The notes under the pieces are model-generated. The model did not search any database, had not been told where the DNA came from, and worked only from the letters and a program-made list of their open reading frames with translations. A DNA stretch of 64,000 nt from an uncultured Kordia sp. (GTDB lineage Bacteria > Bacteroidota > Bacteroidia > Flavobacteriales > Flavobacteriaceae), in the NCBI RefSeq assembly GCF_947496985.1, contig NZ_CANMEZ010000009.1, positions 1-64,000 of the forward strand. The letters run 5' to 3'. Every line of letters begins with the position of its first letter. Within the stretch, counting starts at the first letter, position 1. Both the position numbers and the translations under genes were made by a program. Positions 1 to 64,000 of this stretch are shown here, in pieces.

Positions 1-3000
1 CCAGCATACGATACAGATGGCGATGGAGTAAGTAACCACTTAGACTTAGATGCAGACAACGATGGAATCTATGATACGATAGAAACTGGCGGCACTGATG
101 CAGACAATAATGGAATTGCAGATGGCACGCCAGATCCGATCACCGGAATCCCAAGTAGTGCAGGCACGGGAGTATCGAGTCCAGCAGACAGTGATGGGAA
201 TGTTGGAGAGAACTTACCAGATTTCTTAGACAGTGATAGTGATGATGATGGTTGTAGTGATGCCAATGAAGCATACAACAATTCAACTGCCGATGGTAAT
301 GATGGTGGTTCGTATGGAACTGGAGAACCTCAAATAGGTGTAAATGTAAGTGGTCTTGTGATAGGAGCAGATTACACAATAGGAACAAATGCTGATGTAA
401 CAACTGTAGGAGTTGATATAGATGGAGATGGACTTGTAAGCGGATGTGACGATGACGATGATGGAGATGGTGATCCAGATGTGACAGATTCTGACCCTGC
501 AGATCCCTGTGTTTATGATTTAACCACACAAGATATTACAATGGTTGAAGCTTCATGGAATGCTTTAGATTGTGATAATGATGGTCTAAATAATGGAGAA
601 GAAATAACGGGAATTGATGATCCTACAACAACTTCTACTCCTAATGGAAACATAACTGATCCGAACGATCCAGATACAGATGGCGACGGAGTAAATGACG
701 GTCAAGAAGGTGTTGATATGACTGATCCAAATGATTCGTGTAGTTATAATGTTGCAAATCAGGATATCACAACAGTTGATTCAATATGGAATGATACGGA
801 TTGTGATGGAGATGGTGTAACAAATGCTCAGGAAGTAACTGACATGACGGATCCAAATGATCCATGTGACTATCAGGCATCAAGTCAAGACTTAGCAACA
901 GTAGACGCAGCTTGGTCAGACACAGATTGTGATAGTGATGGCTTAACAAATGGAGAAGAAGTAACAGGTGTAGATAATCCTTCCACACCAGCCGATCCAA
1001 ACGGAATAACAACCGATCCACAAGATGCAGATACAGATGGCGACGGAGTAAATGACGGTCAAGAAGCAATTGATATGACTGATCCAAATGATTCGTGTAG
1101 TTATGAAATGTCAAGTCAAGACATTACAATGGTCGGAACGGTTTGGAATGAAGCTGATTGTGATAATGATGGATTAACAAATAACGAAGAAGTCACAGGC
1201 GTAGATGATCCTTCCACACCAGCCAATCCAAATGGAGTAACAACCGATCCACAAGACGAAGATACAGATGGAGATGGAGTAAGTGATGGACAAGAAGCCT
1301 TAGATGGAACTAATCCAAATGATCCATGTGACTATCAGGCATCAAGTCAAGACTTAGCAACAGTAGACGCAGCTTGGTCAGACACAGATTGTGATAGTGA
1401 TGGCTTAACAAATGGAGAAGAAGTAACAGGTGTAGATAATCCTTCCACACCAGCCGATCCAAACGGAATAACAACCGATCCACAAGATGCAGATACAGAT
1501 GGCGACGGAGTAAATGACGGTCAAGAAGCAATTGATATGACTGATCCAAATGATTCGTGTAGTTATAATGTAGCAAGTCAGGATATCACAGCAGTAGAAC
1601 CAGTATGGACAAGTGCTGATTGTGATAATGATGGATTAACAAATAACGAAGAAGTTACAGGCGTAGATGATCCTTTAACACCAGCCAATCCAAATGGAAT
1701 AACAACCGATCCACAAGATGCAGATACAGATGGCGATGGAGTAAATGATGGTCAAGAAGCAATTGATATGACTGATCCAAATGATTCGTGTAGTTATAAT
1801 GTAGCAAGTCAGGATATCACAGCAGTAGAACCAGTATGGACAAGTGCTGATTGTGATAATGATGGATTAACAAATAACGAAGAAGTTACAGGCGTAGATG
1901 ATCCTTTAACACCAGCCAATCCAAATGGAGTAACAACCGATCCACAAGACGAAGATACAGATGGAGATGGAGTAAGTGATGGACAAGAAGCAATTGACAT
2001 GACGGATCCGAATGATCTATGTGATTATCAGGCATCAAGTCAAGACTTAGCAACAGTAGACACAGCTTGGTCAGACACAGATTGTGACAGTGATGGCTTA
2101 ACAAATGGAGAAGAAGTAACAGGTGTAGATAATCCTTCCACACCAGCCGATCCAAATGGAGTAACAACCGATCCACAAGATACAGATACAGATGGCGACG
2201 GAGTAAATGATGGTCAAGAAGCAATTGATATGACTGATCCAAATGATTCGTGTAGTTATAATGTAGCAAGTCAGGATACCACAGCAGTAGAACCAGTATG
2301 GACAAGTGCTGATTGTGATAATGATGGATTAACAAATAATGAAGAAGTTACAGGCGTAGATGATCCTTTAACACCAGCCAATCCAAATGGAGTAACAACC
2401 GATCCACAAGACGAAGATACAGATGGAGATGGAGTAAGTGATGGACAAGAAGCCTTAGATGGAACTAATCCAAATGATCCATGTGACTATCAGGCATCAA
2501 GTCAAGACTTAGCAACAGTAGACGCAGCTTGGTCAAACACAGATTGTGATAGTGATGGCTTAACAAATGGAGAAGAAGTTACAGGTGTAGATAATCCTTC
2601 TACACCAGCCGATCCAAACGGAATAACAACCGATCCACAAGATGCAGATACAGATGGCGACGGAGTAAATGACGGTCAAGAAGCAATTGATATGACCAAT
2701 CCAAATGATTCGTGTAGTTATGAAATGTCAAGTCAAGACATTACAATGGTCGGAACGGTTTGGAATGAAGCTGATTGTGATAATGATGGATTAACAAATA
2801 ACGAAGAAGTTACAGGCGTAGATGATCCTTCCACACCAGCCAATCCAAATGGAGTAACAACCGATCCACAAGACGACGATACAGATGGAGACGGAGTTAC
2901 TGATGGACAAGAAGCAATTGACATGACGGATCCGAATGATCTATGTGATTATGAAGCTGCAAGTCAGGATGTAACAGCAGTAGAACCAGCTTGGGGAGAT

Positions 3001-4860
3001 GCTGATTGTGATGGTGACGGATTAAACAACGAAGAAGAAGTTACGGGAGTAGATGATCCTTCTACACCAGCTGATCCAAACGGAATAACAACCGATCCAC
3101 AAGATGCAGATACAGATGATGACGGAGTAAATGATGGTCAAGAAGCAATTGATATGACCGATCCAAATGATCCTTGTGATTATGAACTAATGAACCAAGA
3201 TATCACAATGGTCGGAACGGTTTGGAATGAAGCTGATTGTGATGATGATGGATTAACAAATAATGAAGAAGTTACAGGCGTAGATGATCCTTTAACACCA
3301 GCCGATCCAAATGGAGTAACAACCGATCCACAAGACGACGATACAGATGGCGATGGAGTAAGTGATGGACAAGAAGCAATTGACATGACGGATCCGAATG
3401 ATCTATGTGATTATGAAGCTGCAAGTCAGGATGTAACAGCAGTAGAACCAGCTTGGGGAGATGCTGATTGTGATGGTGACGGATTAAACAATGAAGAAGA
3501 AGTTACGGGAGTAGATGATCCTTCCACACCAGCCGATCCAAATGGAGTAACAACCGATCCACAAGATGCAGATACAGATGATGACGGAGTAAATGATGGT
3601 CAAGAAGCAATTGATATGACCGATCCAAATGATCCTTGTGATTATGAACTAATGAACCAAGATATCACAATGGTTGGAGATATATGGAACAATGCCGATT
3701 GTGATGGTGATGGAGTTACCAATGGACAGGAAGTAACAGATATGACCGATCCATTAGAATCATGTGACTATCTAGTAACAAGTCAAGATATAACACAGGC
3801 TTCGGGAGCTTGGCTTACAGCAGATTGTGATGGTGACGGAGTTGCCAATGGACAAGAAATCAATGACAACACTGATCCAAATGATCCATGTAGTTTCAAC
3901 TCAAACAGTCAAAACACATCAATGACAACAGATGAATATGATATGTTAGACTGTGATGGAGATGGAGTTACAAACGGACAGGAAGTTACTGACGGAACTG
4001 ATGCTCAAAATCCTTGTGATTACAACGAGTCAAACCAAGATGTAACAATAATTACAACCACTTGGGAAGGTTTAGATTGTGATGAAGATGGAGTTCCAAA
4101 TGGTCTCGAAATCTTAGAAGCTACAGGAGTACAAGATCCTTGCGATTACAATGTAACAAGCCAAGATATTAGCGCTGTTGGAGCAATTTGGAATACTGTT
4201 GACTGTGATGGAGATGGTGTCATAAATGGTGATGAAGTTGTAGATGGAACCAACCCAGTTGATCCATGTAGCTTTGACTTAGGAAGCCAAACAACTGTAA
4301 CATCAGATGTCTGGAACAACGCAGATTGTGATGGAGATGGTGTAACAAATGCTGTGGAAGTTGCTAATGATAGTACAGATCCAGCAGATCCTTGTGATTT
4401 CGATTTCAATAGTCAAAACTTAGCAACGGTAGATGCTGCTTGGTTAGCTCTAAACTGTGATGGAGATACCATTCCAAACGGTGATGAACTAGGAGATGAC
4501 AATAACAATGGAATTCCTGATTATGTAGAAGTAAACAACGGAGATCCTAACCAAGAACTAGAAATCTTTGACATTCTAACACCAAATGGTGATGGCCTTA
4601 ACGATGTGTTCACTATCAGAGGAATTCAAAACTTCCCTAACAACAACTTAAAAATCTATAACAGATGGGGAGTTAAAGTGTACGATGTAGATGGCTATGG
4701 TCAAGGAGACAAATTCTTTAGAGGTTACTCAGAAGGAAGAGTTACCATTGCACGTGACGATCGCTTACCTGTAGGAACGTACTACTATGTATTATCATAC
4801 GTGGATAGCAACGGAAACCGTAAAGAAAAAGCAGGACCACTTTACATTAATAGAAGATAA
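1..4860 (+). CDS. Giant thrombospondin type 3 repeat adhesin with T9SS type B sorting domain (5' end outside window)
   Basis: The reading frame is open from base 1 with no start codon context, so the gene begins upstream; at least 1619 codons are present. It is extremely rich in Asp, Asn and Gly and is built of DxDxDG-type calcium-binding loops (for example DTDGDGVNDGQE), as in thrombospondin type 3 repeats. Cys recurs in each unit. The last ~100 residues leave the repeat pattern: ILTPNGDGLNDVF, then IYNRWGVKVYD, then GTYYYVLSY, which is the gliding-motility-associated type B T9SS C-terminal domain. The protein is therefore expected to cross the outer membrane through the T9SS and act at the cell surface as a long Ca2+-stiffened rod, probably an adhesin. 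The PorP/SprF gene 56 bp downstream supports this, since type B cargo commonly pairs with SprF-like proteins. Ligand unknown. Confidence 0.93.
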   Translation, partial: PAYDTDGDGVSNHLDLDADNDGIYDTIETGGTDADNNGIADGTPDPITGIPSSAGTGVSSPADSDGNVGENLPDFLDSDSDDDGCSDANEAYNNSTADGNDGGSYGTGEPQIGVNVSGLVIGADYTIGTNADVTTVGVDIDGDGLVSGCDDDDDGDGDPDVTDSDPADPCVYDLTTQDITMVEASWNALDCDNDGLNNGEEITGIDDPTTTSTPNGNITDPNDPDTDGDGVNDGQEGVDMTDPNDSCSYNVANQDITTVDSIWNDTDCDGDGVTNAQEVTDMTDPNDPCDYQASSQDLATVDAAWSDTDCDSDGLTNGEEVTGVDNPSTPADPNGITTDPQDADTDGDGVNDGQEAIDMTDPNDSCSYEMSSQDITMVGTVWNEADCDNDGLTNNEEVTGVDDPSTPANPNGVTTDPQDEDTDGDGVSDGQEALDGTNPNDPCDYQASSQDLATVDAAWSDTDCDSDGLTNGEEVTGVDNPSTPADPNGITTDPQDADTDGDGVNDGQEAIDMTDPNDSCSYNVASQDITAVEPVWTSADCDNDGLTNNEEVTGVDDPLTPANPNGITTDPQDADTDGDGVNDGQEAIDMTDPNDSCSYNVASQDITAVEPVWTSADCDNDGLTNNEEVTGVDDPLTPANPNGVTTDPQDEDTDGDGVSDGQEAIDMTDPNDLCDYQASSQDLATVDTAWSDTDCDSDGLTNGEEVTGVDNPSTPADPNGVTTDPQDTDTDGDGVNDGQEAIDMTDPNDSCSYNVASQDTTAVEPVWTSADCDNDGLTNNEEVTGVDDPLTPANPNGVTTDPQDEDTDGDGVSDGQEALDGTNPNDPCDYQASSQDLATVDAAWSNTDCDSDGLTNGEEVTGVDNPSTPADPNGITTDPQDADTDGDGVNDGQEAIDMTNPNDSCSYEMSSQDITMVGTVWNEADCDNDGLTNNEEVTGVDDPSTPANPNGVTTDPQDDDTDGDGVTDGQEAIDMTDPNDLCDYEAASQDVTAVEPAWGDADCDGDGLNNEEEVTGVDDPSTPADPNGITTDPQDADTDDDGVNDGQEAIDMTDPNDPCDYELMNQDITMVGTVWNEADCDDDGLTNNEEVTGVDDPLTPADPNGVTTDPQDDDTDGDGVSDGQEAIDMTDPNDLCDYEAASQDVTAVEPAWGDADCDGDGLNNEEEVTGVDDPSTPADPNGVTTDPQDADTDDDGVNDGQEAIDMTDPNDPCDYELMNQDITMVGDIWNNADCDGDGVTNGQEVTDMTDPLESCDYLVTSQDITQASGAWLTADCDGDGVANGQEINDNTDPNDPCSFNSNSQNTSMTTDEYDMLDCDGDGVTNGQEVTDGTDAQNPCDYNESNQDVTIITTTWEGLDCDEDGVPNGLEILEATGVQDPCDYNVTSQDISAVGAIWNTVDCDGDGVINGDEVVDGTNPVDPCSFDLGSQTTVTSDVWNNADCDGDGVTNAVEVANDSTDPADPCDFDFNSQNLATVDAAWLALNCDGDTIPNGDELGDDNNNGIPDYVEVNNGDPNQELEIFDILTPNGDGLNDVFTIRGIQNFPNNNLKIYNRWGVKVYDVDGYGQGDKFFRGYSEGRVTIARDDRLPVGTYYYVLSYVDSNGNRKEKAGPLYINRR
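865..3636 (+). repeat. Twelve head-to-tail 231-bp repeats inside the adhesin gene
   Basis: A TGT Cys codon recurs at 865, 1096, 1327, 1558, 1789, 2020, 2251, 2482, 2713, 2944, 3175, 3406 and 3637, exactly 231 bp (77 codons) apart. Another 77-codon unit lies at 508-738, and 42-codon short units lie at 739-864 and from 3637 onward. Units alternate between types (CDYQASSQ, CSYNVASQ or CSYEMSSQ, CDYEAASQ, CDYELMNQ), giving a loose two-unit, 462-bp higher order. Many stretches are nearly identical at the DNA level, so recent duplication or gene conversion is likely. Confidence 0.95.
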
Positions 4861-4873
4861 AAACAATACAAAC

Positions 4874-4901
4874 ACCTATCGGAGTATACGCTCCGGTAGG
4901 T
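4874..4901 (+). promoter_or_regulatory. Intergenic hairpin between adhesin and PorP/SprF genes
   Basis: An 11-bp stem (ACCTATCGGAG with CTCCGGTAGGT, one G-U pair) closes a 6-nt loop. No T-tract follows, so it does not look like a full terminator. It may be an attenuator or an RNA processing/stability element that sets the ratio of adhesin to downstream secretion genes. Confidence 0.5.
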
Positions 4902-4916
4902 CTAATACATACACTT

Positions 4917-5861
4917 ATGAAAAAAAATTATGTAACGATCATAACTTTACTAGTTTTAGTGTTGTTCTCTAACATTGCAACAGCTCAGCAGGATGCACAG
5001 TATACACAATACATGTACAATACGTTGAGTATAAACCCTGCCTATGCTGGTTCAAGAGACGTGTTTAGTTTTCTAGGATTATACAGAACGCAATGGGTTG
5101 GATTAGATGGAGCGCCAAAAACATTCACAGCTTCTATGCATACACCAGTTGGAAAACGAGTAGGATTGGGACTCAATATTACCAATGATGAAATATTTAT
5201 AGCCAAAGAAAGCTACATTGATATCGATTTTAGCTATACGCTAGATGTTGGAGATCAAGGTAGATTGGCTTTAGGATTAAAAGCAGGAGCGCACTTATTA
5301 GATATCGATTCGAATCGATTAAACACAGGAGCTTTCAATCCTGGAGATCCAGATGCATTTATAAATATTGATAGGCGTTTTTCACCACAATTTGGAGTAG
5401 GTTTATACTATCATACACCAAAATTTTATCTAGGACTTAGTGTGCCCAATCTATTAGAAACGGATCACTTTGATGAATCATCTAACAGTAACAATTCAAG
5501 TGCTACAGCAAGAGAGCGTGTCAATTACTATTTAATGACAGGCTATGTATTCAATCTATCAAGTGAAGTAAAATTGAAGCCAGCCACATTGGTAAAACTA
5601 GTGGCAGGAGCGCCATTACAAGTAGATCTATCAGGAAATTTTCTCATCTATGACAAACTTACGCTTGGAGCCGCTTATAGATGGAGCGCCGCACTAAGTG
5701 CTATGGCAGGATTTCAAGTATCAGATCAATTTATGATCGGATTTGCCTATGATAGAGAAACTACTGAATTGCAACAATACAATGATGGTTCGTATGAAGT
5801 ATTTCTTCGCTTCGAACTCTTCAATCGTAAAAAACGTATGATATCACCAAGATTCTTTTAA
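4917..5861 (+). CDS. PorP/SprF family type IX secretion membrane protein
   Basis: 314 aa with an N-terminal signal peptide ending near TAQQDAQ. The mature start (QYTQYMYNTLSINPAYAGSR) is the family hallmark, followed by a predicted outer-membrane beta-barrel with alternating hydrophobic strands. PorP/SprF proteins are outer-membrane components needed for surface delivery of particular T9SS cargo; SprF serves the type B adhesin SprB in Flavobacterium johnsoniae. Its position directly after a type B adhesin and before an OmpA-PD40 gene matches the usual three-gene arrangement, so it probably serves that adhesin. Start ATG at 4917 is immediately followed by a Lys-rich signal n-region. Confidence 0.93.
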   Translation: MKKNYVTIITLLVLVLFSNIATAQQDAQYTQYMYNTLSINPAYAGSRDVFSFLGLYRTQWVGLDGAPKTFTASMHTPVGKRVGLGLNITNDEIFIAKESYIDIDFSYTLDVGDQGRLALGLKAGAHLLDIDSNRLNTGAFNPGDPDAFINIDRRFSPQFGVGLYYHTPKFYLGLSVPNLLETDHFDESSNSNNSSATARERVNYYLMTGYVFNLSSEVKLKPATLVKLVAGAPLQVDLSGNFLIYDKLTLGAAYRWSAALSAMAGFQVSDQFMIGFAYDRETTELQQYNDGSYEVFLRFELFNRKKRMISPRFF

Positions 5862-5881
5862 TCCAACAAAAAACAGCAAAT

Positions 5882-7837
5882 ATGAGACAAACAATACACA
5901 CAATCATAGTTTTCTTAATCGTTGGAATCGTAGCGGTCAACGCACAAGAAAAAAAGATCCAAAAAGGAAATGATGAGTACAATAAATACGCGTTTATTGA
6001 TGCCCGTGAAGCATACTTAAAAGTAGCGGAAGATGGATTTCAATCAGTAGATTTATTAGCCCGATTAGGAGATTCGTACTACTTTACAGCAGACTATAAA
6101 AATGCCGCGAAATGGTATGGCGCACTCTTTAATTTTTCAGAAGAAATAGAATCAGAATATTTATATAGGTATGCGCTTTCGCTGAAAAGTACAGAGCAAT
6201 ATGCGGCTTCTGATGCAATCATGGAAAAATTCTATGCAAGAAAAGGAGAAGATTATCGAGCAAAACTCTTTGTAAATGAACGTAATTATCTAGAAGAAAT
6301 AGAACAACAATCAGGACGATTTAAAATAGAAAATGCAGGATTCAATTCTAAACTATCAGACTTTGCTCCAACATTTTATCAAAACAGATTAATTTTTGCA
6401 TCTAACAGATCAAACAGAAACGTAACAAGAAGAATTCATGATTGGAACGATCAACCATTTCTAGATTTATATCAAATAAGTATCGCTTCTGAAAATGCAA
6501 AAAGTACAATCTCAAAAATGCCAAAAGTTATTAACACCAGATATCACGAATCTACAGCAGCGTACACAAAAGATGGTAACACGTTTTATTTTACTAGAAA
6601 CAATTACACCGACAAAGAATACAAGCAAGATGATGAAGGAACAAACAAATTAAAACTCTACAGAGCAACGCTTGAAGGTGAAGAATGGAAAGTAGAAGAA
6701 TTACCATTTAATAGTGATCAATACTCGGTGGCGCATCCTGCGTTAAGTGTAGATGAAAAAACACTTTACTTTGCTTCTGATATGCCTGGCGGAAAAGGAC
6801 AATCGGACTTATATAAAGTAGCAATTAATGGAACAGAATTTGGAACTCCAGAGAATTTAGGAGACAAAATAAATACGGAAAGTAGAGAAACCTTTCCATT
6901 CATAAGTAAAGACAATAAACTATATTTTACATCCGATGGACACGTTGGTTTGGGAGGGTTAGATGTTTTTGTGTCAACTATTGACAGGACAAATGGCTTC
7001 GGGGAAGTTTTCAACTTGGGTCGCCCAATCAACAGTCCAGCGGATGATTTTACCTTTATCATTAACGAAACAACAGGAACAGGATACGTTGCTTCCAATC
7101 GTGAAGGTGGCGTTGGTGATGATGATATCTATATATTTACACGAACACAAAAAATCATTTCAACATGCAGTCAAACATTAGAAGGTGTTGTGTTAGACGA
7201 GCAAACGAATAATCCAGTTGCAAATGCGAAAGTATTATTATTAGATGGTGATACCAATGTGATAGAACAAACCTTTGCTAAAGATGATGGAAGCTTTGCA
7301 TTCAATTTAGACTGTAATACACAATACGCTATCAGAGCTGCTAAAGAAGACTATTCAACGGCAGAAAAATCATTTGGAACGACCAATGAATTGAATAAGG
7401 TTGTTAAAAAAACACTTTTCCTCAAAAAAGGCACTACACTAGAAAAGCCAATAATAGCAAACATAGGTGGTGACTTAGTAAAAATATTAGGATTAAACCC
7501 AATTTACTTTGATTTAGACAAAGATTTTATCAGAGGAGATGCAGAAATAGAGCTACGCAAAGTAATTGCAATTATGGAACTATATCCAGGCATGAAAATT
7601 GATGTACGTTCACATACCGACAGTAGATCGGATGACGATTATAATATGGATTTATCAGAAAGACGTGCCAAATCAACGATTAAATTTTTAATAACCAATG
7701 GTATCGATGAAAGTAGACTCACGGGCAGAGGCTACGGAGAAACAAGGCACGTAAACAGATGTAGTAATGGAGTCCCATGCTCCGAATACGAACATCAACT
7801 CAATAGACGTAGTGAATTTATCATTATAGAAAATTAA
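5882..7837 (+). CDS. OmpA family protein with TPR, PD40 propeller and carboxypeptidase-regulatory domain
   Basis: 651 aa. Domains in order: signal peptide (1-21), TPR-like helices (~22-140), PD40/WD40-like beta-propeller strands (~150-420, with repeated LYFASD/LYFTSD motifs), a carboxypeptidase-D-regulatory-like Ig fold (~430-510), and an OmpA peptidoglycan-binding domain (~535-651) carrying the DLSERRA motif. It lies 20 bp after the PorP/SprF gene and is almost certainly cotranscribed. This architecture is typical of proteins encoded beside PorP/SprF. It probably links the outer-membrane secretion/adhesin assembly to the cell wall. The exact function of this copy is inferred. Confidence 0.9.
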   Translation: MRQTIHTIIVFLIVGIVAVNAQEKKIQKGNDEYNKYAFIDAREAYLKVAEDGFQSVDLLARLGDSYYFTADYKNAAKWYGALFNFSEEIESEYLYRYALSLKSTEQYAASDAIMEKFYARKGEDYRAKLFVNERNYLEEIEQQSGRFKIENAGFNSKLSDFAPTFYQNRLIFASNRSNRNVTRRIHDWNDQPFLDLYQISIASENAKSTISKMPKVINTRYHESTAAYTKDGNTFYFTRNNYTDKEYKQDDEGTNKLKLYRATLEGEEWKVEELPFNSDQYSVAHPALSVDEKTLYFASDMPGGKGQSDLYKVAINGTEFGTPENLGDKINTESRETFPFISKDNKLYFTSDGHVGLGGLDVFVSTIDRTNGFGEVFNLGRPINSPADDFTFIINETTGTGYVASNREGGVGDDDIYIFTRTQKIISTCSQTLEGVVLDEQTNNPVANAKVLLLDGDTNVIEQTFAKDDGSFAFNLDCNTQYAIRAAKEDYSTAEKSFGTTNELNKVVKKTLFLKKGTTLEKPIIANIGGDLVKILGLNPIYFDLDKDFIRGDAEIELRKVIAIMELYPGMKIDVRSHTDSRSDDDYNMDLSERRAKSTIKFLITNGIDESRLTGRGYGETRHVNRCSNGVPCSEYEHQLNRRSEFIIIEN

Positions 7838-7890
7838 TAAATGTTCGAGTATTTTTAAGGTTCTTAACAGAAATGAATTCAAAGTCTATA

Positions 7891-7925
7891 AAAGCCCTAA
7901 AGCTGACTACTTTAGGGCTTTCTTC
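7891..7925 (+). terminator. Rho-independent terminator after the adhesin-PorP-OmpA cluster
   Basis: A perfect 12-bp stem (AAAGCCCTAAAG with CTTTAGGGCTTT) and 7-nt loop are followed by a T-rich run. Confidence 0.9.
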
Positions 7926-8046
7926 TTTTTATTAAACTAAGTGTTGAAAAGTCTGTAAGACGTACATAAAATACTATAAGTTGAATTAACCCTGTTGTAA
8001 AACTGGGTCTCAAAATTGTTCAATTTTAAAATAAAAAGTATTTCTT

Positions 8047-8070
8047 CCTAATTCCTAATTCCTAATTCCT
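8047..8070. repeat. Short tandem CCTAATT repeat
   Basis: About three and a half copies of the heptamer CCTAATT lie at the 3' end of the M48 peptidase gene, just outside its stop codon. Simple repeats of this kind can vary in copy number; no function is evident. Confidence 0.8.
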
Positions 8071-8072
8071 AA

Positions 8073-8834
8073 CTACTGACGATACTTTTCAATAGCTTCC
8101 TTAATACGTTGAATTCTATTCTCTGGATCAGGATGTGTACTTTGAAACTCAGGAGTTCTATTTGGTCCAGCGGCAGCTTTTAAAATCTTCATTACTTCAA
8201 TCATAGCTTCCGGATCATATCCAGCATATAACATTAATACAACGCCTAACTCGTCACTTTCAAGCTCATCTTCACGACCATTTTTAAGTAAAGTCTGTTG
8301 TCCAATTCCATTAATCATACCACCCATGTCAGCTCCAACGGAAGCGCCTGTAGAAACGGTTTTCCAAAAATCACTCTCAGCAATTCGTTCTGCGGAATGT
8401 CGTCCCAAAACATGTCCAATTTCATGACCTAATACGCCTGCTAACTGATTGTCATCTAGCTTACTATATAAAGCATTTGTAATAAAAATTTGTCCGCCAG
8501 GCAATGCAAAAGCATTGATAGCTCTATTATCAGCCAGCAAATGAAACTCAAATTGATAATTAGATTCCTTAGCCATACTTTTGGTAACTAATTTTTCGCC
8601 AATAAAATCTACACGTGCCTGCGCACCAGCATCAGGATACAACCCACCATGTTGTTGTGCCATGGCGTCACGATTAGCAAAACCTAAAGCAATTTCTTCA
8701 TCCGTAGACATGCTAATAGTTTGCGTACGACCTGTATATTGGTTTTTTTCTTGATTAGAACATTTTTTAAAGTATGCAAATGCCACAATAGCAACTCCGA
8801 TCAATAAACGGATTTTAAACTTATTTCCTCTCAT
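8073..8834 (-). CDS. M48 family metallopeptidase, membrane-anchored
   Basis: 253 aa. An N-terminal hydrophobic segment (~8-22) is followed by a Cys at 25 (could be a signal anchor or a lipoprotein). The zinc motif HEIGH is at 137-141, preceded by the family-typical NAFALPGGQIFI and followed by a downstream acidic ligand region (ELESDELG, ~190-197). M48 peptidases of this small periplasmic type (BepA/LoiP-like) handle outer-membrane protein quality control in other Gram-negatives. The role here is inferred. It follows the M15 peptidase gene by 36 bp on the same strand. Confidence 0.92.
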   Translation of the reverse strand: MRGNKFKIRLLIGVAIVAFAYFKKCSNQEKNQYTGRTQTISMSTDEEIALGFANRDAMAQQHGGLYPDAGAQARVDFIGEKLVTKSMAKESNYQFEFHLLADNRAINAFALPGGQIFITNALYSKLDDNQLAGVLGHEIGHVLGRHSAERIAESDFWKTVSTGASVGADMGGMINGIGQQTLLKNGREDELESDELGVVLMLYAGYDPEAMIEVMKILKAAAGPNRTPEFQSTHPDPENRIQRIKEAIEKYRQ

Positions 8835-8870
8835 GATTATTAAAATTGGGATTATTTAAAAATACAAAAC

Positions 8871-9602
8871 TTACCCTAAAAGCTGAGGATTGATATCTAA
8901 AATATTCTCTTTTATATATGAATTGATAAAATCTTCGTCAAAATGCTCACTTCCTAGTAATTTTTCAGCTTGAAGCATCTTTTTAACGTCCAATTTTTTA
9001 TACGCTTGTAACATGGGTTTCGAAATTGGGGCATAACTATAATGCCAAGGTTCATACTTAAAACCTTTACGATCAGAACGATCTGTATACACGATATAAA
9101 AACCGAAGGAATTCGCATTGTTTTCTAACCATTCTCTAAGCTTGCAAAATGGTCCATCACCATGAAATTTTTTAGGAATCAACACATCACCACTATACGA
9201 AGCATTTTTATCAATAATATCAATGTCAGTTGCCCAATGGTGTCTTGAAGTTCCTGGGATAGTAGAATACTCTATAATTTTTTTAATTGCGTTTAAAGGT
9301 GCTAAACCTTGTTTTGTAAAACGTTTATACTTGCGTTCCCAAATACGATTTTGATGCGCATAATTGCGATAGCTAGAAACGACATGAATTGAAATTCCAT
9401 CTTTTTCTGCAGCAGCGCGCATTTGTATAAACGCATCATAAGCCTCTTTTCGTAATGAAAATCCCTTACCGAAAACAGTTGGATTCCCTTTACCAAGAAG
9501 TTCTAAAGTTTTTGAATCTTGTGTATTAAAAGCCATACTTGGTAAACTGTGCAAAGCAATTGTTCCCAAACAAAGTAGCTTCATGAAATTTGATCTATTC
9601 AA
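8871..9602 (-). CDS. M15 family peptidoglycan DD/LD-carboxypeptidase
   Basis: 243 aa with a signal peptide (1-24, SLPSMAF cleavage region). The VanY/LdcB-type zinc site is visible: SSYRNYAHQ (~77-84), TSRHHWATDIDI (118-129, His121 and Asp128 as likely ligands) and EPWHYSY (~185-191). Such enzymes trim the terminal residue of peptidoglycan stem peptides in the periplasm. The start codon overlaps the 3' end of the upstream PD40 gene by 8 bp, so translation is probably coupled. Whether the substrate is a DD- or LD-peptide cannot be decided from sequence. Confidence 0.9.
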   Translation of the reverse strand: MNRSNFMKLLCLGTIALHSLPSMAFNTQDSKTLELLGKGNPTVFGKGFSLRKEAYDAFIQMRAAAEKDGISIHVVSSYRNYAHQNRIWERKYKRFTKQGLAPLNAIKKIIEYSTIPGTSRHHWATDIDIIDKNASYSGDVLIPKKFHGDGPFCKLREWLENNANSFGFYIVYTDRSDRKGFKYEPWHYSYAPISKPMLQAYKKLDVKKMLQAEKLLGSEHFDEDFINSYIKENILDINPQLLG

Positions 9603-10563
9603 GTTTAAGTGTTTTAACTATTTTATCAAACGGAATATAATAAATTTTTGAAGTTCCATTGCCTTCTCCGTTCATAACTTCCTTTAATTTTTTCATCGAC
9701 ATATTTTTATATGTCTGTTGGATAGTATTTTTTTCACTAGTAAAGAAAAAATATTTCTTGTCAAAAGTTACAAACGGACAATAATCTATTTGATCAGAAT
9801 TAACTAAGTTTCCTAAAGAAACTGCTTTTGCCCAAGTTCGATTTTTACGAAAACTAATATACAAATCACCGCGTCCTAAACTTCCTTTTCGCCCGTATGA
9901 ACCAAAAATAATGAAAGTCTCATCAGGACTTATATACGCGTTATATTCATAGGTTTTTGTATTCACTCCAGTTCCTAAACTCATAGGTGTTTGATAGCTT
10001 CCGTTTTTTAATTCACTTTTATAAATATCTTCTTTTCCTTTGGCGTCTTCTCGTTCGGCCGTAAAATAAATAGTTCCATTACTTGCAATTGAAGGATAAT
10101 ATTCGTTTTTATCAGTATTAATAGTTTCTGGCAAGCGTGTTGGGTTTTGCCATTTGCCGTTTTCTTTTGTAAGAAACCACAAATCATAGTCTTTTTTTGG
10201 AGAAGTTTCTCCGTTTGTTGGACGTTTAGAAGCAAAGAATAATTGTTTTCCATCAGGAGAAAATGCAGGTTCAATATCATGATACTTTCCAGAAAAAGAA
10301 GCAATTGTAAAATCAGACCATTTGCCGTTAATTAATTTGGAAGTTAAAATAGTTCTGAAGGCATTTTTTGGTGCATCTAGTGTAAAGAAAATTTCATCAT
10401 TTGTTGGTGAAATTGCCATATCTCGAACATTAATATTTTTAAAATCAGGAAGATGAATAAAAGCTTGAGCTGTGTCAAAATCTTTTTCAAAAGTAACCGT
10501 TGCTTGTTTTTGAGCAAGCAATTGTGTGCTCGTGAAAACGAGTAAGAGTAGTATTGTTTTCAT
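9595..10563 (-). CDS. Secreted PD40 (TolB-like propeller) protein
   Basis: 322 aa with a signal peptide (1-18, STQLLAQK). Repeated PD40 blades are visible (EPAFSPDGKQLFFASKR, YYPSIASNGTIYFTAE, YNAYISPDETFIIFGSYG, YCPFVTFDKKYFFFTSEK), giving most of a beta-propeller and no other domain. Related propellers occur in the OmpA-type protein at 5882-7837, but this one lacks the OmpA and TPR parts. It probably binds peptide, peptidoglycan or another envelope partner. Coupling to the M15 carboxypeptidase (8-bp overlap) suggests a cell-wall role; this is inference. Confidence 0.85.
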   Translation of the reverse strand: MKTILLLLVFTSTQLLAQKQATVTFEKDFDTAQAFIHLPDFKNINVRDMAISPTNDEIFFTLDAPKNAFRTILTSKLINGKWSDFTIASFSGKYHDIEPAFSPDGKQLFFASKRPTNGETSPKKDYDLWFLTKENGKWQNPTRLPETINTDKNEYYPSIASNGTIYFTAEREDAKGKEDIYKSELKNGSYQTPMSLGTGVNTKTYEYNAYISPDETFIIFGSYGRKGSLGRGDLYISFRKNRTWAKAVSLGNLVNSDQIDYCPFVTFDKKYFFFTSEKNTIQQTYKNMSMKKLKEVMNGEGNGTSKIYYIPFDKIVKTLKLE

Positions 10564-10637
10564 AAAATATAATTTTGATTGATAGAATTAGATTCAAAAA
10601 ATACTTTATTTCCTTTCTTTGAAGCGTTAAAAAGGCG

Positions 10638-11102
10638 TTAATCTTTTTTGTTAAACTTTTTAATCATAACATAATGTAAACCAATTTTCGGAATAGAAAA
10701 AGGAGTTCCATGTTTTTGATAGCCTAACTTTTCGTAAAATCGAACCGCAATTTCACGTGCATTCATCCACATAAAAGTGCCATCGCGTTTCTGTATCATT
10801 GTTTCAGACTTTTTTACCAAAGCATCTCCAATACCTCTTTTTTGAAAACTAGTCAATACTGCCATTCCACGCAATTGAAAAGCCTTTTCAGATTCCAAAG
10901 TTGCATGATTATTTTCCAATAAAGTAACCACACCAACTAATTGTGTGTCTATAAAGTAACCCAAATGAAAAGTGGTAGGCAAATCATCTCCTTCAAAATG
11001 ACAGGCATCTATTGGTTTTCCTTCACGCAATACAGGATGACGTACGTCATATGCTTTTTTTGCAGTAATCTCTCTAATTGTAAAAGATTCGTTAGTTTTC
11101 AT
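10638..11102 (-). CDS. GNAT family N-acetyltransferase
   Basis: 154 aa from ATG at 11102; a GTG two codons upstream is possible but less likely. The acetyl-CoA binding motif A is seen as LTSFQKRGIGDALVKKSE, after a beta-hairpin GVVTLLENN, and the C-terminal part NAREIAVRFYEKLGYQKHG is the usual GNAT ending. It resembles the small ElaA/YjdJ-like acetyltransferases. The substrate is unknown. It lies divergent to a second, unrelated GNAT gene at 11196. Confidence 0.88.
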   Translation of the reverse strand: MKTNESFTIREITAKKAYDVRHPVLREGKPIDACHFEGDDLPTTFHLGYFIDTQLVGVVTLLENNHATLESEKAFQLRGMAVLTSFQKRGIGDALVKKSETMIQKRDGTFMWMNAREIAVRFYEKLGYQKHGTPFSIPKIGLHYVMIKKFNKKD

Positions 11103-11195
11103 AATCACAAATTATATTCAGAATACTCAAAAGTATAACTAATTTAAGACTCTTTTTTTACAGAAATAAATTAATTTTGAATAAAAAATAATAGC

Positions 11196-11621
11196 ATGCA
11201 AATTACGTTCAAATTGCTCAATAAGGAAGAAGCCACAATTATTCTTCCCTATTTAGATATCATGAATTCGCAAAAAGTTCCAATGGATTTATTAAAAGAG
11301 CGCTTTTCTGAAATGTTAGATCAGAATTATGAAGCTTTTGCCATCTATGATGATGCACAACTGATCGGTTGTTTTGGTTTGTGGAATATGACACGCCATT
11401 ATTGTGGAAGAAGCTTAGAACCCGATCATGTATACATTGAAGAAAATTACAGAAGCAAAGGAATAGGAAAGCAATTATTTGAATGGATTGAAGTGTATGG
11501 GAAAGAAAAAGGAGTGACTACGATAGAATTGAACACATACGTGGAAAATTTTCCATCACATAAATTCTATAATAATCAGGGATTTATAGCGCGAGGGTAT
11601 CATTTTTTGAAAAAAATATAA
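11196..11621 (+). CDS. GNAT family N-acetyltransferase
   Basis: 141 aa. Motif A reads VYIEENYRSKGIGKQLFEWIE and the C-terminal motif reads YVENFPSHKFYNNQGFIARGYHF, both standard GNAT features. Substrate unknown. A TAnnTTTG-like box (TAATTTTG, 11172-11179) lies 16 bp upstream of the ATG, which would give a very short leader; a matching -33 TTG is not obvious. Confidence 0.87.
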   Translation: MQITFKLLNKEEATIILPYLDIMNSQKVPMDLLKERFSEMLDQNYEAFAIYDDAQLIGCFGLWNMTRHYCGRSLEPDHVYIEENYRSKGIGKQLFEWIEVYGKEKGVTTIELNTYVENFPSHKFYNNQGFIARGYHFLKKI

Positions 11622-11629
11622 AGAAATGT

Positions 11630-11661
11630 TTGGAAAATAAAGGAGTGTTTCTCTATATTTG
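11630..11661 (+). promoter_or_regulatory. Bacteroidota-type promoter for tRNA-Gly
   Basis: TTG at 11630-11632 and TATATTTG at 11654-11661 are separated by 21 bp. This matches the -33/-7 consensus TTG/TAnnTTTG of Bacteroidota housekeeping sigma factors, and lies 10 bp before the tRNA. Confidence 0.85.
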
Positions 11662-11671
11662 CACCCGCAAT

Positions 11672-11747
11672 GCGAAAGTAGCTCAGTTGGTAGAGCGTCA
11701 GCCTTCCAAGCTGAATGTCGCCGGTTCGAACCCGGTCTTTCGCTCCA
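11672..11747 (+). tRNA. tRNA-Gly (anticodon TCC)
   Basis: 76 nt including an encoded CCA end. The acceptor stem is GCGAAAG with CTTTCGC (11737-11743), the discriminator is T, and the anticodon arm TCAGC-CTTCCAA-GCTGA places TCC at 11705-11707. The T-loop GGTTCGAACC is canonical. It reads GGA and GGG codons (and possibly other Gly codons by wobble). Confidence 0.98.
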
Positions 11748-11748
11748 C

Positions 11749-11780
11749 AAAAAGCCGATTCATATGAATCGGCTTTTTTT
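11749..11780 (+). terminator. Terminator after tRNA-Gly
   Basis: A perfect inverted repeat centred on CATATG (arms AAGCCGATTCAT/ATGAATCGGCTT, extended by A/T runs) is followed by seven T residues. It cuts the tRNA transcript off from the peptide gene at 11856. Confidence 0.92.
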
Positions 11781-11855
11781 ATGGGAAAACCTTACTGGAA
11801 ATTCAAAAGCTATTTTTAGTTTCATTGTCTTAAATAATTTAAAATTTTAATAATT

Positions 11856-12008
11856 ATGAAAAAAAGACAATTTCAGAAAAAATTGAAACTAACTAAAGTT
11901 ATAGTAACAGATCTAAATTCACTAAAAGGAGGAAGAGCAGGAACACACTATGAATGGTGTGAAAATGGAGGTTCTAACTTTCCTTGTGAAGTAGGAAAAG
12001 ATAGATAA
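11856..12008 (+). CDS. Small double-glycine leader peptide, putative RiPP (lanthipeptide-like) precursor
   Basis: A 50-codon gene. The N-terminal half is Lys-rich with a repeating pattern (KKLKLTKVIVTDLNSLKGG), resembling the Bacteroidota leader KLxLxKxxIxxLNxxxxxGG found on ribosomally made natural-product precursors often annotated as class I lanthipeptides. After the Gly-Gly (25-26) a 24-residue core follows, with two Cys (35 and 44), one Ser and one Thr (THYEWCENGGSNFPCEVG). Cleavage after GG by a C39-type ABC transporter is the expected path. No lanthionine synthetase, radical-SAM enzyme or C39 transporter lies nearby, so it is an orphan and its modification is unknown. A strong terminator sits on each side, which supports a discrete transcription unit. 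Confidence 0.72.
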   Translation: MKKRQFQKKLKLTKVIVTDLNSLKGGRAGTHYEWCENGGSNFPCEVGKDR

Positions 12009-12011
12009 TAA

Positions 12012-12053
12012 AAAAGAAAAGGTCACATAAATTTATGTGACCTTTTCTTTTTT
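12012..12053. terminator. Bidirectional terminator between the peptide gene and pepE
   Basis: A perfect palindrome (arms AAAAGGTCACATAAA/TTTATGTGACCTTTT) is flanked by A-rich and T-rich tracts. It can serve the plus-strand peptide gene and the convergent minus-strand pepE gene. Confidence 0.9.
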
Positions 12054-12054
12054 G

Positions 12055-12759
12055 TTATGAAAACATGAGTGTTGAACCAGAATCGAGTTCATACGGAGCT
12101 TTCTCATGTTCAAATATTCTTGCAGAGTGTGGACCTTCTAGCGTAACTTTTTCATCAACTACACGAATCCAACTACCTTCTCTAATCCCAACTACAGGAA
12201 GTGTATTAAACTTATGAAACTCTTTAATACGTGTTTCACGCGTTTCACCCATATGTGTATCGCCTTCTATCGGATCTAAATAATGTGGGTTTATATTAAA
12301 AGGAATAGTTCCTAAGGTTTTAAAACTCGGCGGATAGATAATAGGCATGTCATTTGTCGTTTGCATGGTAAGTCCGCAAATATTACTTCCAGCACTTGTT
12401 CCTACATATGGAATTCCATTAAAAATTGCATCTCTAAGCGAAGTCATAACTTCAGTTTTATACAACTGAGAAACTAATAAAAATGTATTTCCGCCACCTG
12501 TAAAAATTCCTTTAGCATTGGCAACTGCTTCATTCGGGTTGTCAAACTCATGTGCACCACGAACTGTTTTTCCAATCGTTTTAAAAGCTTTGGCAGCAAT
12601 AGCAGTATATGCATCGTGGGTAATTCCTCCAGGTCTTGCGTAGGGAATAAATAAAATTTCTTCCGTATCTTTATATAACGAAGCAAGTTCATCAAGAATA
12701 TAGGTTAAATAACCGCTTTCGTGAATTGTTGAAGTACTAGCAATGATCATATTTTTCAT
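12055..12759 (-). CDS. pepE: Dipeptidase E (alpha-aspartyl dipeptidase, family S51)
   Basis: 234 aa, near the usual family length. The nucleophile elbow is GTSAGSNI with Ser122. Asp137 and His159 (NPHYLD) sit where the Asp and His of the Ser-Asp-His triad of characterised PepE enzymes lie. The glutamine-amidotransferase-like fold motif GIFTGGGNTFLL is at ~84-95. Cytoplasmic PepE cleaves Asp-X dipeptides. There is no signal peptide. Confidence 0.93.
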   Translation of the reverse strand: MKNMIIASTSTIHESGYLTYILDELASLYKDTEEILFIPYARPGGITHDAYTAIAAKAFKTIGKTVRGAHEFDNPNEAVANAKGIFTGGGNTFLLVSQLYKTEVMTSLRDAIFNGIPYVGTSAGSNICGLTMQTTNDMPIIYPPSFKTLGTIPFNINPHYLDPIEGDTHMGETRETRIKEFHKFNTLPVVGIREGSWIRVVDEKVTLEGPHSARIFEHEKAPYELDSGSTLMFS

Positions 12760-12922
12760 AAGGTGTAAATGCTTGTGTTTATTCTAATAATGTAAAAGTA
12801 ATCATAATAAGTTTTTAACAAAAGTTTAATGGATGTTGGCATTTTTTTAAGGACAATAGTTAATTTCTTTACCGTATCTTTATAAAAGCCTATTAAACAA
12901 ACCAAAAATAACTAAACTAACA

Positions 12923-13684
12923 ATGAAGCAAAAATTACTCTTAATATGTCTATTAATTTCAACAATAGTAATAGCTCAAGATACAGAACGGAAAATTCTG
13001 CGTGGTAAAGTTATCTATAGAAATGTAAATGTAGTTGGTGTAAATGTTGTAAATAACACTACAAGTAAAGGAACGGCTACCAACGCAAAAGGTGAATATG
13101 AAATACTAGCAAAAGAAGGTGATATTCTAATTTTTTCTTCGGTTCAGTATACGATAAGAGAAATTACAATTACAAATAAAGTTCTTAAAAATAACCGTTT
13201 AGTGGTTGAAGTAAAGGAAAAAATAGAAGAATTAGATGCAGCCGTAATTAGTCCTGAAAACAAAGAAAAATTTCTTGATTTCCAAGAAGAACAAATCGCA
13301 AAATATAAAGATTATCAATTTGCAGATGACCGGTATTCCAAAGTGCATAATGAAGCGCTAGATCAGGCAAATTTTCAAGGTGCTAACATACTTGGATTAG
13401 TCGGAATGTTATTAAACACTATTATTGGAGAAGGTAAAAAACGAGAAGTTGAAAAACCAATACATCTGCGTACAAGCTTTAATGATATTCGTGATCGTTA
13501 TAAAAATGAATTCTTTACCAAAAACTTGAACATTCCAGAAGAAAAAATAGCAGCATTTCTATATTATTGTGATGATCAATTACCATCAGAAGATATATTT
13601 ACCAAGAAAAATGAATTCTTAATGATTGATTTTATGGTGAAAAACAGCAAAACATTTTTAGAATCTCTCAAAACAAAAGAATAG
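12923..13684 (+). CDS. Exported protein with carboxypeptidase-regulatory-like domain
   Basis: 253 aa with a signal peptide (1-18, STIVIAQD). Residues ~25-95 form a CarboxypepD_reg-like beta-sandwich (LRGKVIYRNVNVVGVNVVN, GTATNAKGEYEILAKEGDILIF), as at the N-terminus of TonB-dependent receptors, but no plug or barrel follows. The remainder is helical and charged, with no domain I recognise. Probably periplasmic or surface-associated. Function unknown. Confidence 0.82.
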   Translation: MKQKLLLICLLISTIVIAQDTERKILRGKVIYRNVNVVGVNVVNNTTSKGTATNAKGEYEILAKEGDILIFSSVQYTIREITITNKVLKNNRLVVEVKEKIEELDAAVISPENKEKFLDFQEEQIAKYKDYQFADDRYSKVHNEALDQANFQGANILGLVGMLLNTIIGEGKKREVEKPIHLRTSFNDIRDRYKNEFFTKNLNIPEEKIAAFLYYCDDQLPSEDIFTKKNEFLMIDFMVKNSKTFLESLKTKE

Positions 13685-13723
13685 ACTAATTTCCTGAAAT
13701 CTTTTTTTGGAACGCTTTTTGAA

Positions 13724-13731
13724 TATCTTTG
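13724..13731 (+). promoter_or_regulatory. Candidate -7 box (TATCTTTG)
   Basis: TATCTTTG matches TAnnTTTG, 30 bp upstream of the ATG at 13762. No well-spaced TTG was found upstream, so only half of the promoter is supported. Confidence 0.4.
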
Positions 13732-13761
13732 CCACAACAAAAATAAAGATAAAATACATTA

Positions 13762-14262
13762 ATGAAATCATATAAATCTCTAGTCTTACTACTACTAATA
13801 CCTTTGTTTTCTTTTGTAGTAGCGCACAAATTTTATGTAAGTGTTACGAATATTGAATACAGCAAACTTGACAATTCTTTGCAAATTACAACACGTATCT
13901 TTATTGACGATTTTCAAAAAGTTATGGAAATGCGATATGATTTAAAAGAAGAACTCACTACAGAAAAAAAGGTAAAAGAAGTAGAGCAAATGATGGAAAA
14001 ATACCTAAAGAAAAAACTAAAAATTTGGGTAAATGGAGAACAAAAAGCATTCACGTTCATTGGAAAAAAATATGAAGATGATGTAACAATCTGTTATTTA
14101 GAAATTCCAAACATAAAAGATGTTACTTCTATAGAAGTGGAAAACGATATTTTATATGAATTAGAAGAAGATCAACAGAATTTAGTACACGTAAAAATAA
14201 AAGACCAACGTAAAAGTTTACTATTGGTTAAAGAAAATGATAAAGGTTTGTTAAATTTTTAA
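13762..14262 (+). CDS. DUF6702-like exported protein
   Basis: 166 aa. A hydrophobic signal (1-20) ends with the characteristic AHKFYVSVTNIEY, followed by short beta strands (LQITTRIFIDDFQ) and Leu/Lys-rich helices. This pattern is recognised in Bacteroidota as a conserved family of unknown function often placed just upstream of an M1 peptidase gene, as here (62 bp). No catalytic residues are evident. It may be a periplasmic partner of the peptidase; that is inference. Confidence 0.75.
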   Translation: MKSYKSLVLLLLIPLFSFVVAHKFYVSVTNIEYSKLDNSLQITTRIFIDDFQKVMEMRYDLKEELTTEKKVKEVEQMMEKYLKKKLKIWVNGEQKAFTFIGKKYEDDVTICYLEIPNIKDVTSIEVENDILYELEEDQQNLVHVKIKDQRKSLLLVKENDKGLLNF

Positions 14263-14323
14263 CAATAGTAGTTGAAAATAATTATTTTCACGAATTGAAA
14301 AATACAAACCTATTTAAAACCTA

Positions 14324-16597
14324 ATGAAACGGATACAACTCTACATTCTCGCTTTTCTATTTATAGGAGCGAATCTTGCAATAGCTCAGGAGACTCAGGA
14401 CGACAAGAAGCCGCAAGGACACATCAATCAAAATAAATTTAGACAGTTATACCAAGAATTCTCTACACCAAACATGTACAGAACTGCTTCTGGTGCGCCA
14501 GGGAAAGCATACTATCAACAACAAGCTGACTATGAAATGGACATTGAGCTTGATGATAAAAACGAAAAACTGTATGGAGTTGAGACAATTACATACAAAA
14601 ATAACTCACCAGACGATTTAGCATACCTTTGGGTACAATTGGATCAAAACATCAGAGCCAAAAACTCACAAGCTTCTTTAAAAAATGGACAGCGTATTCC
14701 GCGTTTACAAAGAGCTTCTACATTTGTAAGAAGTTATGTGGCAGATCCTTTTGATGGAGGTTTCAATATTGATTATGTAAGAGATGCTAAAGGAAAACCA
14801 TTATCGTTTACAATCAATGAAACAATGATGCGTATTGACTTGCCTGAGACATTAGAGTCAGGTGATAAAGTATCATTTACAATTAAATGGTGGTATAACA
14901 TCAACAATCACGTAAAAAACAGAGCACGTTCAGGATTTGAGCATTTTGCAAAAGATGGGAACAATGCATACGTAATTGCTCAGTTTTTCCCAAGAATGGC
15001 TGTATATAATGACGTTGAAGGATGGCAAAACTATCAGTTTTGGGGAAATGGTGAATTTGCTTTACCATTCGGAAACTACAAAGTAAATATTACAGTTCCT
15101 GCAGATCATATCTTAGATGCAACAGGGAAATTACAGAATAGAAAAAATGTCTTCACAAAAGAAATGATGAAGCGTTATGAGCGTGCCACAAACTCATATG
15201 ACAAGCCTGTAATAATTGTAACGCAAGAAGAAGCAGAAGCTGCTGAGAAAAACTTTTCTAACAAAAAGAAAACATGGAAATTCTATGCAGAAAATGTAAG
15301 AGATTTTGCTTTTGCATCATCGCGTAAATTTATCTGGGACATGCAGGCAGTAGACATCAATGGTAAAAAAGTGATGGCTGTATCAATGTATCCAAAAGAA
15401 GGAAATCCACTTTGGGAAGAATACTCTACAAAAGCAGTAGCAAGTACTTTAGAGACATATTCAAAACATACATTTGACTATCCATACCACAAAGCAATCT
15501 CTGTACACGCAAAGAATCAAGGAATGGAATATCCAATGATTTGTTGGAATTATGGACGTCCAAACGAAGACGGAACATATTCTGAGCGTACAAAATTTGG
15601 AATGATCAGTGTAATTATCCACGAAGTTGGACACAACTTTTTCCCAATGATTGTAAACTCTGATGAGCGTCAATGGGGTTGGATGGATGAAGGTTTAGAT
15701 ACATTTATGCAATATTTATCTGAGCAGGAATTTGCAAAAACCTATCCTGAATCAGTAGCATCTACAGGAGGAAAATATCCTTCACGTAGAGGTGAAGCGT
15801 CAAAAATAGTTCCTTACATGAAAGGAAATCAAACAAGATTATCTCCAATCATGTCAAATCCTGAAAATGTATTTCAATTAGGTCCAAACGCCTACGGAAA
15901 GCCAGCTACAGGATTAAATATATTACGTGAAACTGTCATGGGAAGAGAAGCATTTGATCATGCATTCAAAACATATTCTCAACGTTGGATGTTCAAACAC
16001 CCAACTCCAGAAGATTTCTTTAGAACAATGGAAGATGCTTCAGGAATCGATTTAGATTGGTTCTGGAGAGGATGGTTTTACACAACTGATTTTGTTGACA
16101 TAGGAATTGAAAGCGTTGATAAATATCAAGTAGGATCAAGAAAAGGAAAAAATGGGGATTTTGTGTACTTTGTTCCAGAAGACGATGTACGTTATACAAA
16201 AGAAAACGAAGGGAAATCAGTATTAGACTTAGAAGCAAATGCGCCGTTAAAAGAATACTTAATGGATAATTTCTCTGAACAAGAAAGAAATACGATGAAA
16301 GACCCTAAATATTTCTACGAGGTTAAATTTAATAAGCCTGGAGGATTGGTTATGCCAATTATCGTAGAATGTACATATGAAGATGGAACAACTGAAATGA
16401 TGAAGTATCCTGTTCAAATTTGGAGAAAAAATGATAACAGCGCAAAAATTGTAATCGCGTCAAGCAAAGCAATCAAAACGCTTCAATTAGATCCAAAACT
16501 TGAAACGGCTGATGTGGATACATCAAACAATGCATGGCCAACTGAAGAAGGAAATACAGACTTCAATAAGTTTAAAGAAAACAAAGTAAAACAGTAG
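14324..16597 (+). CDS. M1 family aminopeptidase-like metallopeptidase, exported
   Basis: 757 aa with a signal peptide (1-21). The zinc-binding signature is complete: HEVGH at 433-437 and the third ligand Glu456 in WMDEG (HExxH-x18-E). The aminopeptidase GAMEN-like element appears as QGMEYP shortly before it. The N-terminal region is the usual beta-saddle domain. M1 enzymes release N-terminal residues from peptides; a signal peptide points to the periplasm or outer surface. A terminator follows at 16616. Substrate range is not inferable. Confidence 0.93.
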   Translation: MKRIQLYILAFLFIGANLAIAQETQDDKKPQGHINQNKFRQLYQEFSTPNMYRTASGAPGKAYYQQQADYEMDIELDDKNEKLYGVETITYKNNSPDDLAYLWVQLDQNIRAKNSQASLKNGQRIPRLQRASTFVRSYVADPFDGGFNIDYVRDAKGKPLSFTINETMMRIDLPETLESGDKVSFTIKWWYNINNHVKNRARSGFEHFAKDGNNAYVIAQFFPRMAVYNDVEGWQNYQFWGNGEFALPFGNYKVNITVPADHILDATGKLQNRKNVFTKEMMKRYERATNSYDKPVIIVTQEEAEAAEKNFSNKKKTWKFYAENVRDFAFASSRKFIWDMQAVDINGKKVMAVSMYPKEGNPLWEEYSTKAVASTLETYSKHTFDYPYHKAISVHAKNQGMEYPMICWNYGRPNEDGTYSERTKFGMISVIIHEVGHNFFPMIVNSDERQWGWMDEGLDTFMQYLSEQEFAKTYPESVASTGGKYPSRRGEASKIVPYMKGNQTRLSPIMSNPENVFQLGPNAYGKPATGLNILRETVMGREAFDHAFKTYSQRWMFKHPTPEDFFRTMEDASGIDLDWFWRGWFYTTDFVDIGIESVDKYQVGSRKGKNGDFVYFVPEDDVRYTKENEGKSVLDLEANAPLKEYLMDNFSEQERNTMKDPKYFYEVKFNKPGGLVMPIIVECTYEDGTTEMMKYPVQIWRKNDNSAKIVIASSKAIKTLQLDPKLETADVDTSNNAWPTEEGNTDFNKFKENKVKQ

Positions 16598-16615
16598 TAT
16601 TTACTACATATTCAT

Positions 16616-16645
16616 AAAAAAACCAGCTTAATTGCTGGTTTTTTT
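16616..16645 (+). terminator. Terminator after the M1 peptidase gene
   Basis: AAAAACCAGC / GCTGGTTTTT arms around a 6-nt TTAATT loop end in a T run. Confidence 0.9.
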
Positions 16646-16666
16646 ATTCCATAATATTAACTTGAC

Positions 16667-16674
16667 TATATTTG
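16667..16674 (+). promoter_or_regulatory. Candidate -7 box (TATATTTG) for tatA
   Basis: TATATTTG matches TAnnTTTG 19 bp before the tatA start. A correctly spaced TTG was not found. Confidence 0.45.
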
Positions 16675-16693
16675 CATAATAATACAAGAACAC

Positions 16694-16966
16694 ATGGCAT
16701 TATTCATAAGTGGAGGAGAAATATTCGTAGTTATGTTAATCGTAGTTTTAGTATTTGGTGCTGACAAAATTCCTGAAATAGCCAGAGGACTAGGAAAAGG
16801 AATGCGTCAATTGAAAAATGCTACCAATGAAATAAAACACGAAATTCAAAAGAGTGCAGAGGATAATGGTCTAGATACTGATATTACTGGCGATATTCAA
16901 AAAGAAATAAACAAAGTAAAAGAAGATATCGAAGACATGTCTGGCCCTATCAAAAGGCAATTTTAA
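16694..16966 (+). CDS. tatA: Sec-independent (twin-arginine) translocase subunit TatA
   Basis: 90 aa. A short N-terminal membrane helix (~8-21, GEIFVVMLIVVLVFG) is followed by the FGADKIPEIARGLGKGMRQLK hinge/amphipathic helix and a charged C-terminal tail. These are diagnostic of TatA/TatB. TatA pores move folded proteins with an RR signal across the inner membrane. No tatC is in the window. Two proteins here carry twin-arginine-like N-termini (30337-31224 and 47957-48541), so substrates exist. TatA versus TatB cannot be fully separated by sequence. Confidence 0.92.
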   Translation: MALFISGGEIFVVMLIVVLVFGADKIPEIARGLGKGMRQLKNATNEIKHEIQKSAEDNGLDTDITGDIQKEINKVKEDIEDMSGPIKRQF

Positions 16967-17529
16967 TGCTAGATGATTTATTAGCATATGACAAAGAATT
17001 ATTAATTTACCTAAACAATTTAGGCGAAACCCAATTTGATACTTTCTGGGTATACATCACAAGTTTTATATATTGGGTACCATTATTAGTCTTCATTTTT
17101 TACAAAGTATATAAAAAATTCACCAAACTAGAGGCAAAATATATCATAGGATATGGGCTTTTCATTCTGTTTGTCTCTTTATTTTTCGTGGAAATAATTA
17201 AAATAGGAATTGAACGAATTCGTCCTTGTAATGACCCAACTGTTGCTCCATTTTTAAATATTGTAATAAAACCTACGAACTATAGCTTCTTCTCAGGGCA
17301 CGCAACAGTTTCTTTCGCATTAACAACATATTTAGTGCTCGTATTACGAAAAATACTTCCATTAATACACTTACTATACATTTGGCCAATATTATTTATT
17401 TATAGCAGATTATATTTTGGGGTTCACTATCCTTCAGATATTTTAACAGGGATGATTATTGGAATTTTGATTGGAATTGCATTTCATCGAATTTGCAATG
17501 CGCGCATAGTAAAATTGCGAATTTATTAA
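16966..17529 (+). CDS. PAP2 superfamily membrane phosphatase
   Basis: 187 aa and multi-spanning. All three acid-phosphatase motifs are present: KIGIERIRP, FFSGHA and SRLYFGVHYPSD, with hydrophobic segments between them. The start ATG overlaps the tatA stop (TAATG), so it is cotranslated. Members dephosphorylate undecaprenyl pyrophosphate (BacA-independent PgpB type) or phosphatidylglycerophosphate. Which lipid applies here is unknown. Confidence 0.92.
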   Translation: MLDDLLAYDKELLIYLNNLGETQFDTFWVYITSFIYWVPLLVFIFYKVYKKFTKLEAKYIIGYGLFILFVSLFFVEIIKIGIERIRPCNDPTVAPFLNIVIKPTNYSFFSGHATVSFALTTYLVLVLRKILPLIHLLYIWPILFIYSRLYFGVHYPSDILTGMIIGILIGIAFHRICNARIVKLRIY

Positions 17530-17567
17530 TATATTCGTTAAAATTTTAACCAATCAATAAAAAAAGA

Positions 17568-19085
17568 ATGAAAAATCTTAACCTAAGGCTCGTCTTAGTA
17601 ATGGCTGCTTTAAGCGTCATTGCGTGTTCCAAAGACGCGGCAATCAATGAAACCTTACCAGAAGAAAATGTAGTAGTTGTTGAGCAGCGAGAAGCATTAA
17701 CTCCCGAACAAATTAATGCGAAAATCAACGAAACTATCGCTCAGCGTATAGAATTTGAATGGAAAAACATGGACGCACATATGATTTGGAGTGCAGCGGT
17801 TCATGGAGACAATATTATTACTGTCGGATTTGGAGCAGATGAAAATGACTTCACCAAAGAAAACTCTAATGCAGGTAGTATTAAAGACCAATTACTAAGT
17901 AATATTGCAAAAAATGAAAACGTTAGTGCTCAAAAAACAGCAAACGTATTGATTGAAGAAGATGATCAATTAAATATCATTGATGTAAAAGTTGAAAACT
18001 TAGCTACTGTAGAAGACCTATTAAGACAAGATGGAGTTCGTTACGTAGAGCCAAGTGGATATAGATATTGGCTGCATGAAGCAACGCCAGAATCTGGAGC
18101 AGGATGTGGATTTGATGGAGAATCACTAAACTCTGGAGATTACAGAACAATTGCACCAGGAGCAAAAGTGCCTTGGACATTTGACGTACATAATATACCA
18201 GATGCATGGAATTATAGTACAGGTGCAGGAATTGGAATAGGTGTTATTGACACAGGATTAACGCCAAACAATTCGTTAATGAACGGAAGTTTCAATGATG
18301 GGTATTCTTCCGGACGTTACAGACAAAGATATGGACTATACGTAGATTCATGGTGGCCATGGTCGTCAAATACAGACGGACCAAATGACAGATGTGGACA
18401 TGGAACCAGTATGGCTGCGGCAGCTACAGCACCAAGAAATAATGATGGAATGCCAGTTGGTGTTGCATATAATGCAAATTTAATTAGCTATCGTGGAACA
18501 AAAAACGTACTTTTAGACGGTTATCACGAGAAAAAAGGTGTTGCTAATTCATTAAAAGCTTTAGGGAATAGAAGTGATGTAAGAATCATTTCGATGTCAA
18601 TCGGAAACATATTTTCTGAAAATAGAATTAAGGACGCTATACGATATGCAAATAATAGAGGAAAATTAATCTTCGCAGCTGGTGGAACTTCAACAACTTT
18701 CACTAACTTTGTCGGAGTAATATTTCCAGCGAACATGAGTGAAACGGTTGCCGTAACAGGAGTAACTGATGCAAATTACTATGAAGAATGTGATATTTGC
18801 CACAAAGGAAGCAAAATAGATTTCACAGTTGTAATGCAACGTAATGGTAACGGAAATAGGACAATGCCAGTATTAGGGTACTATAATGGACAAACAGATT
18901 ACGTAGGCGGATCGTCTGTTGCAACAGCAACAACAGCAGGAATTGCAGCCTTAGTTTGGTCAAGACACCCAAGTTGGACAAAAGAACAAGTATTAAACAG
19001 ATTGAAACAATCTGCAGATTTCTATCCAAACAAAAATTCTCAGTATGGATATGGAAATATAAACGCATTGCAAGCAGTTCAATAG
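17568..19085 (+). CDS. Subtilisin-family (S8) serine peptidase lipoprotein
   Basis: 505 aa. A type II signal ends in LSVIAC (Cys20), so it is probably a lipoprotein. A pro-region runs to ~200. The catalytic triad is seen as Asp228 (GVIDTG), His278 (CGHGTSMA) and Ser450 (GGSSVATATTAG). The Ser motif is slightly atypical (GSSVATA instead of GTSMAxP). It likely works at the outer membrane or surface on protein substrates. It lacks a T9SS sorting domain. A terminator follows at 19120. Confidence 0.92.
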   Translation: MKNLNLRLVLVMAALSVIACSKDAAINETLPEENVVVVEQREALTPEQINAKINETIAQRIEFEWKNMDAHMIWSAAVHGDNIITVGFGADENDFTKENSNAGSIKDQLLSNIAKNENVSAQKTANVLIEEDDQLNIIDVKVENLATVEDLLRQDGVRYVEPSGYRYWLHEATPESGAGCGFDGESLNSGDYRTIAPGAKVPWTFDVHNIPDAWNYSTGAGIGIGVIDTGLTPNNSLMNGSFNDGYSSGRYRQRYGLYVDSWWPWSSNTDGPNDRCGHGTSMAAAATAPRNNDGMPVGVAYNANLISYRGTKNVLLDGYHEKKGVANSLKALGNRSDVRIISMSIGNIFSENRIKDAIRYANNRGKLIFAAGGTSTTFTNFVGVIFPANMSETVAVTGVTDANYYEECDICHKGSKIDFTVVMQRNGNGNRTMPVLGYYNGQTDYVGGSSVATATTAGIAALVWSRHPSWTKEQVLNRLKQSADFYPNKNSQYGYGNINALQAVQ

Positions 19086-19119
19086 AACAGTTGGCATATT
19101 TAGTTTAGTAAATAGGGAG

Positions 19120-19150
19120 AAACTCTCGTCGTAATGGCGAGAGTTTTTTT
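19120..19150 (+). terminator. Terminator after the S8 peptidase gene
   Basis: AAACTCTCG / CGAGAGTTT arms, 9-nt loop and a T tract. Confidence 0.88.
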
Positions 19151-19295
19151 ATGATCTTTATTGAAGTGTGTCAAAATTTGTTATTGTGTAATTATCTTAA
19201 AATAAGCGTATTGTGAGTTATGAATTATGTTTTAACCTTACTTTTCTTATAAGAAAACACTCTTTTTTTAAAAGAAAAACAGTTACCTTATTAAG

Positions 19296-19323
19296 CGTTT
19301 ATTTACATTAATGTGAATAAACG
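19296..19323. promoter_or_regulatory. 28-nt near-perfect palindrome upstream of the 1052-aa T9SS protein
   Basis: CGTTTATTTACAT / ATGTGAATAAACG pair in 12 of 13 positions around a TA centre, ending 34 bp before the ATG at 19358. No T tract follows. The symmetry and tiny loop favour a protein-binding operator over an RNA hairpin. Confidence 0.5.
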
Positions 19324-19357
19324 AATAATTAACCAATAACCAAATTTAACCTACATT

Positions 19358-22300
19358 ATGAGAGCAAATTATTTTTTCTTATTGTTTTTGATGGGTATTT
19401 TTACCATTCAAGCTCAAAAACCGGGCACATTAAAAGCAACATCTACCGCTAAGGCAGCATATATGGTAGAAGTTCCTGCGTTGTCTAAAATGGATAATAT
19501 TATAGCAGCAAAAGGATTAGAACATGTTGCACCTCCAAAGCGAAGAGGTAGTAACATTGTAATTGAAGGGAAAGGTCTTCCCGTTGGACGCGATCCATTA
19601 ATTCAAAAACAAGTAAACATTCCAAAAACTGGAGGTAGAGCACCAACTATTGATTTTCCAGCACACACAGGAACAGTCCTTAATGATCCTACAGGAGCTA
19701 TTGGACCAAATCATTATGTGTATGCATTCAACTCTGGGTTCGGTATCTTAGACAGGTCAGGGAATGTATTAGTGCCAGAAGCTTCACTAGCAACATTATT
19801 TCCTAATGAAGATCTTGGTGATCCTGTAGTAGTGTATGATCGCTATGCAGATCGCTTTATTATTATGCAATTTAGTGATACGCCAAATGGTATTTTAATA
19901 GCTGTTTGCCAAGGACCAGACCCTGTAAATGATGGCTGGTATACATATCGTTTCAATACTGGATCTTTCCCTGATTATGAGAAAATGTCCGTTTGGAGTG
20001 ATGGTTACTATATCACAGCAAATAAAGATTCAGGGAACCCTAGCAATAATGATGTAATATATGCGCTTGAAAGAGATGAAATGCTGGCAGGTAATGCTAA
20101 TTCTCAAATAGTTGGATTTCCATTGCCTAACGCAGCAACTAGTGGCTTTTATAGTCCAGGCGGATTTAACTGTATTGGACCAAATTTACCGCCAGTAGGA
20201 ACGCCGCAACCTATAGTTTACTTACAAGATGATGCTTGGTCAGGTATTTCTCAAGATCACTTAAAAATATGGAATGTAAGTGTAAACTGGAGTAATCCAG
20301 GGAGTTCTTCTATATCACCTCCTCAAATTATCAATACAGCACCGTACGATTCTGTATTTGATAATGGTTCATTCAGTAACTTGGACGAGCCCGGAAATGG
20401 TCCAGATATAGATGCATTACAAGCAACTATGATGTATATGACGAATTACAGACGATTTGGCTCTTACAATTCAGCGGTAATGAATTTTGCAGTAGATGTA
20501 AGTGGAAATGATAGTAAAGCAGGAATTAGATGGTATGAATTAAGACAGACAGCTGATGGGCAGCCTTGGACAATTTATCAAGAAGGAACCTACTCACAGC
20601 CAAACTATAGTACTTTTTGTGGTAGTATTAGTATGGATGCGCAAGGAAATATTGGACTTGCCTATACAATTGTAAGTAGCACAGTATATACTTCGTTACG
20701 TTATACAGGACGCCAAGTAGCTGATCCGTTAGGTACAATGACAATAGCAGAGCAAAATATTGTTGATGGTGATGCGCAAAATAATAGAGGTGACGGACGT
20801 TATGGAGATTATGCTCAGTTAACGGTAGATCCTATTGATGATATGACTTTCTGGCACATTGCAGAATATATGAAAGGACCAGGGAATAATGTAAGAAAGA
20901 GTCATGTAGCAGCATTTCAAATAGTTGCAGGACCGCCTGATACAGAAGCTCCATCAACACCAACAAATTTATCTGCTTCGAATACTACGGATACAACTAC
21001 AGACTTATCATGGACTGCTTCCACTGATAATGTATCTGTTGCTGGATATGATATCTATCAAGATGGTAATTTAATCGGAATAACTTCGGGAACTACATAT
21101 ACAGTAACTGGTTTAACAGCATTAACGAGTTACGATTTTTATGTAGTCGCAAGAGATGGTGCAGGAAATACTTCAGGAAACAGTAACACAGTTACAGTTG
21201 TAACGCTAGATGTACAAATAACATATTGTGATTCTGCAAGTACAAATACCAATGATGAATTTATTGGTCGCGTACAATTGAATACTATAGATAACTCATC
21301 TGGAGCTCAGTTTTATACTGACTTTACAGGTATTTCAACAACCTTAGATAAGGATTCACAATATACAATAACAGTAACACCAACTTGGATAGGAACTATT
21401 TATAGTGAAGGATATTCAGTTTGGATTGATTATAATCAAGATGGTGATTTTACGGATGCTGGCGAACAGGTTTGGTCACAAGCTCCAACTACAAATACAC
21501 CTGTAAGTGGTAGCTTTACCGTTCCTGCTTCTGCGACTAATGGAGCAACAAGAATGCGTGTATCTTTAAAATATAACGGCATACCAACATCTTGTGAAAC
21601 CTTTACATATGGTGAAGTAGAAGATTATACAGTTGTTATACAGGATGGTTCAGGAGGACCAACGTGTAGTGATGGTATTCAAAATGGAGATGAAGAAGGT
21701 GTAGATTGTGGAGGCTCGTTCTGTGCCTCATGTTCTACAGGAAGTGTAGTAATCCATGAAGGTTTCTTTGAAACTGGATGGGATAACTGGGTTGATGGAG
21801 GAAGTGATAGTTTCCGCTACAGCGGAACACGTTCTTATGAAGGAAGTTATTCTATTAGATTAAGAGATAACACAAACAGTTCTACAATGACTTCGGAAAC
21901 CTTTGATTTATCAGGATTTGATTCTGTTAGTGTTGAATTTTTCTTCTTCCCTAATAGCATGGAAAATAATGAAGATTTCTGGCTTCAGTACAATGATGGT
22001 TCTGGATGGCAAACAGCAGCTACTTGGGCGCGCGGATCGGAATTTGAAAATGACTCATTCTATACATCTACCGTAACATTTAGCGCATCGGAATATAATT
22101 TAAATTCCAATGCACAATTTAGATTTAGATGTGATGCTAGTGGTAATGGAGATCGCGTTTATATTGATGCTGTCACTATTACAGGTAACACAGGCACAAG
22201 TAGAATTGCCAATTCTACTAGACGTGTAGAGAAAGAAACGCCTCAATCAACAATAAGTACACATGCACTTAGTACTGATGAAGAAGGCTTTACGATTTAC

Positions 22301-22516
22301 CCTAATCCAACGAAAGGCATTCTTAATATCAAAAATACTTCAGGTTTAAAAGTAGATACTGTAAAAGTATTTTCTGCTTTCGGAATGTTAGTGAAGGAAA
22401 TGAAAGGGATTGATAACGATGCAAGTATTGATGTTTCTAATTTTGCATCTGGAACTTACTTTATACGATTTGTTTCTGGAGAAACCATGGTGACAAAGAA
22501 ATTTATTAAAAAATAA
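19358..22516 (+). CDS. Large T9SS type A cargo with FN3, GEVED and MAM-like domains
   Basis: 1052 aa with a signal peptide (1-19). The N-terminal ~500 residues form a beta-rich region (DPTGAIGPNHYVYAFNSGFGI, repeated D/G turns) known from secreted Bacteroidota proteins but of unknown activity. Then come a fibronectin type III domain (~528-615), a GEVED domain (~640-765, ending GEVEDYTVVI), a Cys-rich linker (CSDGIQNGDEEGVDCGG) and a MAM-like jelly roll (~800-945). The type A sorting domain starts at YPNPTKGILNI and ends VTKKFIKK. It is secreted by the T9SS. The domains suggest carbohydrate or protein binding; no catalytic site was recognised. Confidence 0.88.
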   Translation: MRANYFFLLFLMGIFTIQAQKPGTLKATSTAKAAYMVEVPALSKMDNIIAAKGLEHVAPPKRRGSNIVIEGKGLPVGRDPLIQKQVNIPKTGGRAPTIDFPAHTGTVLNDPTGAIGPNHYVYAFNSGFGILDRSGNVLVPEASLATLFPNEDLGDPVVVYDRYADRFIIMQFSDTPNGILIAVCQGPDPVNDGWYTYRFNTGSFPDYEKMSVWSDGYYITANKDSGNPSNNDVIYALERDEMLAGNANSQIVGFPLPNAATSGFYSPGGFNCIGPNLPPVGTPQPIVYLQDDAWSGISQDHLKIWNVSVNWSNPGSSSISPPQIINTAPYDSVFDNGSFSNLDEPGNGPDIDALQATMMYMTNYRRFGSYNSAVMNFAVDVSGNDSKAGIRWYELRQTADGQPWTIYQEGTYSQPNYSTFCGSISMDAQGNIGLAYTIVSSTVYTSLRYTGRQVADPLGTMTIAEQNIVDGDAQNNRGDGRYGDYAQLTVDPIDDMTFWHIAEYMKGPGNNVRKSHVAAFQIVAGPPDTEAPSTPTNLSASNTTDTTTDLSWTASTDNVSVAGYDIYQDGNLIGITSGTTYTVTGLTALTSYDFYVVARDGAGNTSGNSNTVTVVTLDVQITYCDSASTNTNDEFIGRVQLNTIDNSSGAQFYTDFTGISTTLDKDSQYTITVTPTWIGTIYSEGYSVWIDYNQDGDFTDAGEQVWSQAPTTNTPVSGSFTVPASATNGATRMRVSLKYNGIPTSCETFTYGEVEDYTVVIQDGSGGPTCSDGIQNGDEEGVDCGGSFCASCSTGSVVIHEGFFETGWDNWVDGGSDSFRYSGTRSYEGSYSIRLRDNTNSSTMTSETFDLSGFDSVSVEFFFFPNSMENNEDFWLQYNDGSGWQTAATWARGSEFENDSFYTSTVTFSASEYNLNSNAQFRFRCDASGNGDRVYIDAVTITGNTGTSRIANSTRRVEKETPQSTISTHALSTDEEGFTIYPNPTKGILNIKNTSGLKVDTVKVFSAFGMLVKEMKGIDNDASIDVSNFASGTYFIRFVSGETMVTKKFIKK

Positions 22517-22551
22517 GTAGTACAAAAAGTTTAATCCTAAAATTAAAAATG

Positions 22552-22587
22552 AAGCCGTTTCAATGAATGTTGAAACGGCTTTTTTTC
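22552..22587. terminator. Bidirectional terminator between T9SS cargo and O-methyltransferase genes
   Basis: AAGCCGTTTCAA / TTGAAACGGCTT (12 bp, 6-nt loop) has a T run on the plus side and an A-rich 5' flank that serves the convergent gene. Confidence 0.9.
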
Positions 22588-22621
22588 TTCTTTTTTTAAA
22601 CCTTATTCAAAGATACAAACT

Positions 22622-23266
22622 CTAATTAATCATTCTACTAATCGTCAAACCGTCTCTAATAGGTAGTACAACTGTTTCTACGCGTTTATCTTCTTTCAAT
22701 AATGTATTATATTCTAAAAGTGCTTTGGTAGAAAAATCATTCTTTTGAAGTGTTTCAATCACTTTTCCACTCCATAAAACATTATCAGATAGAATAATTC
22801 CATTCGGATTCATCTTGTCAATAATCGCATGGAAATAAGCAGGGTAATTAGGTTTATCTGCATCAATAAATACCAAATCAAATGTGCTGTTTATAGTAGG
22901 GATAATCTCCAAAGCATCTCCTGTATATTGAAAAATTTGATTTCCATATGAAGATTTATCAAAATATTTACGTTGAAAATCGTGTAATTCTTCGTTAATA
23001 TCAATTGTGTGTAAATCGCCATCTTTTTGCATTCCTTCTGCCAAACACAAAGCTGAATATCCTGTATAAGTGCCAATCTCTAAAATTGTTTTTGGACGAA
23101 TCAATTTAGACAGCATACTCAACAAACGACCTTGATAATGACCGCTTAGCATACGAGGTTGCAAAATTTTCTGATACGTTTCACGTGTCAATGCTTTCAA
23201 TAACTCAGGTTCATTGGCAGAATGCGCCACCACATAATCATCTAAAGCTTCTGGAATAAAGTGCAT
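22622..23266 (-). CDS. SAM-dependent O-methyltransferase (COMT/class I)
   Basis: 214 aa, the usual size of the small cation-dependent family. Motif I is ILEIGTYTGYSALCLA, the acidic end of beta2 is HTIDINEE, and DLVFIDADKPNY carries the metal/substrate Asp. DNVLWSG is also typical. Members methylate catechol-type hydroxyls. The natural substrate is unknown. It is divergent to the kynurenine genes, but no functional link can be shown. Confidence 0.9.
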   Translation of the reverse strand: MHFIPEALDDYVVAHSANEPELLKALTRETYQKILQPRMLSGHYQGRLLSMLSKLIRPKTILEIGTYTGYSALCLAEGMQKDGDLHTIDINEELHDFQRKYFDKSSYGNQIFQYTGDALEIIPTINSTFDLVFIDADKPNYPAYFHAIIDKMNPNGIILSDNVLWSGKVIETLQKNDFSTKALLEYNTLLKEDKRVETVVLPIRDGLTISRMIN

Positions 23267-23390
23267 AGGAAAAATATTTCTACAAAAATATCAATAAAAT
23301 ATGATTACCGTAAAAAGTGATTTATAAAATGATAAATATCTTTTTATTACAAAAATCTAATACGTATTTTTGATAAAAATAGCATTCAAC

Positions 23391-24650
23391 ATGTTTCAAA
23401 ATACACTAGCGTATGCAAAAGAGCAAGACGCAAAAGATCCACTAAAAAGTTACCGAAATCAATTTCATATTCCAAAAGATGCAGCCGGAAACAAATGGTT
23501 ATATTTTTGTGGAAATTCACTTGGATTACAACCAAAAGTAACACAAGAATATATTCAGCAAGAATTAAAAGATTGGGCAAACTTAGGTGTAGAAGGGCAT
23601 TTTGATGCAAAAAACCCGTGGATGCCATACCACGAATTCTTAACAGAAAACATGGCGAAAATAGTAGGAGCAAAGCCAATTGAAGTAGTGATTATGAATA
23701 CACTAACAACAAATTTACATTTGTTGATGGTTTCGTTTTATCAACCTACCAAAACAAAATACAAAATTGTTATTGAAAGCGATGCTTTTCCATCAGATCG
23801 ATATGCGGTAGAATCGCAATTAAAGTTTCACGGTTTTGATCCAAAAGACGGATTGATAGAATGGAAACCTAGAGCAGGTGAAGAGTTACTTCATATGGAA
23901 GACTTAGAAACCATTTTAGAAGCAGAAGGAGACGAAATAGCGTTATTGTTGATTGGAGGTGTAAACTATTACACAGGACAGTATTTTGACATAAAGAAAA
24001 TTGCGGAACTCGGACATGCAAAAGGAGCAATGGTTGGAATTGATTTAGCGCACGGCGCTGGAAACATTCAGCCAAACTTACACGATTCTAATGTGGATTT
24101 TGCGGCTTGGTGTACCTATAAATATTTAAACTCTGGACCAGGAAGTTTAGCAGGATTATTTGTGCATGAAAAACATGCGCATAACAAAGATTTAAATCGA
24201 TTTGCAGGTTGGTGGGGACATGATAAAGAAACGCGTTTCAACATGCGTTATGACTTCAATCCAATTCCAGGAGCAGAAAGTTGGCAATTGAGCAATCCGC
24301 CGATATTATCTATGGCAGCAATTAAAGCTTCGCTAGATATGTTCAATGAAGTAGGAATGGACGCTTTACGCGAAAAATCGGAGACACTAACGGCCTATTT
24401 TGAATATTTAATTAATGAAATTGGTACGGATCAAGTCAAAATAATTACACCTGCAAACCCAAAAGAAAGAGGTTGTCAATTATCGATTCAAGTAAAAAAT
24501 GCTGATAAATCATTGCATCAGAAACTAATGGACAAGCATATCATATCTGATTGGCGCGAACCAGACGTAATTCGTTGTGCACCAGTTCCATTATACAATA
24601 CCTTTGAAGATGTTTACAAAATGGTAGACGAACTAAAAAAATGCTTATAA
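23391..24650 (+). CDS. kynU: Kynureninase
   Basis: 419 aa from ATG at 23391; a TTG at 23370 could add seven residues, but the family start (MFQNTLAYAKEQD) favours the ATG. It is PLP-dependent with the Schiff-base Lys244 in WCTYKYLNSG. CGNSLGLQP, MNTLTTNLHLLM and the PLP-phosphate region VGIDLAHGAGN match the family. It cleaves kynurenine or 3-hydroxykynurenine to (3-hydroxy)anthranilate and alanine. kmo starts 1 bp after its stop, giving a tight two-gene unit. Downstream pathway enzymes lie at 44.3-50 kb. Confidence 0.96.
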   Translation: MFQNTLAYAKEQDAKDPLKSYRNQFHIPKDAAGNKWLYFCGNSLGLQPKVTQEYIQQELKDWANLGVEGHFDAKNPWMPYHEFLTENMAKIVGAKPIEVVIMNTLTTNLHLLMVSFYQPTKTKYKIVIESDAFPSDRYAVESQLKFHGFDPKDGLIEWKPRAGEELLHMEDLETILEAEGDEIALLLIGGVNYYTGQYFDIKKIAELGHAKGAMVGIDLAHGAGNIQPNLHDSNVDFAAWCTYKYLNSGPGSLAGLFVHEKHAHNKDLNRFAGWWGHDKETRFNMRYDFNPIPGAESWQLSNPPILSMAAIKASLDMFNEVGMDALREKSETLTAYFEYLINEIGTDQVKIITPANPKERGCQLSIQVKNADKSLHQKLMDKHIISDWREPDVIRCAPVPLYNTFEDVYKMVDELKKCL

Positions 24651-24651
24651 C

Positions 24652-26055
24652 ATGAAAACTAAAGAAAACATACTTATTGTTGGCGCAGGATTATGCGGTT
24701 CATTATTAGCGTTACGTTTAGGACAACGCGGCTACAAAGTAACTGTGATGGAAAGTCGTCCCGATTTACGAAAAGTAGATATTTCTGCGGGAAGATCCAT
24801 CAATTTAGCATTTTCAGACAGAGGAATTAAAGCCATGAATATGGTGGGAATTGCAGATAAAGTAATGCCGCTATGTATTCCAATGCACGGACGTTTGGTA
24901 CATGATGTAGAAGGAAATACATTCATGTCTAACTACTCAGGACGAAATGACGAATATATCAATTCGATTTCACGAGGCGATTTAAATGCGTTGTTACTCA
25001 CCGAAGCAGAAGAACATGAAGCGGTTGATATTACGTTTAATAAAAAATGTACAGCTATTGACATAGAAGAAAACAGAGCAACTTTCTATTGTTACGAAAC
25101 TAAAAAAGAACTACAGGTAAAAGCTGATGTTATTATCGGGACAGATGGTGCAGGCTCTATTTTACGCAAAAGCTATTACTTAGAACGTAAATTTTTATTT
25201 AGCTATTCGCAGAATTATCTCAGTCATGGATATAAAGAATTAAGCATTCCACCAACGGCAACAGGTGGTTTTCGAACAGAAAAAAATGCATTGCATATTT
25301 GGCCAAGAGGTGATTATATGATTATTGCTTTGCCAAACTTAGATGGAAGCTTCACAGTAACACTTTTCTTATCGTATGATGAAGGTGAATACAATTTCAA
25401 TAATCTAACTACAAAAGAACGTGTACAAGAATTTTTTGAAACACAATTCCCAGATTTAGTTTCATTGATTCCTGAATTGACCAAAGAATATTTTGAAAAC
25501 CCAACAGCGCCATTAGGAACAGTAAAATGTTCTCCTTGGTCTTACAAAAACAATACCTTACTAATGGGAGATGCAGCGCATGCAATTGTTCCATTCTACG
25601 GACAAGGAATGAATGCTTCTTTTGAAGATGTTGTTGTTTTTAATGAAATCCTAGATCAACATGAAGGCGATTGGGAAACTGTATTCAAAGCCTATGAAAA
25701 AGCGCGTAAAAGAGATACAGATGCGATTGCTGATTTGGCGATTGATAACTATTATGAAATGCGTGATCATGTTGCAAATCCTATCTTTAAAGAAAAGCGT
25801 AAACTAGAAATGGATTTAGAGAAAAACTTCCCCACACAGTATTTTTCTAAATATTCAATGGTAACGTTTAATGAAGATATTCCATATAGTAAAGCTATGG
25901 AAATTGGACGTGCGCAAGACAAAGCATTGTTGAATATGATTGCTGATGATGCAATTGATACCACAGCTGATTTACACGAAATACTTAAAAAAGTACAAAC
26001 GGAAACCAACGAAATATTAGATGAAGATAACGTTGCGAAGACGATGAAGCATTAA
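24652..26055 (+). CDS. kmo: Kynurenine 3-monooxygenase
   Basis: 467 aa. The FAD-binding GxGxxG motif is VGAGLCGSLLALRLGQRG, with SAGRSINLAFSDRG, the DG motif VIIGTDGAGS, and GDAAHAIVPFYGQGMNASFED as the second FAD contact. All fit KMO. It hydroxylates L-kynurenine with NADPH and O2, and the product feeds kynureninase encoded just upstream. The C-terminal segment is longer than in generic aromatic hydroxylases, as in KMOs, and has membrane-association potential. Confidence 0.96.
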   Translation: MKTKENILIVGAGLCGSLLALRLGQRGYKVTVMESRPDLRKVDISAGRSINLAFSDRGIKAMNMVGIADKVMPLCIPMHGRLVHDVEGNTFMSNYSGRNDEYINSISRGDLNALLLTEAEEHEAVDITFNKKCTAIDIEENRATFYCYETKKELQVKADVIIGTDGAGSILRKSYYLERKFLFSYSQNYLSHGYKELSIPPTATGGFRTEKNALHIWPRGDYMIIALPNLDGSFTVTLFLSYDEGEYNFNNLTTKERVQEFFETQFPDLVSLIPELTKEYFENPTAPLGTVKCSPWSYKNNTLLMGDAAHAIVPFYGQGMNASFEDVVVFNEILDQHEGDWETVFKAYEKARKRDTDAIADLAIDNYYEMRDHVANPIFKEKRKLEMDLEKNFPTQYFSKYSMVTFNEDIPYSKAMEIGRAQDKALLNMIADDAIDTTADLHEILKKVQTETNEILDEDNVAKTMKH

Positions 26056-26072
26056 AAGAGAAAGTTAAAAAC

Positions 26073-26600
26073 TTAAGACCTTTTCAACTCTTCAATAATA
26101 GCTTTGATCCCTTTTTGAAAACCAGAAAAATAATTGTCTTTCTTAAACTCAGGGACAATTATTTTTTTGATGATTTCTAAAGTTTCATTATCGGTAAGTT
26201 TTTGCATAATACCATTTCCATTCTGAATCCAAATACGACGGTCTTTCATGTATAAAGCAATGAGAACACCATTGTCTTTATCTTCTTGACCAATTTTCCA
26301 ATTATTAGCCAAGTCTAAAGAATAGGATTCCAGACCTTCATATCCTTGAATAGAAGTCAGCGTTACAATAGCAATTTGAGTAGTAGTTTCTGCTTCATAT
26401 TGCTTTACCAAATTAAGTAACGAAGTTTCTTGTTCTTCTGACAAAACATTATCAAAATCATTCACAAATCCAACAGGAACAGGAAATACGGTGTCAGCTT
26501 GTGAGGCTGCAGATATAGCATCATACTGAGGAGGATACGCTGCTTCACAACTGATACAAAGAATAACCAGCAGGGCAAGCAGGTAATTTTTGAAATTCAT
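26073..26600 (-). CDS. TPM-domain lipoprotein
   Basis: 175 aa. A hydrophobic signal with Cys18 (CISCEA) is consistent with a lipoprotein. It is followed by a TPM/YgcG-type domain: VNDFDNVLSEEQETSLLNLVKQYE, TTTQIAIVTLTSIQG, DNGVLIALYMKDRRIWIQNG. The C-terminal membrane helix and Gly-rich tail seen in many TPM proteins are missing. TPM domains have been linked to photosystem repair and phosphatase activity in plants; the bacterial role is unclear. Convergent with kmo. Confidence 0.85.
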   Translation of the reverse strand: MNFKNYLLALLVILCISCEAAYPPQYDAISAASQADTVFPVPVGFVNDFDNVLSEEQETSLLNLVKQYEAETTTQIAIVTLTSIQGYEGLESYSLDLANNWKIGQEDKDNGVLIALYMKDRRIWIQNGNGIMQKLTDNETLEIIKKIIVPEFKKDNYFSGFQKGIKAIIEELKRS

Positions 26601-26704
26601 AGTAGGTTATTAAAGTGTTTGGGTATCCGCAATATAATAAATTCCTGTAAATATTAGCAAGTTTTAGAATGTAGAAAAAACAAATTGCTTATAGTGCATG
26701 CGTA

Positions 26705-27424
26705 CTAAATTTCACAATACTCTAACCATTGTAACGGTTTTTTCAATTGTTTAGTACTAAATTCTAAATGTAAAACGCTGCGTTGTTTATGATTGGTAGT
26801 ACGTTCAGATGCATGCAACGTTAACGGTTTCATCAACATGACGCCACCTTTTTTAACTTCACAAATATGTTCGGTTTCTATATTCCAATCAATTGTTTCT
26901 GGTCTATAAATTCCTTTTTGATGTGAAGTGGGAATCACTTTTAAGGCACCATTTTCTTTTTCGGTTTTGTCTAAATGTATTCTTATGGTAACAATATTCT
27001 CTAAAATATCTAATGGAGGTTGTACGCCAATTTGCCCTTTTTTGAAAGTCCAATTTTTATAACTTGAAACGTCTTCTCTCCGGTCTACAGAAATACTTAA
27101 GTCTTGATGATATGCTACAAACCAATTGGACTTGCTTGGTTTATCAAAATAAATAGCTTTTGTTAAAAAACAAGATTTATCAAAAATAGTAGCCAATAGT
27201 TTGTGAAATTTATCAGTGAATAATAATGATTTTAATTCAGGGATTTTGGTCATAACTTGCCTGATTGCGAACAAATTTGCAGAACTTTCTGCAAAACCTT
27301 GTTCAGCGTTCACTTTTTCAATGCACGAACGAATGGCTTCAACTTCACTATTCGAATACATTCGATCCAATACGGCAAAACCATTTACCTCTAAATGGGA
27401 TATATACGATTTGTTTTCAATCAT
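26705..27424 (-). CDS. Phytanoyl-CoA dioxygenase (PhyH) family protein
   Basis: 239 aa. The Fe(II) facial triad is visible: YHQDLSISV supplies the His-x-Asp pair, and LTLHASERTTNHKQRSVLHLEFS supplies the distal His and the 2-oxoglutarate-binding Arg. Cytoplasmic, no signal. Members hydroxylate small molecules at unactivated carbons; no substrate can be named. It starts 7 bp after the upstream membrane-protein gene, so the two are probably cotranscribed. Confidence 0.88.
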   Translation of the reverse strand: MIENKSYISHLEVNGFAVLDRMYSNSEVEAIRSCIEKVNAEQGFAESSANLFAIRQVMTKIPELKSLLFTDKFHKLLATIFDKSCFLTKAIYFDKPSKSNWFVAYHQDLSISVDRREDVSSYKNWTFKKGQIGVQPPLDILENIVTIRIHLDKTEKENGALKVIPTSHQKGIYRPETIDWNIETEHICEVKKGGVMLMKPLTLHASERTTNHKQRSVLHLEFSTKQLKKPLQWLEYCEI

Positions 27425-27431
27425 ATAAAAA

Positions 27432-28214
27432 CTAGTTTAGTTTGGCTAACTCTTTGTCTATTTCTGAATGAAGAAAAGACAATTGCGCATCATATTTATC
27501 AGTATCTTCTTTTAAGGCTTTTTTTAATAAATCAAATATATCTAGACGTAGTTCAGAATAACGTAACAATATTTTATTTTGCTGTAAAATAGCTGAATCC
27601 AAGCCTTTTAGTGTATCCATGTTTTTTACAATTTGTAAATTTTCTTTCCATTTTGGAATGACTTCATTATCGAGCTCAAGGATTAAACCAAACGAATTTC
27701 CATTATCTAAATGATCATAAAAGACTAAAGATTCATTTTCGTTTTTGGTAAACTGTTGAAGTTGTGTATTGTATAAATTTTCAGTTTCAAAATCTGTCGA
27801 TGAATAAATATATGCAAAAAGTCCTCCTCCAATAACTAATAATGACAGAATTCCAATTCCGGCTGCTTTCCACCGTGAAAAGAAAGCATATGCATTTTCT
27901 TCATGTTGTTTAAAAATTGCTCCAAATGTTTGCTCTACCCAATACACCGTTGCACCTGTATAAATAGCAGGAATAATCATCTTAGGAATTTTTTCTATAA
28001 TATGTTCTGGAATAGAAAAAATAAGCGCAAACAGGGCTATCGTAATAATAATGGAAATGATAAGAGCTTTGTTTCCTTTTTCAGATTCATTTAGTGCTTT
28101 GTAATTTTCTCTAATGAGATAACCAGCAGCTAAAGGACCACCTATAAATGTAGCAATACCAATTGCTTTCTGAGAGTAAAACGTTAAATTTTTTGTATTA
28201 ATTTCTTGCTGCAT
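27432..28214 (-). CDS. Hypothetical membrane protein with cytoplasmic or periplasmic helical tail
   Basis: 260 aa, no family recognised. About four hydrophobic segments are seen (~17-34, ~50-68, ~82-95 weaker, ~116-137). The C-terminal ~120 residues are charged and helical (coiled-coil-like Leu/Lys/Glu spacing). It lies immediately upstream of the PhyH gene on the same strand and 65 bp downstream of another unknown gene. The role is not inferable. Confidence 0.7.
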   Translation of the reverse strand: MQQEINTKNLTFYSQKAIGIATFIGGPLAAGYLIRENYKALNESEKGNKALIISIIITIALFALIFSIPEHIIEKIPKMIIPAIYTGATVYWVEQTFGAIFKQHEENAYAFFSRWKAAGIGILSLLVIGGGLFAYIYSSTDFETENLYNTQLQQFTKNENESLVFYDHLDNGNSFGLILELDNEVIPKWKENLQIVKNMDTLKGLDSAILQQNKILLRYSELRLDIFDLLKKALKEDTDKYDAQLSFLHSEIDKELAKLN

Positions 28215-28279
28215 TCTTAAAATTTAAAGGGAATTTGATAAAGACCAAATATATTAAATACCCAAGAAAAAAATGTATG

Positions 28280-29527
28280 TCATTCTTCAAATGTAATTTT
28301 TGTGTTAATATATTTAGGAAGCATGGCAACAGCACTTTTCAGTTGTTCAATATTCTGCTTTTTTATTTCTTTATCTTCAAGATAGTAGATGTAGTTTTTA
28401 TATAAAAAATAGATAATCACTCTGTTGAAATCATCTAGTTGTGTGTCTTTGATCATTGCCAACATAGAACGTTCAATATGTTCTCTGTTTTTAGTCTCAG
28501 CCAAAGCTCTTCCAGTTCTACTGATGCTTGCGTAATAATGGTTTTCGGCAGGGTTTTCAATACGAAAACTAATGCCAAAAATTAAATCAGAGACATTAAT
28601 ATTTAGTTCTTCCAACTCACGGATATATGTTTTTCGTCTTGCTTGTGCATAACTTCCATCAGAAACTCTATCAAAACGATCGTTCATGATATCTAAATGT
28701 GCTCTAAGAAACACTTCCCAATGCACAGTTTCGGCAGCCAAAACAGCAATGTTTACAGCATGTTCTCTTGGACTTGAATCCATACTACAACTTCCCATTA
28801 CTTTGGTATTTCGCATTTTTGCTAATAGTGTAGATTTTTCTTCTTTGGAAAGTTGTTGCCAATTTTTAGGCAAGCTCTTGTAGAAACCTTGCGCTGCATC
28901 TTCTTTAAATTTTGTAGTAGTCGTATCAATTAGACAATTAGCATAACCAACCATTGTAGCGTATTTTTCAACTAGTGGTTCGGCTGTAAATGTGTTAGGG
29001 AAGTAAAAAGCCTTCAGCGATTCACGCGAATATGCATCTTTACTGTTGTAACGATATAACCAACTTTTCTCTTTAAGTGTTTTATATTGCTCTAATTTTT
29101 TTGTTTTTCTAATAGAAAATTCGTTGTCAGTATTTAAACTTATTTCTCTAAAATCAATCACATCTTTTTCGTCATAATCTGTATATTGATATTGAACAAC
29201 GAGTACATTTTTCTTTACTGTAGCTTGCGGATGTTTTTTGAGAAACAGATCAAAGTCCATTTGATTTTCAAGATCTTTTTTAGCACTTTTCATATCTCCT
29301 GTGGTCAATTCAATGATGTGTGCAACAGTCTGATTTTTTGCCAAATAAACTTTATTAAGATCACAGTATTTATATTGAAGATTTAATGAATCTACAATGT
29401 GCGAAAGTTTACTCATGGTTACTTTGCTGTAAATCAATCCATTTTCATGTGTTGTGAATTCTCCACTTTGACCAAATGCAGGGATGCTAGCTATCAAAAT
29501 AGTGAAGATTAGCAGTTGTTTTTTCAT
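28280..29527 (-). CDS. Hypothetical exported protein
   Basis: 415 aa with a signal peptide (1-19, SIPAFGQS). The rest is mixed alpha/beta without recognised domains. The C-terminal third is helical. One HisLeu-rich stretch (EHAVNIAVLAAETVHWEVFLRAHLDIMNDRF) is helix-like, but no defined metal motif was found. Probably periplasmic. The neighbours on both sides are also poorly characterised envelope proteins. Confidence 0.68.
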   Translation of the reverse strand: MKKQLLIFTILIASIPAFGQSGEFTTHENGLIYSKVTMSKLSHIVDSLNLQYKYCDLNKVYLAKNQTVAHIIELTTGDMKSAKKDLENQMDFDLFLKKHPQATVKKNVLVVQYQYTDYDEKDVIDFREISLNTDNEFSIRKTKKLEQYKTLKEKSWLYRYNSKDAYSRESLKAFYFPNTFTAEPLVEKYATMVGYANCLIDTTTTKFKEDAAQGFYKSLPKNWQQLSKEEKSTLLAKMRNTKVMGSCSMDSSPREHAVNIAVLAAETVHWEVFLRAHLDIMNDRFDRVSDGSYAQARRKTYIRELEELNINVSDLIFGISFRIENPAENHYYASISRTGRALAETKNREHIERSMLAMIKDTQLDDFNRVIIYFLYKNYIYYLEDKEIKKQNIEQLKSAVAMLPKYINTKITFEE

Positions 29528-29593
29528 CTTTATTCGGTTTTAACATATAACGATTAAATAATTGTTTTATTTAAAAGTATTTGAATTTATAAA

Positions 29594-29632
29594 AAGATAA
29601 AACCCAGAATGAGTGAATGTTACTTCTGAGTT
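29594..29632 (-). terminator. Probable terminator after the DUF3592-like gene
   Basis: Read on the minus strand, AACTCAGAA and TTCTGGGTT pair with one wobble around a 14-nt loop, then TTTTATC follows. Moderate quality. Confidence 0.5.
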
Positions 29633-29653
29633 CGTAAACAAGTCAATATAAAA

Positions 29654-30226
29654 TTAATAATCACCACTGCGTAATTTTTTATAGGATATTCGAGCAATAT
29701 TCGGATGTTCGGAAGAGTAAAAAATGGGGATAATCATGCCTTTGTTAAAACTGTTGTATTCGTTTTTACCAATATCAATTGTTGCGGATTGTTTTTGTTT
29801 ATGTTCATCTAAAAAAAGTACCTCAATACTTTGAATTGTTCTTCCACGCCTTCCATACATTCTTGATTTACTTTGCACAATTGCAGTTGTATAAACACCG
29901 TTTTCGGCAAGTTCATTAGAACTATAAGAAGTTGTTTTCCAAATAAAACAAATCCCAAAAATAAATAAGGAAGCTATACAGAGTAAAAATATAGGAATTG
30001 CCATATATTTTAATAAACTTCTTAGCAAAGTGCCAGCTACCCAAAACGATAAAATCACGGTAATGACACCTCCAACAATAGAAAGTAGAATACTGTAGGC
30101 TTCTGCAATATGATCTGGAATTAATTCAAAGAAAAGATAAATATTAAACAAAAGTAAAGCTAACGGAAGTATTTTTTGTAGTAGCGTTAGCTTTTTTGGT
30201 TGCACTTCTTCGGTAGTTGCGGTCAT
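29654..30226 (-). CDS. DUF3592-like membrane protein
   Basis: 190 aa with three hydrophobic segments (~18-36, ~43-66, ~73-95). The C-terminal soluble part (GVYTTAIVQSKS, then STIEVLFLDE-like strands and PIFYSSEHPNIARI) resembles the DUF3592 beta-domain. That family is membrane-bound with unknown function. It stands alone, with its own probable terminator downstream. Confidence 0.65.
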   Translation of the reverse strand: MTATTEEVQPKKLTLLQKILPLALLLFNIYLFFELIPDHIAEAYSILLSIVGGVITVILSFWVAGTLLRSLLKYMAIPIFLLCIASLFIFGICFIWKTTSYSSNELAENGVYTTAIVQSKSRMYGRRGRTIQSIEVLFLDEHKQKQSATIDIGKNEYNSFNKGMIIPIFYSSEHPNIARISYKKLRSGDY

Positions 30227-30336
30227 CTAAAATTGGTTTTTAATGTACCTACAATATAGTTTAAAATTTGAAAATGAGTATATCTCTATAATTTCATGTA
30301 AATCATTTACTCAGTGCTTTCATGTTTTCTTAATTG

Positions 30337-31224
30337 TCAAATAAGTTTATCCTTAAAAAAATCAATTGTTCGTGTCCAAGCTAATGTTGCTGCTTTTTTA
30401 TCATAACGCGGTGTCGTATTGTTGTGAAAACCGTGATTTACATTCGGATAAAAATGTGCTTCGTAATCAATTTTGTTTGCTTTTAATACTTTTTCATACG
30501 CTTCCCAACCTGCATTCACTCGTTTGTCTAAATCAGCATACTGAAGCAATAAAGGGGCTTTTATTTTAGCAGCATCTTCATCATTAGGTTGTCGTCCATA
30601 AAACGGAACAGCAGCTTTTAAGTCGTCTAGTTTTACAGCCATCATATTTGAAATCCATCCGCCAAAACAAAAACCAACGACGCCAACTTTTCCATTACAA
30701 TTTGGATGACTTTTTAAGTATTCATAGGCAGCAATAAAATCTTCTAGCATTTCGTTTCGATCGCGTTTTTTTTGCATGGTGCGTCCGTCATCATCATTTC
30801 CAGGATAACCACCTAAAGGTGTCAACGCATCTGGTGCCAAACTGATAAAACCATCTAATGACGTACGTCTGCCAACATCTTCTATATATGGATTTAAGCC
30901 TCTATTTTCATGAACGACAATAACGCCAGGAACTTTTGTCGTTGTATCTTTAGGTAATGAAAGTAAGCCTTTAATTTTTCCACCACCTTTTGGAGAATCA
31001 TACATAATATAATCTGATTGTACACGCACATCATCTTCAGGTACTTCCGCAGTAGTTCTATAATTTGGCGACATAAAACTTAACAATGCACCAACGGTGA
31101 CACTTCCTGCGGCATATAATGAAAGGCGTTCTACAAATTGTCGACGTCCAATTTTATTATGCGCATAATCGTCATATAAATCAAATACTTCTTGTTTAAT
31201 GTCTTCTTTCTTCAGTTGGTTCAT
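30337..31224 (-). CDS. Dienelactone hydrolase family protein with Tat-like signal
   Basis: 295 aa. The N-terminal region IGRRQFVERLSLYAAGSVTVGALL is a twin-arginine signal (RRxF plus hydrophobic stretch) preceded by a ~26-residue n-region. The alpha/beta-hydrolase core has the nucleophile elbow GFCFGGW with Cys as nucleophile, Asp in QYADLD and His in NVNHGFHN, i.e. the DLH Cys-Asp-His triad. Family members hydrolyse dienelactones or related esters. The Tat signal predicts a periplasmic enzyme folded before export; tatA is at 16694. Natural substrate unknown. Confidence 0.88.
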   Translation of the reverse strand: MNQLKKEDIKQEVFDLYDDYAHNKIGRRQFVERLSLYAAGSVTVGALLSFMSPNYRTTAEVPEDDVRVQSDYIMYDSPKGGGKIKGLLSLPKDTTTKVPGVIVVHENRGLNPYIEDVGRRTSLDGFISLAPDALTPLGGYPGNDDDGRTMQKKRDRNEMLEDFIAAYEYLKSHPNCNGKVGVVGFCFGGWISNMMAVKLDDLKAAVPFYGRQPNDEDAAKIKAPLLLQYADLDKRVNAGWEAYEKVLKANKIDYEAHFYPNVNHGFHNNTTPRYDKKAATLAWTRTIDFFKDKLI

Positions 31225-31368
31225 GGCTTGCGTTTTAGGTTGACTTAAAGTTACGGAATTAGAATAACTTTATAGAACTGAAAAGTTGTTAGTCATTATA
31301 AATATTAAATTCAATTAATAAAGTGAACAACCCATTTAATGATATAATGAAATAGTAGTATCATAATA

Positions 31369-32541
31369 TTAAAGCTCTTTTTTAGTTCCATCATGTAATA
31401 AACGATACATGACATCATTTTCAATTAATAAACCTTCTGATTGAGAATTTGGCCAACTTTTATTGTAATCTTTTGGGTGATGTACATCAATTCCAATAAT
31501 TTTTCCGTTAAAGAATGTTTTTACTTTTGACTGCAAGGTGTGTCCAACAACAACTGATTTTGCATTGAAAGTTTCCAGTTGTGCATCAATTTGCGCTTGT
31601 GACAAATCTGCTTTAAAATATCCGCGATACCATGAAATCCCTTTACGTGTTGAGGTAATTAATTGTGCAGATGTTTTTTGTACTTGTGGAAAATAAGCTT
31701 TGTAATAATGCTTGCGCGAAATATCATTTATTGCTTCCAAACTCATTCCAAGTGTAGCAACTTCAGGATGAATGCCACCGTGTACAAAAATATGTCCGTT
31801 GATTTTTTCAATAGCGTTTTTGCTTGACAACCATTTTCCTAAAAATGATTCTTGACTGTATAAATCGTTTTGTTGTTTGTCTAAAATTGCCGAAACAGCC
31901 AAGTATTTTTGAGAAGCAGCACCAAACTTTGCTTGCATGTTTTTTAATTCGTGATTTCCGATAATAAAATGTACCAAACCGCCATATTTTTTGGCTTCTT
32001 GTTCTAGTTTGTATACAAACCACAATACTTGTGTTGTAGAAAACCCACGATCTACGAAATCGCCTACCAATACTAAATGCCCTTTGCCAAATGTCCAATT
32101 CAAGTTAGTATCAATTACTTGTTGTTGAATTAAAAAATCGCGAAAGGTTTTAAAACCACTTTCAATATCCGAAATCGCCACAATAGGATTTCCATCATTA
32201 TATATGGTTTTTGGTGTCTCAAACTGTGGATAAATGGTAAAGTCAAAGCTTGTATCTTCTAGTGGGAAATAGCAACTTCCAGGAATGGTATGCGCAATCG
32301 AATACTCCTTTGTTGCCGTGTAAAAACCGTCGTTTTTGTTTCCTCTGAGATAATTCACGCTAAGTGTAGAATCATTTTCATAAAAAACATACGGGCCATC
32401 TTTGTCAAGATTCATACGTGACGGATGATCGCCATAATGTAGCGAAGCGCCGTGATACAATCCTAAAGAAATTGCGCTAAGCGCCAAAAATAAAAAGGTT
32501 AAAAAGATATGTTTTAGATATCTGACTATTCGTTTTTTCAT
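31369..32541 (-). CDS. Metallophosphoesterase (Ser/Thr-phosphatase-like), membrane-anchored
   Basis: 390 aa with an N-terminal membrane anchor (~10-30). The phosphoesterase motifs are clear: VAISDIESG (first motif, GDxxG-like but with IESG), GDFVDRGF, GNHELKN, HGGIHPE and GHTLQSK. This set resembles the bacterial Shewanella-like PPP phosphatases. The anchor suggests a periplasmic catalytic domain. It could act on phosphoproteins or small phosphate esters. A candidate -7 box for the minus strand lies at 32567-32574. Confidence 0.87.
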   Translation of the reverse strand: MKKRIVRYLKHIFLTFLFLALSAISLGLYHGASLHYGDHPSRMNLDKDGPYVFYENDSTLSVNYLRGNKNDGFYTATKEYSIAHTIPGSCYFPLEDTSFDFTIYPQFETPKTIYNDGNPIVAISDIESGFKTFRDFLIQQQVIDTNLNWTFGKGHLVLVGDFVDRGFSTTQVLWFVYKLEQEAKKYGGLVHFIIGNHELKNMQAKFGAASQKYLAVSAILDKQQNDLYSQESFLGKWLSSKNAIEKINGHIFVHGGIHPEVATLGMSLEAINDISRKHYYKAYFPQVQKTSAQLITSTRKGISWYRGYFKADLSQAQIDAQLETFNAKSVVVGHTLQSKVKTFFNGKIIGIDVHHPKDYNKSWPNSQSEGLLIENDVMYRLLHDGTKKEL

Positions 32542-32714
32542 GATGATATGTGTTTAATTGTTTCCACAAACCTATACACGAACGATTGTCTAAAAAAGCT
32601 TTTGGGATCAACAATGGATAATGCGTGATACACTAATTTTTATTGAGGTTGAAATGATTTCATCACACATTTTGATTTAAATACCATCAAATATTGGTCG
32701 TTTATCAACTTCTT

Positions 32715-32744
32715 TTGTTCGGAAGTGGTTTTCAATTACATTTG
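32715..32744 (+). promoter_or_regulatory. Promoter of the kinase-esterase-regulator operon
   Basis: TTG (32715-32717), 19-bp spacer, TACATTTG (32737-32744) matches the Bacteroidota TTG/TAnnTTTG consensus. It ends only 4 bp before the ATG at 32749, implying a leaderless or near-leaderless mRNA. Confidence 0.6.
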
Positions 32745-32748
32745 TGTT

Positions 32749-33573
32749 ATGTCATTTAAAAAACACTATAAAAAAATACTTTTACTTATCGGAATTTCGA
32801 TTCTGTCGTATCCATTACTCATTACAATTTTTGAAGTAATGACTTCGGGTAAAGATTCTGTGATTTTTTTAGAAAACTATGATCCAACCATTAGTGCCGC
32901 AATTTTTGCGCTATATGTTATTTTATTTGTACCGATAGTAATACTTGGTCTGTATTGGCTTTTTAAGCGAATTAGTGCGATGTTAACCTTAAAAAAGGAG
33001 CAACAACAAATGGAATTATCACATTTGCAGAGTCAAGTAAATCCACACTTTTTCTTTAATATGTTGAATAACTTATATGGTTTGGTTGGTAAAGACTCAA
33101 AGAAAGCACAAACGCTGATTTTGAAACTCTCCGATATGATGCGCTATAGTATTTATGAAGGGCAAAAAAGTAGTGTGACTATTGCTGAAGAAGTGGAATA
33201 TTTAAAGAATTATATCGAATTACACAGAATGCGCTATCACAAAGAAATTGATGTGGAATTTACTACAGATATTCAAGATGAAATGATTGAAATAATGCCG
33301 TTGTTGTTTATCATTTTACTAGAAAATGCATTCAAGCATGGTGTCGAAAATTTGCATGAAAACGCTTTTGTAAACGTAAGTTTAATGACAAATCAAGACG
33401 AAATTCGATTTAGTGTTGAAAATAATTTTGATAAAGAAAGTATTCCTGATAAAACAGGAATTGGATTGAAAAATTTACAAAGACGCTTGGAATTGGTGTA
33501 TCCAAAAAAGCATTCACTATCTTTTACGAGTAAAGAAGAAATATACACATCACAATTAACGATTCAATTGTAA
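32749..33573 (+). CDS. LytS/YehU-type sensor histidine kinase
   Basis: 274 aa from ATG 32749 (a GTG at 32725 would add eight residues inside the promoter and is rejected). Two membrane helices (~8-28 and ~50-73) have a short loop between them. The His_kinase domain follows: QVNPHFFFNMLNNL with phospho-acceptor His100, LENAFKHGVEN as N box and GIGLKNLQRRLELVY as G box. It should phosphorylate the LytTR regulator encoded at 34839. No separate sensor domain exists, so the signal may be sensed by the membrane part or come from the esterase gene between them. Confidence 0.92.
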   Translation: MSFKKHYKKILLLIGISILSYPLLITIFEVMTSGKDSVIFLENYDPTISAAIFALYVILFVPIVILGLYWLFKRISAMLTLKKEQQQMELSHLQSQVNPHFFFNMLNNLYGLVGKDSKKAQTLILKLSDMMRYSIYEGQKSSVTIAEEVEYLKNYIELHRMRYHKEIDVEFTTDIQDEMIEIMPLLFIILLENAFKHGVENLHENAFVNVSLMTNQDEIRFSVENNFDKESIPDKTGIGLKNLQRRLELVYPKKHSLSFTSKEEIYTSQLTIQL

Positions 33574-33635
33574 TTATTGACAATGTAAGATGTGTTTTTA
33601 GACTGAGTCGTTATGTCTTATTAAAAACATAGGGA

Positions 33636-34826
33636 ATGAAAAAAATAATAGTTGTATACTTTTTATGTTTGTTTTTTTATACTGTAAATGGGCAAAATAG
33701 TACCGATATCATTATTGGAAAAACGGATCATGTGTATTCTGAAATACTACATGAACAAAGAAAAATAATGGTGTATGTCCCTGAGAACAATCCATATGAT
33801 AAAAACACCTATCCTGTAGTTTATCTTTTAGATGGCGATGCTCATTTTTATTCAGTTGTTGGGATGATACGACAATTGAGTTCTGTAAACGGAAATACTA
33901 TTTGTCCAAAAATGATTGTTGTTGGGATTTCTAATACGAATAGAACTAGAGATTTAACACCTACAAAAGGAGAGGTAGAAAATTCAGGTGGAGGAGAAAA
34001 CTTTATTTCATTTGTTGAAAAGGAACTTATACCGCATATAGATACAAATTATCCAACGACAACCTATCGTACATTTATTGGGCATTCATTAGGCGGATTG
34101 ACAGTTATGAATACGTTAGTAAACAAACCTCATTTGTTTAATGCCTATGTTGCCATTGATCCGTCAATGTGGTGGAATAAGAAAAATTTATTGAATAAGA
34201 TTAAGAGTGCAGAATTCAATAGTAAACATAATAACAAAACACTTTTCTTAGGTATTGCAAATACAATGAGTAAGGGTTTGAATATCAAAAGTGTATTAAA
34301 AGATACAACTTCTAAAACAGCGCATATTCGTGCCATTTTAGAACTTAATTCTTATTTAGAAACGCAAACAGAATTATCTTTCAAAGGAAAATACTATGAA
34401 AATGATGATCATGGCTCTGTACCATTGATTACAACATATGATGCGTTACGTTATATTTTTAATTTCTATAGATTTAAACTTAAACAGGAAGATTATATAA
34501 ATCCTGAAATTGACATTTTAGGCAAAGTTGAAAATTATTATAAAAGACTATCAAAAGGATTTGGAGTAGAAATTAGACCAGACGAAGGTTATGTTAACAG
34601 TATAGGAGTTATATTGTTAAGAAAAAAACAATTTAAAAAAGCAGCGCAGTTTTTTAATTTGAATATAAAAAACTATCCTGAAAGCTTTAATGCATACGAA
34701 TCAATAGGAGATCTTTATCTGGCAACAGGAAATAAAGAAAAAGCAATTAAAAATTATAAAAAAGCGATTTCATTGAATGATGATGTATTCTTAAAAGCCA
34801 AATTATTAGAATTAGAAAAAAAGTAA
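33636..34826 (+). CDS. Exported esterase-D-like alpha/beta hydrolase with C-terminal TPR
   Basis: 396 aa with a signal peptide (1-19, TVNGQNS). The esterase D/IroE-like fold has YPVVYLLDGDAHF, nucleophile elbow FIGHSLGGL with Ser151, IDPSMWW and the late His in NDDHGSVP. Residues ~310-390 hold TPR-type helices (YINSIGVILLRKKQFKKAAQFFN, AYESIGDLYLATGNKEKAIKNYKKA). It is located between histidine kinase and response-regulator genes with gaps of 62 and 12 bp. Siderophore or ester hydrolysis is possible; the TPR suggests partner binding. The substrate is not inferable. Confidence 0.87.
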   Translation: MKKIIVVYFLCLFFYTVNGQNSTDIIIGKTDHVYSEILHEQRKIMVYVPENNPYDKNTYPVVYLLDGDAHFYSVVGMIRQLSSVNGNTICPKMIVVGISNTNRTRDLTPTKGEVENSGGGENFISFVEKELIPHIDTNYPTTTYRTFIGHSLGGLTVMNTLVNKPHLFNAYVAIDPSMWWNKKNLLNKIKSAEFNSKHNNKTLFLGIANTMSKGLNIKSVLKDTTSKTAHIRAILELNSYLETQTELSFKGKYYENDDHGSVPLITTYDALRYIFNFYRFKLKQEDYINPEIDILGKVENYYKRLSKGFGVEIRPDEGYVNSIGVILLRKKQFKKAAQFFNLNIKNYPESFNAYESIGDLYLATGNKEKAIKNYKKAISLNDDVFLKAKLLELEKK

Positions 34827-34838
34827 ACAGAAAGACAC

Positions 34839-35543
34839 ATGGCGAATATAAGCTATTTAATTATTGACGATGAACATATAGCACATGATATCATTAAAGG
34901 ATATTGTGATTTATTGCCAAATATGGAATTGAAAAAACATTGTTACAATGCATTAGAAGCCATGGAATATTTGAATCAGCACACAGTAGATTTAATTTTT
35001 CTCGATTTGAATATGCCAAAACTCAAAGGATTCGATTTTTTAAAAACATTGATGCATCCACCAAAAGTAATAGTAACAACAGCGTATCAAGAATATGCTT
35101 TAGAAGGTTATGAATTAAATATTTCTGATTATTTACTCAAACCGTTTTCTTTTGAACGTTTTCTAAAAGCGATCAACAAAACTGTGCGTGTTTCTGCGCA
35201 AGTAAAATCTACAGTAGTGGAAAAAAATAAGGAAACAAATCAAAGCATTTTTCTAAAATCACAGAACAAGTATGTGCAAGTTTTTACCAATACCATTCAA
35301 TTTGTAGAAGCATCAGGAAACTATACCAAAATTAGTACAGATTCGGAAACCATAACCATTCGGGAAAAGCTTTCGGATGTTATTTCGTTATTACCCGTGG
35401 AAGATTTTTTACAAGTACACAAATCGTTTGCAGTAGCTACAAAACGAATCAATAGTATTGAAGGAAATCGTATTATGATAGCGGATCATATTATTCCTAT
35501 TGGAAAATTGTACAAAGCAAATGTGAATGGATTGTTGCGTTAA
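34839..35543 (+). CDS. LytTR-family response regulator
   Basis: 234 aa. The receiver domain has IIDDEH at its start, phospho-acceptor Asp56 in LIFLDLNMP, Thr in VTTAY and Lys103 in LLKPFSF. The LytTR DNA-binding domain (~130-232) shows SIFLKSQNKYVQV, VEASGNYTKI and FLQVHKSFAVATKRI. It binds promoter direct repeats in other members. Its partner is the kinase at 32749. The stop overlaps the convergent alkB stop by 4 bp, so no terminator separates the operons. Confidence 0.94.
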   Translation: MANISYLIIDDEHIAHDIIKGYCDLLPNMELKKHCYNALEAMEYLNQHTVDLIFLDLNMPKLKGFDFLKTLMHPPKVIVTTAYQEYALEGYELNISDYLLKPFSFERFLKAINKTVRVSAQVKSTVVEKNKETNQSIFLKSQNKYVQVFTNTIQFVEASGNYTKISTDSETITIREKLSDVISLLPVEDFLQVHKSFAVATKRINSIEGNRIMIADHIIPIGKLYKANVNGLLR

Positions 35544-36142
35544 ATATCGATTGTTCTAAAGGTTAAATTTATTCTTGGATTTTTTGTTTTTTTGGTTGGA
35601 GGTAAACGGTGAAGCCAATTAGTTTGTGTCTGTCCTTTCATAACCAATAAGCTCCCTTTTTCTAAAAAGATAGAAACGGTTTGTTTGGTAGTTTTATGTT
35701 TGAATGAAAATTTGCGTTCTGCGCCAAAACTCAACGAACCAATTGCGCCATTCTTTTTTAAATCTTTTTCGCCATCACTGTGCCAAGCCATTCCTTCGTT
35801 TCCGTTATGGTATAAATTAAGTAAACAAGAGTTGAACTTTTCTCCTGTTTTATGTTCTACAATTTCTTTGAGTTCTAACAATTCTTTAGTCCAGGGTAGT
35901 GCCGATTTAGTAGTTTTTGAATACGTATAACTAAATGGCTTATCTCCATACCAAGCCACTTTGCGTTTCGTAATTATCAATTTTCCAAAAATAATAGCTT
36001 CGTCATTTTTCCATTGAATATTCTGAAGTAATTGGTTAAAATAATGTTGAGATTCTTCTATGTTTATTACTGAACCATAATAAATTACTTCTCCATCAAA
36101 AGGTAAAATATTGGTGTTTTCGCTGTTATTAAATAAGTCCAT
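35540..36142 (-). CDS. alkB: AlkB-family 2-oxoglutarate DNA repair dioxygenase
   Basis: 200 aa from ATG at 36142. An upstream ATG at 36232 would add 30 residues that do not look like the family and would overlap the preceding gene by 104 bp. The family N-terminus NILPFDGEVIYYG begins shortly after the chosen start. Fe ligands are His121, Asp123 (WHSDGE) and His178; the 2OG-binding Arg is in RINLTFR (190-196). It removes alkyl groups from N1-methyl-A and N3-methyl-C by oxidation. It is the last gene of the alkylation-repair operon and overlaps the Ada-Zn gene by 14 bp. Confidence 0.93.
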   Translation of the reverse strand: MDLFNNSENTNILPFDGEVIYYGSVINIEESQHYFNQLLQNIQWKNDEAIIFGKLIITKRKVAWYGDKPFSYTYSKTTKSALPWTKELLELKEIVEHKTGEKFNSCLLNLYHNGNEGMAWHSDGEKDLKKNGAIGSLSFGAERKFSFKHKTTKQTVSIFLEKGSLLVMKGQTQTNWLHRLPPTKKTKNPRINLTFRTIDI

Positions 36143-36392
36143 TCTTCCAAATTTTATAATCGGCTCGTAAACAATGTCCACAAGGTCTAAATCCAAATTC
36201 TTTGGCTTGTTCAATTGTCCTGAAAAAAACACGATTTTTCTTTTTCATTCTTTTACCCGATTTGCATTGTAAAGTTCCGTAAATTTTTAGATTGAAGTTT
36301 CCTCCATAAACAATTTCTTTTCGTTTTATTTTTTGATGAAGTTCAGTAGCATCAATTTCTATATGTTTTATCATGGTGTTAGTTGGTTGCAT
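36129..36392 (-). CDS. Stand-alone Ada metal-binding domain protein
   Basis: 87 aa from 36392; a second ATG at 36374 would give 81 aa. The segment IYGTLQCKSGKRM ... NRVFF ... GFRPCGHC matches the N-terminal methylphosphotriester-acceptor domain of Ada. In E. coli Ada the zinc is held by four Cys (CxxxC and CxxC). Here the first pair reads C43-K-S-G-K47, so one of four ligands is Lys, and C71 and C74 are kept. The domain is not fused to AraC or methyltransferase parts, which are encoded two genes upstream. Function as sensor or repair acceptor is inferred. Confidence 0.85.
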   Translation of the reverse strand: MQPTNTMIKHIEIDATELHQKIKRKEIVYGGNFNLKIYGTLQCKSGKRMKKKNRVFFRTIEQAKEFGFRPCGHCLRADYKIWKNGLI

Positions 36393-37092
36393 CGTGAAAT
36401 ATAATACCTAAAGTATATCGTTCTCCACTAATTACTTCACTAACTCCGTGTTTCATATTTGCTCTATAATAACCTCTAGTTCCTTTTATGGGTCTAAAAT
36501 TCGTAGTAAAAATAAGCATATCGCCTTTTTTAGGTTTTAAAACGATAGCTTTAGATTGTGCTCTTGGTGTGTGTTGTGTTAAAACAAATTCTCCGCCTGT
36601 AAAATCTGTATCGGGTTCAGTTAAAAAAAGAACAGTTTGTATTGGGAAATACACATCGCCATATAAATCTTGATGCAACGTGTTAAAACCGCCTTTTCCA
36701 TATTTTAAAATTAGTGGTGTTGGTTTTAGTTGCTTATTTTGATGGCAAAGCGATTGTAATTCTTTTAATGTTTTGGGGAATGTTTTATTAATATTTAGAA
36801 CCTTCATCCAAAGGTTTGCAATAGGAGAAAGTTTAGGATATATTGTTTCTCGTATTGTTTGAATAATTTTAGGAAGTGGATAATTGAAATATTTATATTC
36901 GCCCAAACCAAAGCGATAGCGTTCCATTACAACAGTTTTTCGATACAACTTTTCGTTATTATATTCGTGTATTAGTTCTTTACATTGTTTGGCAGATAGT
37001 ATTTTGGGAATAATGGCAAAGCCTTTTTCATTCATTGATTCAGATACCAATTGCCAATCGGTTGTTTCAAGTTTTGTTATCAGATTTTCCAT
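36379..37092 (-). CDS. 2OG-Fe(II) oxygenase, alkylation-repair operon
   Basis: 237 aa. A double-stranded beta-helix oxygenase with metal ligands in NTLHQDLYGD (His-x-Asp) and YRANMKHGVSEV (distal His), and Arg near the C-terminus (GERYTLGIIFHDA) for 2-oxoglutarate. FTGGEFVL and KGDMLIF are typical of prolyl-4-hydroxylase-like oxygenases. It lies between ada and the Ada-Zn gene (3-bp gap upstream, 14-bp overlap downstream). It differs clearly from the AlkB encoded two genes later, so the operon has two oxygenases. A DNA-dealkylation role is plausible from context only. Confidence 0.88.
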   Translation of the reverse strand: MENLITKLETTDWQLVSESMNEKGFAIIPKILSAKQCKELIHEYNNEKLYRKTVVMERYRFGLGEYKYFNYPLPKIIQTIRETIYPKLSPIANLWMKVLNINKTFPKTLKELQSLCHQNKQLKPTPLILKYGKGGFNTLHQDLYGDVYFPIQTVLFLTEPDTDFTGGEFVLTQHTPRAQSKAIVLKPKKGDMLIFTTNFRPIKGTRGYYRANMKHGVSEVISGERYTLGIIFHDATN

Positions 37093-37095
37093 TAT

Positions 37096-37953
37096 TTAGA
37101 TAATTGTTTTTGAAGAAATATTTTTTGATGCTTCCCAACCAATAATTGCTGTTTTTCGAGTTGTTCCCCACATATAACCGCCAAATAATCCTGTAGATTG
37201 AATAACTCTGTGGCAAGGAATTAAAAAAGCAATAGGATTGTTCCCAATAGCTGTTCCTACTGCTCTTGATGCTTTTGGTTTTTGAATGATTTTTGCAATA
37301 TTTCCGTAAGTGGCTAAATTACCTGTTGGAATTTTTAAAAGTGCTTCCCAAACTTTTAACTGAAAATCTGTTCCTTTTAAGTGTAATTTTATCTTATTGA
37401 TTTTAGTCCAATCTTCGGTGTAAATTTGTAAAGCATTTTGTTGAATCTCGTCTGTTTGTTGAATGAAATTAGCTTTAGCGAAACGTTTCTCCAATTCTAA
37501 AAAAGCATTTTCTTTATTATCTGAAAACCCCATATAACAAATCCCTTTATGTGTAGATGCAACTAAAATTTCACCAAATAAGCTTTCTGAGAAACTATAA
37601 TTTATGGTCAAGTTTTCTCCTTTGTTTTTGTATTCTCCAGGAGTCATTCCTTCAATTTTTACAAACAAGTCATGTAATCTGCCTGTGCCAGAAAGTCCTG
37701 TTTTGTGTGCGGTTTCAAATAAAGTAGTCTGTGAATTACTTAGAATAGACTTTGCATGTTGTACGCTTATAAATTGCAAGAATTTTTTTGGACTAACACC
37801 TGCCCAATCAGTAAACATTTTTTGAAAATGAAAAGGACTCAAATGTACTTTTTTTGCAATTTCTTCAAGTGTAGGTTGTTCTGTGTAATGCTGTTGTATA
37901 TATGTAATAGCTTCTGCTATTCGAGTGTAATTTATGTATTCTTGCGCGTTCAT
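37096..37953 (-). CDS. ada: Ada-like AraC regulator fused to O6-methylguanine-DNA methyltransferase
   Basis: 285 aa. The N-terminal AraC HTH pair (~12-100: TLEEIAKKVHLSPFHFQKMFTDWAGVSPKKFLQF) is followed by the methyltransferase domain with active-site PCHRV (Cys247), GNLATYGNIAKII and TAIGNNPIAFLIPC. The N-terminal zinc domain of classical Ada is absent here and is encoded separately at 36129. It repairs O6-methylguanine by self-methylation and probably activates its own operon. It is the first gene of four on the minus strand. Confidence 0.94.
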   Translation of the reverse strand: MNAQEYINYTRIAEAITYIQQHYTEQPTLEEIAKKVHLSPFHFQKMFTDWAGVSPKKFLQFISVQHAKSILSNSQTTLFETAHKTGLSGTGRLHDLFVKIEGMTPGEYKNKGENLTINYSFSESLFGEILVASTHKGICYMGFSDNKENAFLELEKRFAKANFIQQTDEIQQNALQIYTEDWTKINKIKLHLKGTDFQLKVWEALLKIPTGNLATYGNIAKIIQKPKASRAVGTAIGNNPIAFLIPCHRVIQSTGLFGGYMWGTTRKTAIIGWEASKNISSKTII

Positions 37954-38101
37954 TAAAGGTTAAATTTTACAATAGCAAAAATAGAATTGATTTTACGACT
38001 GTAAAACCCGAAACTTGCTGAATGAGTATTTTGTTTTGTATAAACTCAATAGTGGATTCTAAGACTTGCGTTGCAGTCTGTAAGATACGTTTGTTTAGCA
38101 A

Positions 38102-38135
38102 AATAGTGATTCAAGTTTACACCTAAATCACTATT
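38102..38135. other. Perfect 10-bp inverted repeat between azoR and ada
   Basis: AATAGTGATT / AATCACTATT with a 14-nt spacer, no T tract. It lies in the 208-bp gap upstream of the ada start. It could be an operator or a weak terminator for neither gene in particular. Confidence 0.4.
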
Positions 38136-38161
38136 ATGTTTACACTTTATTGCAACAGATT

Positions 38162-38785
38162 TTAAATCTGTTCTAATTTTTGATAAATTTTTCTTTTAGA
38201 GTTCTCAAATATTTCTCCTCCAAATTCTTCATTGTCTAATGAGATGATTGAAATATCTTTTATGCCCATTATTCCAAATATAAACTTCAAGTAGGTTGTT
38301 TGAAAATTCATATGTTCGTTTTTTTCATTTTCGCCATATCCTGTATCACCTCTACTTGACAAGATGAACATTTTTTTGTCTTTGAGAAGTCCTACGTAAT
38401 CTCCATCTGGTTTACCCGAACGAAATTTCCAAGTTTCGTTAATTCTCATAAGTTGATCGATATATGATTTTAGACCACTCGGAATTGACCAGTTATACAT
38501 TGGAGTGCCTATGACATAGATAGTATGTTCCTTAAATTCTTTGATTAGTTGGTCACTAAACTCAACACCTGTTTGATTTTCTTCTGTTCTGTCTTTTGTT
38601 GGTATGAAAGCACTTGCAATCCATTTTTCGTTTATTGCTGGAACTTCTTTTAGTCCAACTTCTCTATATGAAAAAATGTCTTCTGGGTTTTTCTTTTTCC
38701 AGTTTTCTACAAAAAAATGGGTTAATTTTCGACTATGAGATTTTTCGTTTCTTACACTTGCATTGATGATAAGTACCTTGTTCAT
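38162..38785 (-). CDS. FMN-dependent NADH-azoreductase / flavodoxin-like oxidoreductase
   Basis: 207 aa. The flavodoxin-like fold starts INASVRNEKSHSRKLTHFFVENW; the FMN loop is seen at GTPMYNWSIPSGLKSYIDQLMR, and SSRGDTGYG later. This matches the AzoR family, which reduces quinones and azo compounds with NADH. Located downstream (62 bp) of a Crp/Fnr regulator gene on the same strand, which may control it. Confidence 0.9.
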   Translation of the reverse strand: MNKVLIINASVRNEKSHSRKLTHFFVENWKKKNPEDIFSYREVGLKEVPAINEKWIASAFIPTKDRTEENQTGVEFSDQLIKEFKEHTIYVIGTPMYNWSIPSGLKSYIDQLMRINETWKFRSGKPDGDYVGLLKDKKMFILSSRGDTGYGENEKNEHMNFQTTYLKFIFGIMGIKDISIISLDNEEFGGEIFENSKRKIYQKLEQI

Positions 38786-38848
38786 TTTTTTAATTTTAAA
38801 TTATGAAACAAAGTTCTGAATTGGAAAATTGAAAATGATTGAACTAGT

Positions 38849-39430
38849 TTAAGATAGCTCTAATTTTTTTCGGATTCTACTCAAAAATTCGGGAGTAATT
38901 CCTAAATAAGATGCAATTAAGTAGTTTGGAACCTTTGCAGCTATTTTTGGATAATTCTCTATAAAATCTAAATAACGTTTCTGTGCATCAAGTACATTGT
39001 TTAGGATTATTCTTTTTTGGACGCTACCGAGATAGTTTTCCAAGATGATTCTAAAAAAGCGTTCAAGTTTTGGAATTTCCCTTAACATTTCCTTAAAAGA
39101 ATCGTAACCAATTTGTAATAACTCGGTTTTATGAATTGCTTGGATATTGTAAATTGAAGGTTCTTGTTTTTGAAAACTCTCAATATCTGTAGCCCACCAA
39201 TTCTCAATCGCAAAAAATAAGATTTCCTCTTTTCCTGTTTTAGCGTTTATATAAAAAGCCTTTAATGTTCCACTAATTATGAAGTTATCAGTTTTGCAAG
39301 TCTCTCCATTTCTTAACAGATAATCTCCTTTTTCTAGTACTTTTTCATTCCAAAATGTTTTTACTAAATCCTCTTCTTTCGAAGTTAATTTTACGTATTT
39401 CGAAATTAATTTGATTAATGGTTCTTTCAT
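38849..39430 (-). CDS. Crp/Fnr family transcriptional regulator
   Basis: 193 aa. The N-terminal cyclic-nucleotide-binding beta-roll shows EKGDYLLRNGETCKTDNFIISGTLKAFYI; the dimer helix follows, and the C-terminal HTH is seen as IASYLGITPEFLSRIRKKL. No iron-sulfur Cys cluster of FNR type is present. The effector is unknown; many Bacteroidota homologues lack cAMP-contact residues. It is directly upstream of the azoreductase gene. Confidence 0.9.
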   Translation of the reverse strand: MKEPLIKLISKYVKLTSKEEDLVKTFWNEKVLEKGDYLLRNGETCKTDNFIISGTLKAFYINAKTGKEEILFFAIENWWATDIESFQKQEPSIYNIQAIHKTELLQIGYDSFKEMLREIPKLERFFRIILENYLGSVQKRIILNNVLDAQKRYLDFIENYPKIAAKVPNYLIASYLGITPEFLSRIRKKLELS

Positions 39431-39475
39431 TCAAATTATGATCAATAGTTAGCTATCATTATAATTAAAACGTAT

Positions 39476-39967
39476 TTATTTTCTTGTTTTATTTCGTTTG
39501 ATAAAAAAGAATAGCATATCAGTTGAAGGCGCTTTTGAAAATCCTAACTGATGTCCCATGGTAATAATTTGTCCTCGATGAAAAGTACTATGATTTATGC
39601 AATGTTGTATTAATTCGAATTGCGTAAAGTTGCCTTCCAGTGTTTTTGTTTTCAAAGATCGAAGTTCATTTAGTGATTTGTGACTGTTTACATAGTCTAA
39701 AAACATTTCAGATTGTTCAATAAATCCTTTGAGAATTTCTTCAGTAGTAATTCCCCATGCTCTTTCAATTGGTTGTTGTTTTAAGATATAATAATAAAAA
39801 ATTTGACCATCTAAAATGTGGTTTACGGTATCTATAATACTCGTAAAACTTGATAGACATTCTTTTGTGAGTAAGTCATTTTCATTAGCTTTCAACCAAG
39901 TTAATAGTCGTTTATTAGCCCATAAATTATAAGTAACTAACTCTTTTGTTTTATCTGTCTCGTCCAT
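39476..39967 (-). CDS. DinB family protein
   Basis: 163 aa from ATG at 39967 (an ATG nine codons upstream at 39994 is also possible; the chosen start keeps the family N-terminus and the first helix TYNLWANKRLLTWL). Four-helix bundle with the family metal His residues in VNHILDG and INHSTFHRGQI. DinB/YfiT-like proteins bind divalent metal; several act as thiol transferases or hydrolases. Specific role unknown. Confidence 0.87.
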   Translation of the reverse strand: MDETDKTKELVTYNLWANKRLLTWLKANENDLLTKECLSSFTSIIDTVNHILDGQIFYYYILKQQPIERAWGITTEEILKGFIEQSEMFLDYVNSHKSLNELRSLKTKTLEGNFTQFELIQHCINHSTFHRGQIITMGHQLGFSKAPSTDMLFFFIKRNKTRK

Positions 39968-40015
39968 TATTATTGAGTTTGTTAGGTATGACATCTGTTG
40001 TTTTGTAAAGCATTT

Positions 40016-40645
40016 TTATGGATTACAATCACATTTTTCATATCCTTGACAATATACATATTTAGGTATTGAATCCCATTTCGCATTGTCTTTGACAGTT
40101 ACTAAATATTGACGACGTTCTTTTAGTATTGAACTCTTGAATAATAGTAACTCATATTTATCTTTATTTTTTCTGTAAGAACCACCTTCTTTATTGCAAC
40201 TATCAATAGAAAAACCGTTTAATATTGCAATAAGCAACGCTTCGTCTTCTGTGTCAATCTTGTCAAGAAAACTAATTAAACTTTCTAAGTCACGTATTTC
40301 ATGTACTTTATTTTTTCCTGTTGCTAAAATATAAAAAGAGTAAGTTGAGTGATGACCTGCAACATAAAATCCTTCACGGTTGTAACTCAAGTCAATTAAT
40401 TTTCTCTTCTCAAAATCACCTTTTTCAAATAAAACCTCTACTTCTTTTTTATGATCACCAAAATCTCTAGATTCTATAAATGCCCAATAATCATACTTCT
40501 TATTTGGTGAAAGGTTTTTAGCTATATTTTCAAAAACATTAATGTTTCGATCATGAGTAACTTTTTTAAACTCTATTTCTCTCTGACAGTTAAAAAATAA
40601 AGTAGCAACACATAGAAGTAGCATGTAAATAGATACTTTTTTCAT
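40016..40645 (-). CDS. Hypothetical lipoprotein
   Basis: 209 aa. The N-terminal signal MKKVSIYMLLLCVATLFFN is followed by Cys20, consistent with a lipoprotein though the -1 residue (Asn) is unusual. The mature part is mixed and charged; a Cys-rich C-terminus (YCQGYEKCDCNP) may form disulfides or bind metal. No family recognised. Confidence 0.7.
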   Translation of the reverse strand: MKKVSIYMLLLCVATLFFNCQREIEFKKVTHDRNINVFENIAKNLSPNKKYDYWAFIESRDFGDHKKEVEVLFEKGDFEKRKLIDLSYNREGFYVAGHHSTYSFYILATGKNKVHEIRDLESLISFLDKIDTEDEALLIAILNGFSIDSCNKEGGSYRKNKDKYELLLFKSSILKERRQYLVTVKDNAKWDSIPKYVYCQGYEKCDCNP

Positions 40646-40714
40646 TTTGATTTTTTTCGATTTTTAATATAAACGTATGAAAGAAATGATTTTCTTTAAA
40701 CAACAAAAATGGCA

Positions 40715-41284
40715 TTATGAATTGGGGTTACTATAGTCAGTTTTTATTTCCAACTTATTCCACTTTTCTTTCCATTTTTTCTTTTCAATTCTACTATTAT
40801 AAATAGTCAAATCAAATTTAGATGTTGGTTTTACTAAAAGGCTAAATAAATCTTCCAAACCATAAGGAGCAATATACTCAACTTGGTTTTTATGATTCAA
40901 CCTTACAGCTATTGAAGTTGCAGTTTCGGGCCAAAAAGAAATAGCTTCAAAGCAATCAGTATATTGTTTATGTCCATTTCTAACATGCATTCTAGATTGA
41001 TTTTTTACAGACCAATTTAGATTCTTATCAATGCTTCTTAGTTTCTTCTCTATTTGTAAATCATATTCTTTAGTAGCACATAATTTATCATAATATATGA
41101 TGTCAATATCATTAAGTTCAGATCTGTCTTTTCCATGTTTTTCATCCCAAACCTTATTTCTGACAAAGCCAGCTCCAATCCAACAATCATTTAAGTTTAA
41201 ATTTCGGACTATTTTTAAAACAGTAGTCATCCACTTATCATGTTCGATAATCTCTATTAATTTATTTTCTAAATTTTGGCGCAT
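40715..41284 (-). CDS. Nucleotidyltransferase family protein (NTP_transf_6-like)
   Basis: 189 aa. The N-terminal CWIGAGFVRNKVWDEKHG followed by NDIDIIYYD is diagnostic: the Asp-x-Asp metal site of polymerase-beta-like nucleotidyltransferases, preceded by the G-G/S-like loop. The family is widespread and its biological substrate is unknown. No toxin-antitoxin partner is encoded beside it. Confidence 0.87.
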   Translation of the reverse strand: MRQNLENKLIEIIEHDKWMTTVLKIVRNLNLNDCWIGAGFVRNKVWDEKHGKDRSELNDIDIIYYDKLCATKEYDLQIEKKLRSIDKNLNWSVKNQSRMHVRNGHKQYTDCFEAISFWPETATSIAVRLNHKNQVEYIAPYGLEDLFSLLVKPTSKFDLTIYNSRIEKKKWKEKWNKLEIKTDYSNPNS

Positions 41285-41446
41285 TATGATATTAGACTAT
41301 AGTGTTTGGTAAAAGAAAAGCAATGTGATAGATAAGTGTTTTAAGGATCTTTTAATGTGTTTGATAAAAGTAAAACAAAGATTAGATATATACAATGTAG
41401 ACACAGAGACTTGAGAATATATTAGCTACATAATTACACAGATGCA

Positions 41447-42079
41447 CTACTTCAAAATAGCAAGCAAATCATTGAAATTGGAAATGCAATAATGCGCATA
41501 TCTTGATTTTTCTTGTCCAAACTTAGACACTTGTATTGTTTGTAAGCCAAGCTCAAAACCCGCTTTCAATTCCGAATTTGGATTGTCGCCAATTATATAT
41601 ACAAGCTTGGAATTCCTCTTTCTCTTCATAAGAATACGTTGAAATATCCCTTTCTTATATATTCGCTCAGGACTCAGAATGTCATCAATATAAATTTCGT
41701 GAAACTGTTCTTTTATTCCTAAAGAATGAATTTTAGCATGTTGCAATTTTGAAAACCCTGTAGTGACAAGTATTTTTTCATATGGTAAACTTGTAATCAC
41801 GTTAAAATCTTCAAAAGGATGAATGTTAAGGTCATATTCATGAGTGTTTATCAAACGTGCAAATTCTGCATTCTGATGCGCGTCAAAATTGTATTTATCA
41901 GCTACAACGTCAAAAGGATATTTCCATAATTCAGGAACAATTTGAGAAGTCAATACTGTTCCAAACTTATTGATCAACAAAGGCTCAAACGCATCAAAGA
42001 TAGGTTTGACAGATTTTTTACTTATAGATTTAGTTTCAAATAACGTGTCGTCTAAATCAAATATTAATAGCTTTTCCAT
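41447..42079 (-). CDS. HAD-superfamily hydrolase
   Basis: 210 aa. Motif I is FDLDDTLFET (nucleophile and acid Asp), motif II is ILVTTGFSK, and motif IV is YIGDNPNSELKAGFELG. A helical cap of about 90 residues lies between motifs I and II. The family dephosphorylates small metabolites (phosphoglycolate-type enzymes). Substrate unknown. Confidence 0.88.
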   Translation of the reverse strand: MEKLLIFDLDDTLFETKSISKKSVKPIFDAFEPLLINKFGTVLTSQIVPELWKYPFDVVADKYNFDAHQNAEFARLINTHEYDLNIHPFEDFNVITSLPYEKILVTTGFSKLQHAKIHSLGIKEQFHEIYIDDILSPERIYKKGIFQRILMKRKRNSKLVYIIGDNPNSELKAGFELGLQTIQVSKFGQEKSRYAHYCISNFNDLLAILK

Positions 42080-42123
42080 AATTTTTAAAAATGATGTTAA
42101 CGACTTTTAAATATAGTCTAAGT

Positions 42124-42606
42124 TTACAAAATAGCATCCAAAGCAGCTTTCAATAAATTTGTGTAAATCCTCTTGGTTTCTTTTCCTCTATACCCTGTAG
42201 CACGTCCAATTACATTTCCTTTAAAATCTAAAAGTATTGTAGTAGGGAAGGCTTTTGCATTATATTTTTTACGTAGTGACATGTAATCTTCAATATAATC
42301 TGCTCTTACAAGTTCTTTCTTTGAAGGGAAATCGAGCTCTACAAGAACATATTCTTGGGCTATTTTAATAAAGGTATTTTTAGAAAAATATTTTTGTTCT
42401 AATAATTTACAAGCGCCACACCAATCGGAACCAGTAAAAAATAACAGCATTGGTTTCTTTAATTCTTCACTAACCTTTTTTGCCTTTTGATAATCTAAAT
42501 ACCAACGTAGGTTGTGACTATCTGTTTTTACATGTTTGCCCACTTTTTGTGCATGAAGATTACAAGTAAGAAATAAGACAGATAGGATCGTAATAATACT
42601 TTTCAT
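42124..42606 (-). CDS. Exported thioredoxin-fold protein
   Basis: 160 aa with a signal peptide (1-19, TCNLHAQK). The thioredoxin active site is WCGACK (CxxC) in FFTGSDWCGACKLLEQKYF, with the cis-Pro region AFPTTILLD. This DsbD-gamma/DUF255-like form works in the periplasm, reducing or isomerising disulfides. The partner is unknown. Downstream of a 300-bp gene-free tract on the chromosome; own promoter assumed. Confidence 0.9.
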   Translation of the reverse strand: MKSIITILSVLFLTCNLHAQKVGKHVKTDSHNLRWYLDYQKAKKVSEELKKPMLLFFTGSDWCGACKLLEQKYFSKNTFIKIAQEYVLVELDFPSKKELVRADYIEDYMSLRKKYNAKAFPTTILLDFKGNVIGRATGYRGKETKRIYTNLLKAALDAIL

Positions 42607-42943
42607 AGGTATGGTTTTAATGTTGATTGAAAGATATTCAATTCTTTGATGATATTTATAATTGTGTTTAGTTTTTATTGAAATATTTTACCGCTTTTTC
42701 TAACACAGGGTCTTTATTTTCCATAGAATCAGTTAATGTCGGTCTTTATGAAGTTGTTAAAAAAAACGAAAGCTATTTTATTTTAACTACGTATTAAGAA
42801 TGTAACTATTGATTATGAAATTTTGAGCTTTTGAAAAAGCAATTCAAAAACGCTATTCTGAAAAATTCATAAAAAGCGATCACTTTTAAGTGTTTCATTA
42901 CTGCATACTGAGCATAGTTGAAGAAATGTGTAATAAAAACATA
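42607..42943. other. Gene-free AT-rich stretch before the minisatellite
   Basis: About 340 bp with no supported gene and no clear terminator. It ends with CATACTGAGCATAGTTGAAG (42903-42922), which looks like a decayed arm of the TGAGCGCAGTCGA palindrome family found at 43804, 44224 and 47695. Confidence 0.55.
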
Positions 42944-42951
42944 CCCGAAAC

Positions 42952-43146
42952 CTTCCTGCAACTCTGCGACAAGCTTTCGGGAAACTTCAGAAGCGTCTTG
43001 CAGCTCTGCGACAAGCTTCCGGGAAACTTCAGAAGCGTCTTACAGCTCTGCGACAAGCTTTCGGGAAACTTCAGAAGCGTCTTGCAACCCTGCGACAAGC
43101 TTTCGGGAAACTTCAGGAGTATCTCACAGCCCTGCAATAAGCTTCT
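42952..43146. repeat. 42-bp minisatellite, four full copies and two partial
   Basis: CTGCGACAAGCTT recurs at 42964, 43006, 43048 and 43090, with a decayed copy at 43132 (CTGCAATAAGCTT), always 42 bp apart. Each unit contains AAGCTTTCGGGAAACTTCAG, itself a partial dyad. Because 42 is a multiple of three, three frames are open through the array, but no start context or homology supports a protein. Probably non-coding. Confidence 0.93.
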
Positions 43147-43228
43147 GTTGAATTACGAAAAAGGATAACAGACCAACAACAAGGAATGATCAAGCAATAA
43201 CTATTAGAAACAATTCATACAAAAAATG

Positions 43229-43236
43229 TATCTTTG
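43229..43236 (+). promoter_or_regulatory. Candidate -7 box (TATCTTTG) for the DUF1697 gene
   Basis: TATCTTTG, 21 bp before the ATG at 43258, matches TAnnTTTG. It overlaps the alternative TTG start at 43234, which argues against that start. Confidence 0.5.
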
Positions 43237-43257
43237 AAACGCACACAACCAACCAAC

Positions 43258-43782
43258 ATGATTTACATTGCCATCTTACGTGGAATCAACGTTTCAGGAA
43301 GTAAAAAACTGCCAATGGCAGAACTTCGAATGTTACTCTCTAATTTAGATTTCGAAGAAGTTCAGACGTATATTCAAAGCGGAAATGCCGTTTTTAAATC
43401 TGAAGAAAAAAACCAAGGAAAATTAGGTAGTCAAATAGCAGAAGCAATCAAAAAACAATACGATTATGATGTGCCTGTATTGGTCAAAACCATTGCGCAA
43501 TGGAAAACGGCGATAGCAAACAATCCATTTACAGAAGAAGATATTTCAAAACAAGCAATTACGTTTTTAGCAAACAAACCAGAAGAAAAAATAATTGAGA
43601 TTGATAGCAAAGACGATCGTTTTGAAATTCTCAATTCGGAAGTATATCTCTATTGTCCAAATGGTTTCGGACGTAGCAAGCTTACAAACAATCTTTTTGA
43701 GCGCAAACTTAAAACGCAGGCAACGACAAGAAATTGGAAAACGATTTATAAATTGTTAAATCTAGCGGAAGCGATGGAATAG
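43258..43782 (+). CDS. DUF1697 family protein
   Basis: 174 aa from ATG 43258. The N-terminus MIYIAILRGINVSGSKKLPMAELRMLL and YIQSGNAVFKS are signatures of this family; the C-terminus KLTNNLFERKLKTQATTRNWKTIYKLL fits too. The fold is two ferredoxin-like halves. The function has not been established. It stands between the minisatellite and the palindrome-flanked GIY-YIG remnant. Confidence 0.88.
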   Translation: MIYIAILRGINVSGSKKLPMAELRMLLSNLDFEEVQTYIQSGNAVFKSEEKNQGKLGSQIAEAIKKQYDYDVPVLVKTIAQWKTAIANNPFTEEDISKQAITFLANKPEEKIIEIDSKDDRFEILNSEVYLYCPNGFGRSKLTNNLFERKLKTQATTRNWKTIYKLLNLAEAME

Positions 43783-43803
43783 ATGAATTGTAAATTACTT
43801 AAT

Positions 43804-43870
43804 TGTCAGTTCGAGCGCAGTCGAGAACAATTAGTAATAAAATAGCATCTCGACTGCGCTCGATGTGACA
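43804..43870. repeat. Palindromic interspersed element, copy A
   Basis: Two 23-bp arms (core TCGAGCGCAGTCGAGA, ends TGTCA/TGACA) pair in 21 of 23 positions around a 21-nt loop. The left arm plus loop start (43804-43841, 38 bp) is identical to copy B at 44224. It lies just upstream of the broken GIY-YIG gene. Confidence 0.93.
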
Positions 43871-43903
43871 AAAAAAAATAAAGTTTTATTAGAAAAAATA
43901 ATC

Positions 43904-44215
43904 ATGAAAACATATTATGTTTATATCTTAAAATGTAAAGACGGATTGTTGTATGTTGGAATGACAAATAATTTAGAAAGAAGAATAATAGAACACAAAA
44001 AAGGAATAAATAAATAATGTTTTACCTATAAAAGAAAACCTTTAGAATTAATATTCTATCAAGATTTTAATGATGTAGAACAAGCAATATATTTTGAAAA
44101 GGAAATTAAAAATTGGAGTAAAAAGAAAAAGTTGGCATTAGCAAAAAACGATTTCGATATGCTTCAAATTTTATCAGAGTGTAGAAATGCTACACACTCA
44201 AAATATAATAAATAA
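43904..44215 (+). pseudogene. GIY-YIG nuclease family gene with one in-frame stop
   Basis: Translation gives MKTYYVYILKCKDGLLYVG then MTNNLERRIIEHKKGINK and a TAA at 44015-44017. The same frame then continues CFTYKRKPLELIFYQDF, then DVEQAIYFEKEIKNWSKKKK and on to a TAA at 44213-44215. Together this is a complete ~104-codon GIY-YIG (UPF0213/YhbQ-like) protein with a single nonsense codon; VYIL/LYVG, the Arg in LERR and the EKEIKNW helix are present. One base change (TAA to AAA) would restore it. It is bracketed by palindromes at 43804 and 44224. Either a recent pseudogene or a sequencing error. Confidence 0.9.
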
Positions 44216-44223
44216 TAGTAAAC

Positions 44224-44289
44224 TGTCAGTTCGAGCGCAGTCGAGAACAATTAGTAATAAATAACATATCTACTGCACTCGATGTGATA
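44224..44289. repeat. Palindromic interspersed element, copy B (decayed right arm)
   Basis: The left arm TGTCAGTTCGAGCGCAGTCG and following bases equal copy A for 38 bp. The right arm (44267-44289) differs from copy A's at four positions, so its hairpin is weaker. It follows the GIY-YIG stop by 8 bp and ends just before the RidA gene. Confidence 0.9.
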
Positions 44290-44307
44290 AAAGCAACAAT
44301 AAAGAAT

Positions 44308-44712
44308 ATGGAAGAAAAAAAAGTAACTCCAAGAGGCGCTTATCCGCACACAAAACGTGTAGGTGATTTTATATATGTATCAGGAACGAGTTCAAGACGG
44401 CCAGATAACAGCATTGCAGGTGTCGATATTATTGACGAAATGGGAACGAAACACCTAAACATTGGTACGCAAACAAGAGAAGTCTTAAAAAATATTGATA
44501 AAAATTTACAAAGTGTAGGGGCAAGTTTGGCAGATGTAGTCGATGTCACTTCGTTTTTAGTTAATATGAATGACTTTGCAGGATACAATAAAGCCTATGG
44601 AGAATTTTTCGATAAAGCAACAGGGCCAACACGCACAACGGTTGCTGTACATCAATTACCACATCCAGATTTAGTAGTTGAAATTAAAGTGGTAGCGTAT
44701 AAAAAACAATAA
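44308..44712 (+). CDS. RidA-family enamine/imine deaminase, probable 2-aminomuconate deaminase
   Basis: 134 aa from ATG at 44308; a GTG at 44284 would start inside palindrome copy B. The RidA/YjgF fold has [12 protein letters not shown] near the N-terminus, the substrate Arg in [25 protein letters not shown] and conserved Glu. The family hydrolyses reactive enamines. Genes for a semialdehyde dehydrogenase and an ACMSD-type decarboxylase follow on the same strand, so the likely substrate is 2-aminomuconate in kynurenine breakdown; this is context inference. Confidence 0.88.
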
Positions 44713-44721
44713 TACTCTAGG

Positions 44722-45366
44722 ATGAAAAAGATTCTTCTCATTTGTTGTTTTCTATTTTGTCTCAAAGGATTTGCTCTAGATGCGGGATACGCATATCGTT
44801 TTCATTTGAATATCAAATTGGAAAATGGTCAAGAATATATTGGTTATGTATATAAATACAGCTACAATAAACTTGACGATAGTAATATGATTGAGCTCTT
44901 GAAAGAACATGCGAATGGAGAAATTACAATGTATCCACATGTAATTACTGTAAATGCAGGTAGAGATAATATTGATTTTGCTTTAAAAGGAACAACACAG
45001 AAAGTTCAACTTGATGAGATAGAGCGTATGTGGGTTACTGAAACCTTAAGTTTTACGGTAGGAGAACGTATAAAAGAACTATCTGAAGAAAACTATAAAT
45101 TGATAAAATCTCATAAGGCGAAGTATAGTATTATTGAAGATGTAAATGTTTATGAAAATGTAAAATACATATTATTGACTTGGGATGAAAATCAAGAATT
45201 GTCAAAAAAGAAAAATGTAATTGCTCCAAAAATTATGGAACATTGGAAACGTTTCATAGCTATTGACATTATACAATCTGATAAATACAATGCATTTATA
45301 AAAACCTTAAAAGAAAGCCTTTTAAAAGAAAATATATTATTAATAGAGTTTGCAGAAGCACTATAA
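44722..45366 (+). CDS. Hypothetical exported protein in the kynurenine-degradation cluster
   Basis: 214 aa with a signal peptide (1-18, KGFALDAG). The mature part is mixed alpha/beta with no recognised domain. It starts 9 bp after the RidA gene and ends 2 bp before the dehydrogenase gene, so it is certainly cotranscribed. A periplasmic protein inside a catabolic cytoplasmic-enzyme operon is unexpected. Role unknown. Confidence 0.72.
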   Translation: MKKILLICCFLFCLKGFALDAGYAYRFHLNIKLENGQEYIGYVYKYSYNKLDDSNMIELLKEHANGEITMYPHVITVNAGRDNIDFALKGTTQKVQLDEIERMWVTETLSFTVGERIKELSEENYKLIKSHKAKYSIIEDVNVYENVKYILLTWDENQELSKKKNVIAPKIMEHWKRFIAIDIIQSDKYNAFIKTLKESLLKENILLIEFAEAL

Positions 45367-45368
45367 CA

Positions 45369-46814
45369 ATGAAAAAGATTCTAAACTATATTAACGGAAG
45401 TTATGTTGCACCAAAAAGCAACGCATGGATTGACAATTACAATCCTTCTAATGGAGAAGTGTATGGACAGATTCCAAACTCGTCCGCGGAAGATGTAGAA
45501 GCTGCCTATCAAGCGGCAAATGCTGCTTATCCAAGTTGGTCAACAACTACCTTGGATGAACGAAGTCGTATCCTAAATAATATTGCCACACTCATAGAAG
45601 AAAACTTAGCTGACCTAGCGCATGCAGAATCTTTAGACAATGGAAAACCGTTAAGCTTAGCAACACGAATTGACATTCCTAGAGCTACGAGTAACTTTAG
45701 ATTCTTTTCACAAGCCATTACACAGTTTTCAAGTGAAGCACATGAAAGCATTGGATTCAATGCAGTGAATTTTACCTTGCGACAATCCATTGGAGTTGTC
45801 GGTTGTATTTCACCGTGGAACTTACCATTATATCTCTTTACTTGGAAAATTGCACCAGCCTTAGCAACAGGAAATACAGTTGTAGCAAAACCAAGTGAAG
45901 TGACACCAATGACAGCCTATCTATTAGGTGAAATTTGTACAAAAGCTGGTTTGCCAAAAGGTGTCTTAAACATTGTTCACGGTTTAGGACACACTACAGG
46001 ACAAGCCATTACGGAACATCCAAATATAAAAGCGATCTCTTTTACAGGCGGAACAGCTACAGGTGCGCATATTGCCAGAACGGCAGCGCCGATGTTTAAA
46101 AAGCTTTCGCTAGAACTAGGAGGGAAAAATCCAAACATTATTTTTACTGATTGTGATTATGATGAAATGTTGAAAGTGACGGTGCGATCATCATTTGCAA
46201 ATCAAGGGCAAATCTGTTTGTGCGGATCGCGAATATTTGTAGAAAGAAGTATCTATGATAAATTCAAAACAGACTTTGTTGCACGTGTGAAACAACTCAA
46301 AGTTGGAAATCCATTTGATGAAACAACAAAGGTTGGAGCATTGGTTTCCAAACCACATTTAGAAAAAGTAAAATCATACATACAAATAGCAAAAGACGAA
46401 GGTGGTACTGTTTTATGTGGAGGAAATGATGTTGTTGTAGAAGGTTCCGAAAATGGCTATTACTTAGCGCCAACAGTCATAGAAGTACCAACGGATCAAT
46501 GTCGTGTAAACCAAGAAGAAATATTTGGACCTATAGTAACAATCATGCCGTTTGATACGGAAAAAGAAGTGTTGGCAATGGCAAATGGAGTTCGTTATGG
46601 ATTATCTTCAACATTATGGACAAACAATCTTAATCGTACCATGCGAATGTCTAAACAGTTAGAAGCAGGAATTGTTTGGGTAAATACATGGCTCATGCGT
46701 GATTTGCGTACACCTTTCGGCGGAATGAAAAACTCTGGAGTAGGACGTGAAGGTGGAATGGAAGCCTTACGTTTCTTTACAGAACCAAAAAACATATGCA
46801 TAAAATATTCGTGA
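45369..46814 (+). CDS. Aldehyde dehydrogenase, probable 2-aminomuconic semialdehyde dehydrogenase
   Basis: 481 aa. ALDH landmarks: cofactor site ISPWNLPLYLFTWKIAPALATGN, FTGGTATG, general base Glu in LELGGKNPNI and nucleophile Cys in NQGQICLCGSRIFVE. The sequence is closest in feel to the 2-hydroxymuconic/2-aminomuconic semialdehyde dehydrogenases. Its neighbours (RidA before, ACMSD-type after) fit the conversion of 2-aminomuconate semialdehyde to 2-aminomuconate with NAD+. The start is 2 bp after the upstream stop. Confidence 0.92.
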   Translation: MKKILNYINGSYVAPKSNAWIDNYNPSNGEVYGQIPNSSAEDVEAAYQAANAAYPSWSTTTLDERSRILNNIATLIEENLADLAHAESLDNGKPLSLATRIDIPRATSNFRFFSQAITQFSSEAHESIGFNAVNFTLRQSIGVVGCISPWNLPLYLFTWKIAPALATGNTVVAKPSEVTPMTAYLLGEICTKAGLPKGVLNIVHGLGHTTGQAITEHPNIKAISFTGGTATGAHIARTAAPMFKKLSLELGGKNPNIIFTDCDYDEMLKVTVRSSFANQGQICLCGSRIFVERSIYDKFKTDFVARVKQLKVGNPFDETTKVGALVSKPHLEKVKSYIQIAKDEGGTVLCGGNDVVVEGSENGYYLAPTVIEVPTDQCRVNQEEIFGPIVTIMPFDTEKEVLAMANGVRYGLSSTLWTNNLNRTMRMSKQLEAGIVWVNTWLMRDLRTPFGGMKNSGVGREGGMEALRFFTEPKNICIKYS

Positions 46815-46830
46815 TTCAAAATTATAAACG

Positions 46831-46860
46831 TGTCACATAGAGCTAGCGAGATCATCTCAA
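46831..46860. repeat. Decayed palindrome arm between dehydrogenase and SDR genes
   Basis: TGTCACATAGAGCTAGCGAG resembles the family arm (TGTCA..T.GAGCGCAGTCGAG) with several changes. It lies in the 77-bp gap after the dehydrogenase gene. Confidence 0.45.
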
Positions 46861-46891
46861 TACGCACTACTAATATCTCAATACTAAAAGA

Positions 46892-47680
46892 ATGAATCTA
46901 AACTTACAACATAAAAACGCTCTTGTTTGCGGTAGTACACAAGGAATTGGAAAAGCTGCAGCAAAACAATTAGCAACGCTTGGCGCCAATATAACTTTGG
47001 CAGCCAGAAATGAAGAAAAGCTACAAAACGTACTTTCAGAATTAGATACTTCTCAAGGACAAAAGCATACATATATAGTAGCTGACTTTCAAAATCCGGA
47101 AGCATTAGGAGAAAAAATCACAGCGTTTATTTCAGAAAACCATGCTTTTCATATTTTAATAAATAATACTGGTGGACCTGCTGGCGGACCTGTTTTTAGT
47201 GCAAAAATTGAAGAATTTGAACGTGCATTTACACAACATTTAAAATGCAATCACATTTTAGCACAAAGTGTCGTTGCAGGAATGAAAGAAGCAAGTTACG
47301 GTCGAATTATCAATGTCATATCTACTTCTGTAAAACAACCGTTAGATGGTTTAGGAGTTTCCAACACCATTCGTGGAGCGGTTGCAAATTGGTCAAAAAC
47401 ATTGGCAAATGAGTTAGGTAAATTTGGAATTACTGTAAACAATGTGTTACCAGGCGCAACGGCTACGGAACGTTTAACAGAAATCATAAAAAACAAAGCC
47501 GCAAAAACAGGTAAATCAGTAGATGAGGTGAGTACCGCAATGAAAAATAATGTGCCTGCAAAACGTTTTGCTCAACCTGAAGAAATAGCAAATGCAATTG
47601 CTTTCTTATCGAGTGAAGCAGCTTCTTATATCAACGGAATTAATGTTCCTGTAGATGGCGGACGAACAAAGTCGTTGTAA
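46892..47680 (+). CDS. Short-chain dehydrogenase/reductase
   Basis: 262 aa. The NAD(P) motif is VCGSTQGIGKAAA (TGxxxGIG variant), NNTGGPAGG takes the place of NNAG, and the catalytic region around INVISTS has Ser, with Lys/Tyr replaced or shifted: where YxxxK is expected the sequence reads NTIRGAVANWSK. The C-terminus VPVDGGRTKSL is typical. SDRs of this subtype often sit in kynurenine/aminomuconate clusters. Reaction unknown; the missing Tyr in the usual YxxxK spacing makes classic reductase chemistry doubtful. Confidence 0.85.
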   Translation: MNLNLQHKNALVCGSTQGIGKAAAKQLATLGANITLAARNEEKLQNVLSELDTSQGQKHTYIVADFQNPEALGEKITAFISENHAFHILINNTGGPAGGPVFSAKIEEFERAFTQHLKCNHILAQSVVAGMKEASYGRIINVISTSVKQPLDGLGVSNTIRGAVANWSKTLANELGKFGITVNNVLPGATATERLTEIIKNKAAKTGKSVDEVSTAMKNNVPAKRFAQPEEIANAIAFLSSEAASYINGINVPVDGGRTKSL

Positions 47681-47694
47681 AATTCAAACCAAAA

Positions 47695-47760
47695 TGTCAT
47701 ATTGAGCGCAGTCGAAATGCCTTCTAGTTTAATTGGTTCTCGACTGCGCTCGAACTGACA
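47695..47760. repeat. Palindromic interspersed element, copy C
   Basis: The left arm (TGTCATATTGAGCGCAGTCG) and right arm (TCTCGACTGCGCTCGAACTG and ACA, 47738-47760) pair through the GAGCGCAGTCGA core. A further orphan right-arm end GCTCGATGTGACA lies at 47785-47797. The loop differs from copies A and B. Confidence 0.88.
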
Positions 47761-47956
47761 AAAACATATTTTGATCTCAATAATGCTCGATGTGACAAAA
47801 GAGAAAGTAAAAATCCTACAAATCAGAAAGTAAAACTACGCGACTTTAACATTTTTCAACGATTACTTCTTAAAAGTGTTAAAAAATTATTAAATTGAGA
47901 AGCAAATAAACAATCTGTGTAGTGCTTAAAGTACTGCAAACTAATAACTAACCATA

Positions 47957-48541
47957 ATGAATAGAAGAAACTTTATTGTATCCAGTGTAATGGGAGCAGG
48001 TGCGCTCTCAATGTTCCCAACTTCAGCCCTAGCCAGTAATAATGGTGTCTCCTTAACGAATATCGGAAAAGGATTTGAACGCTTACTTGATAGCGTAAAT
48101 CATGTTTCTATTTCAAATTTATCTAGTGGAGTAGCCAAAACACATCAGCGCTTAGTAGCTGCATTAAATGAATCAGGATATGCATATAATACTACTGAAG
48201 TTGTAAAACTGAGTAATTCATGTTATGCTATTCCATTACACAAACAACCATTATTAGGTTTTGAAAGTAAAGAATTAGCACTTATTGTAAAAAACAATAG
48301 TACTAGTAAGTTTTACATTCTAAATGAAAAACTAACCAAAGAATTCAGTGGGTTGATTGATAATTTTAGTCTAAATGCGGAATCGCATGAGCTTGACTTA
48401 GATGCAGCTTCATTTGCATTTCCTGTAAAAGTTGTAAAACAACAACAAGGACGCGAAACAGTTTTTACATATCAAAACAAATTCAACAATACGATTGCTT
48501 TAAAAAGTACACGTAAAAAATCAGAAGTTCACCTGAGCTAG
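47957..48541 (+). CDS. Hypothetical protein with Tat-like signal
   Basis: 194 aa. The N-terminus MNRRNFIVSSVMGAGALSMF is a clear twin-arginine motif (RRNFI) with a hydrophobic core and Ala-x-Ala-type end (SALASNN). The mature part has no family that I recognise; it is Ser/Asn-rich with alternating strands. Probably exported folded by the Tat system. It sits between the SDR and ACMSD-like genes but is bounded by its own terminator, so a pathway role is unsure. Confidence 0.75.
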   Translation: MNRRNFIVSSVMGAGALSMFPTSALASNNGVSLTNIGKGFERLLDSVNHVSISNLSSGVAKTHQRLVAALNESGYAYNTTEVVKLSNSCYAIPLHKQPLLGFESKELALIVKNNSTSKFYILNEKLTKEFSGLIDNFSLNAESHELDLDAASFAFPVKVVKQQQGRETVFTYQNKFNNTIALKSTRKKSEVHLS

Positions 48542-48566
48542 TTTTTAGCCCAAAATCAGCATATTT

Positions 48567-48614
48567 AAAACCAGTCTTTCTACTTTTTATAAAGTGATGA
48601 AGGCTGGTTTTTTA
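48567..48614 (+). terminator. Terminator after the Tat-signal protein gene
   Basis: AAAACCAGTCTTTC pairs with GAAGGCTGGTTTT, with a further inner ACTTT/AAAGT pairing, and a T tract follows. Confidence 0.85.
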
Positions 48615-48923
48615 GTTTAATTAATCCCGTTATAGCGGAAAACATTCTCTTTTACAACTCTCATACATCTACGGATGATTAATGATTTTTACCAAAAAAC
48701 TATATTTCTCAAAAATTTTAAAATTTTAAAACATAAATTCAATACACCATATGAGAAGAAATAGTACTTTTATAGGATTAATTATGCGTGAGCGATAGTT
48801 CTTCGACGTTTCTCAGAAGTCAACTGTTAGGTGTCAATATGATACCGATAATAAGAAGTAACAGAAAAGTTTATTGACCAGAGTCGAAATGAATTTTTAG
48901 TCACGCCCAAAAACAACACAACC
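48615..48923. other. Intergenic stretch before the ACMSD-like gene
   Basis: About 310 bp without a supported gene. GCGTGA (48786) and TCACGC (48901) form a distant inverted pair around CTTCGACGTTTCTCAGAAGT and AGTCGAAATG, possibly a decayed palindrome of the 43804/47695 family. No convincing promoter was identified. Confidence 0.45.
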
Positions 48924-50009
48924 TTGAAACGAAAACTGCGTATTAACGGACATTCACATTTGTTACCTTACCCAGAACAAATTCCTCAATTTATGAAGGA
49001 TAAAAAGATTTTTTGGGTAGATGATGAACGTAAATATATGTTGCAAGACGATTGGAAACGGCCTGTAACGGATTCTAGCTTTTTCTTAAATGAAAAGTTA
49101 GATTGGATGGAAAAGAATAAAATTGACCATGCAGTCATTTTAAATCTTTCGCAATTATATGGAAATGGTTTACGCTTGGAAGCGATGAAACATGCATTGC
49201 GTTTTCAAAATGATTTTAATGCAGAAGTGCAACGAGATCATCCGTCAAAGTTTACGTGTGGATTTGTAGTGCATCCAGGTTTTATACATGGTGCGTTATG
49301 GGAAATTGAACGTTGTGTGGAAGAATTAGGGTTACGTGTATTATGTTTGCCAACACACTTTATGGACTCCATAGGACAATGGCGTTCTGTGTTTGATGAA
49401 GAAAATGATCCGATTTTTGAATTGGCAAATAAATACAAACTCGCTATTGAAATACATCCGTATGATGGCGACAAAATGATCAAATTACAAAATGTAAATT
49501 GGCGCTTTCACTTAATTTGGATGTTGGCACAATGTGGAGATGCGTATCATTTTTATACGTTGAATGGAATGCAAGAACGTTTTCCAGACATTCGAACGTG
49601 TTTTGCACATGGTGGACAATTGGCGCAAATGAATTTAGGAAGACGTATTCAAGGGTTTGATGGAAGACCAGATTTGTTTGAAGGAAAAGTACATCCGCGA
49701 AAAGCTGTTGGACATCCAAATATTTACTTTGATACGTTGGTTCATGATACTGATTCGTTTAAATTGATGGTAGAACGTCAAGGAAGTAAACAAATCCTCA
49801 TGGGGTTAGATGATCCGTATCCGTTGGGAGAGATGGAAAGCGATGCACAATCATCGTATCCAGGAAAATTACTCGATTTGGCAATGGACCGTGATATTAT
49901 AAACCAAAACCAGTATGATGATATTTGGGAAGATAATGTACTTCGTTGGTTATTTGGTGAAGATGAAGCAGCTAAGAAAGATTTAGTTCGTAAGGTTTTA
50001 GGTGAGTGA
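48924..50009 (+). CDS. ACMSD-type amidohydrolase (2-amino-3-carboxymuconate-6-semialdehyde decarboxylase family)
   Basis: 361 aa with a TTG start at 48924. No ATG lies in frame between the upstream stop (48852) and residue 24, and the metal motif INGHSHLLP (His-x-His, ~8-16) must be included, so TTG is the best start. Other family features are IEIHPYDGD (metal His), CFAHGGQLAQMN and MGLDDPYPLGEM (the GxDxPxPLGE active-site Asp). ACMSD decarboxylates the ring-opened product of 3-hydroxyanthranilate. With kynU-kmo and the RidA/dehydrogenase genes it fits the degradative kynurenine route. Confidence 0.9.
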   Translation: MKRKLRINGHSHLLPYPEQIPQFMKDKKIFWVDDERKYMLQDDWKRPVTDSSFFLNEKLDWMEKNKIDHAVILNLSQLYGNGLRLEAMKHALRFQNDFNAEVQRDHPSKFTCGFVVHPGFIHGALWEIERCVEELGLRVLCLPTHFMDSIGQWRSVFDEENDPIFELANKYKLAIEIHPYDGDKMIKLQNVNWRFHLIWMLAQCGDAYHFYTLNGMQERFPDIRTCFAHGGQLAQMNLGRRIQGFDGRPDLFEGKVHPRKAVGHPNIYFDTLVHDTDSFKLMVERQGSKQILMGLDDPYPLGEMESDAQSSYPGKLLDLAMDRDIINQNQYDDIWEDNVLRWLFGEDEAAKKDLVRKVLGE

Positions 50010-50112
50010 TTTTAAAATTTATCATAACTGTGTTATGCTGAGCTTGATTCAGTCATTGTATAATTCTTAATTTGTGTGATTTTTTAATAGTAAAACGTGA
50101 AAAAAGTAATTC

Positions 50113-50490
50113 ATGAGTTTGATAAAAAAGGTAAGTATGGTATTATTCTTACTTGCAACGATCCTTACGGTTATTTATTTGGATCATCAAATTAAAAATT
50201 ATAATCCAACTTTTCGTGCTATAAAAGGAGATGGGCACCTAACCCGAATCGTATCTGTTATTATATTGAGTAGTTTATTTTATATGCTATATGGTGTAAA
50301 ACGAACTCAAAATTTTATTAGCATATTGTATGCTGGAATAATAGGTGTTATTGTAGGTTTAGTAGTAGCTATTTTATGTTATATACTCTTTCAAATTAAT
50401 TATGATGTTGTATACCAAATGACCGCTATCATTTTAAGTTACTCTTTATGTGTTGGGTTAAGAAAAAATGACAGAACAAATGATACATAA
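50113..50490 (+). CDS. Hypothetical small membrane protein
   Basis: 125 aa with three to four hydrophobic helices (~5-23, ~48-62, ~70-92, ~98-113). No family recognised. A segment at 50035-50060 upstream (ATGCTGAGCTTGATTCAG) resembles another common Flavobacteria interspersed sequence. Its operon relation to the next gene is unclear. Confidence 0.65.
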   Translation: MSLIKKVSMVLFLLATILTVIYLDHQIKNYNPTFRAIKGDGHLTRIVSVIILSSLFYMLYGVKRTQNFISILYAGIIGVIVGLVVAILCYILFQINYDVVYQMTAIILSYSLCVGLRKNDRTNDT

Positions 50491-50494
50491 TTTT

Positions 50495-50502
50495 TAAATT
50501 TG
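50495..50502 (+). promoter_or_regulatory. Candidate -7 box (TAAATTTG)
   Basis: TAAATTTG matches TAnnTTTG and lies 44 bp before the ATG at 50547, overlapping the region of an alternative GTG start (50508). No spaced TTG found. Confidence 0.4.
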
Positions 50503-50546
50503 AAAATGTGTTACTTTCATTATTATATAATATCTTACATCACTAT

Positions 50547-51686
50547 ATGACGGATGTAGCACAATTTCATAACCTAGCACATATTTTCATTTCCTTTATT
50601 GGAGCTATTTTGCTATTGGCAATCTATTCGAATATTCGGAAACGTTTTCGTCAAATTTTAGAAGAAGATGAATCACAAAAACGTGTCGATAGTGGATTGT
50701 TATACTTAAGTTTGGCTATGTTTGTGTGGGTTTGTTCAGGAATTTGGGCATATGTTTCACAACGGTTTGAATTCTCAGATACAATTATCTATCAAATAGG
50801 TGTCAACTTATTATCTATCATAAATAATCTATTCCTATTGTTGGCATTGTTTTATTTCTATTATGCACCAAAATTCATTTATAACAATACAAAAAATGTA
50901 AAAATAATTATCGGAATCATCATTGCTGTTACTTCGGTAACTTTGCTTATGTCGAGCATTTTTGGAAATGATAATATTTATTATAACATTAAACTCAATG
51001 CAATTCCCGATTTAATTTTATCAGGTTTTTTGTGTTTTCTATTGTTGATTTCTTTTTACAAAACTTTTCTACATCGTGGTTTAAAAATTGTTGCAACGAT
51101 TTCAGTTATTATTATGATTTTGATTTTTGCATCACAATTGCCTGAAATATTTTTAAGTTTAAATGATGAGTTTACTACTTACTTAATTAAGATTATTGCA
51201 AAAACATCCTTAATTTCTTTATTCTTAGTACTGGCAACAAGTTGGGTAATTCAATTAGCAAATACACCACGTCCAAACGAAATGCGCATCAAGTTTTTAG
51301 ATTGGTCATTGATTCAATTAAGTATTCCGTCAAAAAACATCAACAATATACAAGTTGATTTCGGTTCAAAAACAACACAATACAAAAACTTACTAAAATT
51401 TGCCATTCGTCGCGCAAATGGAAAAGGTGATTTACAAAGTATATTGGTGAGTTCGGCAGGTGAAATAAAAAATCAAACCTATCTTACCCGAATCATTGAA
51501 AATATCAATGAAATTTTACAACTTGATACAGAGCAACAACTGCAACGTAGAGATTTGTTTACATTTTTAGGAGAAGGAAAATACCGTTTGCGTATGATTC
51601 CTGAAAATATTACTATTGACGAAGGTTTGCTGCATGAATTTGTGCAAAGTATTGAAAATGATGAATATAAGTCTGTTTGTAATTAA
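50547..51686 (+). CDS. Hypothetical multi-pass membrane protein with soluble C-terminal domain
   Basis: 379 aa from ATG at 50547; a GTG at 50508 would add 13 residues. Seven or so hydrophobic helices fill residues ~5-245 (7TM-like spacing), followed by a soluble domain of ~130 residues (KFLDWSLIQLSIPSKNINN, FAIRRANGKGDLQSILVSSAGE) that looks winged-helix or receptor-output-like but matches no family I can name. A membrane-bound sensor is a reasonable guess. Confidence 0.68.
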   Translation: MTDVAQFHNLAHIFISFIGAILLLAIYSNIRKRFRQILEEDESQKRVDSGLLYLSLAMFVWVCSGIWAYVSQRFEFSDTIIYQIGVNLLSIINNLFLLLALFYFYYAPKFIYNNTKNVKIIIGIIIAVTSVTLLMSSIFGNDNIYYNIKLNAIPDLILSGFLCFLLLISFYKTFLHRGLKIVATISVIIMILIFASQLPEIFLSLNDEFTTYLIKIIAKTSLISLFLVLATSWVIQLANTPRPNEMRIKFLDWSLIQLSIPSKNINNIQVDFGSKTTQYKNLLKFAIRRANGKGDLQSILVSSAGEIKNQTYLTRIIENINEILQLDTEQQLQRRDLFTFLGEGKYRLRMIPENITIDEGLLHEFVQSIENDEYKSVCN

Positions 51687-51805
51687 TTGTGTTTCAAATA
51701 CAAATCTGCACAACTTGTTATTTTTTGCTATACTTTACTACACAACTTTCTATTGAAATAAGGTAAAATCATATTTGTATTCTATTAAATTTTAATACAA
51801 TACAT

Positions 51806-53350
51806 ATGACACCTGCTACCGCTTCCGATACACGATTCGGACATCCTAAAGGACTATTTTATTTGTTTTTTGCTGAACTCTGGGAACGTTTTTCGTTTTA
51901 CGGAATGAAAGCTTTATTGATTCTCTATATGACCAAACAATTGTTATTTAGTGATGATATGTCTATCGGAATTTTTGCCGCATACATGTCATTAGTATAT
52001 GTAACGCCCGTTTTAGGAGGAATTATTGCAGACCATTATATTGGCTATCGAAAAGCAATTTTCCTTGGCGGGATTATGATGGCATTGGGACACTTTTTCT
52101 TAACTATAGAATTGCCAATCTTTTTCTATGGATCATTAGCATTAATCATTGTTGGAAACGGTTTTTTTAAGCCAAATATTTCCACGTTTGTAGGCGCATT
52201 GTATAAAGAAGAGGACAAGCGACGCGATTCTGGTTTTACCATATTTTACATGGGAATCAACATTGGTGGTGCAATAGCACCGTTATTATGTGCTTGGTTT
52301 GCAGAAGTATACGGTTGGCATTATGGATTTATGTTAGCAGGCTTAGGAATGTTAGCAGGATTATTTTATTTCTATAGAGGAACGAACAAAGAAGTATTTC
52401 AAAATAAAGGGAAAGTTCCAAGTCAGGAAGTATATGATACAAAGTGGTTAGGGTTGAACAAAGGACAATTGGTTACTATTGGAGCATTTTTGGCAGTTCC
52501 TGTATTTGCAATAATCGTAAAGTATAATCAATATGAACATTACATCGTTTGGATTGCCACAATTGCTATTACAGCGATGATGATTTATATATACCGTTCC
52601 GTTGGAGCCATCGCGCGAAAGCGATTGTTAGTTACTGCATATTTTACTATTTTGATGTCTTTATTCTGGGCAATTTTTGAACAGGCAGGAAGTTCACTCA
52701 CACTTTTTGCTGATAGAAACATCAATCTTGTTGGATTGAATGCGGCACAAACTAATAGTATCAACTCAGGATTTATCATTCTATTAGCAATTCCATTTTC
52801 ATGGTTATGGACAGTTCTAATTAAGAAGAATAAAAACCCAAACTCAGCCATTAAAGCAGGTTTAGGATTGTTTTTATTAGGACTTGGGTTTATAGTTTTT
52901 GCAATGTCAGCTAATGGAGTGGATGCTTTTGCCAAAACGCCAATGTGGTATCTATTTGTTGGGTACTTTATACTAACAGTAGGAGAGTTGTGCATTTCTC
53001 CAATTGGTTTGTCAAAAATGACAGAACTCTCTCCAAAAAAATACTTGGCATTTATTATGGGTGTTTTCTTTTCGGCTTCCTTCTACGGACATTTTTTTGC
53101 AGGTAAAATAGCAAAGTTGACAACAGTTTCAGATGAAGAAAACATGTTTGCAAGCGGAATTTTCGGAAGCATCACAGAAGTCATTACAGGATTAACGGCA
53201 GATTTCTCTGGCCCAAATCAAGTAGCATTTGAACAACTATATCAATATGTGTCTGTATATGCTGTTTTTGGAGTTTTAACAGCGTTTATTGGACTTATTG
53301 TCATCATGATATCACCTTTTATTAAAAAGTTGATGAGCGGCGTTCATTAA
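51806..53350 (+). CDS. POT/PTR family proton-dependent oligopeptide transporter
   Basis: 514 aa with about 12-14 membrane helices. The family signature ELWERFSFYGMKALLILYM (ExxERFxYYG) is at ~27-45, and FYMGINIGGAIAPLLCAW is the second POT signature. Members import di- and tripeptides with protons. It gives the cell a use for products of the secreted peptidases encoded in this window. Terminator at 53361. Confidence 0.94.
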   Translation: MTPATASDTRFGHPKGLFYLFFAELWERFSFYGMKALLILYMTKQLLFSDDMSIGIFAAYMSLVYVTPVLGGIIADHYIGYRKAIFLGGIMMALGHFFLTIELPIFFYGSLALIIVGNGFFKPNISTFVGALYKEEDKRRDSGFTIFYMGINIGGAIAPLLCAWFAEVYGWHYGFMLAGLGMLAGLFYFYRGTNKEVFQNKGKVPSQEVYDTKWLGLNKGQLVTIGAFLAVPVFAIIVKYNQYEHYIVWIATIAITAMMIYIYRSVGAIARKRLLVTAYFTILMSLFWAIFEQAGSSLTLFADRNINLVGLNAAQTNSINSGFIILLAIPFSWLWTVLIKKNKNPNSAIKAGLGLFLLGLGFIVFAMSANGVDAFAKTPMWYLFVGYFILTVGELCISPIGLSKMTELSPKKYLAFIMGVFFSASFYGHFFAGKIAKLTTVSDEENMFASGIFGSITEVITGLTADFSGPNQVAFEQLYQYVSVYAVFGVLTAFIGLIVIMISPFIKKLMSGVH

Positions 53351-53360
53351 TCAAAAAAGG

Positions 53361-53389
53361 AAAAAGCCTCGTAACCAGCGAGGCTTTTT
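53361..53389 (+). terminator. Terminator after the POT transporter gene
   Basis: AAAAAGCCTCG / CGAGGCTTTTT, 11-bp perfect stem with a 7-nt loop. Confidence 0.92.
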
Positions 53390-53693
53390 AAATTCAACTA
53401 ACTATTTGTTCCCAACGATTTCTTCACACTAAGTTTATTCGATGTCTTTTTTAGTAAGACTTTTACTTTTAATAACAACCAACTAATTTCTTAGATAATA
53501 TACTTGTGGAAGTGTTTATATATCTAAACAAGAACAATGTAAAACTACTAAGAAAGCGTTGAGGGAAATAGTAACATACATGACGATTCCGTGAATCATT
53601 GGAACTAAAGTAGTATTGAAAAACTATACTTTATAGTAGATTGTAGCTGTAATTTTTTTAACTGAGTTGTTAAAAGTGAGTTTATGTAAAATC
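53390..53693. other. Intergenic stretch with a possible T9SS sorting-domain remnant
   Basis: About 300 bp without a supported gene. On the minus strand near 53405-53445 it reads TSNKLSVKKSLG, similar to the end of the neighbouring cargo (TYTKLIVKK). This may be a decayed 3' end of a former duplicate; the similarity is short and could be chance. Confidence 0.35.
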
Positions 53694-53723
53694 AAAAAAG
53701 CCTCACAATTGTGAGGCTTTTTC
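53694..53723 (-). terminator. Terminator of the N-formylglutamate amidohydrolase-like T9SS gene
   Basis: A perfect palindrome AAAAAGCCTCACAATT / AATTGTGAGGCTTTTT has an A/T-rich flank on both sides; it lies 30 bp past the minus-strand stop. Confidence 0.88.
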
Positions 53724-53752
53724 AAGATTTAGAACTATTACTTTGATCCGAA

Positions 53753-55696
53753 TTACTTCTTCACAATAAGTTTCGTATATGTGTTTCCGGTAGTACTTTG
53801 TACGTTTACAAAATAACTTCCTGTTTTTAATTCACTAATATCAATTGACTTTTGATCAGCTTGCATTGTAAATGCTTTTACTTGCTGACCAACTAAGTTG
53901 TATACAATTACTTGTGAAAGTACTTGTCTTGACTCTATTTGTAATTTTCCAGTAGTTGGATTTGGATACATAGCAAATGTAGTATCTTCCACATCAGGAG
54001 TGCTTAATGTATTTGTAATTGTTATAACTGTTGATGCCTGGTATAAATTACAATCACCCACTGTATGTGTAATAGTATATACTCCGTCTGAAGACATAGT
54101 TAAGTCAATTTCTCCTGTAGTAGGGTTAATTACTAATCCTGCTGGGTCTACTGTAAATACTCCAGTTACTCCTGTTGTTCGTGTTGGAGTAGGATTAGGA
54201 TCAGCTAGATCATACATATTAGAAGCAAACATAAAGTTTGCAAAATCATTATAGTGGATATCAATATAGTTTTTAATCACCGTTGCATAATCATCTGCAA
54301 AAGGAACTAAGGTTTGTGGGCGACTATCAAAAAAGTTTCCGTTATAGGTTCCTAAATCGCGGACACGTCTATTTACTTCCGTCATAATTCCATCAATGGT
54401 TCCGCCACCACCAAGTCCATCACTTGCTGTTGGTCCAGATCCGTGACGTCTGTTGTTGTAGAAATCTCCATCAAAATATGCATTGGTAAATGGACGCGTA
54501 TCATCACAAGCATTAGAGCTACCTTGGTCAAAATCACTTGGAATGGTACGGTAGCCAGAAGTTACACTACAACCAGAATATCCTTGTGCGTTGTAAAAAG
54601 CACCACCTGTATCTTTAAAAATTCCACCTAAGCTATTTGGTCCACGAACCAATTCTTCTTGTGTCAATCCGCCTAAATTGTTGCTTACTAAATTTGTAAT
54701 TGTAGAGTTTGAAACTGAATTTAGGTGATTTGTGCTTGTATTATTTAAATCGGAAGCAGAAATATTGTAACCTGCTTCAATCCTAGGAACAGTATGGCTT
54801 TGTCCGTGTAAGTCAATATATAATCCTTTTCCCCATTTACTCATTACATCAGTACTTGCTGCATCAATAAAGTTATGGAAAGCATTCCAGTAAAATAAAG
54901 CATCTGCATCACCACAAGTAGCTTCGTTTTGTTCTCTATTTGGATCTAATTTACTCCTGTGTAAGTTATTGATAATAATGTACGGGTAACAACCAGTTTG
55001 ATCGAATACAGATTGTTGAATTTCACGAACTAAAATTTCTGTATTATCGTCTCTCTCATTCGTTCCACAATTTCTGTCTGGTAAAGCACTATCATTATCA
55101 GGGTAAAAAGTTCCACCAATATTTTGTCCAGATTGTTTTACACCTCCGTGTGGTGCAGAAATAATAATAGGCATATTTCCAGGGATGTATTCGATGTATT
55201 CATTTCCGCTTGTATCAAACTGAGAAACTCCAGGGAAAGGCGGTGGCGGTGGCGCAGCCTCTTCGATCGCAAAGTAAATAGTTTGTGATATTTGAGAATT
55301 TGTAGCAGAGGTATCAAAACTACCATTAAAGCTTAAAGCTGTATCTCCGTCAGCAGTAATAGTAAGACTTCCTCCAGCATTCCAACCATCGCCATAAGTA
55401 TCATATACAATTACGTAATACCCAGCAGTTGTACTACTATTTACAGGGTAACTTACCGCAGTTGTCGTTTCATTATAAGGATTTACAGCACTACCACTTC
55501 CATCAAACCCATTGTCAATTGTTACCAATAACATGTCATTAGGATCGTAGAATTCAACTCTGTTTTCGGTGGACCATTGTGGCCAATCGACCGTAAGGAT
55601 AACATCTACATTCTGAGCAAAGCTTGTCATGCTCATCAATAAAAAAAGTGCAAAAATACCTTTGAAAAGGGGCAAAGTAGTTTTTTTCATAGTCAT
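53753..55696 (-). CDS. T9SS type A cargo with N-formylglutamate amidohydrolase-like domain
   Basis: 647 aa with a signal peptide (1-27, TSFAQNV). A beta-sandwich domain (~28-145) is followed by a Pro-rich linker (APPPPPFPG). The catalytic-looking region (~150-480) has IIISAPHGG, NNLHRSKLDPNREQNEA and GLYIDLHGQSH, matching the zinc and substrate motifs of the N-formylglutamate amidohydrolase/M14-like fold. The C-terminus has YPNPTTGKLQI and ends TKLIVKK, a type A sorting domain. Homologues are cytoplasmic His-degradation enzymes, so a secreted version likely has another substrate (peptide or peptidoglycan amide); this is inference. Confidence 0.86.
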   Translation of the reverse strand: MTMKKTTLPLFKGIFALFLLMSMTSFAQNVDVILTVDWPQWSTENRVEFYDPNDMLLVTIDNGFDGSGSAVNPYNETTTAVSYPVNSSTTAGYYVIVYDTYGDGWNAGGSLTITADGDTALSFNGSFDTSATNSQISQTIYFAIEEAAPPPPPFPGVSQFDTSGNEYIEYIPGNMPIIISAPHGGVKQSGQNIGGTFYPDNDSALPDRNCGTNERDDNTEILVREIQQSVFDQTGCYPYIIINNLHRSKLDPNREQNEATCGDADALFYWNAFHNFIDAASTDVMSKWGKGLYIDLHGQSHTVPRIEAGYNISASDLNNTSTNHLNSVSNSTITNLVSNNLGGLTQEELVRGPNSLGGIFKDTGGAFYNAQGYSGCSVTSGYRTIPSDFDQGSSNACDDTRPFTNAYFDGDFYNNRRHGSGPTASDGLGGGGTIDGIMTEVNRRVRDLGTYNGNFFDSRPQTLVPFADDYATVIKNYIDIHYNDFANFMFASNMYDLADPNPTPTRTTGVTGVFTVDPAGLVINPTTGEIDLTMSSDGVYTITHTVGDCNLYQASTVITITNTLSTPDVEDTTFAMYPNPTTGKLQIESRQVLSQVIVYNLVGQQVKAFTMQADQKSIDISELKTGSYFVNVQSTTGNTYTKLIVKK

Positions 55697-55810
55697 TTAT
55701 ATATTAAGTAAGATTTATTCGGGTGCGATTTAATTTATTTTCCTTACAATTGTGATAAAGAAACTAAACCAATAACAATTATACGATAAAAGGCGTAAAA
55801 AATCGACAAA

Positions 55811-56614
55811 ATGAGCGATAATTATTTTAGAACTAACAAAGAGACATGGAATAAGAAGGTAGCTATCCATGCAAAAAGTGACATGTATGACATGGAATCT
55901 TTTAAAAAAGGAAAGTCTTCCTTAATGAAATATGAACTCAACAGTTTGTCTAATGTTGCAGGTAAATCATTATTACATTTACAATGTCATTTTGGACAAG
56001 ATACCTTGAGTTGGGCACGAATGGGAGTAAAGGCAACTGGAATTGATTTGTCTGATGAAGCCATTAAGCTAGCAAAATCATTGAATACAGAATTAAACCT
56101 AGATGCACAATTTCATTGTTGCAATGTTTTTGATGTAAATGAGCATGTAACAGATACATTTGATATTGTATATACAAGTTATGGCGTTATAGGCTGGTTG
56201 GATGATTTGAAAAAGTGGGCTACGATTATAGCTTCCCGATTAAAAGAAGGAGGAACGTTTTATATGGTAGAATTTCATCCTATTGTTTGGATGTTTGATT
56301 ATTTGCAAACACCTCCAGTTTTAAGATATGCATACAGTCAAGAAGAAGTAATTTATGAAGAGTATGAAGGTACGTATGCAGAAGATGGAGAAACCAAAAT
56401 GATTAGTAAAGAGTATGCTTGGAATCATGGAATGGCAGATGTTATAAATGCCTTAATTGAAACAGGACTTACGATTGAATTTTTAAACGAACACGATGCT
56501 GCGCCCTATGATGTATTGCCAAATTTGGTAAAAAATGCAGAAGGCCTATATGAAACAAAGGATAAACTCTATCCGTTGATATACGAATTAAAAGCCACAA
56601 AAAAACCTCGCTAA
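55811..56614 (+). CDS. Class I SAM-dependent methyltransferase
   Basis: 267 aa. The core is LLHLQCHFGQDTLSWARMG (motif I), ATGIDLSDEAIKLAKS (motif II), CNVFDVNE, and DIVYTSYGVIGWLDD (motif IV region). The N-terminal NYFRTNKETWNKKVAIHAKSD is typical of a Bacteroidota subgroup. Substrate unknown. The last bases of the gene form part of its terminator. Confidence 0.9.
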   Translation: MSDNYFRTNKETWNKKVAIHAKSDMYDMESFKKGKSSLMKYELNSLSNVAGKSLLHLQCHFGQDTLSWARMGVKATGIDLSDEAIKLAKSLNTELNLDAQFHCCNVFDVNEHVTDTFDIVYTSYGVIGWLDDLKKWATIIASRLKEGGTFYMVEFHPIVWMFDYLQTPPVLRYAYSQEEVIYEEYEGTYAEDGETKMISKEYAWNHGMADVINALIETGLTIEFLNEHDAAPYDVLPNLVKNAEGLYETKDKLYPLIYELKATKKPR

Positions 56615-56629
56615 GTTGCGAGGTTTTTT
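56600..56629 (+). terminator. Terminator overlapping the methyltransferase stop codon
   Basis: AAAAAACCTCGC / GCGAGGTTTTTT, perfect 12-bp stem with a 6-nt loop. The left arm lies inside the CDS end. Confidence 0.9.
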
Positions 56630-56649
56630 ATACATATATTTTGTTGGAA

Positions 56650-57429
56650 TTAAAACTTAGCAAAAAGCTTTTCCATTTTTATTTTTTCTTCATCAGCTAA
56701 AGCTGGGTCTACTAAAATACGACCACTATGCTCATCTGTGATGATCTTTTTTCTTGAAGCAATCTCAACCTGAACTTGTGGTGGAATTGTAAAGTAAGAA
56801 CCTCCAGAAGCACCTCTTTCAATTTTTACAACAGCTAATCCATTACGAACGTTTCTACGAATTCGTTTGTATGCTGCTAACAATCTGTCTTCAATTAATT
56901 TTTCGAACTCTTCAGATTTCTGTAAAAGGAATTCTTCTTCTCTTTTCGTTTCTTCAAGAATATCATTCAATTCAGCTTTCTTGTGCTTTAAATGAGATTC
57001 TCTCTGATCTAAACGTTCTTTAGTTTGTGCAATCACAATTTTCTTTTGGTCAATAGAAACCTTAAATTCTTTAATGTGCTTCTCTGCCAATTGCATTTCT
57101 AACTCTTGGAATTCAACTTCTTTAGATAAAGCGTTGTATTCTCTGTTGTTACGAACATTCTTTTGTTGCTCGGTATATTTCTTGATTAAGGTTTTAGCCT
57201 CTTCAATAATATTCTTCTTGCTTTTGATATCTTCATCTATTTGACCAAGATCCCCGTGAAACTTTTCAAGTCTAGTGTTCAATCCAGTTACTTCATCTTC
57301 TAAATCTTCTACTTCTAAAGGAAGCTCTCCTCGTACGTTTTTGATCTCGTCTACACGAGAGTCAATTAATTGTAAATCAAAAAGTGCGCGTAATTTTTCT
57401 TCAACCGTAACTTCTTTCTTCTTTGCCAT
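56650..57429 (-). CDS. CdsZ/DUF164-like coiled-coil protein with cysteine-free ribbon
   Basis: 259 aa. Long coiled coil (~35-180) then the family C-terminal segment SYFTIPPQVQVEI ... IITDEHSGRILVDP. In typical members this segment is a C4 zinc ribbon (CxxC ... CxxC); here all Cys are replaced (ASGGS and EHSGR) and the protein has no Cys at all. Zinc binding is therefore lost while the fold sequence is kept. It starts 2 bp after the Nif3-family gene stop, so the pair is cotranscribed. DNA/RNA-related and FtsZ-related roles have been suggested for the family; unclear here. Confidence 0.88.
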   Translation of the reverse strand: MAKKKEVTVEEKLRALFDLQLIDSRVDEIKNVRGELPLEVEDLEDEVTGLNTRLEKFHGDLGQIDEDIKSKKNIIEEAKTLIKKYTEQQKNVRNNREYNALSKEVEFQELEMQLAEKHIKEFKVSIDQKKIVIAQTKERLDQRESHLKHKKAELNDILEETKREEEFLLQKSEEFEKLIEDRLLAAYKRIRRNVRNGLAVVKIERGASGGSYFTIPPQVQVEIASRKKIITDEHSGRILVDPALADEEKIKMEKLFAKF

Positions 57430-57431
57430 AT

Positions 57432-58526
57432 TTATGAATACTTGATTGGATTTGTATTTTCTGCTGATAAAATGATCGCAAAATTAGGAATTTTTTTCGT
57501 AAGATACTCAAATAAAAGATTTTTTGTGTACTGTTCGCTTTCATAATGCCCAATATCTGCTAATAAAATTGTGTTTTCAGCCTTGTAAAAATCATGGTAT
57601 TTCAAGTCTGCCGTTACATACGCATCAACACCAGCACGTTTTGCGTTTCCAATAGCAAAACTTCCACTTCCACCTAAAACAGCTATTTTCTGTATCATTT
57701 TTCCTGATAATTCAGAGTGTCTTACCACCGGAACCTTCATTTTTGTCTTCAATAAGGTCATAAAATGCATTTCCGTGATTGGTTTTTTAAATTCACCAAT
57801 CATTCCCATACCAATATGCTGATTAGTGTTTTCTAGGGTTGTAATTTCATATGCTACTTCTTCATACGGATGCGTTGCATGTAATGTGTTTATAATTTTA
57901 CCTTCTAAATGTTTGGCAAACGTAATTCCAAGTTGTACTTCTTCCTCAAAATGTGTTTCACCTTTTTTACCAACTGCCGGATTTGAAGCTTCATTTCCTT
58001 GAAAACTTCCGACACCATTTATATTAAAACTACAATGTTCGTAATTTCCAATGCTTCCTGCGCCAACGGCAAATAATACATTCCTAACAGCTTCTGCATC
58101 TTTTTGCGGGACAAACGTGACCAATTTTTTAATAGTTCCTTTTTGCGGAATTAAAATAGATTTATTGGTCAAGCCTAATTCGTCACACATACGATCGCTG
58201 ACACCATTCCACGAATTGTCTAGCGCTGTGTGCATGGCATAAATAGCAATGTCGTTTTTAATTGCTTTTAAAACAACACGCTCTACATAGGTTTTTCCTG
58301 TAATCTTTTTTAAGCCTGAAAATATAATTGGATGAAAACTCACAATCATATTACAGTTATTTTCAATAGCTTCATCAACTACATTTTCAAGTGTATCTAA
58401 GGAAATTAATACACCTGACACTTCTTGTTTGCTGTTTCCAACCAACAAACCAACATTGTCAAAATCTTCGGCATACGCGAGCGGACATAATTCTTCAATG
58501 TGTGATATAATATCTTGAACGATCAT
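57432..58526 (-). CDS. Nif3-like dinuclear metal centre protein
   Basis: 364 aa. The two halves of the Nif3/YqfO fold are seen: VGLLVGNSKQEVSGVLISLD, SFHPIIFSG and, after a PII-like insert (~130-230), AVLGGSGSFAIGNAKRAGVDAYVTADLKYHDFYKA and DIGHYESEQ with metal His/Glu. It is often annotated GTP cyclohydrolase type 2, without firm proof. The pairing with a CdsZ-type gene is conserved in many bacteria. Confidence 0.92.
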   Translation of the reverse strand: MIVQDIISHIEELCPLAYAEDFDNVGLLVGNSKQEVSGVLISLDTLENVVDEAIENNCNMIVSFHPIIFSGLKKITGKTYVERVVLKAIKNDIAIYAMHTALDNSWNGVSDRMCDELGLTNKSILIPQKGTIKKLVTFVPQKDAEAVRNVLFAVGAGSIGNYEHCSFNINGVGSFQGNEASNPAVGKKGETHFEEEVQLGITFAKHLEGKIINTLHATHPYEEVAYEITTLENTNQHIGMGMIGEFKKPITEMHFMTLLKTKMKVPVVRHSELSGKMIQKIAVLGGSGSFAIGNAKRAGVDAYVTADLKYHDFYKAENTILLADIGHYESEQYTKNLLFEYLTKKIPNFAIILSAENTNPIKYS

Positions 58527-58593
58527 TTTTTAGCTTTTTTTGAATGAATTCATCTTAATCTTAATAATTGTCATTAAAAAATCAAGAGGAGTT

Positions 58594-58601
58594 CAAATAT
58601 A
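58594..58601 (-). promoter_or_regulatory. Candidate -7 box for the nif3-cdsZ pair
   Basis: On the minus strand TATATTTG (CAAATATA on plus) matches TAnnTTTG, 67 bp before the ATG at 58526. No spaced TTG was found. Confidence 0.45.
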
Positions 58602-58751
58602 AAGATTAGCTCTAAAAATTACCTCATAAAATTTTAAAAGGCTCCTATTTAGAACGCTTACGAATTTGAAGTTACGTTTATAAACTATATTGAGGAAGTT
58701 TGTTTGTATTGATTTACTTTAATGGATTAATCAAATAAATTTTTAATTCAT

Positions 58752-59183
58752 ATGAAAATAAACATTTTTACGATCCTGCTCTTATTGTCAACTACGCTTA
58801 TGATGTCGCAATCACGGCGCGGCATTATTCCTATTGAAGATAACCGATTGTTTAAGGTTGTGCTTGAAGTTGATGAAAACAACGTGCTATCGCGCAGTAA
58901 TGAATATTTTAGAATGCAAGCTGTAAAAGTTGTAAGTAATGAACGCGTCAGTGATGATGAGGAGTTGCAAGCATTTAAAAGCTTCTATTATATTGTGATT
59001 GCTGACTTTGATGAATCGCCGCAAGGCAAACTTTACAGAACAGAAAACTTAATTTCACCAACAATTTCAGTATTTCCAGATAGTTATCGGTTTTTTAAAA
59101 TTCTCATTACACACGGTGAACAACAAGAAAAACAATTGGTATTGTTTGCATCAAATGAAAAGGTATATGTAAAAAAGGAATGA
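58752..59183 (+). CDS. Hypothetical exported protein
   Basis: 143 aa with a signal peptide (1-19, LMMSQSRRG). The mature part is a small alpha/beta domain (FKVVLEVDENNVLSRSNEYF, FKSFYYIVIADFDES) of no family I can name. It precedes lpxK by 43 bp on the same strand. Confidence 0.65.
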   Translation: MKINIFTILLLLSTTLMMSQSRRGIIPIEDNRLFKVVLEVDENNVLSRSNEYFRMQAVKVVSNERVSDDEELQAFKSFYYIVIADFDESPQGKLYRTENLISPTISVFPDSYRFFKILITHGEQQEKQLVLFASNEKVYVKKE

Positions 59184-59226
59184 TTTTTAGCGATTCAATT
59201 CCTTAAAAAATTATACTTTCGCTTTT

Positions 59227-60240
59227 ATGCGACGACTTCGACTTTTATTATTGCCTTTTTCCATCTTATATGGTGCAATCGTATTTGTGCGTAATTGGAT
59301 GTTTGATAAAAGCATGTTAAAATCAACTTCGTATAACTTTCCTGTGATTTGTGTTGGAAATTTGAGCGTTGGCGGTACTGGAAAGTCACCAATGATAGAA
59401 TATTTAATTAGATTGACGAAAGACACGTACAAAGTTGCCACTTTGAGTAGAGGTTATAAACGTAAAACAAACGGTTTTTTGATTGCAAATGCACAAACAA
59501 CAGCTTCCGATATTGGTGATGAACCATTGCAGTTTTACAGGAAGTTTGGAGATGAAATTATTGTTTCTGTAGAAGCACAAAGAACCGTAGGAATTGAATC
59601 GTTACAAGGTTTACCGAATACGCCAGAAATTATTTTGTTGGATGATGCATTTCAACACAGAAAAGTTTCAGCAGGTTTCAATATTTTGTTGACACCTTAC
59701 AACGATTTGTATGTGAATGATTTTATGTTACCTGCTGGAAATTTACGCGAACCGCGTTCAGGAGCCAAACGTGCCGATGTGATTGTAGTGACCAAATGTC
59801 CGCAAACTGTTTCTGAAAGTAAGATGCTTCAAGTTGCGAAGCAGTTACGTCCAAAAAAACATCAGCAGGTATTTTTTACTACGATAGCATATTCTGAAAT
59901 GATTCAGAGTGAAACAGAAACTATAGCTTTGTCTTCTTTAGAGGAAGCGTTTATGCTTGTTACAGGAATCGCAAATCCGAAACCATTATTACTATACTTA
60001 AATGATCAAGGATTATCGTATATACATTTGAAATATCCTGATCATCACGATTTCAGCGAAAGCGAACTGAATACAATTAAACAGAAAGCAGGAAATAAAC
60101 AAATCTTAACCACAGAGAAAGATTTTATGCGTTTACAAGGAAGTTTGGAAAACTTGTATTACTTGCCGATTAAAGTTCAGTTTTTAGCCAATGAAAATGC
60201 TTTTCAAAATCGAATTGCAGCATTTGTTAGGGATATTTAA
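59227..60240 (+). CDS. lpxK: Tetraacyldisaccharide 4'-kinase
   Basis: 337 aa, usual length. An N-terminal membrane helix (LLLLPFSILYGAIVFVRNW) is followed by the P-loop VGNLSVGGTGKSPMIEYL and the family motif LSRGYKRKT, GDEPLQF, LLDDAFQHRKV and DVIVVTKCP. It phosphorylates the 4' position of lipid A disaccharide at the inner membrane, so the cell makes lipid A. Convergent with the CHAT gene (12-bp gap). Confidence 0.95.
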   Translation: MRRLRLLLLPFSILYGAIVFVRNWMFDKSMLKSTSYNFPVICVGNLSVGGTGKSPMIEYLIRLTKDTYKVATLSRGYKRKTNGFLIANAQTTASDIGDEPLQFYRKFGDEIIVSVEAQRTVGIESLQGLPNTPEIILLDDAFQHRKVSAGFNILLTPYNDLYVNDFMLPAGNLREPRSGAKRADVIVVTKCPQTVSESKMLQVAKQLRPKKHQQVFFTTIAYSEMIQSETETIALSSLEEAFMLVTGIANPKPLLLYLNDQGLSYIHLKYPDHHDFSESELNTIKQKAGNKQILTTEKDFMRLQGSLENLYYLPIKVQFLANENAFQNRIAAFVRDI

Positions 60241-60252
60241 TGTAGCAATTTA

Positions 60253-63078
60253 TTACTTCCTTGATTTTCGTTTTTTCTTAGAAAAGAGTACTATGAAAAC
60301 CAACAATACACTGCTAATTAAAAGAATCCATACGATAGTTGAAATACTTTGCGTGACTGCCGTTTGATCTCCATAAAGTATAAAACCTGCCCAATAATAC
60401 GGTTGTGAAAGTTTCGTTCCTTGGTGTGTTACGATATAATCCAGTTTGGCATTTTGTAATGCTTTTGATTTTGAAACACCTTTTTTTAGGTATTGATAGA
60501 AGCTTTCCATGATTTCACTTGTAGATTGATCCGGGACTTCCCAAAGACTTGCTACTGTAGCAGGAACACCAGCAAACGTGAATGCACGCTGAAAAGATTC
60601 CATACTTCTCCCTGCATTTTCTTTTCCTAAACCTGTATTACAGGCACTTAAAACAGCCAAATCTGCACGTAGATTTAATGCGTATAATTCTTCTAGATAT
60701 AAATCGTCTTCATCCGTATTGTTTTTATTGAATAAGAGTCGACTCAATCCAGCTTCTTTGTTATTAATTTCGGCATGCATTGCCAAATGCAAAATTTTAG
60801 CAGTATGCGCCGTTTCTATGAATTGTTGTTTAGAAACATTTTTGCCCATATATATTTTAGAAGGAAACAGTTTGCCAATAATTTTAGCTTCTGCCTTGGC
60901 TCCTTCTAAGTTGGAAATAGCACTTCTGGTTGCGAAAGCTGTTGTATTGCCTTCATAGGTAGGCGCATATATTGCCAACGTTGTTTCTTTTGTAGTTTCT
61001 GTGTCTAAGTGTATGAATTTTAGATTTGACGTATATCGAATTTCATAAGGTATTGCTAGAAATTCATGAGTTGCTTGTAATGTTTCAAATGGAATTTTAT
61101 ATAATTCTCCGTCAGGATTGAAAATAATTTTTTTGATGTTTTTATCAATTGTAGGTAGGATGTAGTTGGCAAGTGATACAGCATCATCCGAATTGTATTT
61201 TCTATTTTTTATGGCTGTGACATAATTGTTTACCAAGTCAATTTCTTTAGTCGTCCAAGGTTGCAGTTTCCAAGTTAGATTGTTTGCAGTAATGGAAAAA
61301 ATTGCCAACTCTTTTTCAAATAATATATATTTTACAACAAGTTCGTCGGTTGCTAAGTTGTTTTGTAATTCGCTTAATTTGAATTCTTTACTGCTTAGTA
61401 ATTCTAAGTTTGGAAACATTGTATTGGTAAAGTCTATATGAAGATTGATTAAGTTGAGAATAGAATCTTCTTTGTGAATGTTTTGTTGCTTTTTTGCAGC
61501 GGTTAATATAGTTCGTAGTGTTAAGTGTCTGTGTTTTAAAGAATCTAATGCAGGAAGATTGTTGGTGTATCTATTTTGATAAAATCGTTGCCAAGTCATT
61601 TGATTCATCATGGTTTCCGTGCAACTTAGTAATGTATTTGTAGTCAAACCTTTTACATTGGTGCCTTTTTCTTTTGTTGCCAATACACCATAAATTATTT
61701 TACGGAGTAATTGATTTTGTTCAGGATTGAATTTGGTTTTAGCATAACTATTTTCAAACTGAATAAACGCTAAATGATACAGTTTGGCAATCGTTTTTTG
61801 TACAGTAATATCATCTTTGTAAAATGTTTCCAGTTTTTCAGCAACTCGTCTAATCAACCGAGTATGACCATATACTTTACTTGGTTTAAAGTTGTTATAA
61901 GCTTTTGCAAGTTTTGTGGTATCTGAATGAATTTCTTCAATCACCGTATGAAAAATGTGTAATGCACTATCTTTCTGACTAAGTTTAGCTTTGATCAAGG
62001 CTTTTTGAGCTAAGAAAAATGGTTTTCTTCCGTCTGTTTCAGCCATCGAATTCAGTAAATCTAGGATTAAGGTATTTGCTTCAATTAATTTATTACCTTT
62101 TGTGAGTGCTTTGCATTTGTTGTATTTAAATACAATAGAATTGCCTGGATAGTTTTTGTTTTCAATTAAATCAATAGACTTATCTATATAATAAGTTCCG
62201 TGTTCTAAATGTTTTTTATCAATTAAAGAATCGGCTTTGTAGCTTATATACCAATCGCCCACATGATTTAAAGCGGTACTGTAATAGATTCTTTCATTTT
62301 CTTGGAATGATGGTGACGCATGTGAAGCTTCCAAGCTTTTTATCACTTTGGTGAGTTCAAGACTGTCTTCTTTTTTTTCTGCTAGTTTGTAAAGTAAGTA
62401 TATTTTTCGGTAGTCTAAGATAACTTCATACCGATGCGATTTGGTTTTGTCAAGATGTTTTTTGTGTTTTCTATATATTTTTTCAGCAAAGCGAATGTTT
62501 CGTTTCGCTTCTGCCAAATTTCCATGATATGCAGCTTCTGTTGATAGAAATACATACGCATCCACTAAATAGTCCAAGTTTGGTTTATAGTCATCCGTTA
62601 AGTATTTGATGGCAGTTTTCATGGTATTTTCTGCACGTTTTGGAAAGTTGAGGTTCGATTCTCCATATGCTCTTTTGTAATATAAAGCACCTTTAACATT
62701 TTTCCCTCTTTTGCTCGTGATGTTATTGCAGAATGGAAGTCCTTTTTCAACACTTTTTATACTTTCTGAATAGTTTCCGGTGTAAAAATATCCTTGAAAT
62801 TCATAGTAATATAAATCTGCGATATCTAAACTGTCTTTTGCTGTTTTTGGATTTACATTGTTGATATGTGTATCTAAATATTCCAACAGTTTAGTGTACT
62901 GTTCCGTATTGTTTAGTGCGCTGGCTGTTTTCCACATTAAATGAACGCTAGGGTTTGTAAGCGAATCTTGTTTTTGATAGTGATTACTTTTTGCAGCTAC
63001 GCTAGTGTATATACATAGTACGCATAGGATAAAAGTTATGCGTACTATGTTGACTATTTGTGGTTTGGATTTGTTCAA
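60253..63078 (-). CDS. TPR-CHAT caspase-like protein with C-terminal membrane anchor
   Basis: 941 aa with an N-terminal signal (1-29). TPR-like helices fill ~35-430, a helical middle follows, and the CHAT domain is C-terminal. The catalytic dyad is present: His768 (ILHLAMHAEINN) and Cys813 (LAVLSACNTGLGK), with VPATVASLWEVPDQST after it. A single hydrophobic helix (~901-920) and a basic tail (KKKRKSRK) end the protein, placing the CHAT and TPR domains in the periplasm with a short cytoplasmic tail. CHAT proteases act in some defence and cell-death systems; here no partner gene with a defence domain is near, so the role is open. Confidence 0.9.
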   Translation of the reverse strand: MNKSKPQIVNIVRITFILCVLCIYTSVAAKSNHYQKQDSLTNPSVHLMWKTASALNNTEQYTKLLEYLDTHINNVNPKTAKDSLDIADLYYYEFQGYFYTGNYSESIKSVEKGLPFCNNITSKRGKNVKGALYYKRAYGESNLNFPKRAENTMKTAIKYLTDDYKPNLDYLVDAYVFLSTEAAYHGNLAEAKRNIRFAEKIYRKHKKHLDKTKSHRYEVILDYRKIYLLYKLAEKKEDSLELTKVIKSLEASHASPSFQENERIYYSTALNHVGDWYISYKADSLIDKKHLEHGTYYIDKSIDLIENKNYPGNSIVFKYNKCKALTKGNKLIEANTLILDLLNSMAETDGRKPFFLAQKALIKAKLSQKDSALHIFHTVIEEIHSDTTKLAKAYNNFKPSKVYGHTRLIRRVAEKLETFYKDDITVQKTIAKLYHLAFIQFENSYAKTKFNPEQNQLLRKIIYGVLATKEKGTNVKGLTTNTLLSCTETMMNQMTWQRFYQNRYTNNLPALDSLKHRHLTLRTILTAAKKQQNIHKEDSILNLINLHIDFTNTMFPNLELLSSKEFKLSELQNNLATDELVVKYILFEKELAIFSITANNLTWKLQPWTTKEIDLVNNYVTAIKNRKYNSDDAVSLANYILPTIDKNIKKIIFNPDGELYKIPFETLQATHEFLAIPYEIRYTSNLKFIHLDTETTKETTLAIYAPTYEGNTTAFATRSAISNLEGAKAEAKIIGKLFPSKIYMGKNVSKQQFIETAHTAKILHLAMHAEINNKEAGLSRLLFNKNNTDEDDLYLEELYALNLRADLAVLSACNTGLGKENAGRSMESFQRAFTFAGVPATVASLWEVPDQSTSEIMESFYQYLKKGVSKSKALQNAKLDYIVTHQGTKLSQPYYWAGFILYGDQTAVTQSISTIVWILLISSVLLVFIVLFSKKKRKSRK

Positions 63079-63138
63079 TTTGTTTAAATAGGTTGTATTG
63101 TGGTTTCCTTAAAAGTACAATTTTTTGTTTGTATTTTT

Positions 63139-63726
63139 TTAGAAAAGATTTGTGCTTTCTGCTATCGCAATAGCTATTTTTTTATAATCGCGGTTTTTGG
63201 CAACTTCTTCTTCTTTAAATACAGATCCTGGAGCCGTTATAACAACAGAATAACCATCCATTTTTATAGAAAGCTCTCTTTTTTTAGCCTTCCAAATAGC
63301 AGCTTTTCCCAAATTAGATACATATTCTGAAGATTTTGACATCTTTTTTTTGAGTTCCCAAGTTTCTTCCCATTTTTCACCTTCTGCGAGTTGATCTTCA
63401 GAGGCAAAAATAGTTCCTGTGAGATAATTGAAATCTCCATCACCTATGTATACAAGAAATCGACAGCTTTTAGACATGAATGTTTTTCCATCATCAGTCA
63501 ATATTTTTGAAGCATCAGGATAGAGTTCTTTTACTTTGTCATTATTGATGTAAGTACATAAATTTTTAGGAAGTGCAGAGAATTCTATTTTGTTTTTTAT
63601 AAAATTTGTATTTACAAAGTTTGTATCTCCTAATTCTGTTCCCACAGCGATGTTTTTGTCTCCAAAACATCCAGTGAGTGAAAAAGATATAGATAATATT
63701 AAAGCAATCAGTTTTATTGTTTTCAT
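63139..63726 (-). CDS. Hypothetical lipoprotein
   Basis: 195 aa. The lipobox is SLTGC (Cys20) after a hydrophobic segment. The mature protein is a small mixed fold with two Cys (FCT-like LCTYIN and SCRFLVYIG) and no recognised family. It starts 7 bp after the stop of a T9SS cargo gene on the same strand, so it is in the same operon. Confidence 0.75.
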   Translation of the reverse strand: MKTIKLIALILSISFSLTGCFGDKNIAVGTELGDTNFVNTNFIKNKIEFSALPKNLCTYINNDKVKELYPDASKILTDDGKTFMSKSCRFLVYIGDGDFNYLTGTIFASEDQLAEGEKWEETWELKKKMSKSSEYVSNLGKAAIWKAKKRELSIKMDGYSVVITAPGSVFKEEEVAKNRDYKKIAIAIAESTNLF

Positions 63727-63733
63727 TGTTATA

Positions 63734-64000
63734 TTAGTTGATGATTAATTTTTTTATTTGAGTTGTGTTATCTGTTTTTATTCGGACAGCATACATTCCG
63801 CTAGCTAAAGTGTTGAGCTGAATTGTTTGAGCATGTGTAGTACCGTTTTTACGACTTAAAATTTGTTTTCCAGACATGTCATAAATTGAAATTTCTTCTA
63901 ATGGAGTTTTAGCACTTATTGTAAAATTATTATTTGCAGGATTTGGATATAAAAGTATTTGGTTTTCATTATTTTGAAAGTCCGTAACCGAAAGCGTTGA
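63734..64000 (-). CDS. T9SS type A cargo, C-terminal part (5' end outside window)
   Basis: The minus-strand frame is open from 64000 to the TAA at 63734-63736, giving 88 residues. They contain LYPNPANNNFTISAKTP, ISIYDMSGKQI, LASGMYAVRI and the end TTQIKKLIIN, a complete type A T9SS sorting domain. The catalytic or binding part of the protein lies upstream of the window, so its function cannot be told. Confidence 0.9.
   Translation of the reverse strand, partial: STLSVTDFQNNENQILLYPNPANNNFTISAKTPLEEISIYDMSGKQILSRKNGTTHAQTIQLNTLASGMYAVRIKTDNTTQIKKLIIN

What the first reader, a model, noticed from the sequence alone, without database searches (positions are those of the whole stretch)
43804..44289. 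GIY-YIG nuclease gene bracketed by two copies of the same palindrome: possible mobile repeat element
Seen: a palindrome with core TCGAGCGCAGTCGAGA lies 33 bp before and 8 bp after a ~104-codon GIY-YIG gene, and the two copies share 38 identical bases including loop sequence. Known: REP palindromes are mobilised by RAYT transposases in other bacteria. Inference: the GIY-YIG nuclease may be the mobility or maintenance factor for this palindrome family, and this copy is a recently inactivated unit.
Basis: partly seen in the sequence, partly recalled or inferred. Interest (0 to 1): 0.78.

Follow-up and report, generated by a model that had tools for sequence, protein, structure and literature searches.

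The report
Nuclease gene paired with hairpin repeats
A small DNA-cutting enzyme gene in marine Flavobacteriaceae is usually framed by one specific family of hairpin-forming repeats, and related enzymes by other specific families, which suggests that the enzyme spreads or maintains these repeats; whether it really does so has not been tested.

Summary
Each unit is an inverted pair of TGTC-tagged palindromes. The gene has an in-frame TAA at codon 38.

Of the best 80 relatives, 78 have the palindrome core within 300 bp of the gene, 61 on both sides, at 108 times the density beyond 1 kb. The commonest form is hairpin, gene, inverted hairpin (~380 bp). Two other GIY-YIG clades have other palindromes: 22 of 22 and 22 of 23 loci from genomes not used to define the motifs. 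In Kordia the unit sits at two different junctions of one collinear gene cluster. This genome has no Y1 (RAYT-type) transposase hit, and none of 9 Kordia Y1 loci carries the core.

Best reading: a GIY-YIG counterpart of RAYT/REPIN systems for TGTC/CGTC-tagged palindromes. Pairing and changed position are shown; that the enzyme does the moving is inferred. Closest known, Ssn nucleases, is recalled only; that paper is not held here.

The parts
43804..43870 (+). left palindrome pair: TGTCA-GTTC-GAGCGCAGTCGA-GAAC (43804-43828) and, inverted, TGTCA-CATC-GAGCGCAGTCGA-GATG (43846-43870)
   Evidence: folds as a long hairpin
43904..44215 (+). GIY-YIG nuclease gene of the A-type subfamily, one in-frame TAA at 44015-44017
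   Evidence: PF01541 3.0e-18 with 1 TAA; A1 profile 1.7e-54 over positions 1-103
44224..44289 (+). right palindrome pair, direct repeat of the left one; first arm 44224-44248 intact, second arm decayed
   Evidence: first 38 bases identical to 43804-43841
47695..47760 (+). gene-less pair of the same palindromes behind the SDR gene (47695-47719 +, 47736-47760 -)
   Evidence: 62 bases of it fold with z -5.0
46815..46891 (.). ALDH|SDR junction, without the gene here; the GIY-YIG unit sits in this junction in three other Kordia (L105, L106, L140)
43258..43782 (+). DUF1697 gene, left neighbour of the unit
   Evidence: PF08002 7.2e-39
44314..44712 (+). RidA-type gene, right neighbour of the unit
   Evidence: PF01042 2.2e-28

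Best explanation
This is a decayed copy of a compact two-component element: a ~100-residue GIY-YIG nuclease gene between TGTC-tagged hairpin sequences (5'-TGTC-N-stem-GAGCGCAGTCGA-stem'), with gene-less inverted pairs and single copies of the same hairpins scattered through the genome. The enzyme most likely recognises the hairpin (constant tag and loop, variable but self-complementary 4-bp stem) in single-stranded DNA, nicks at the TGTC tag, and so lets the gene-bearing unit and, in trans, the gene-less pairs move or be copied. It would do for TGTC/CGTC-tagged palindromes what RAYT transposases are thought to do for GTAG-tagged ones. Shown here: the pairing, its specificity for three enzyme clades, the unit's anatomy, self-complementary stems, different positions of the whole unit in collinear clusters. 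Inferred: recognition, nicking, and that the enzyme causes the movement.
For: Association: 218 core hits in 47,486 bp within 300 bp of the gene against 55 in 1,292,206 bp beyond 1 kb, 80 loci. Anatomy: nearest copies point outward on both sides in 55 of 80; of the nearest upstream copies 58 of 72 end at most 37 bp before the start, of the nearest downstream ones 59 of 77 begin at most 10 bp after the stop or before it. Stem: 92.7% of cells paired on 62 distinct copies against 56.5% when shuffled and 36-59% when slid; all four stem bases complementary in 279 of 329 hits. Specificity: A 22/22, B 11/11, C 10/10, K 6/8, D 8/19, diagonal 57 of 70 against a shuffled mean of 15, maximum 28; loci of genomes not used for the motifs: B 22/22, C 22/23. 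A, B, C and K are each one side of a branch. Position: window and L108 carry the unit between DUF1697 and RidA; L105, L106 and L140 carry it between ALDH and SDR with the first junction empty. Ends: ALDH|SDR spacers of 7, 9 and 10 bp in L167, L120 and L110; in L134 5 bp, then TGTC...GACA, then 7 bp. Copy number: in Kordia 57-95 tagged copies with an intact gene (5 genomes), 29 in this genome, 1-61 without the gene (5 genomes). Amplification: 8 pairs in G199 with the same or, in one, nearly the same two ends, different middles and mostly different flanks. GIY-YIG residues Y17, G19, R27 and E65 are kept in 80 of 80. No Y1 transposase hit in this genome or in G179, which has 78 copies.
Against: No biochemistry. 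Ten of 199 genomes have 10 or more core copies but no A-type gene, five of them without any A1-profile hit at 1e-30 (G019, G073, G080, G084, G156). Kordia G202 has 61 copies without an A-type gene. Four of 29 family genomes with an A-type gene have no exact core. The gene-bearing unit is mostly in one to three copies per genome at 1e-30. A single palindrome folds no better than shuffles (z +0.3), and 28 of 53 distinct stem pairs are not fully complementary. Five of 8 K-class loci also carry the A motif, and 4 of 10 C-class loci have the C motif in the control stretches 950-1230 bp away (1 of 23). Class D did not pair well (8 of 19), and 28 of 98 GIY-YIG loci fell in no class. Eight of the 11 empty ALDH|SDR spacers are long (72-446 bp), some with other genes or palindromes, so the end evidence rests on three short ones from other genera. 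No target-site duplication or transposition intermediate was seen. Loci are not phylogenetically independent.
Confidence: 0.6

Rival explanations
1. The enzyme is an Ssn-type site-specific single-strand nuclease whose job is to cut its cognate repeats in incoming or replicating DNA (control of transformation or hairpin clearance). Repeats and gene are kept together by selection on that function, and movement of the repeats is a side effect or due to something else.
For: Small stand-alone GIY-YIG protein with a repeated cognate sequence in the same genome; catalytic residues conserved. The Ssn work is recalled (not held).
Against: Such a role does not by itself require the repeats to frame the gene at both ends, nor the whole unit to change junction, nor near-identical pairs to be amplified. 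It does not exclude mobility: both can hold.
Confidence: 0.22
2. The palindromes spread by another route (a Y1 transposase or slippage and recombination at hairpins). The GIY-YIG gene changed place only by recombination between palindromes already present at neighbouring junctions.
For: Palindromes occupy several junctions of the cluster without the gene; repeats on both sides offer homology; palindromes insert alone.
Against: Y1 transposases were not found in 5 of 11 Kordia, including this genome, and none of 9 Y1 loci has the core. It does not explain why enzyme clades have their own palindromes.
Confidence: 0.12
3. Chance: short intergenic spots collect both small genes and palindromes.
For: Both prefer intergenic DNA (general expectation, not measured here).
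Against: 108-fold density, preferred orientation and spacing, clade-specific pairing in held-out loci.
Confidence: 0.01

Closest known systems
Ssn site-specific single-stranded GIY-YIG nucleases with NTS repeats (Neisseria; Chenal et al., Nat Commun 2025; recalled, not held)
   Same: small GIY-YIG enzyme with a repeated cognate sequence in its own genome; thousands of homologues reported, as recalled
   Different: as recalled, the role shown was in natural transformation; I cannot tell whether gene-plus-hairpin units that change place, or these flavobacterial pairs, are already in that paper
RAYT/REPIN systems (PMC3116915, found passages read)
   Same: inverted palindrome pairs forming a long hairpin; one enzyme gene flanked by its own repeat group; several enzyme-repeat pairs
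   Different: GIY-YIG nuclease instead of a Y1 tyrosine transposase; tag TGTC instead of GTAG
CGTC-tagged REPs (Di Nocera 2013, PMC3733652, abstract and found passages read)
   Same: CGTC/TGTC tag at one end, frequent inverted and heterologous dimers, present in Bacteroidetes, some inside genes
   Different: A-type copies have a 4-bp variable stem and a 12-base conserved loop, not an 8-9 bp stem and a 4-5 bp loop; that paper found no dedicated transposase, here a GIY-YIG gene is attached
UPF0213 proteins (PDB 1zg2, 1ywl)
   Same: nearest solved relatives by sequence (9.5e-17, 9e-13) and the only two fold matches with E below 0.001
   Different: match covers profile positions 4-98 and 2-79; their function is not stated in the hits

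Membership tests
RAYT/REPIN | inverted pair of short palindromes forming one hairpin | tested here: met
RAYT/REPIN | Y1 tyrosine transposase gene beside the repeats | tested here: not met
   no Y1 hit in this genome; 0 of 9 Kordia Y1 loci carry the core
RAYT/REPIN | GTAG-type tag | tested here: not met
   the tag is TGTC in 236 of 254 exact-core hits
CGTC-tagged REP super-family | CGTC, TGTC or CCTC tag at one end, unpaired | tested here: met
   TGTC in 236 of 254; invariant in the 62 rows by selection
CGTC-tagged REP super-family | 8-9 bp stem with a 4-5 bp loop | tested here: not met
   covarying stem is 4 bp around a 12-base constant loop; B and C palindromes were not measured
Ssn nucleases | small GIY-YIG protein | tested here: met
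   PF01541 in 14 of 14 rows of A1; model pLDDT 88.8
Ssn nucleases | site-specific cleavage of single-stranded cognate repeat | not testable with these tools
   needs biochemistry
Ssn nucleases | sequence kinship to the Neisseria enzyme | not tested
   neither the paper nor the sequence was at hand

The most novel reading that the evidence does not exclude
Stand-alone GIY-YIG nucleases are the long-missing mobility enzymes of TGTC/CGTC-tagged bacterial palindromes: a class of mobile element in which a GIY-YIG enzyme, not a transposase of any known fold, moves hairpin-ended DNA, with many enzyme clades each tied to its own palindrome.
Probability: 0.5. Interest if true: 0.92.

Novelty: new variant of a known kind. 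Interest (0 to 1): 0.77.

Why it matters
A 2013 survey left open which enzyme, if any, spreads CGTC-tagged palindromes, and found no transposase gene tied to them (PMC3733652, passages). Here a candidate enzyme is tied to such repeats in over a hundred loci (80 A-type, 22 B-type and 22 C-type), with matched enzyme-repeat pairs that can be swapped in the test tube. If true, REP-like mobile repeats arose with at least two unrelated enzyme types. The matched pairs would also be a possible source of sequence-specific single-strand nucleases.

Tried and rejected
Rejected: chance proximity. Rejected: a Y1 transposase as the driver of this palindrome in Kordia. Tried without result: exact insertion ends and target duplications in Kordia (I could not align the intergenic DNA by eye); empty sites by an all-against-all search of flanks (the output was cut), whose top rows were mostly the same locus fetched twice or tandem repeats, but which led to the shared cluster. 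One query (DUF1697) in the script was in the wrong frame; redone. Of ten paper searches eight were used; none of their listings showed a paper on GIY-YIG genes beside such palindromes, but the library holds only open-licence papers and lacks the Ssn paper. The gene-class signatures and motifs were chosen after seeing part of those loci, and four broken genes (L009, L044, L088, L198) were classed by hand; so repeats B and C on loci of genomes not used before: 22 of the 30 B loci and 23 of the 30 C loci fetched, these 30 being the best of the matches listed. D and K had no such second test. The ALDH tree leaves out two of the 23 cluster loci, L109 (ALDH too short) and L113 (not labelled).

Full report
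What is there. Window 43804-44289 holds two direct copies of a 66-67 bp unit around a GIY-YIG gene. Each unit is an inverted pair of 25-base palindromes of the form TGTCA-stem4-GAGCGCAGTCGA-stem4'; the last one is decayed. The gene, 43904-44215, matches PF01541 at 3.0e-18 and has one in-frame TAA at codon 38. The core has 23 exact copies in the genome and the reversed control none. The genus is taken to be Kordia: G179, listed as the same genus, has a contig of the same length as the Kordia periserrulae contig of L105; by the same reasoning G199 is K. aestuariivivens.

Association. An alignment of 14 proteins of the subfamily ('A type', with the C-terminal motif ECRNATH) was used to scan one genome for each of 84,980 species. 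In 78 of 80 the core, with at most one mismatch, lies within 300 bp of the gene, in 61 on both sides; density is 218 per 47,486 bp near and 55 per 1,292,206 bp beyond 1 kb, a ratio of 108. The two misses, L114 and L141, have long ORFs; with a window reaching 90 bp into the ORF end, and the ORF end of L141 set by hand, all 80 have it. The commonest anatomy, 55 of 80, is hairpin pointing outward, gene, hairpin pointing outward. Of the nearest upstream copies 58 of 72 end at most 37 bp before the start; of the nearest downstream ones 59 of 77 begin at most 10 bp after the stop or before it. In the window and other Kordia the arrangement differs, with whole or partial pairs on a side.

The hairpin. 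On 62 distinct copies the 4-bp stem pairs in 92.7% of cells (G-T pairs counted), against 56.5% for shuffled partners and 36-59% for slid partners; all four pairs show changes on both sides, but the shuffles do so as well, so the weight lies on the percentage and the covariation score, 1.02 against 0.33. Of 329 hits 279 have all four stem bases complementary; of 53 distinct stem pairs 25 do. So tag and loop are constant in sequence while the stem is mostly constant only in being complementary, as for a hairpin that is read as a hairpin. A single palindrome is not more stable than shuffles, the inverted pair is.

Pairing is clade-specific. Among 98 GIY-YIG loci from 60 family genomes and Kordia, 70 could be put in five classes by protein signature. 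Palindrome motifs of the own class lie within 250 bp in A 22/22, B 11/11, C 10/10, K 6/8 and D 8/19; the sum is 57 of 70, against a shuffled mean of 15 and maximum of 28 in 20,000 shuffles. Off the diagonal, the A motif is near 5 of 8 K loci and 1 of 11 B loci, the D motif near 1 of 10 C loci; control stretches 950-1230 bp away hold the own motif in A 2 of 22, C 4 of 10, K 1 of 8, B and D none. On loci of genomes not used before: B 22 of 22, C 22 of 23, with at most 2 hits of any other motif; control stretches B 1 of 22, C 1 of 23. A, B, C and K are each one side of a branch in the protein tree (supports 94, 86, 72 and 92; a quick tree of few columns). D is not one group and is not claimed.

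Across genomes. In 199 family genomes the 16-base core occurs in 72. An A-type gene (E below 1e-42, a threshold I chose) is in 29, this genome and three others with a stop flagged. The core is present in 25 of these 29 and in 47 of the other 170; median copies 7 and 0; one-sided Mann-Whitney p 9e-12, not corrected for descent. Against: ten genomes have 10 or more copies and no A-type gene. In Kordia, intact gene: 95, 78, 77, 58 and 57 tagged copies; this genome, with the stop: 29; no A-type gene: 61, 29, 24, 2 and 1 (one-sided p 0.011 with this genome counted among the latter). This fits decline after loss, with G202 (61) as an exception; G202 has a B-type gene (L191) beside which A-like cores lie inside B-type palindromes.

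Movement. In five collinear Kordia clusters the unit is between DUF1697 and RidA in the window and K. aestuariivivens (L108), and between ALDH and SDR in L105, L106 and L140, where the first junction holds no unit. Of the 80 loci, 23 lie in this cluster, at several junctions: ALDH|SDR 11, before RidA 5 (in three of these DUF1697 lies between), RidA|ALDH 4, DUF1697|RidA 1, before ALDH 1, behind ACMSD 1; the other 57 have none of the seven cluster genes. Names other than the Pfam hits (kynurenine pathway, KMO, ACMSD) are from recall. On an ALDH tree of 22 rows the position needs 9 changes, 5 being the least possible; it is still more clustered than shuffled (mean 11.3), and 5 of 19 inner branches are firm. 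Of 11 empty ALDH|SDR spacers three are short, 7 bp in L167, 9 in L120 and 10 in L110; the others are 72-446 bp, some with other genes or palindromes. In L134 the spacer is 5 bp, then TGTC...GACA with the gene inside, then 7 bp. In L125 and L108 the same junction holds a gene-less pair. In G199, of 20 stretches fetched and chosen from the listed copies, eight are pairs with the same two end palindromes (in L233 one of them differs), differing middles and mostly different flanks. In a protein-coding linker, purL by recall, this genome and G179 carry an A-type palindrome, G202 a B-type one, and G206, G199 and G201 a third kind; the other five carry A-like or unclear sequence. So palindromes occur and differ between species without the gene, and the gene-bearing unit has changed position as well.

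Mechanism. GIY-YIG residues Y17, G19, R27 and E65 are unchanged in all 80, although 6 of the 80 ORFs have an internal stop. The AlphaFold model (pLDDT 88.8) matches UPF0213 proteins (E 1.1e-05 and 2.0e-04); Slx1 (E 0.01) and the N-terminal domain of UvrC (E 0.09) follow, and I-TevI at E 1.4 is no more than a hint. A GIY-YIG active site cuts one strand at a time (recalled). The constant tag beside a constant-loop hairpin suggests recognition in single-stranded DNA and a nick at the tag. I infer that this starts movement in cis and in trans. No Y1 transposase hit was found in this genome, in G179, G200, G201 or G207, and none of the 9 Y1 loci found in Kordia carries the core within about 1.5 kb.

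What is known. PMC3733652 (abstract and passages) describes CGTC-tagged palindromes, also with TGTC, in Bacteroidetes among others, mostly as dimers, and says that they apparently lack a dedicated transposase. PMC3116915 (passages) describes RAYT and REPIN. The Ssn nucleases are recalled from a 2025 paper that is not held. If that paper already lists flavobacterial pairs, the pairing here is a new example; units that change place with TGTC ends would still be additional, as far as I recall. I therefore file it as a new variant of a known kind and keep the stronger reading as the novel case.

Noticed in passing
L036, L057, L058, L059 (also L081, L094, L097 by protein): Another GIY-YIG subfamily (REKYLKS type and relatives) seems to sit beside or inside partly duplicated tRNA gene sequence, some with inserted G+C-rich palindromes; tRNA identity judged by eye, and for L081, L094 and L097 only the protein was seen.
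   Followed up: no
L023:1023 (G000:C6:275522) and orthologues L216-L225: In-frame linker of a purL-like gene is a hotspot where different Kordia species carry different palindrome families.
   Followed up: partly
G000:C9:146041-146334 (L014, L016, L214): A second, heavily decayed GIY-YIG gene in the same genome is framed by C-type palindromes (CTGAACTTGATTCAG and relatives).
   Followed up: partly
L040, L010, L207-L209: GSTK-type GIY-YIG genes lie among other repeats, in L040 with the gene itself present twice.
   Followed up: no
L247 and L277 (same loci as L078 and L099): A gene-less copy of the unit's two flanks lies next to the gene-bearing unit (gap 36 instead of 304, and 26 instead of 299 bases).
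   Followed up: no
L226, L227, L232, L239, L242-L244: Several copies in G199 share AT-rich sequence just outside the tag (about AATAAAAT.A.CA.TT, by eye), perhaps a preferred target or part of a larger unit.
   Followed up: no
window 42957-43144: Tandem repeat of 42 bp, 4.5 copies, left of the DUF1697 gene; arrays that look similar by eye lie in L010.
   Followed up: no
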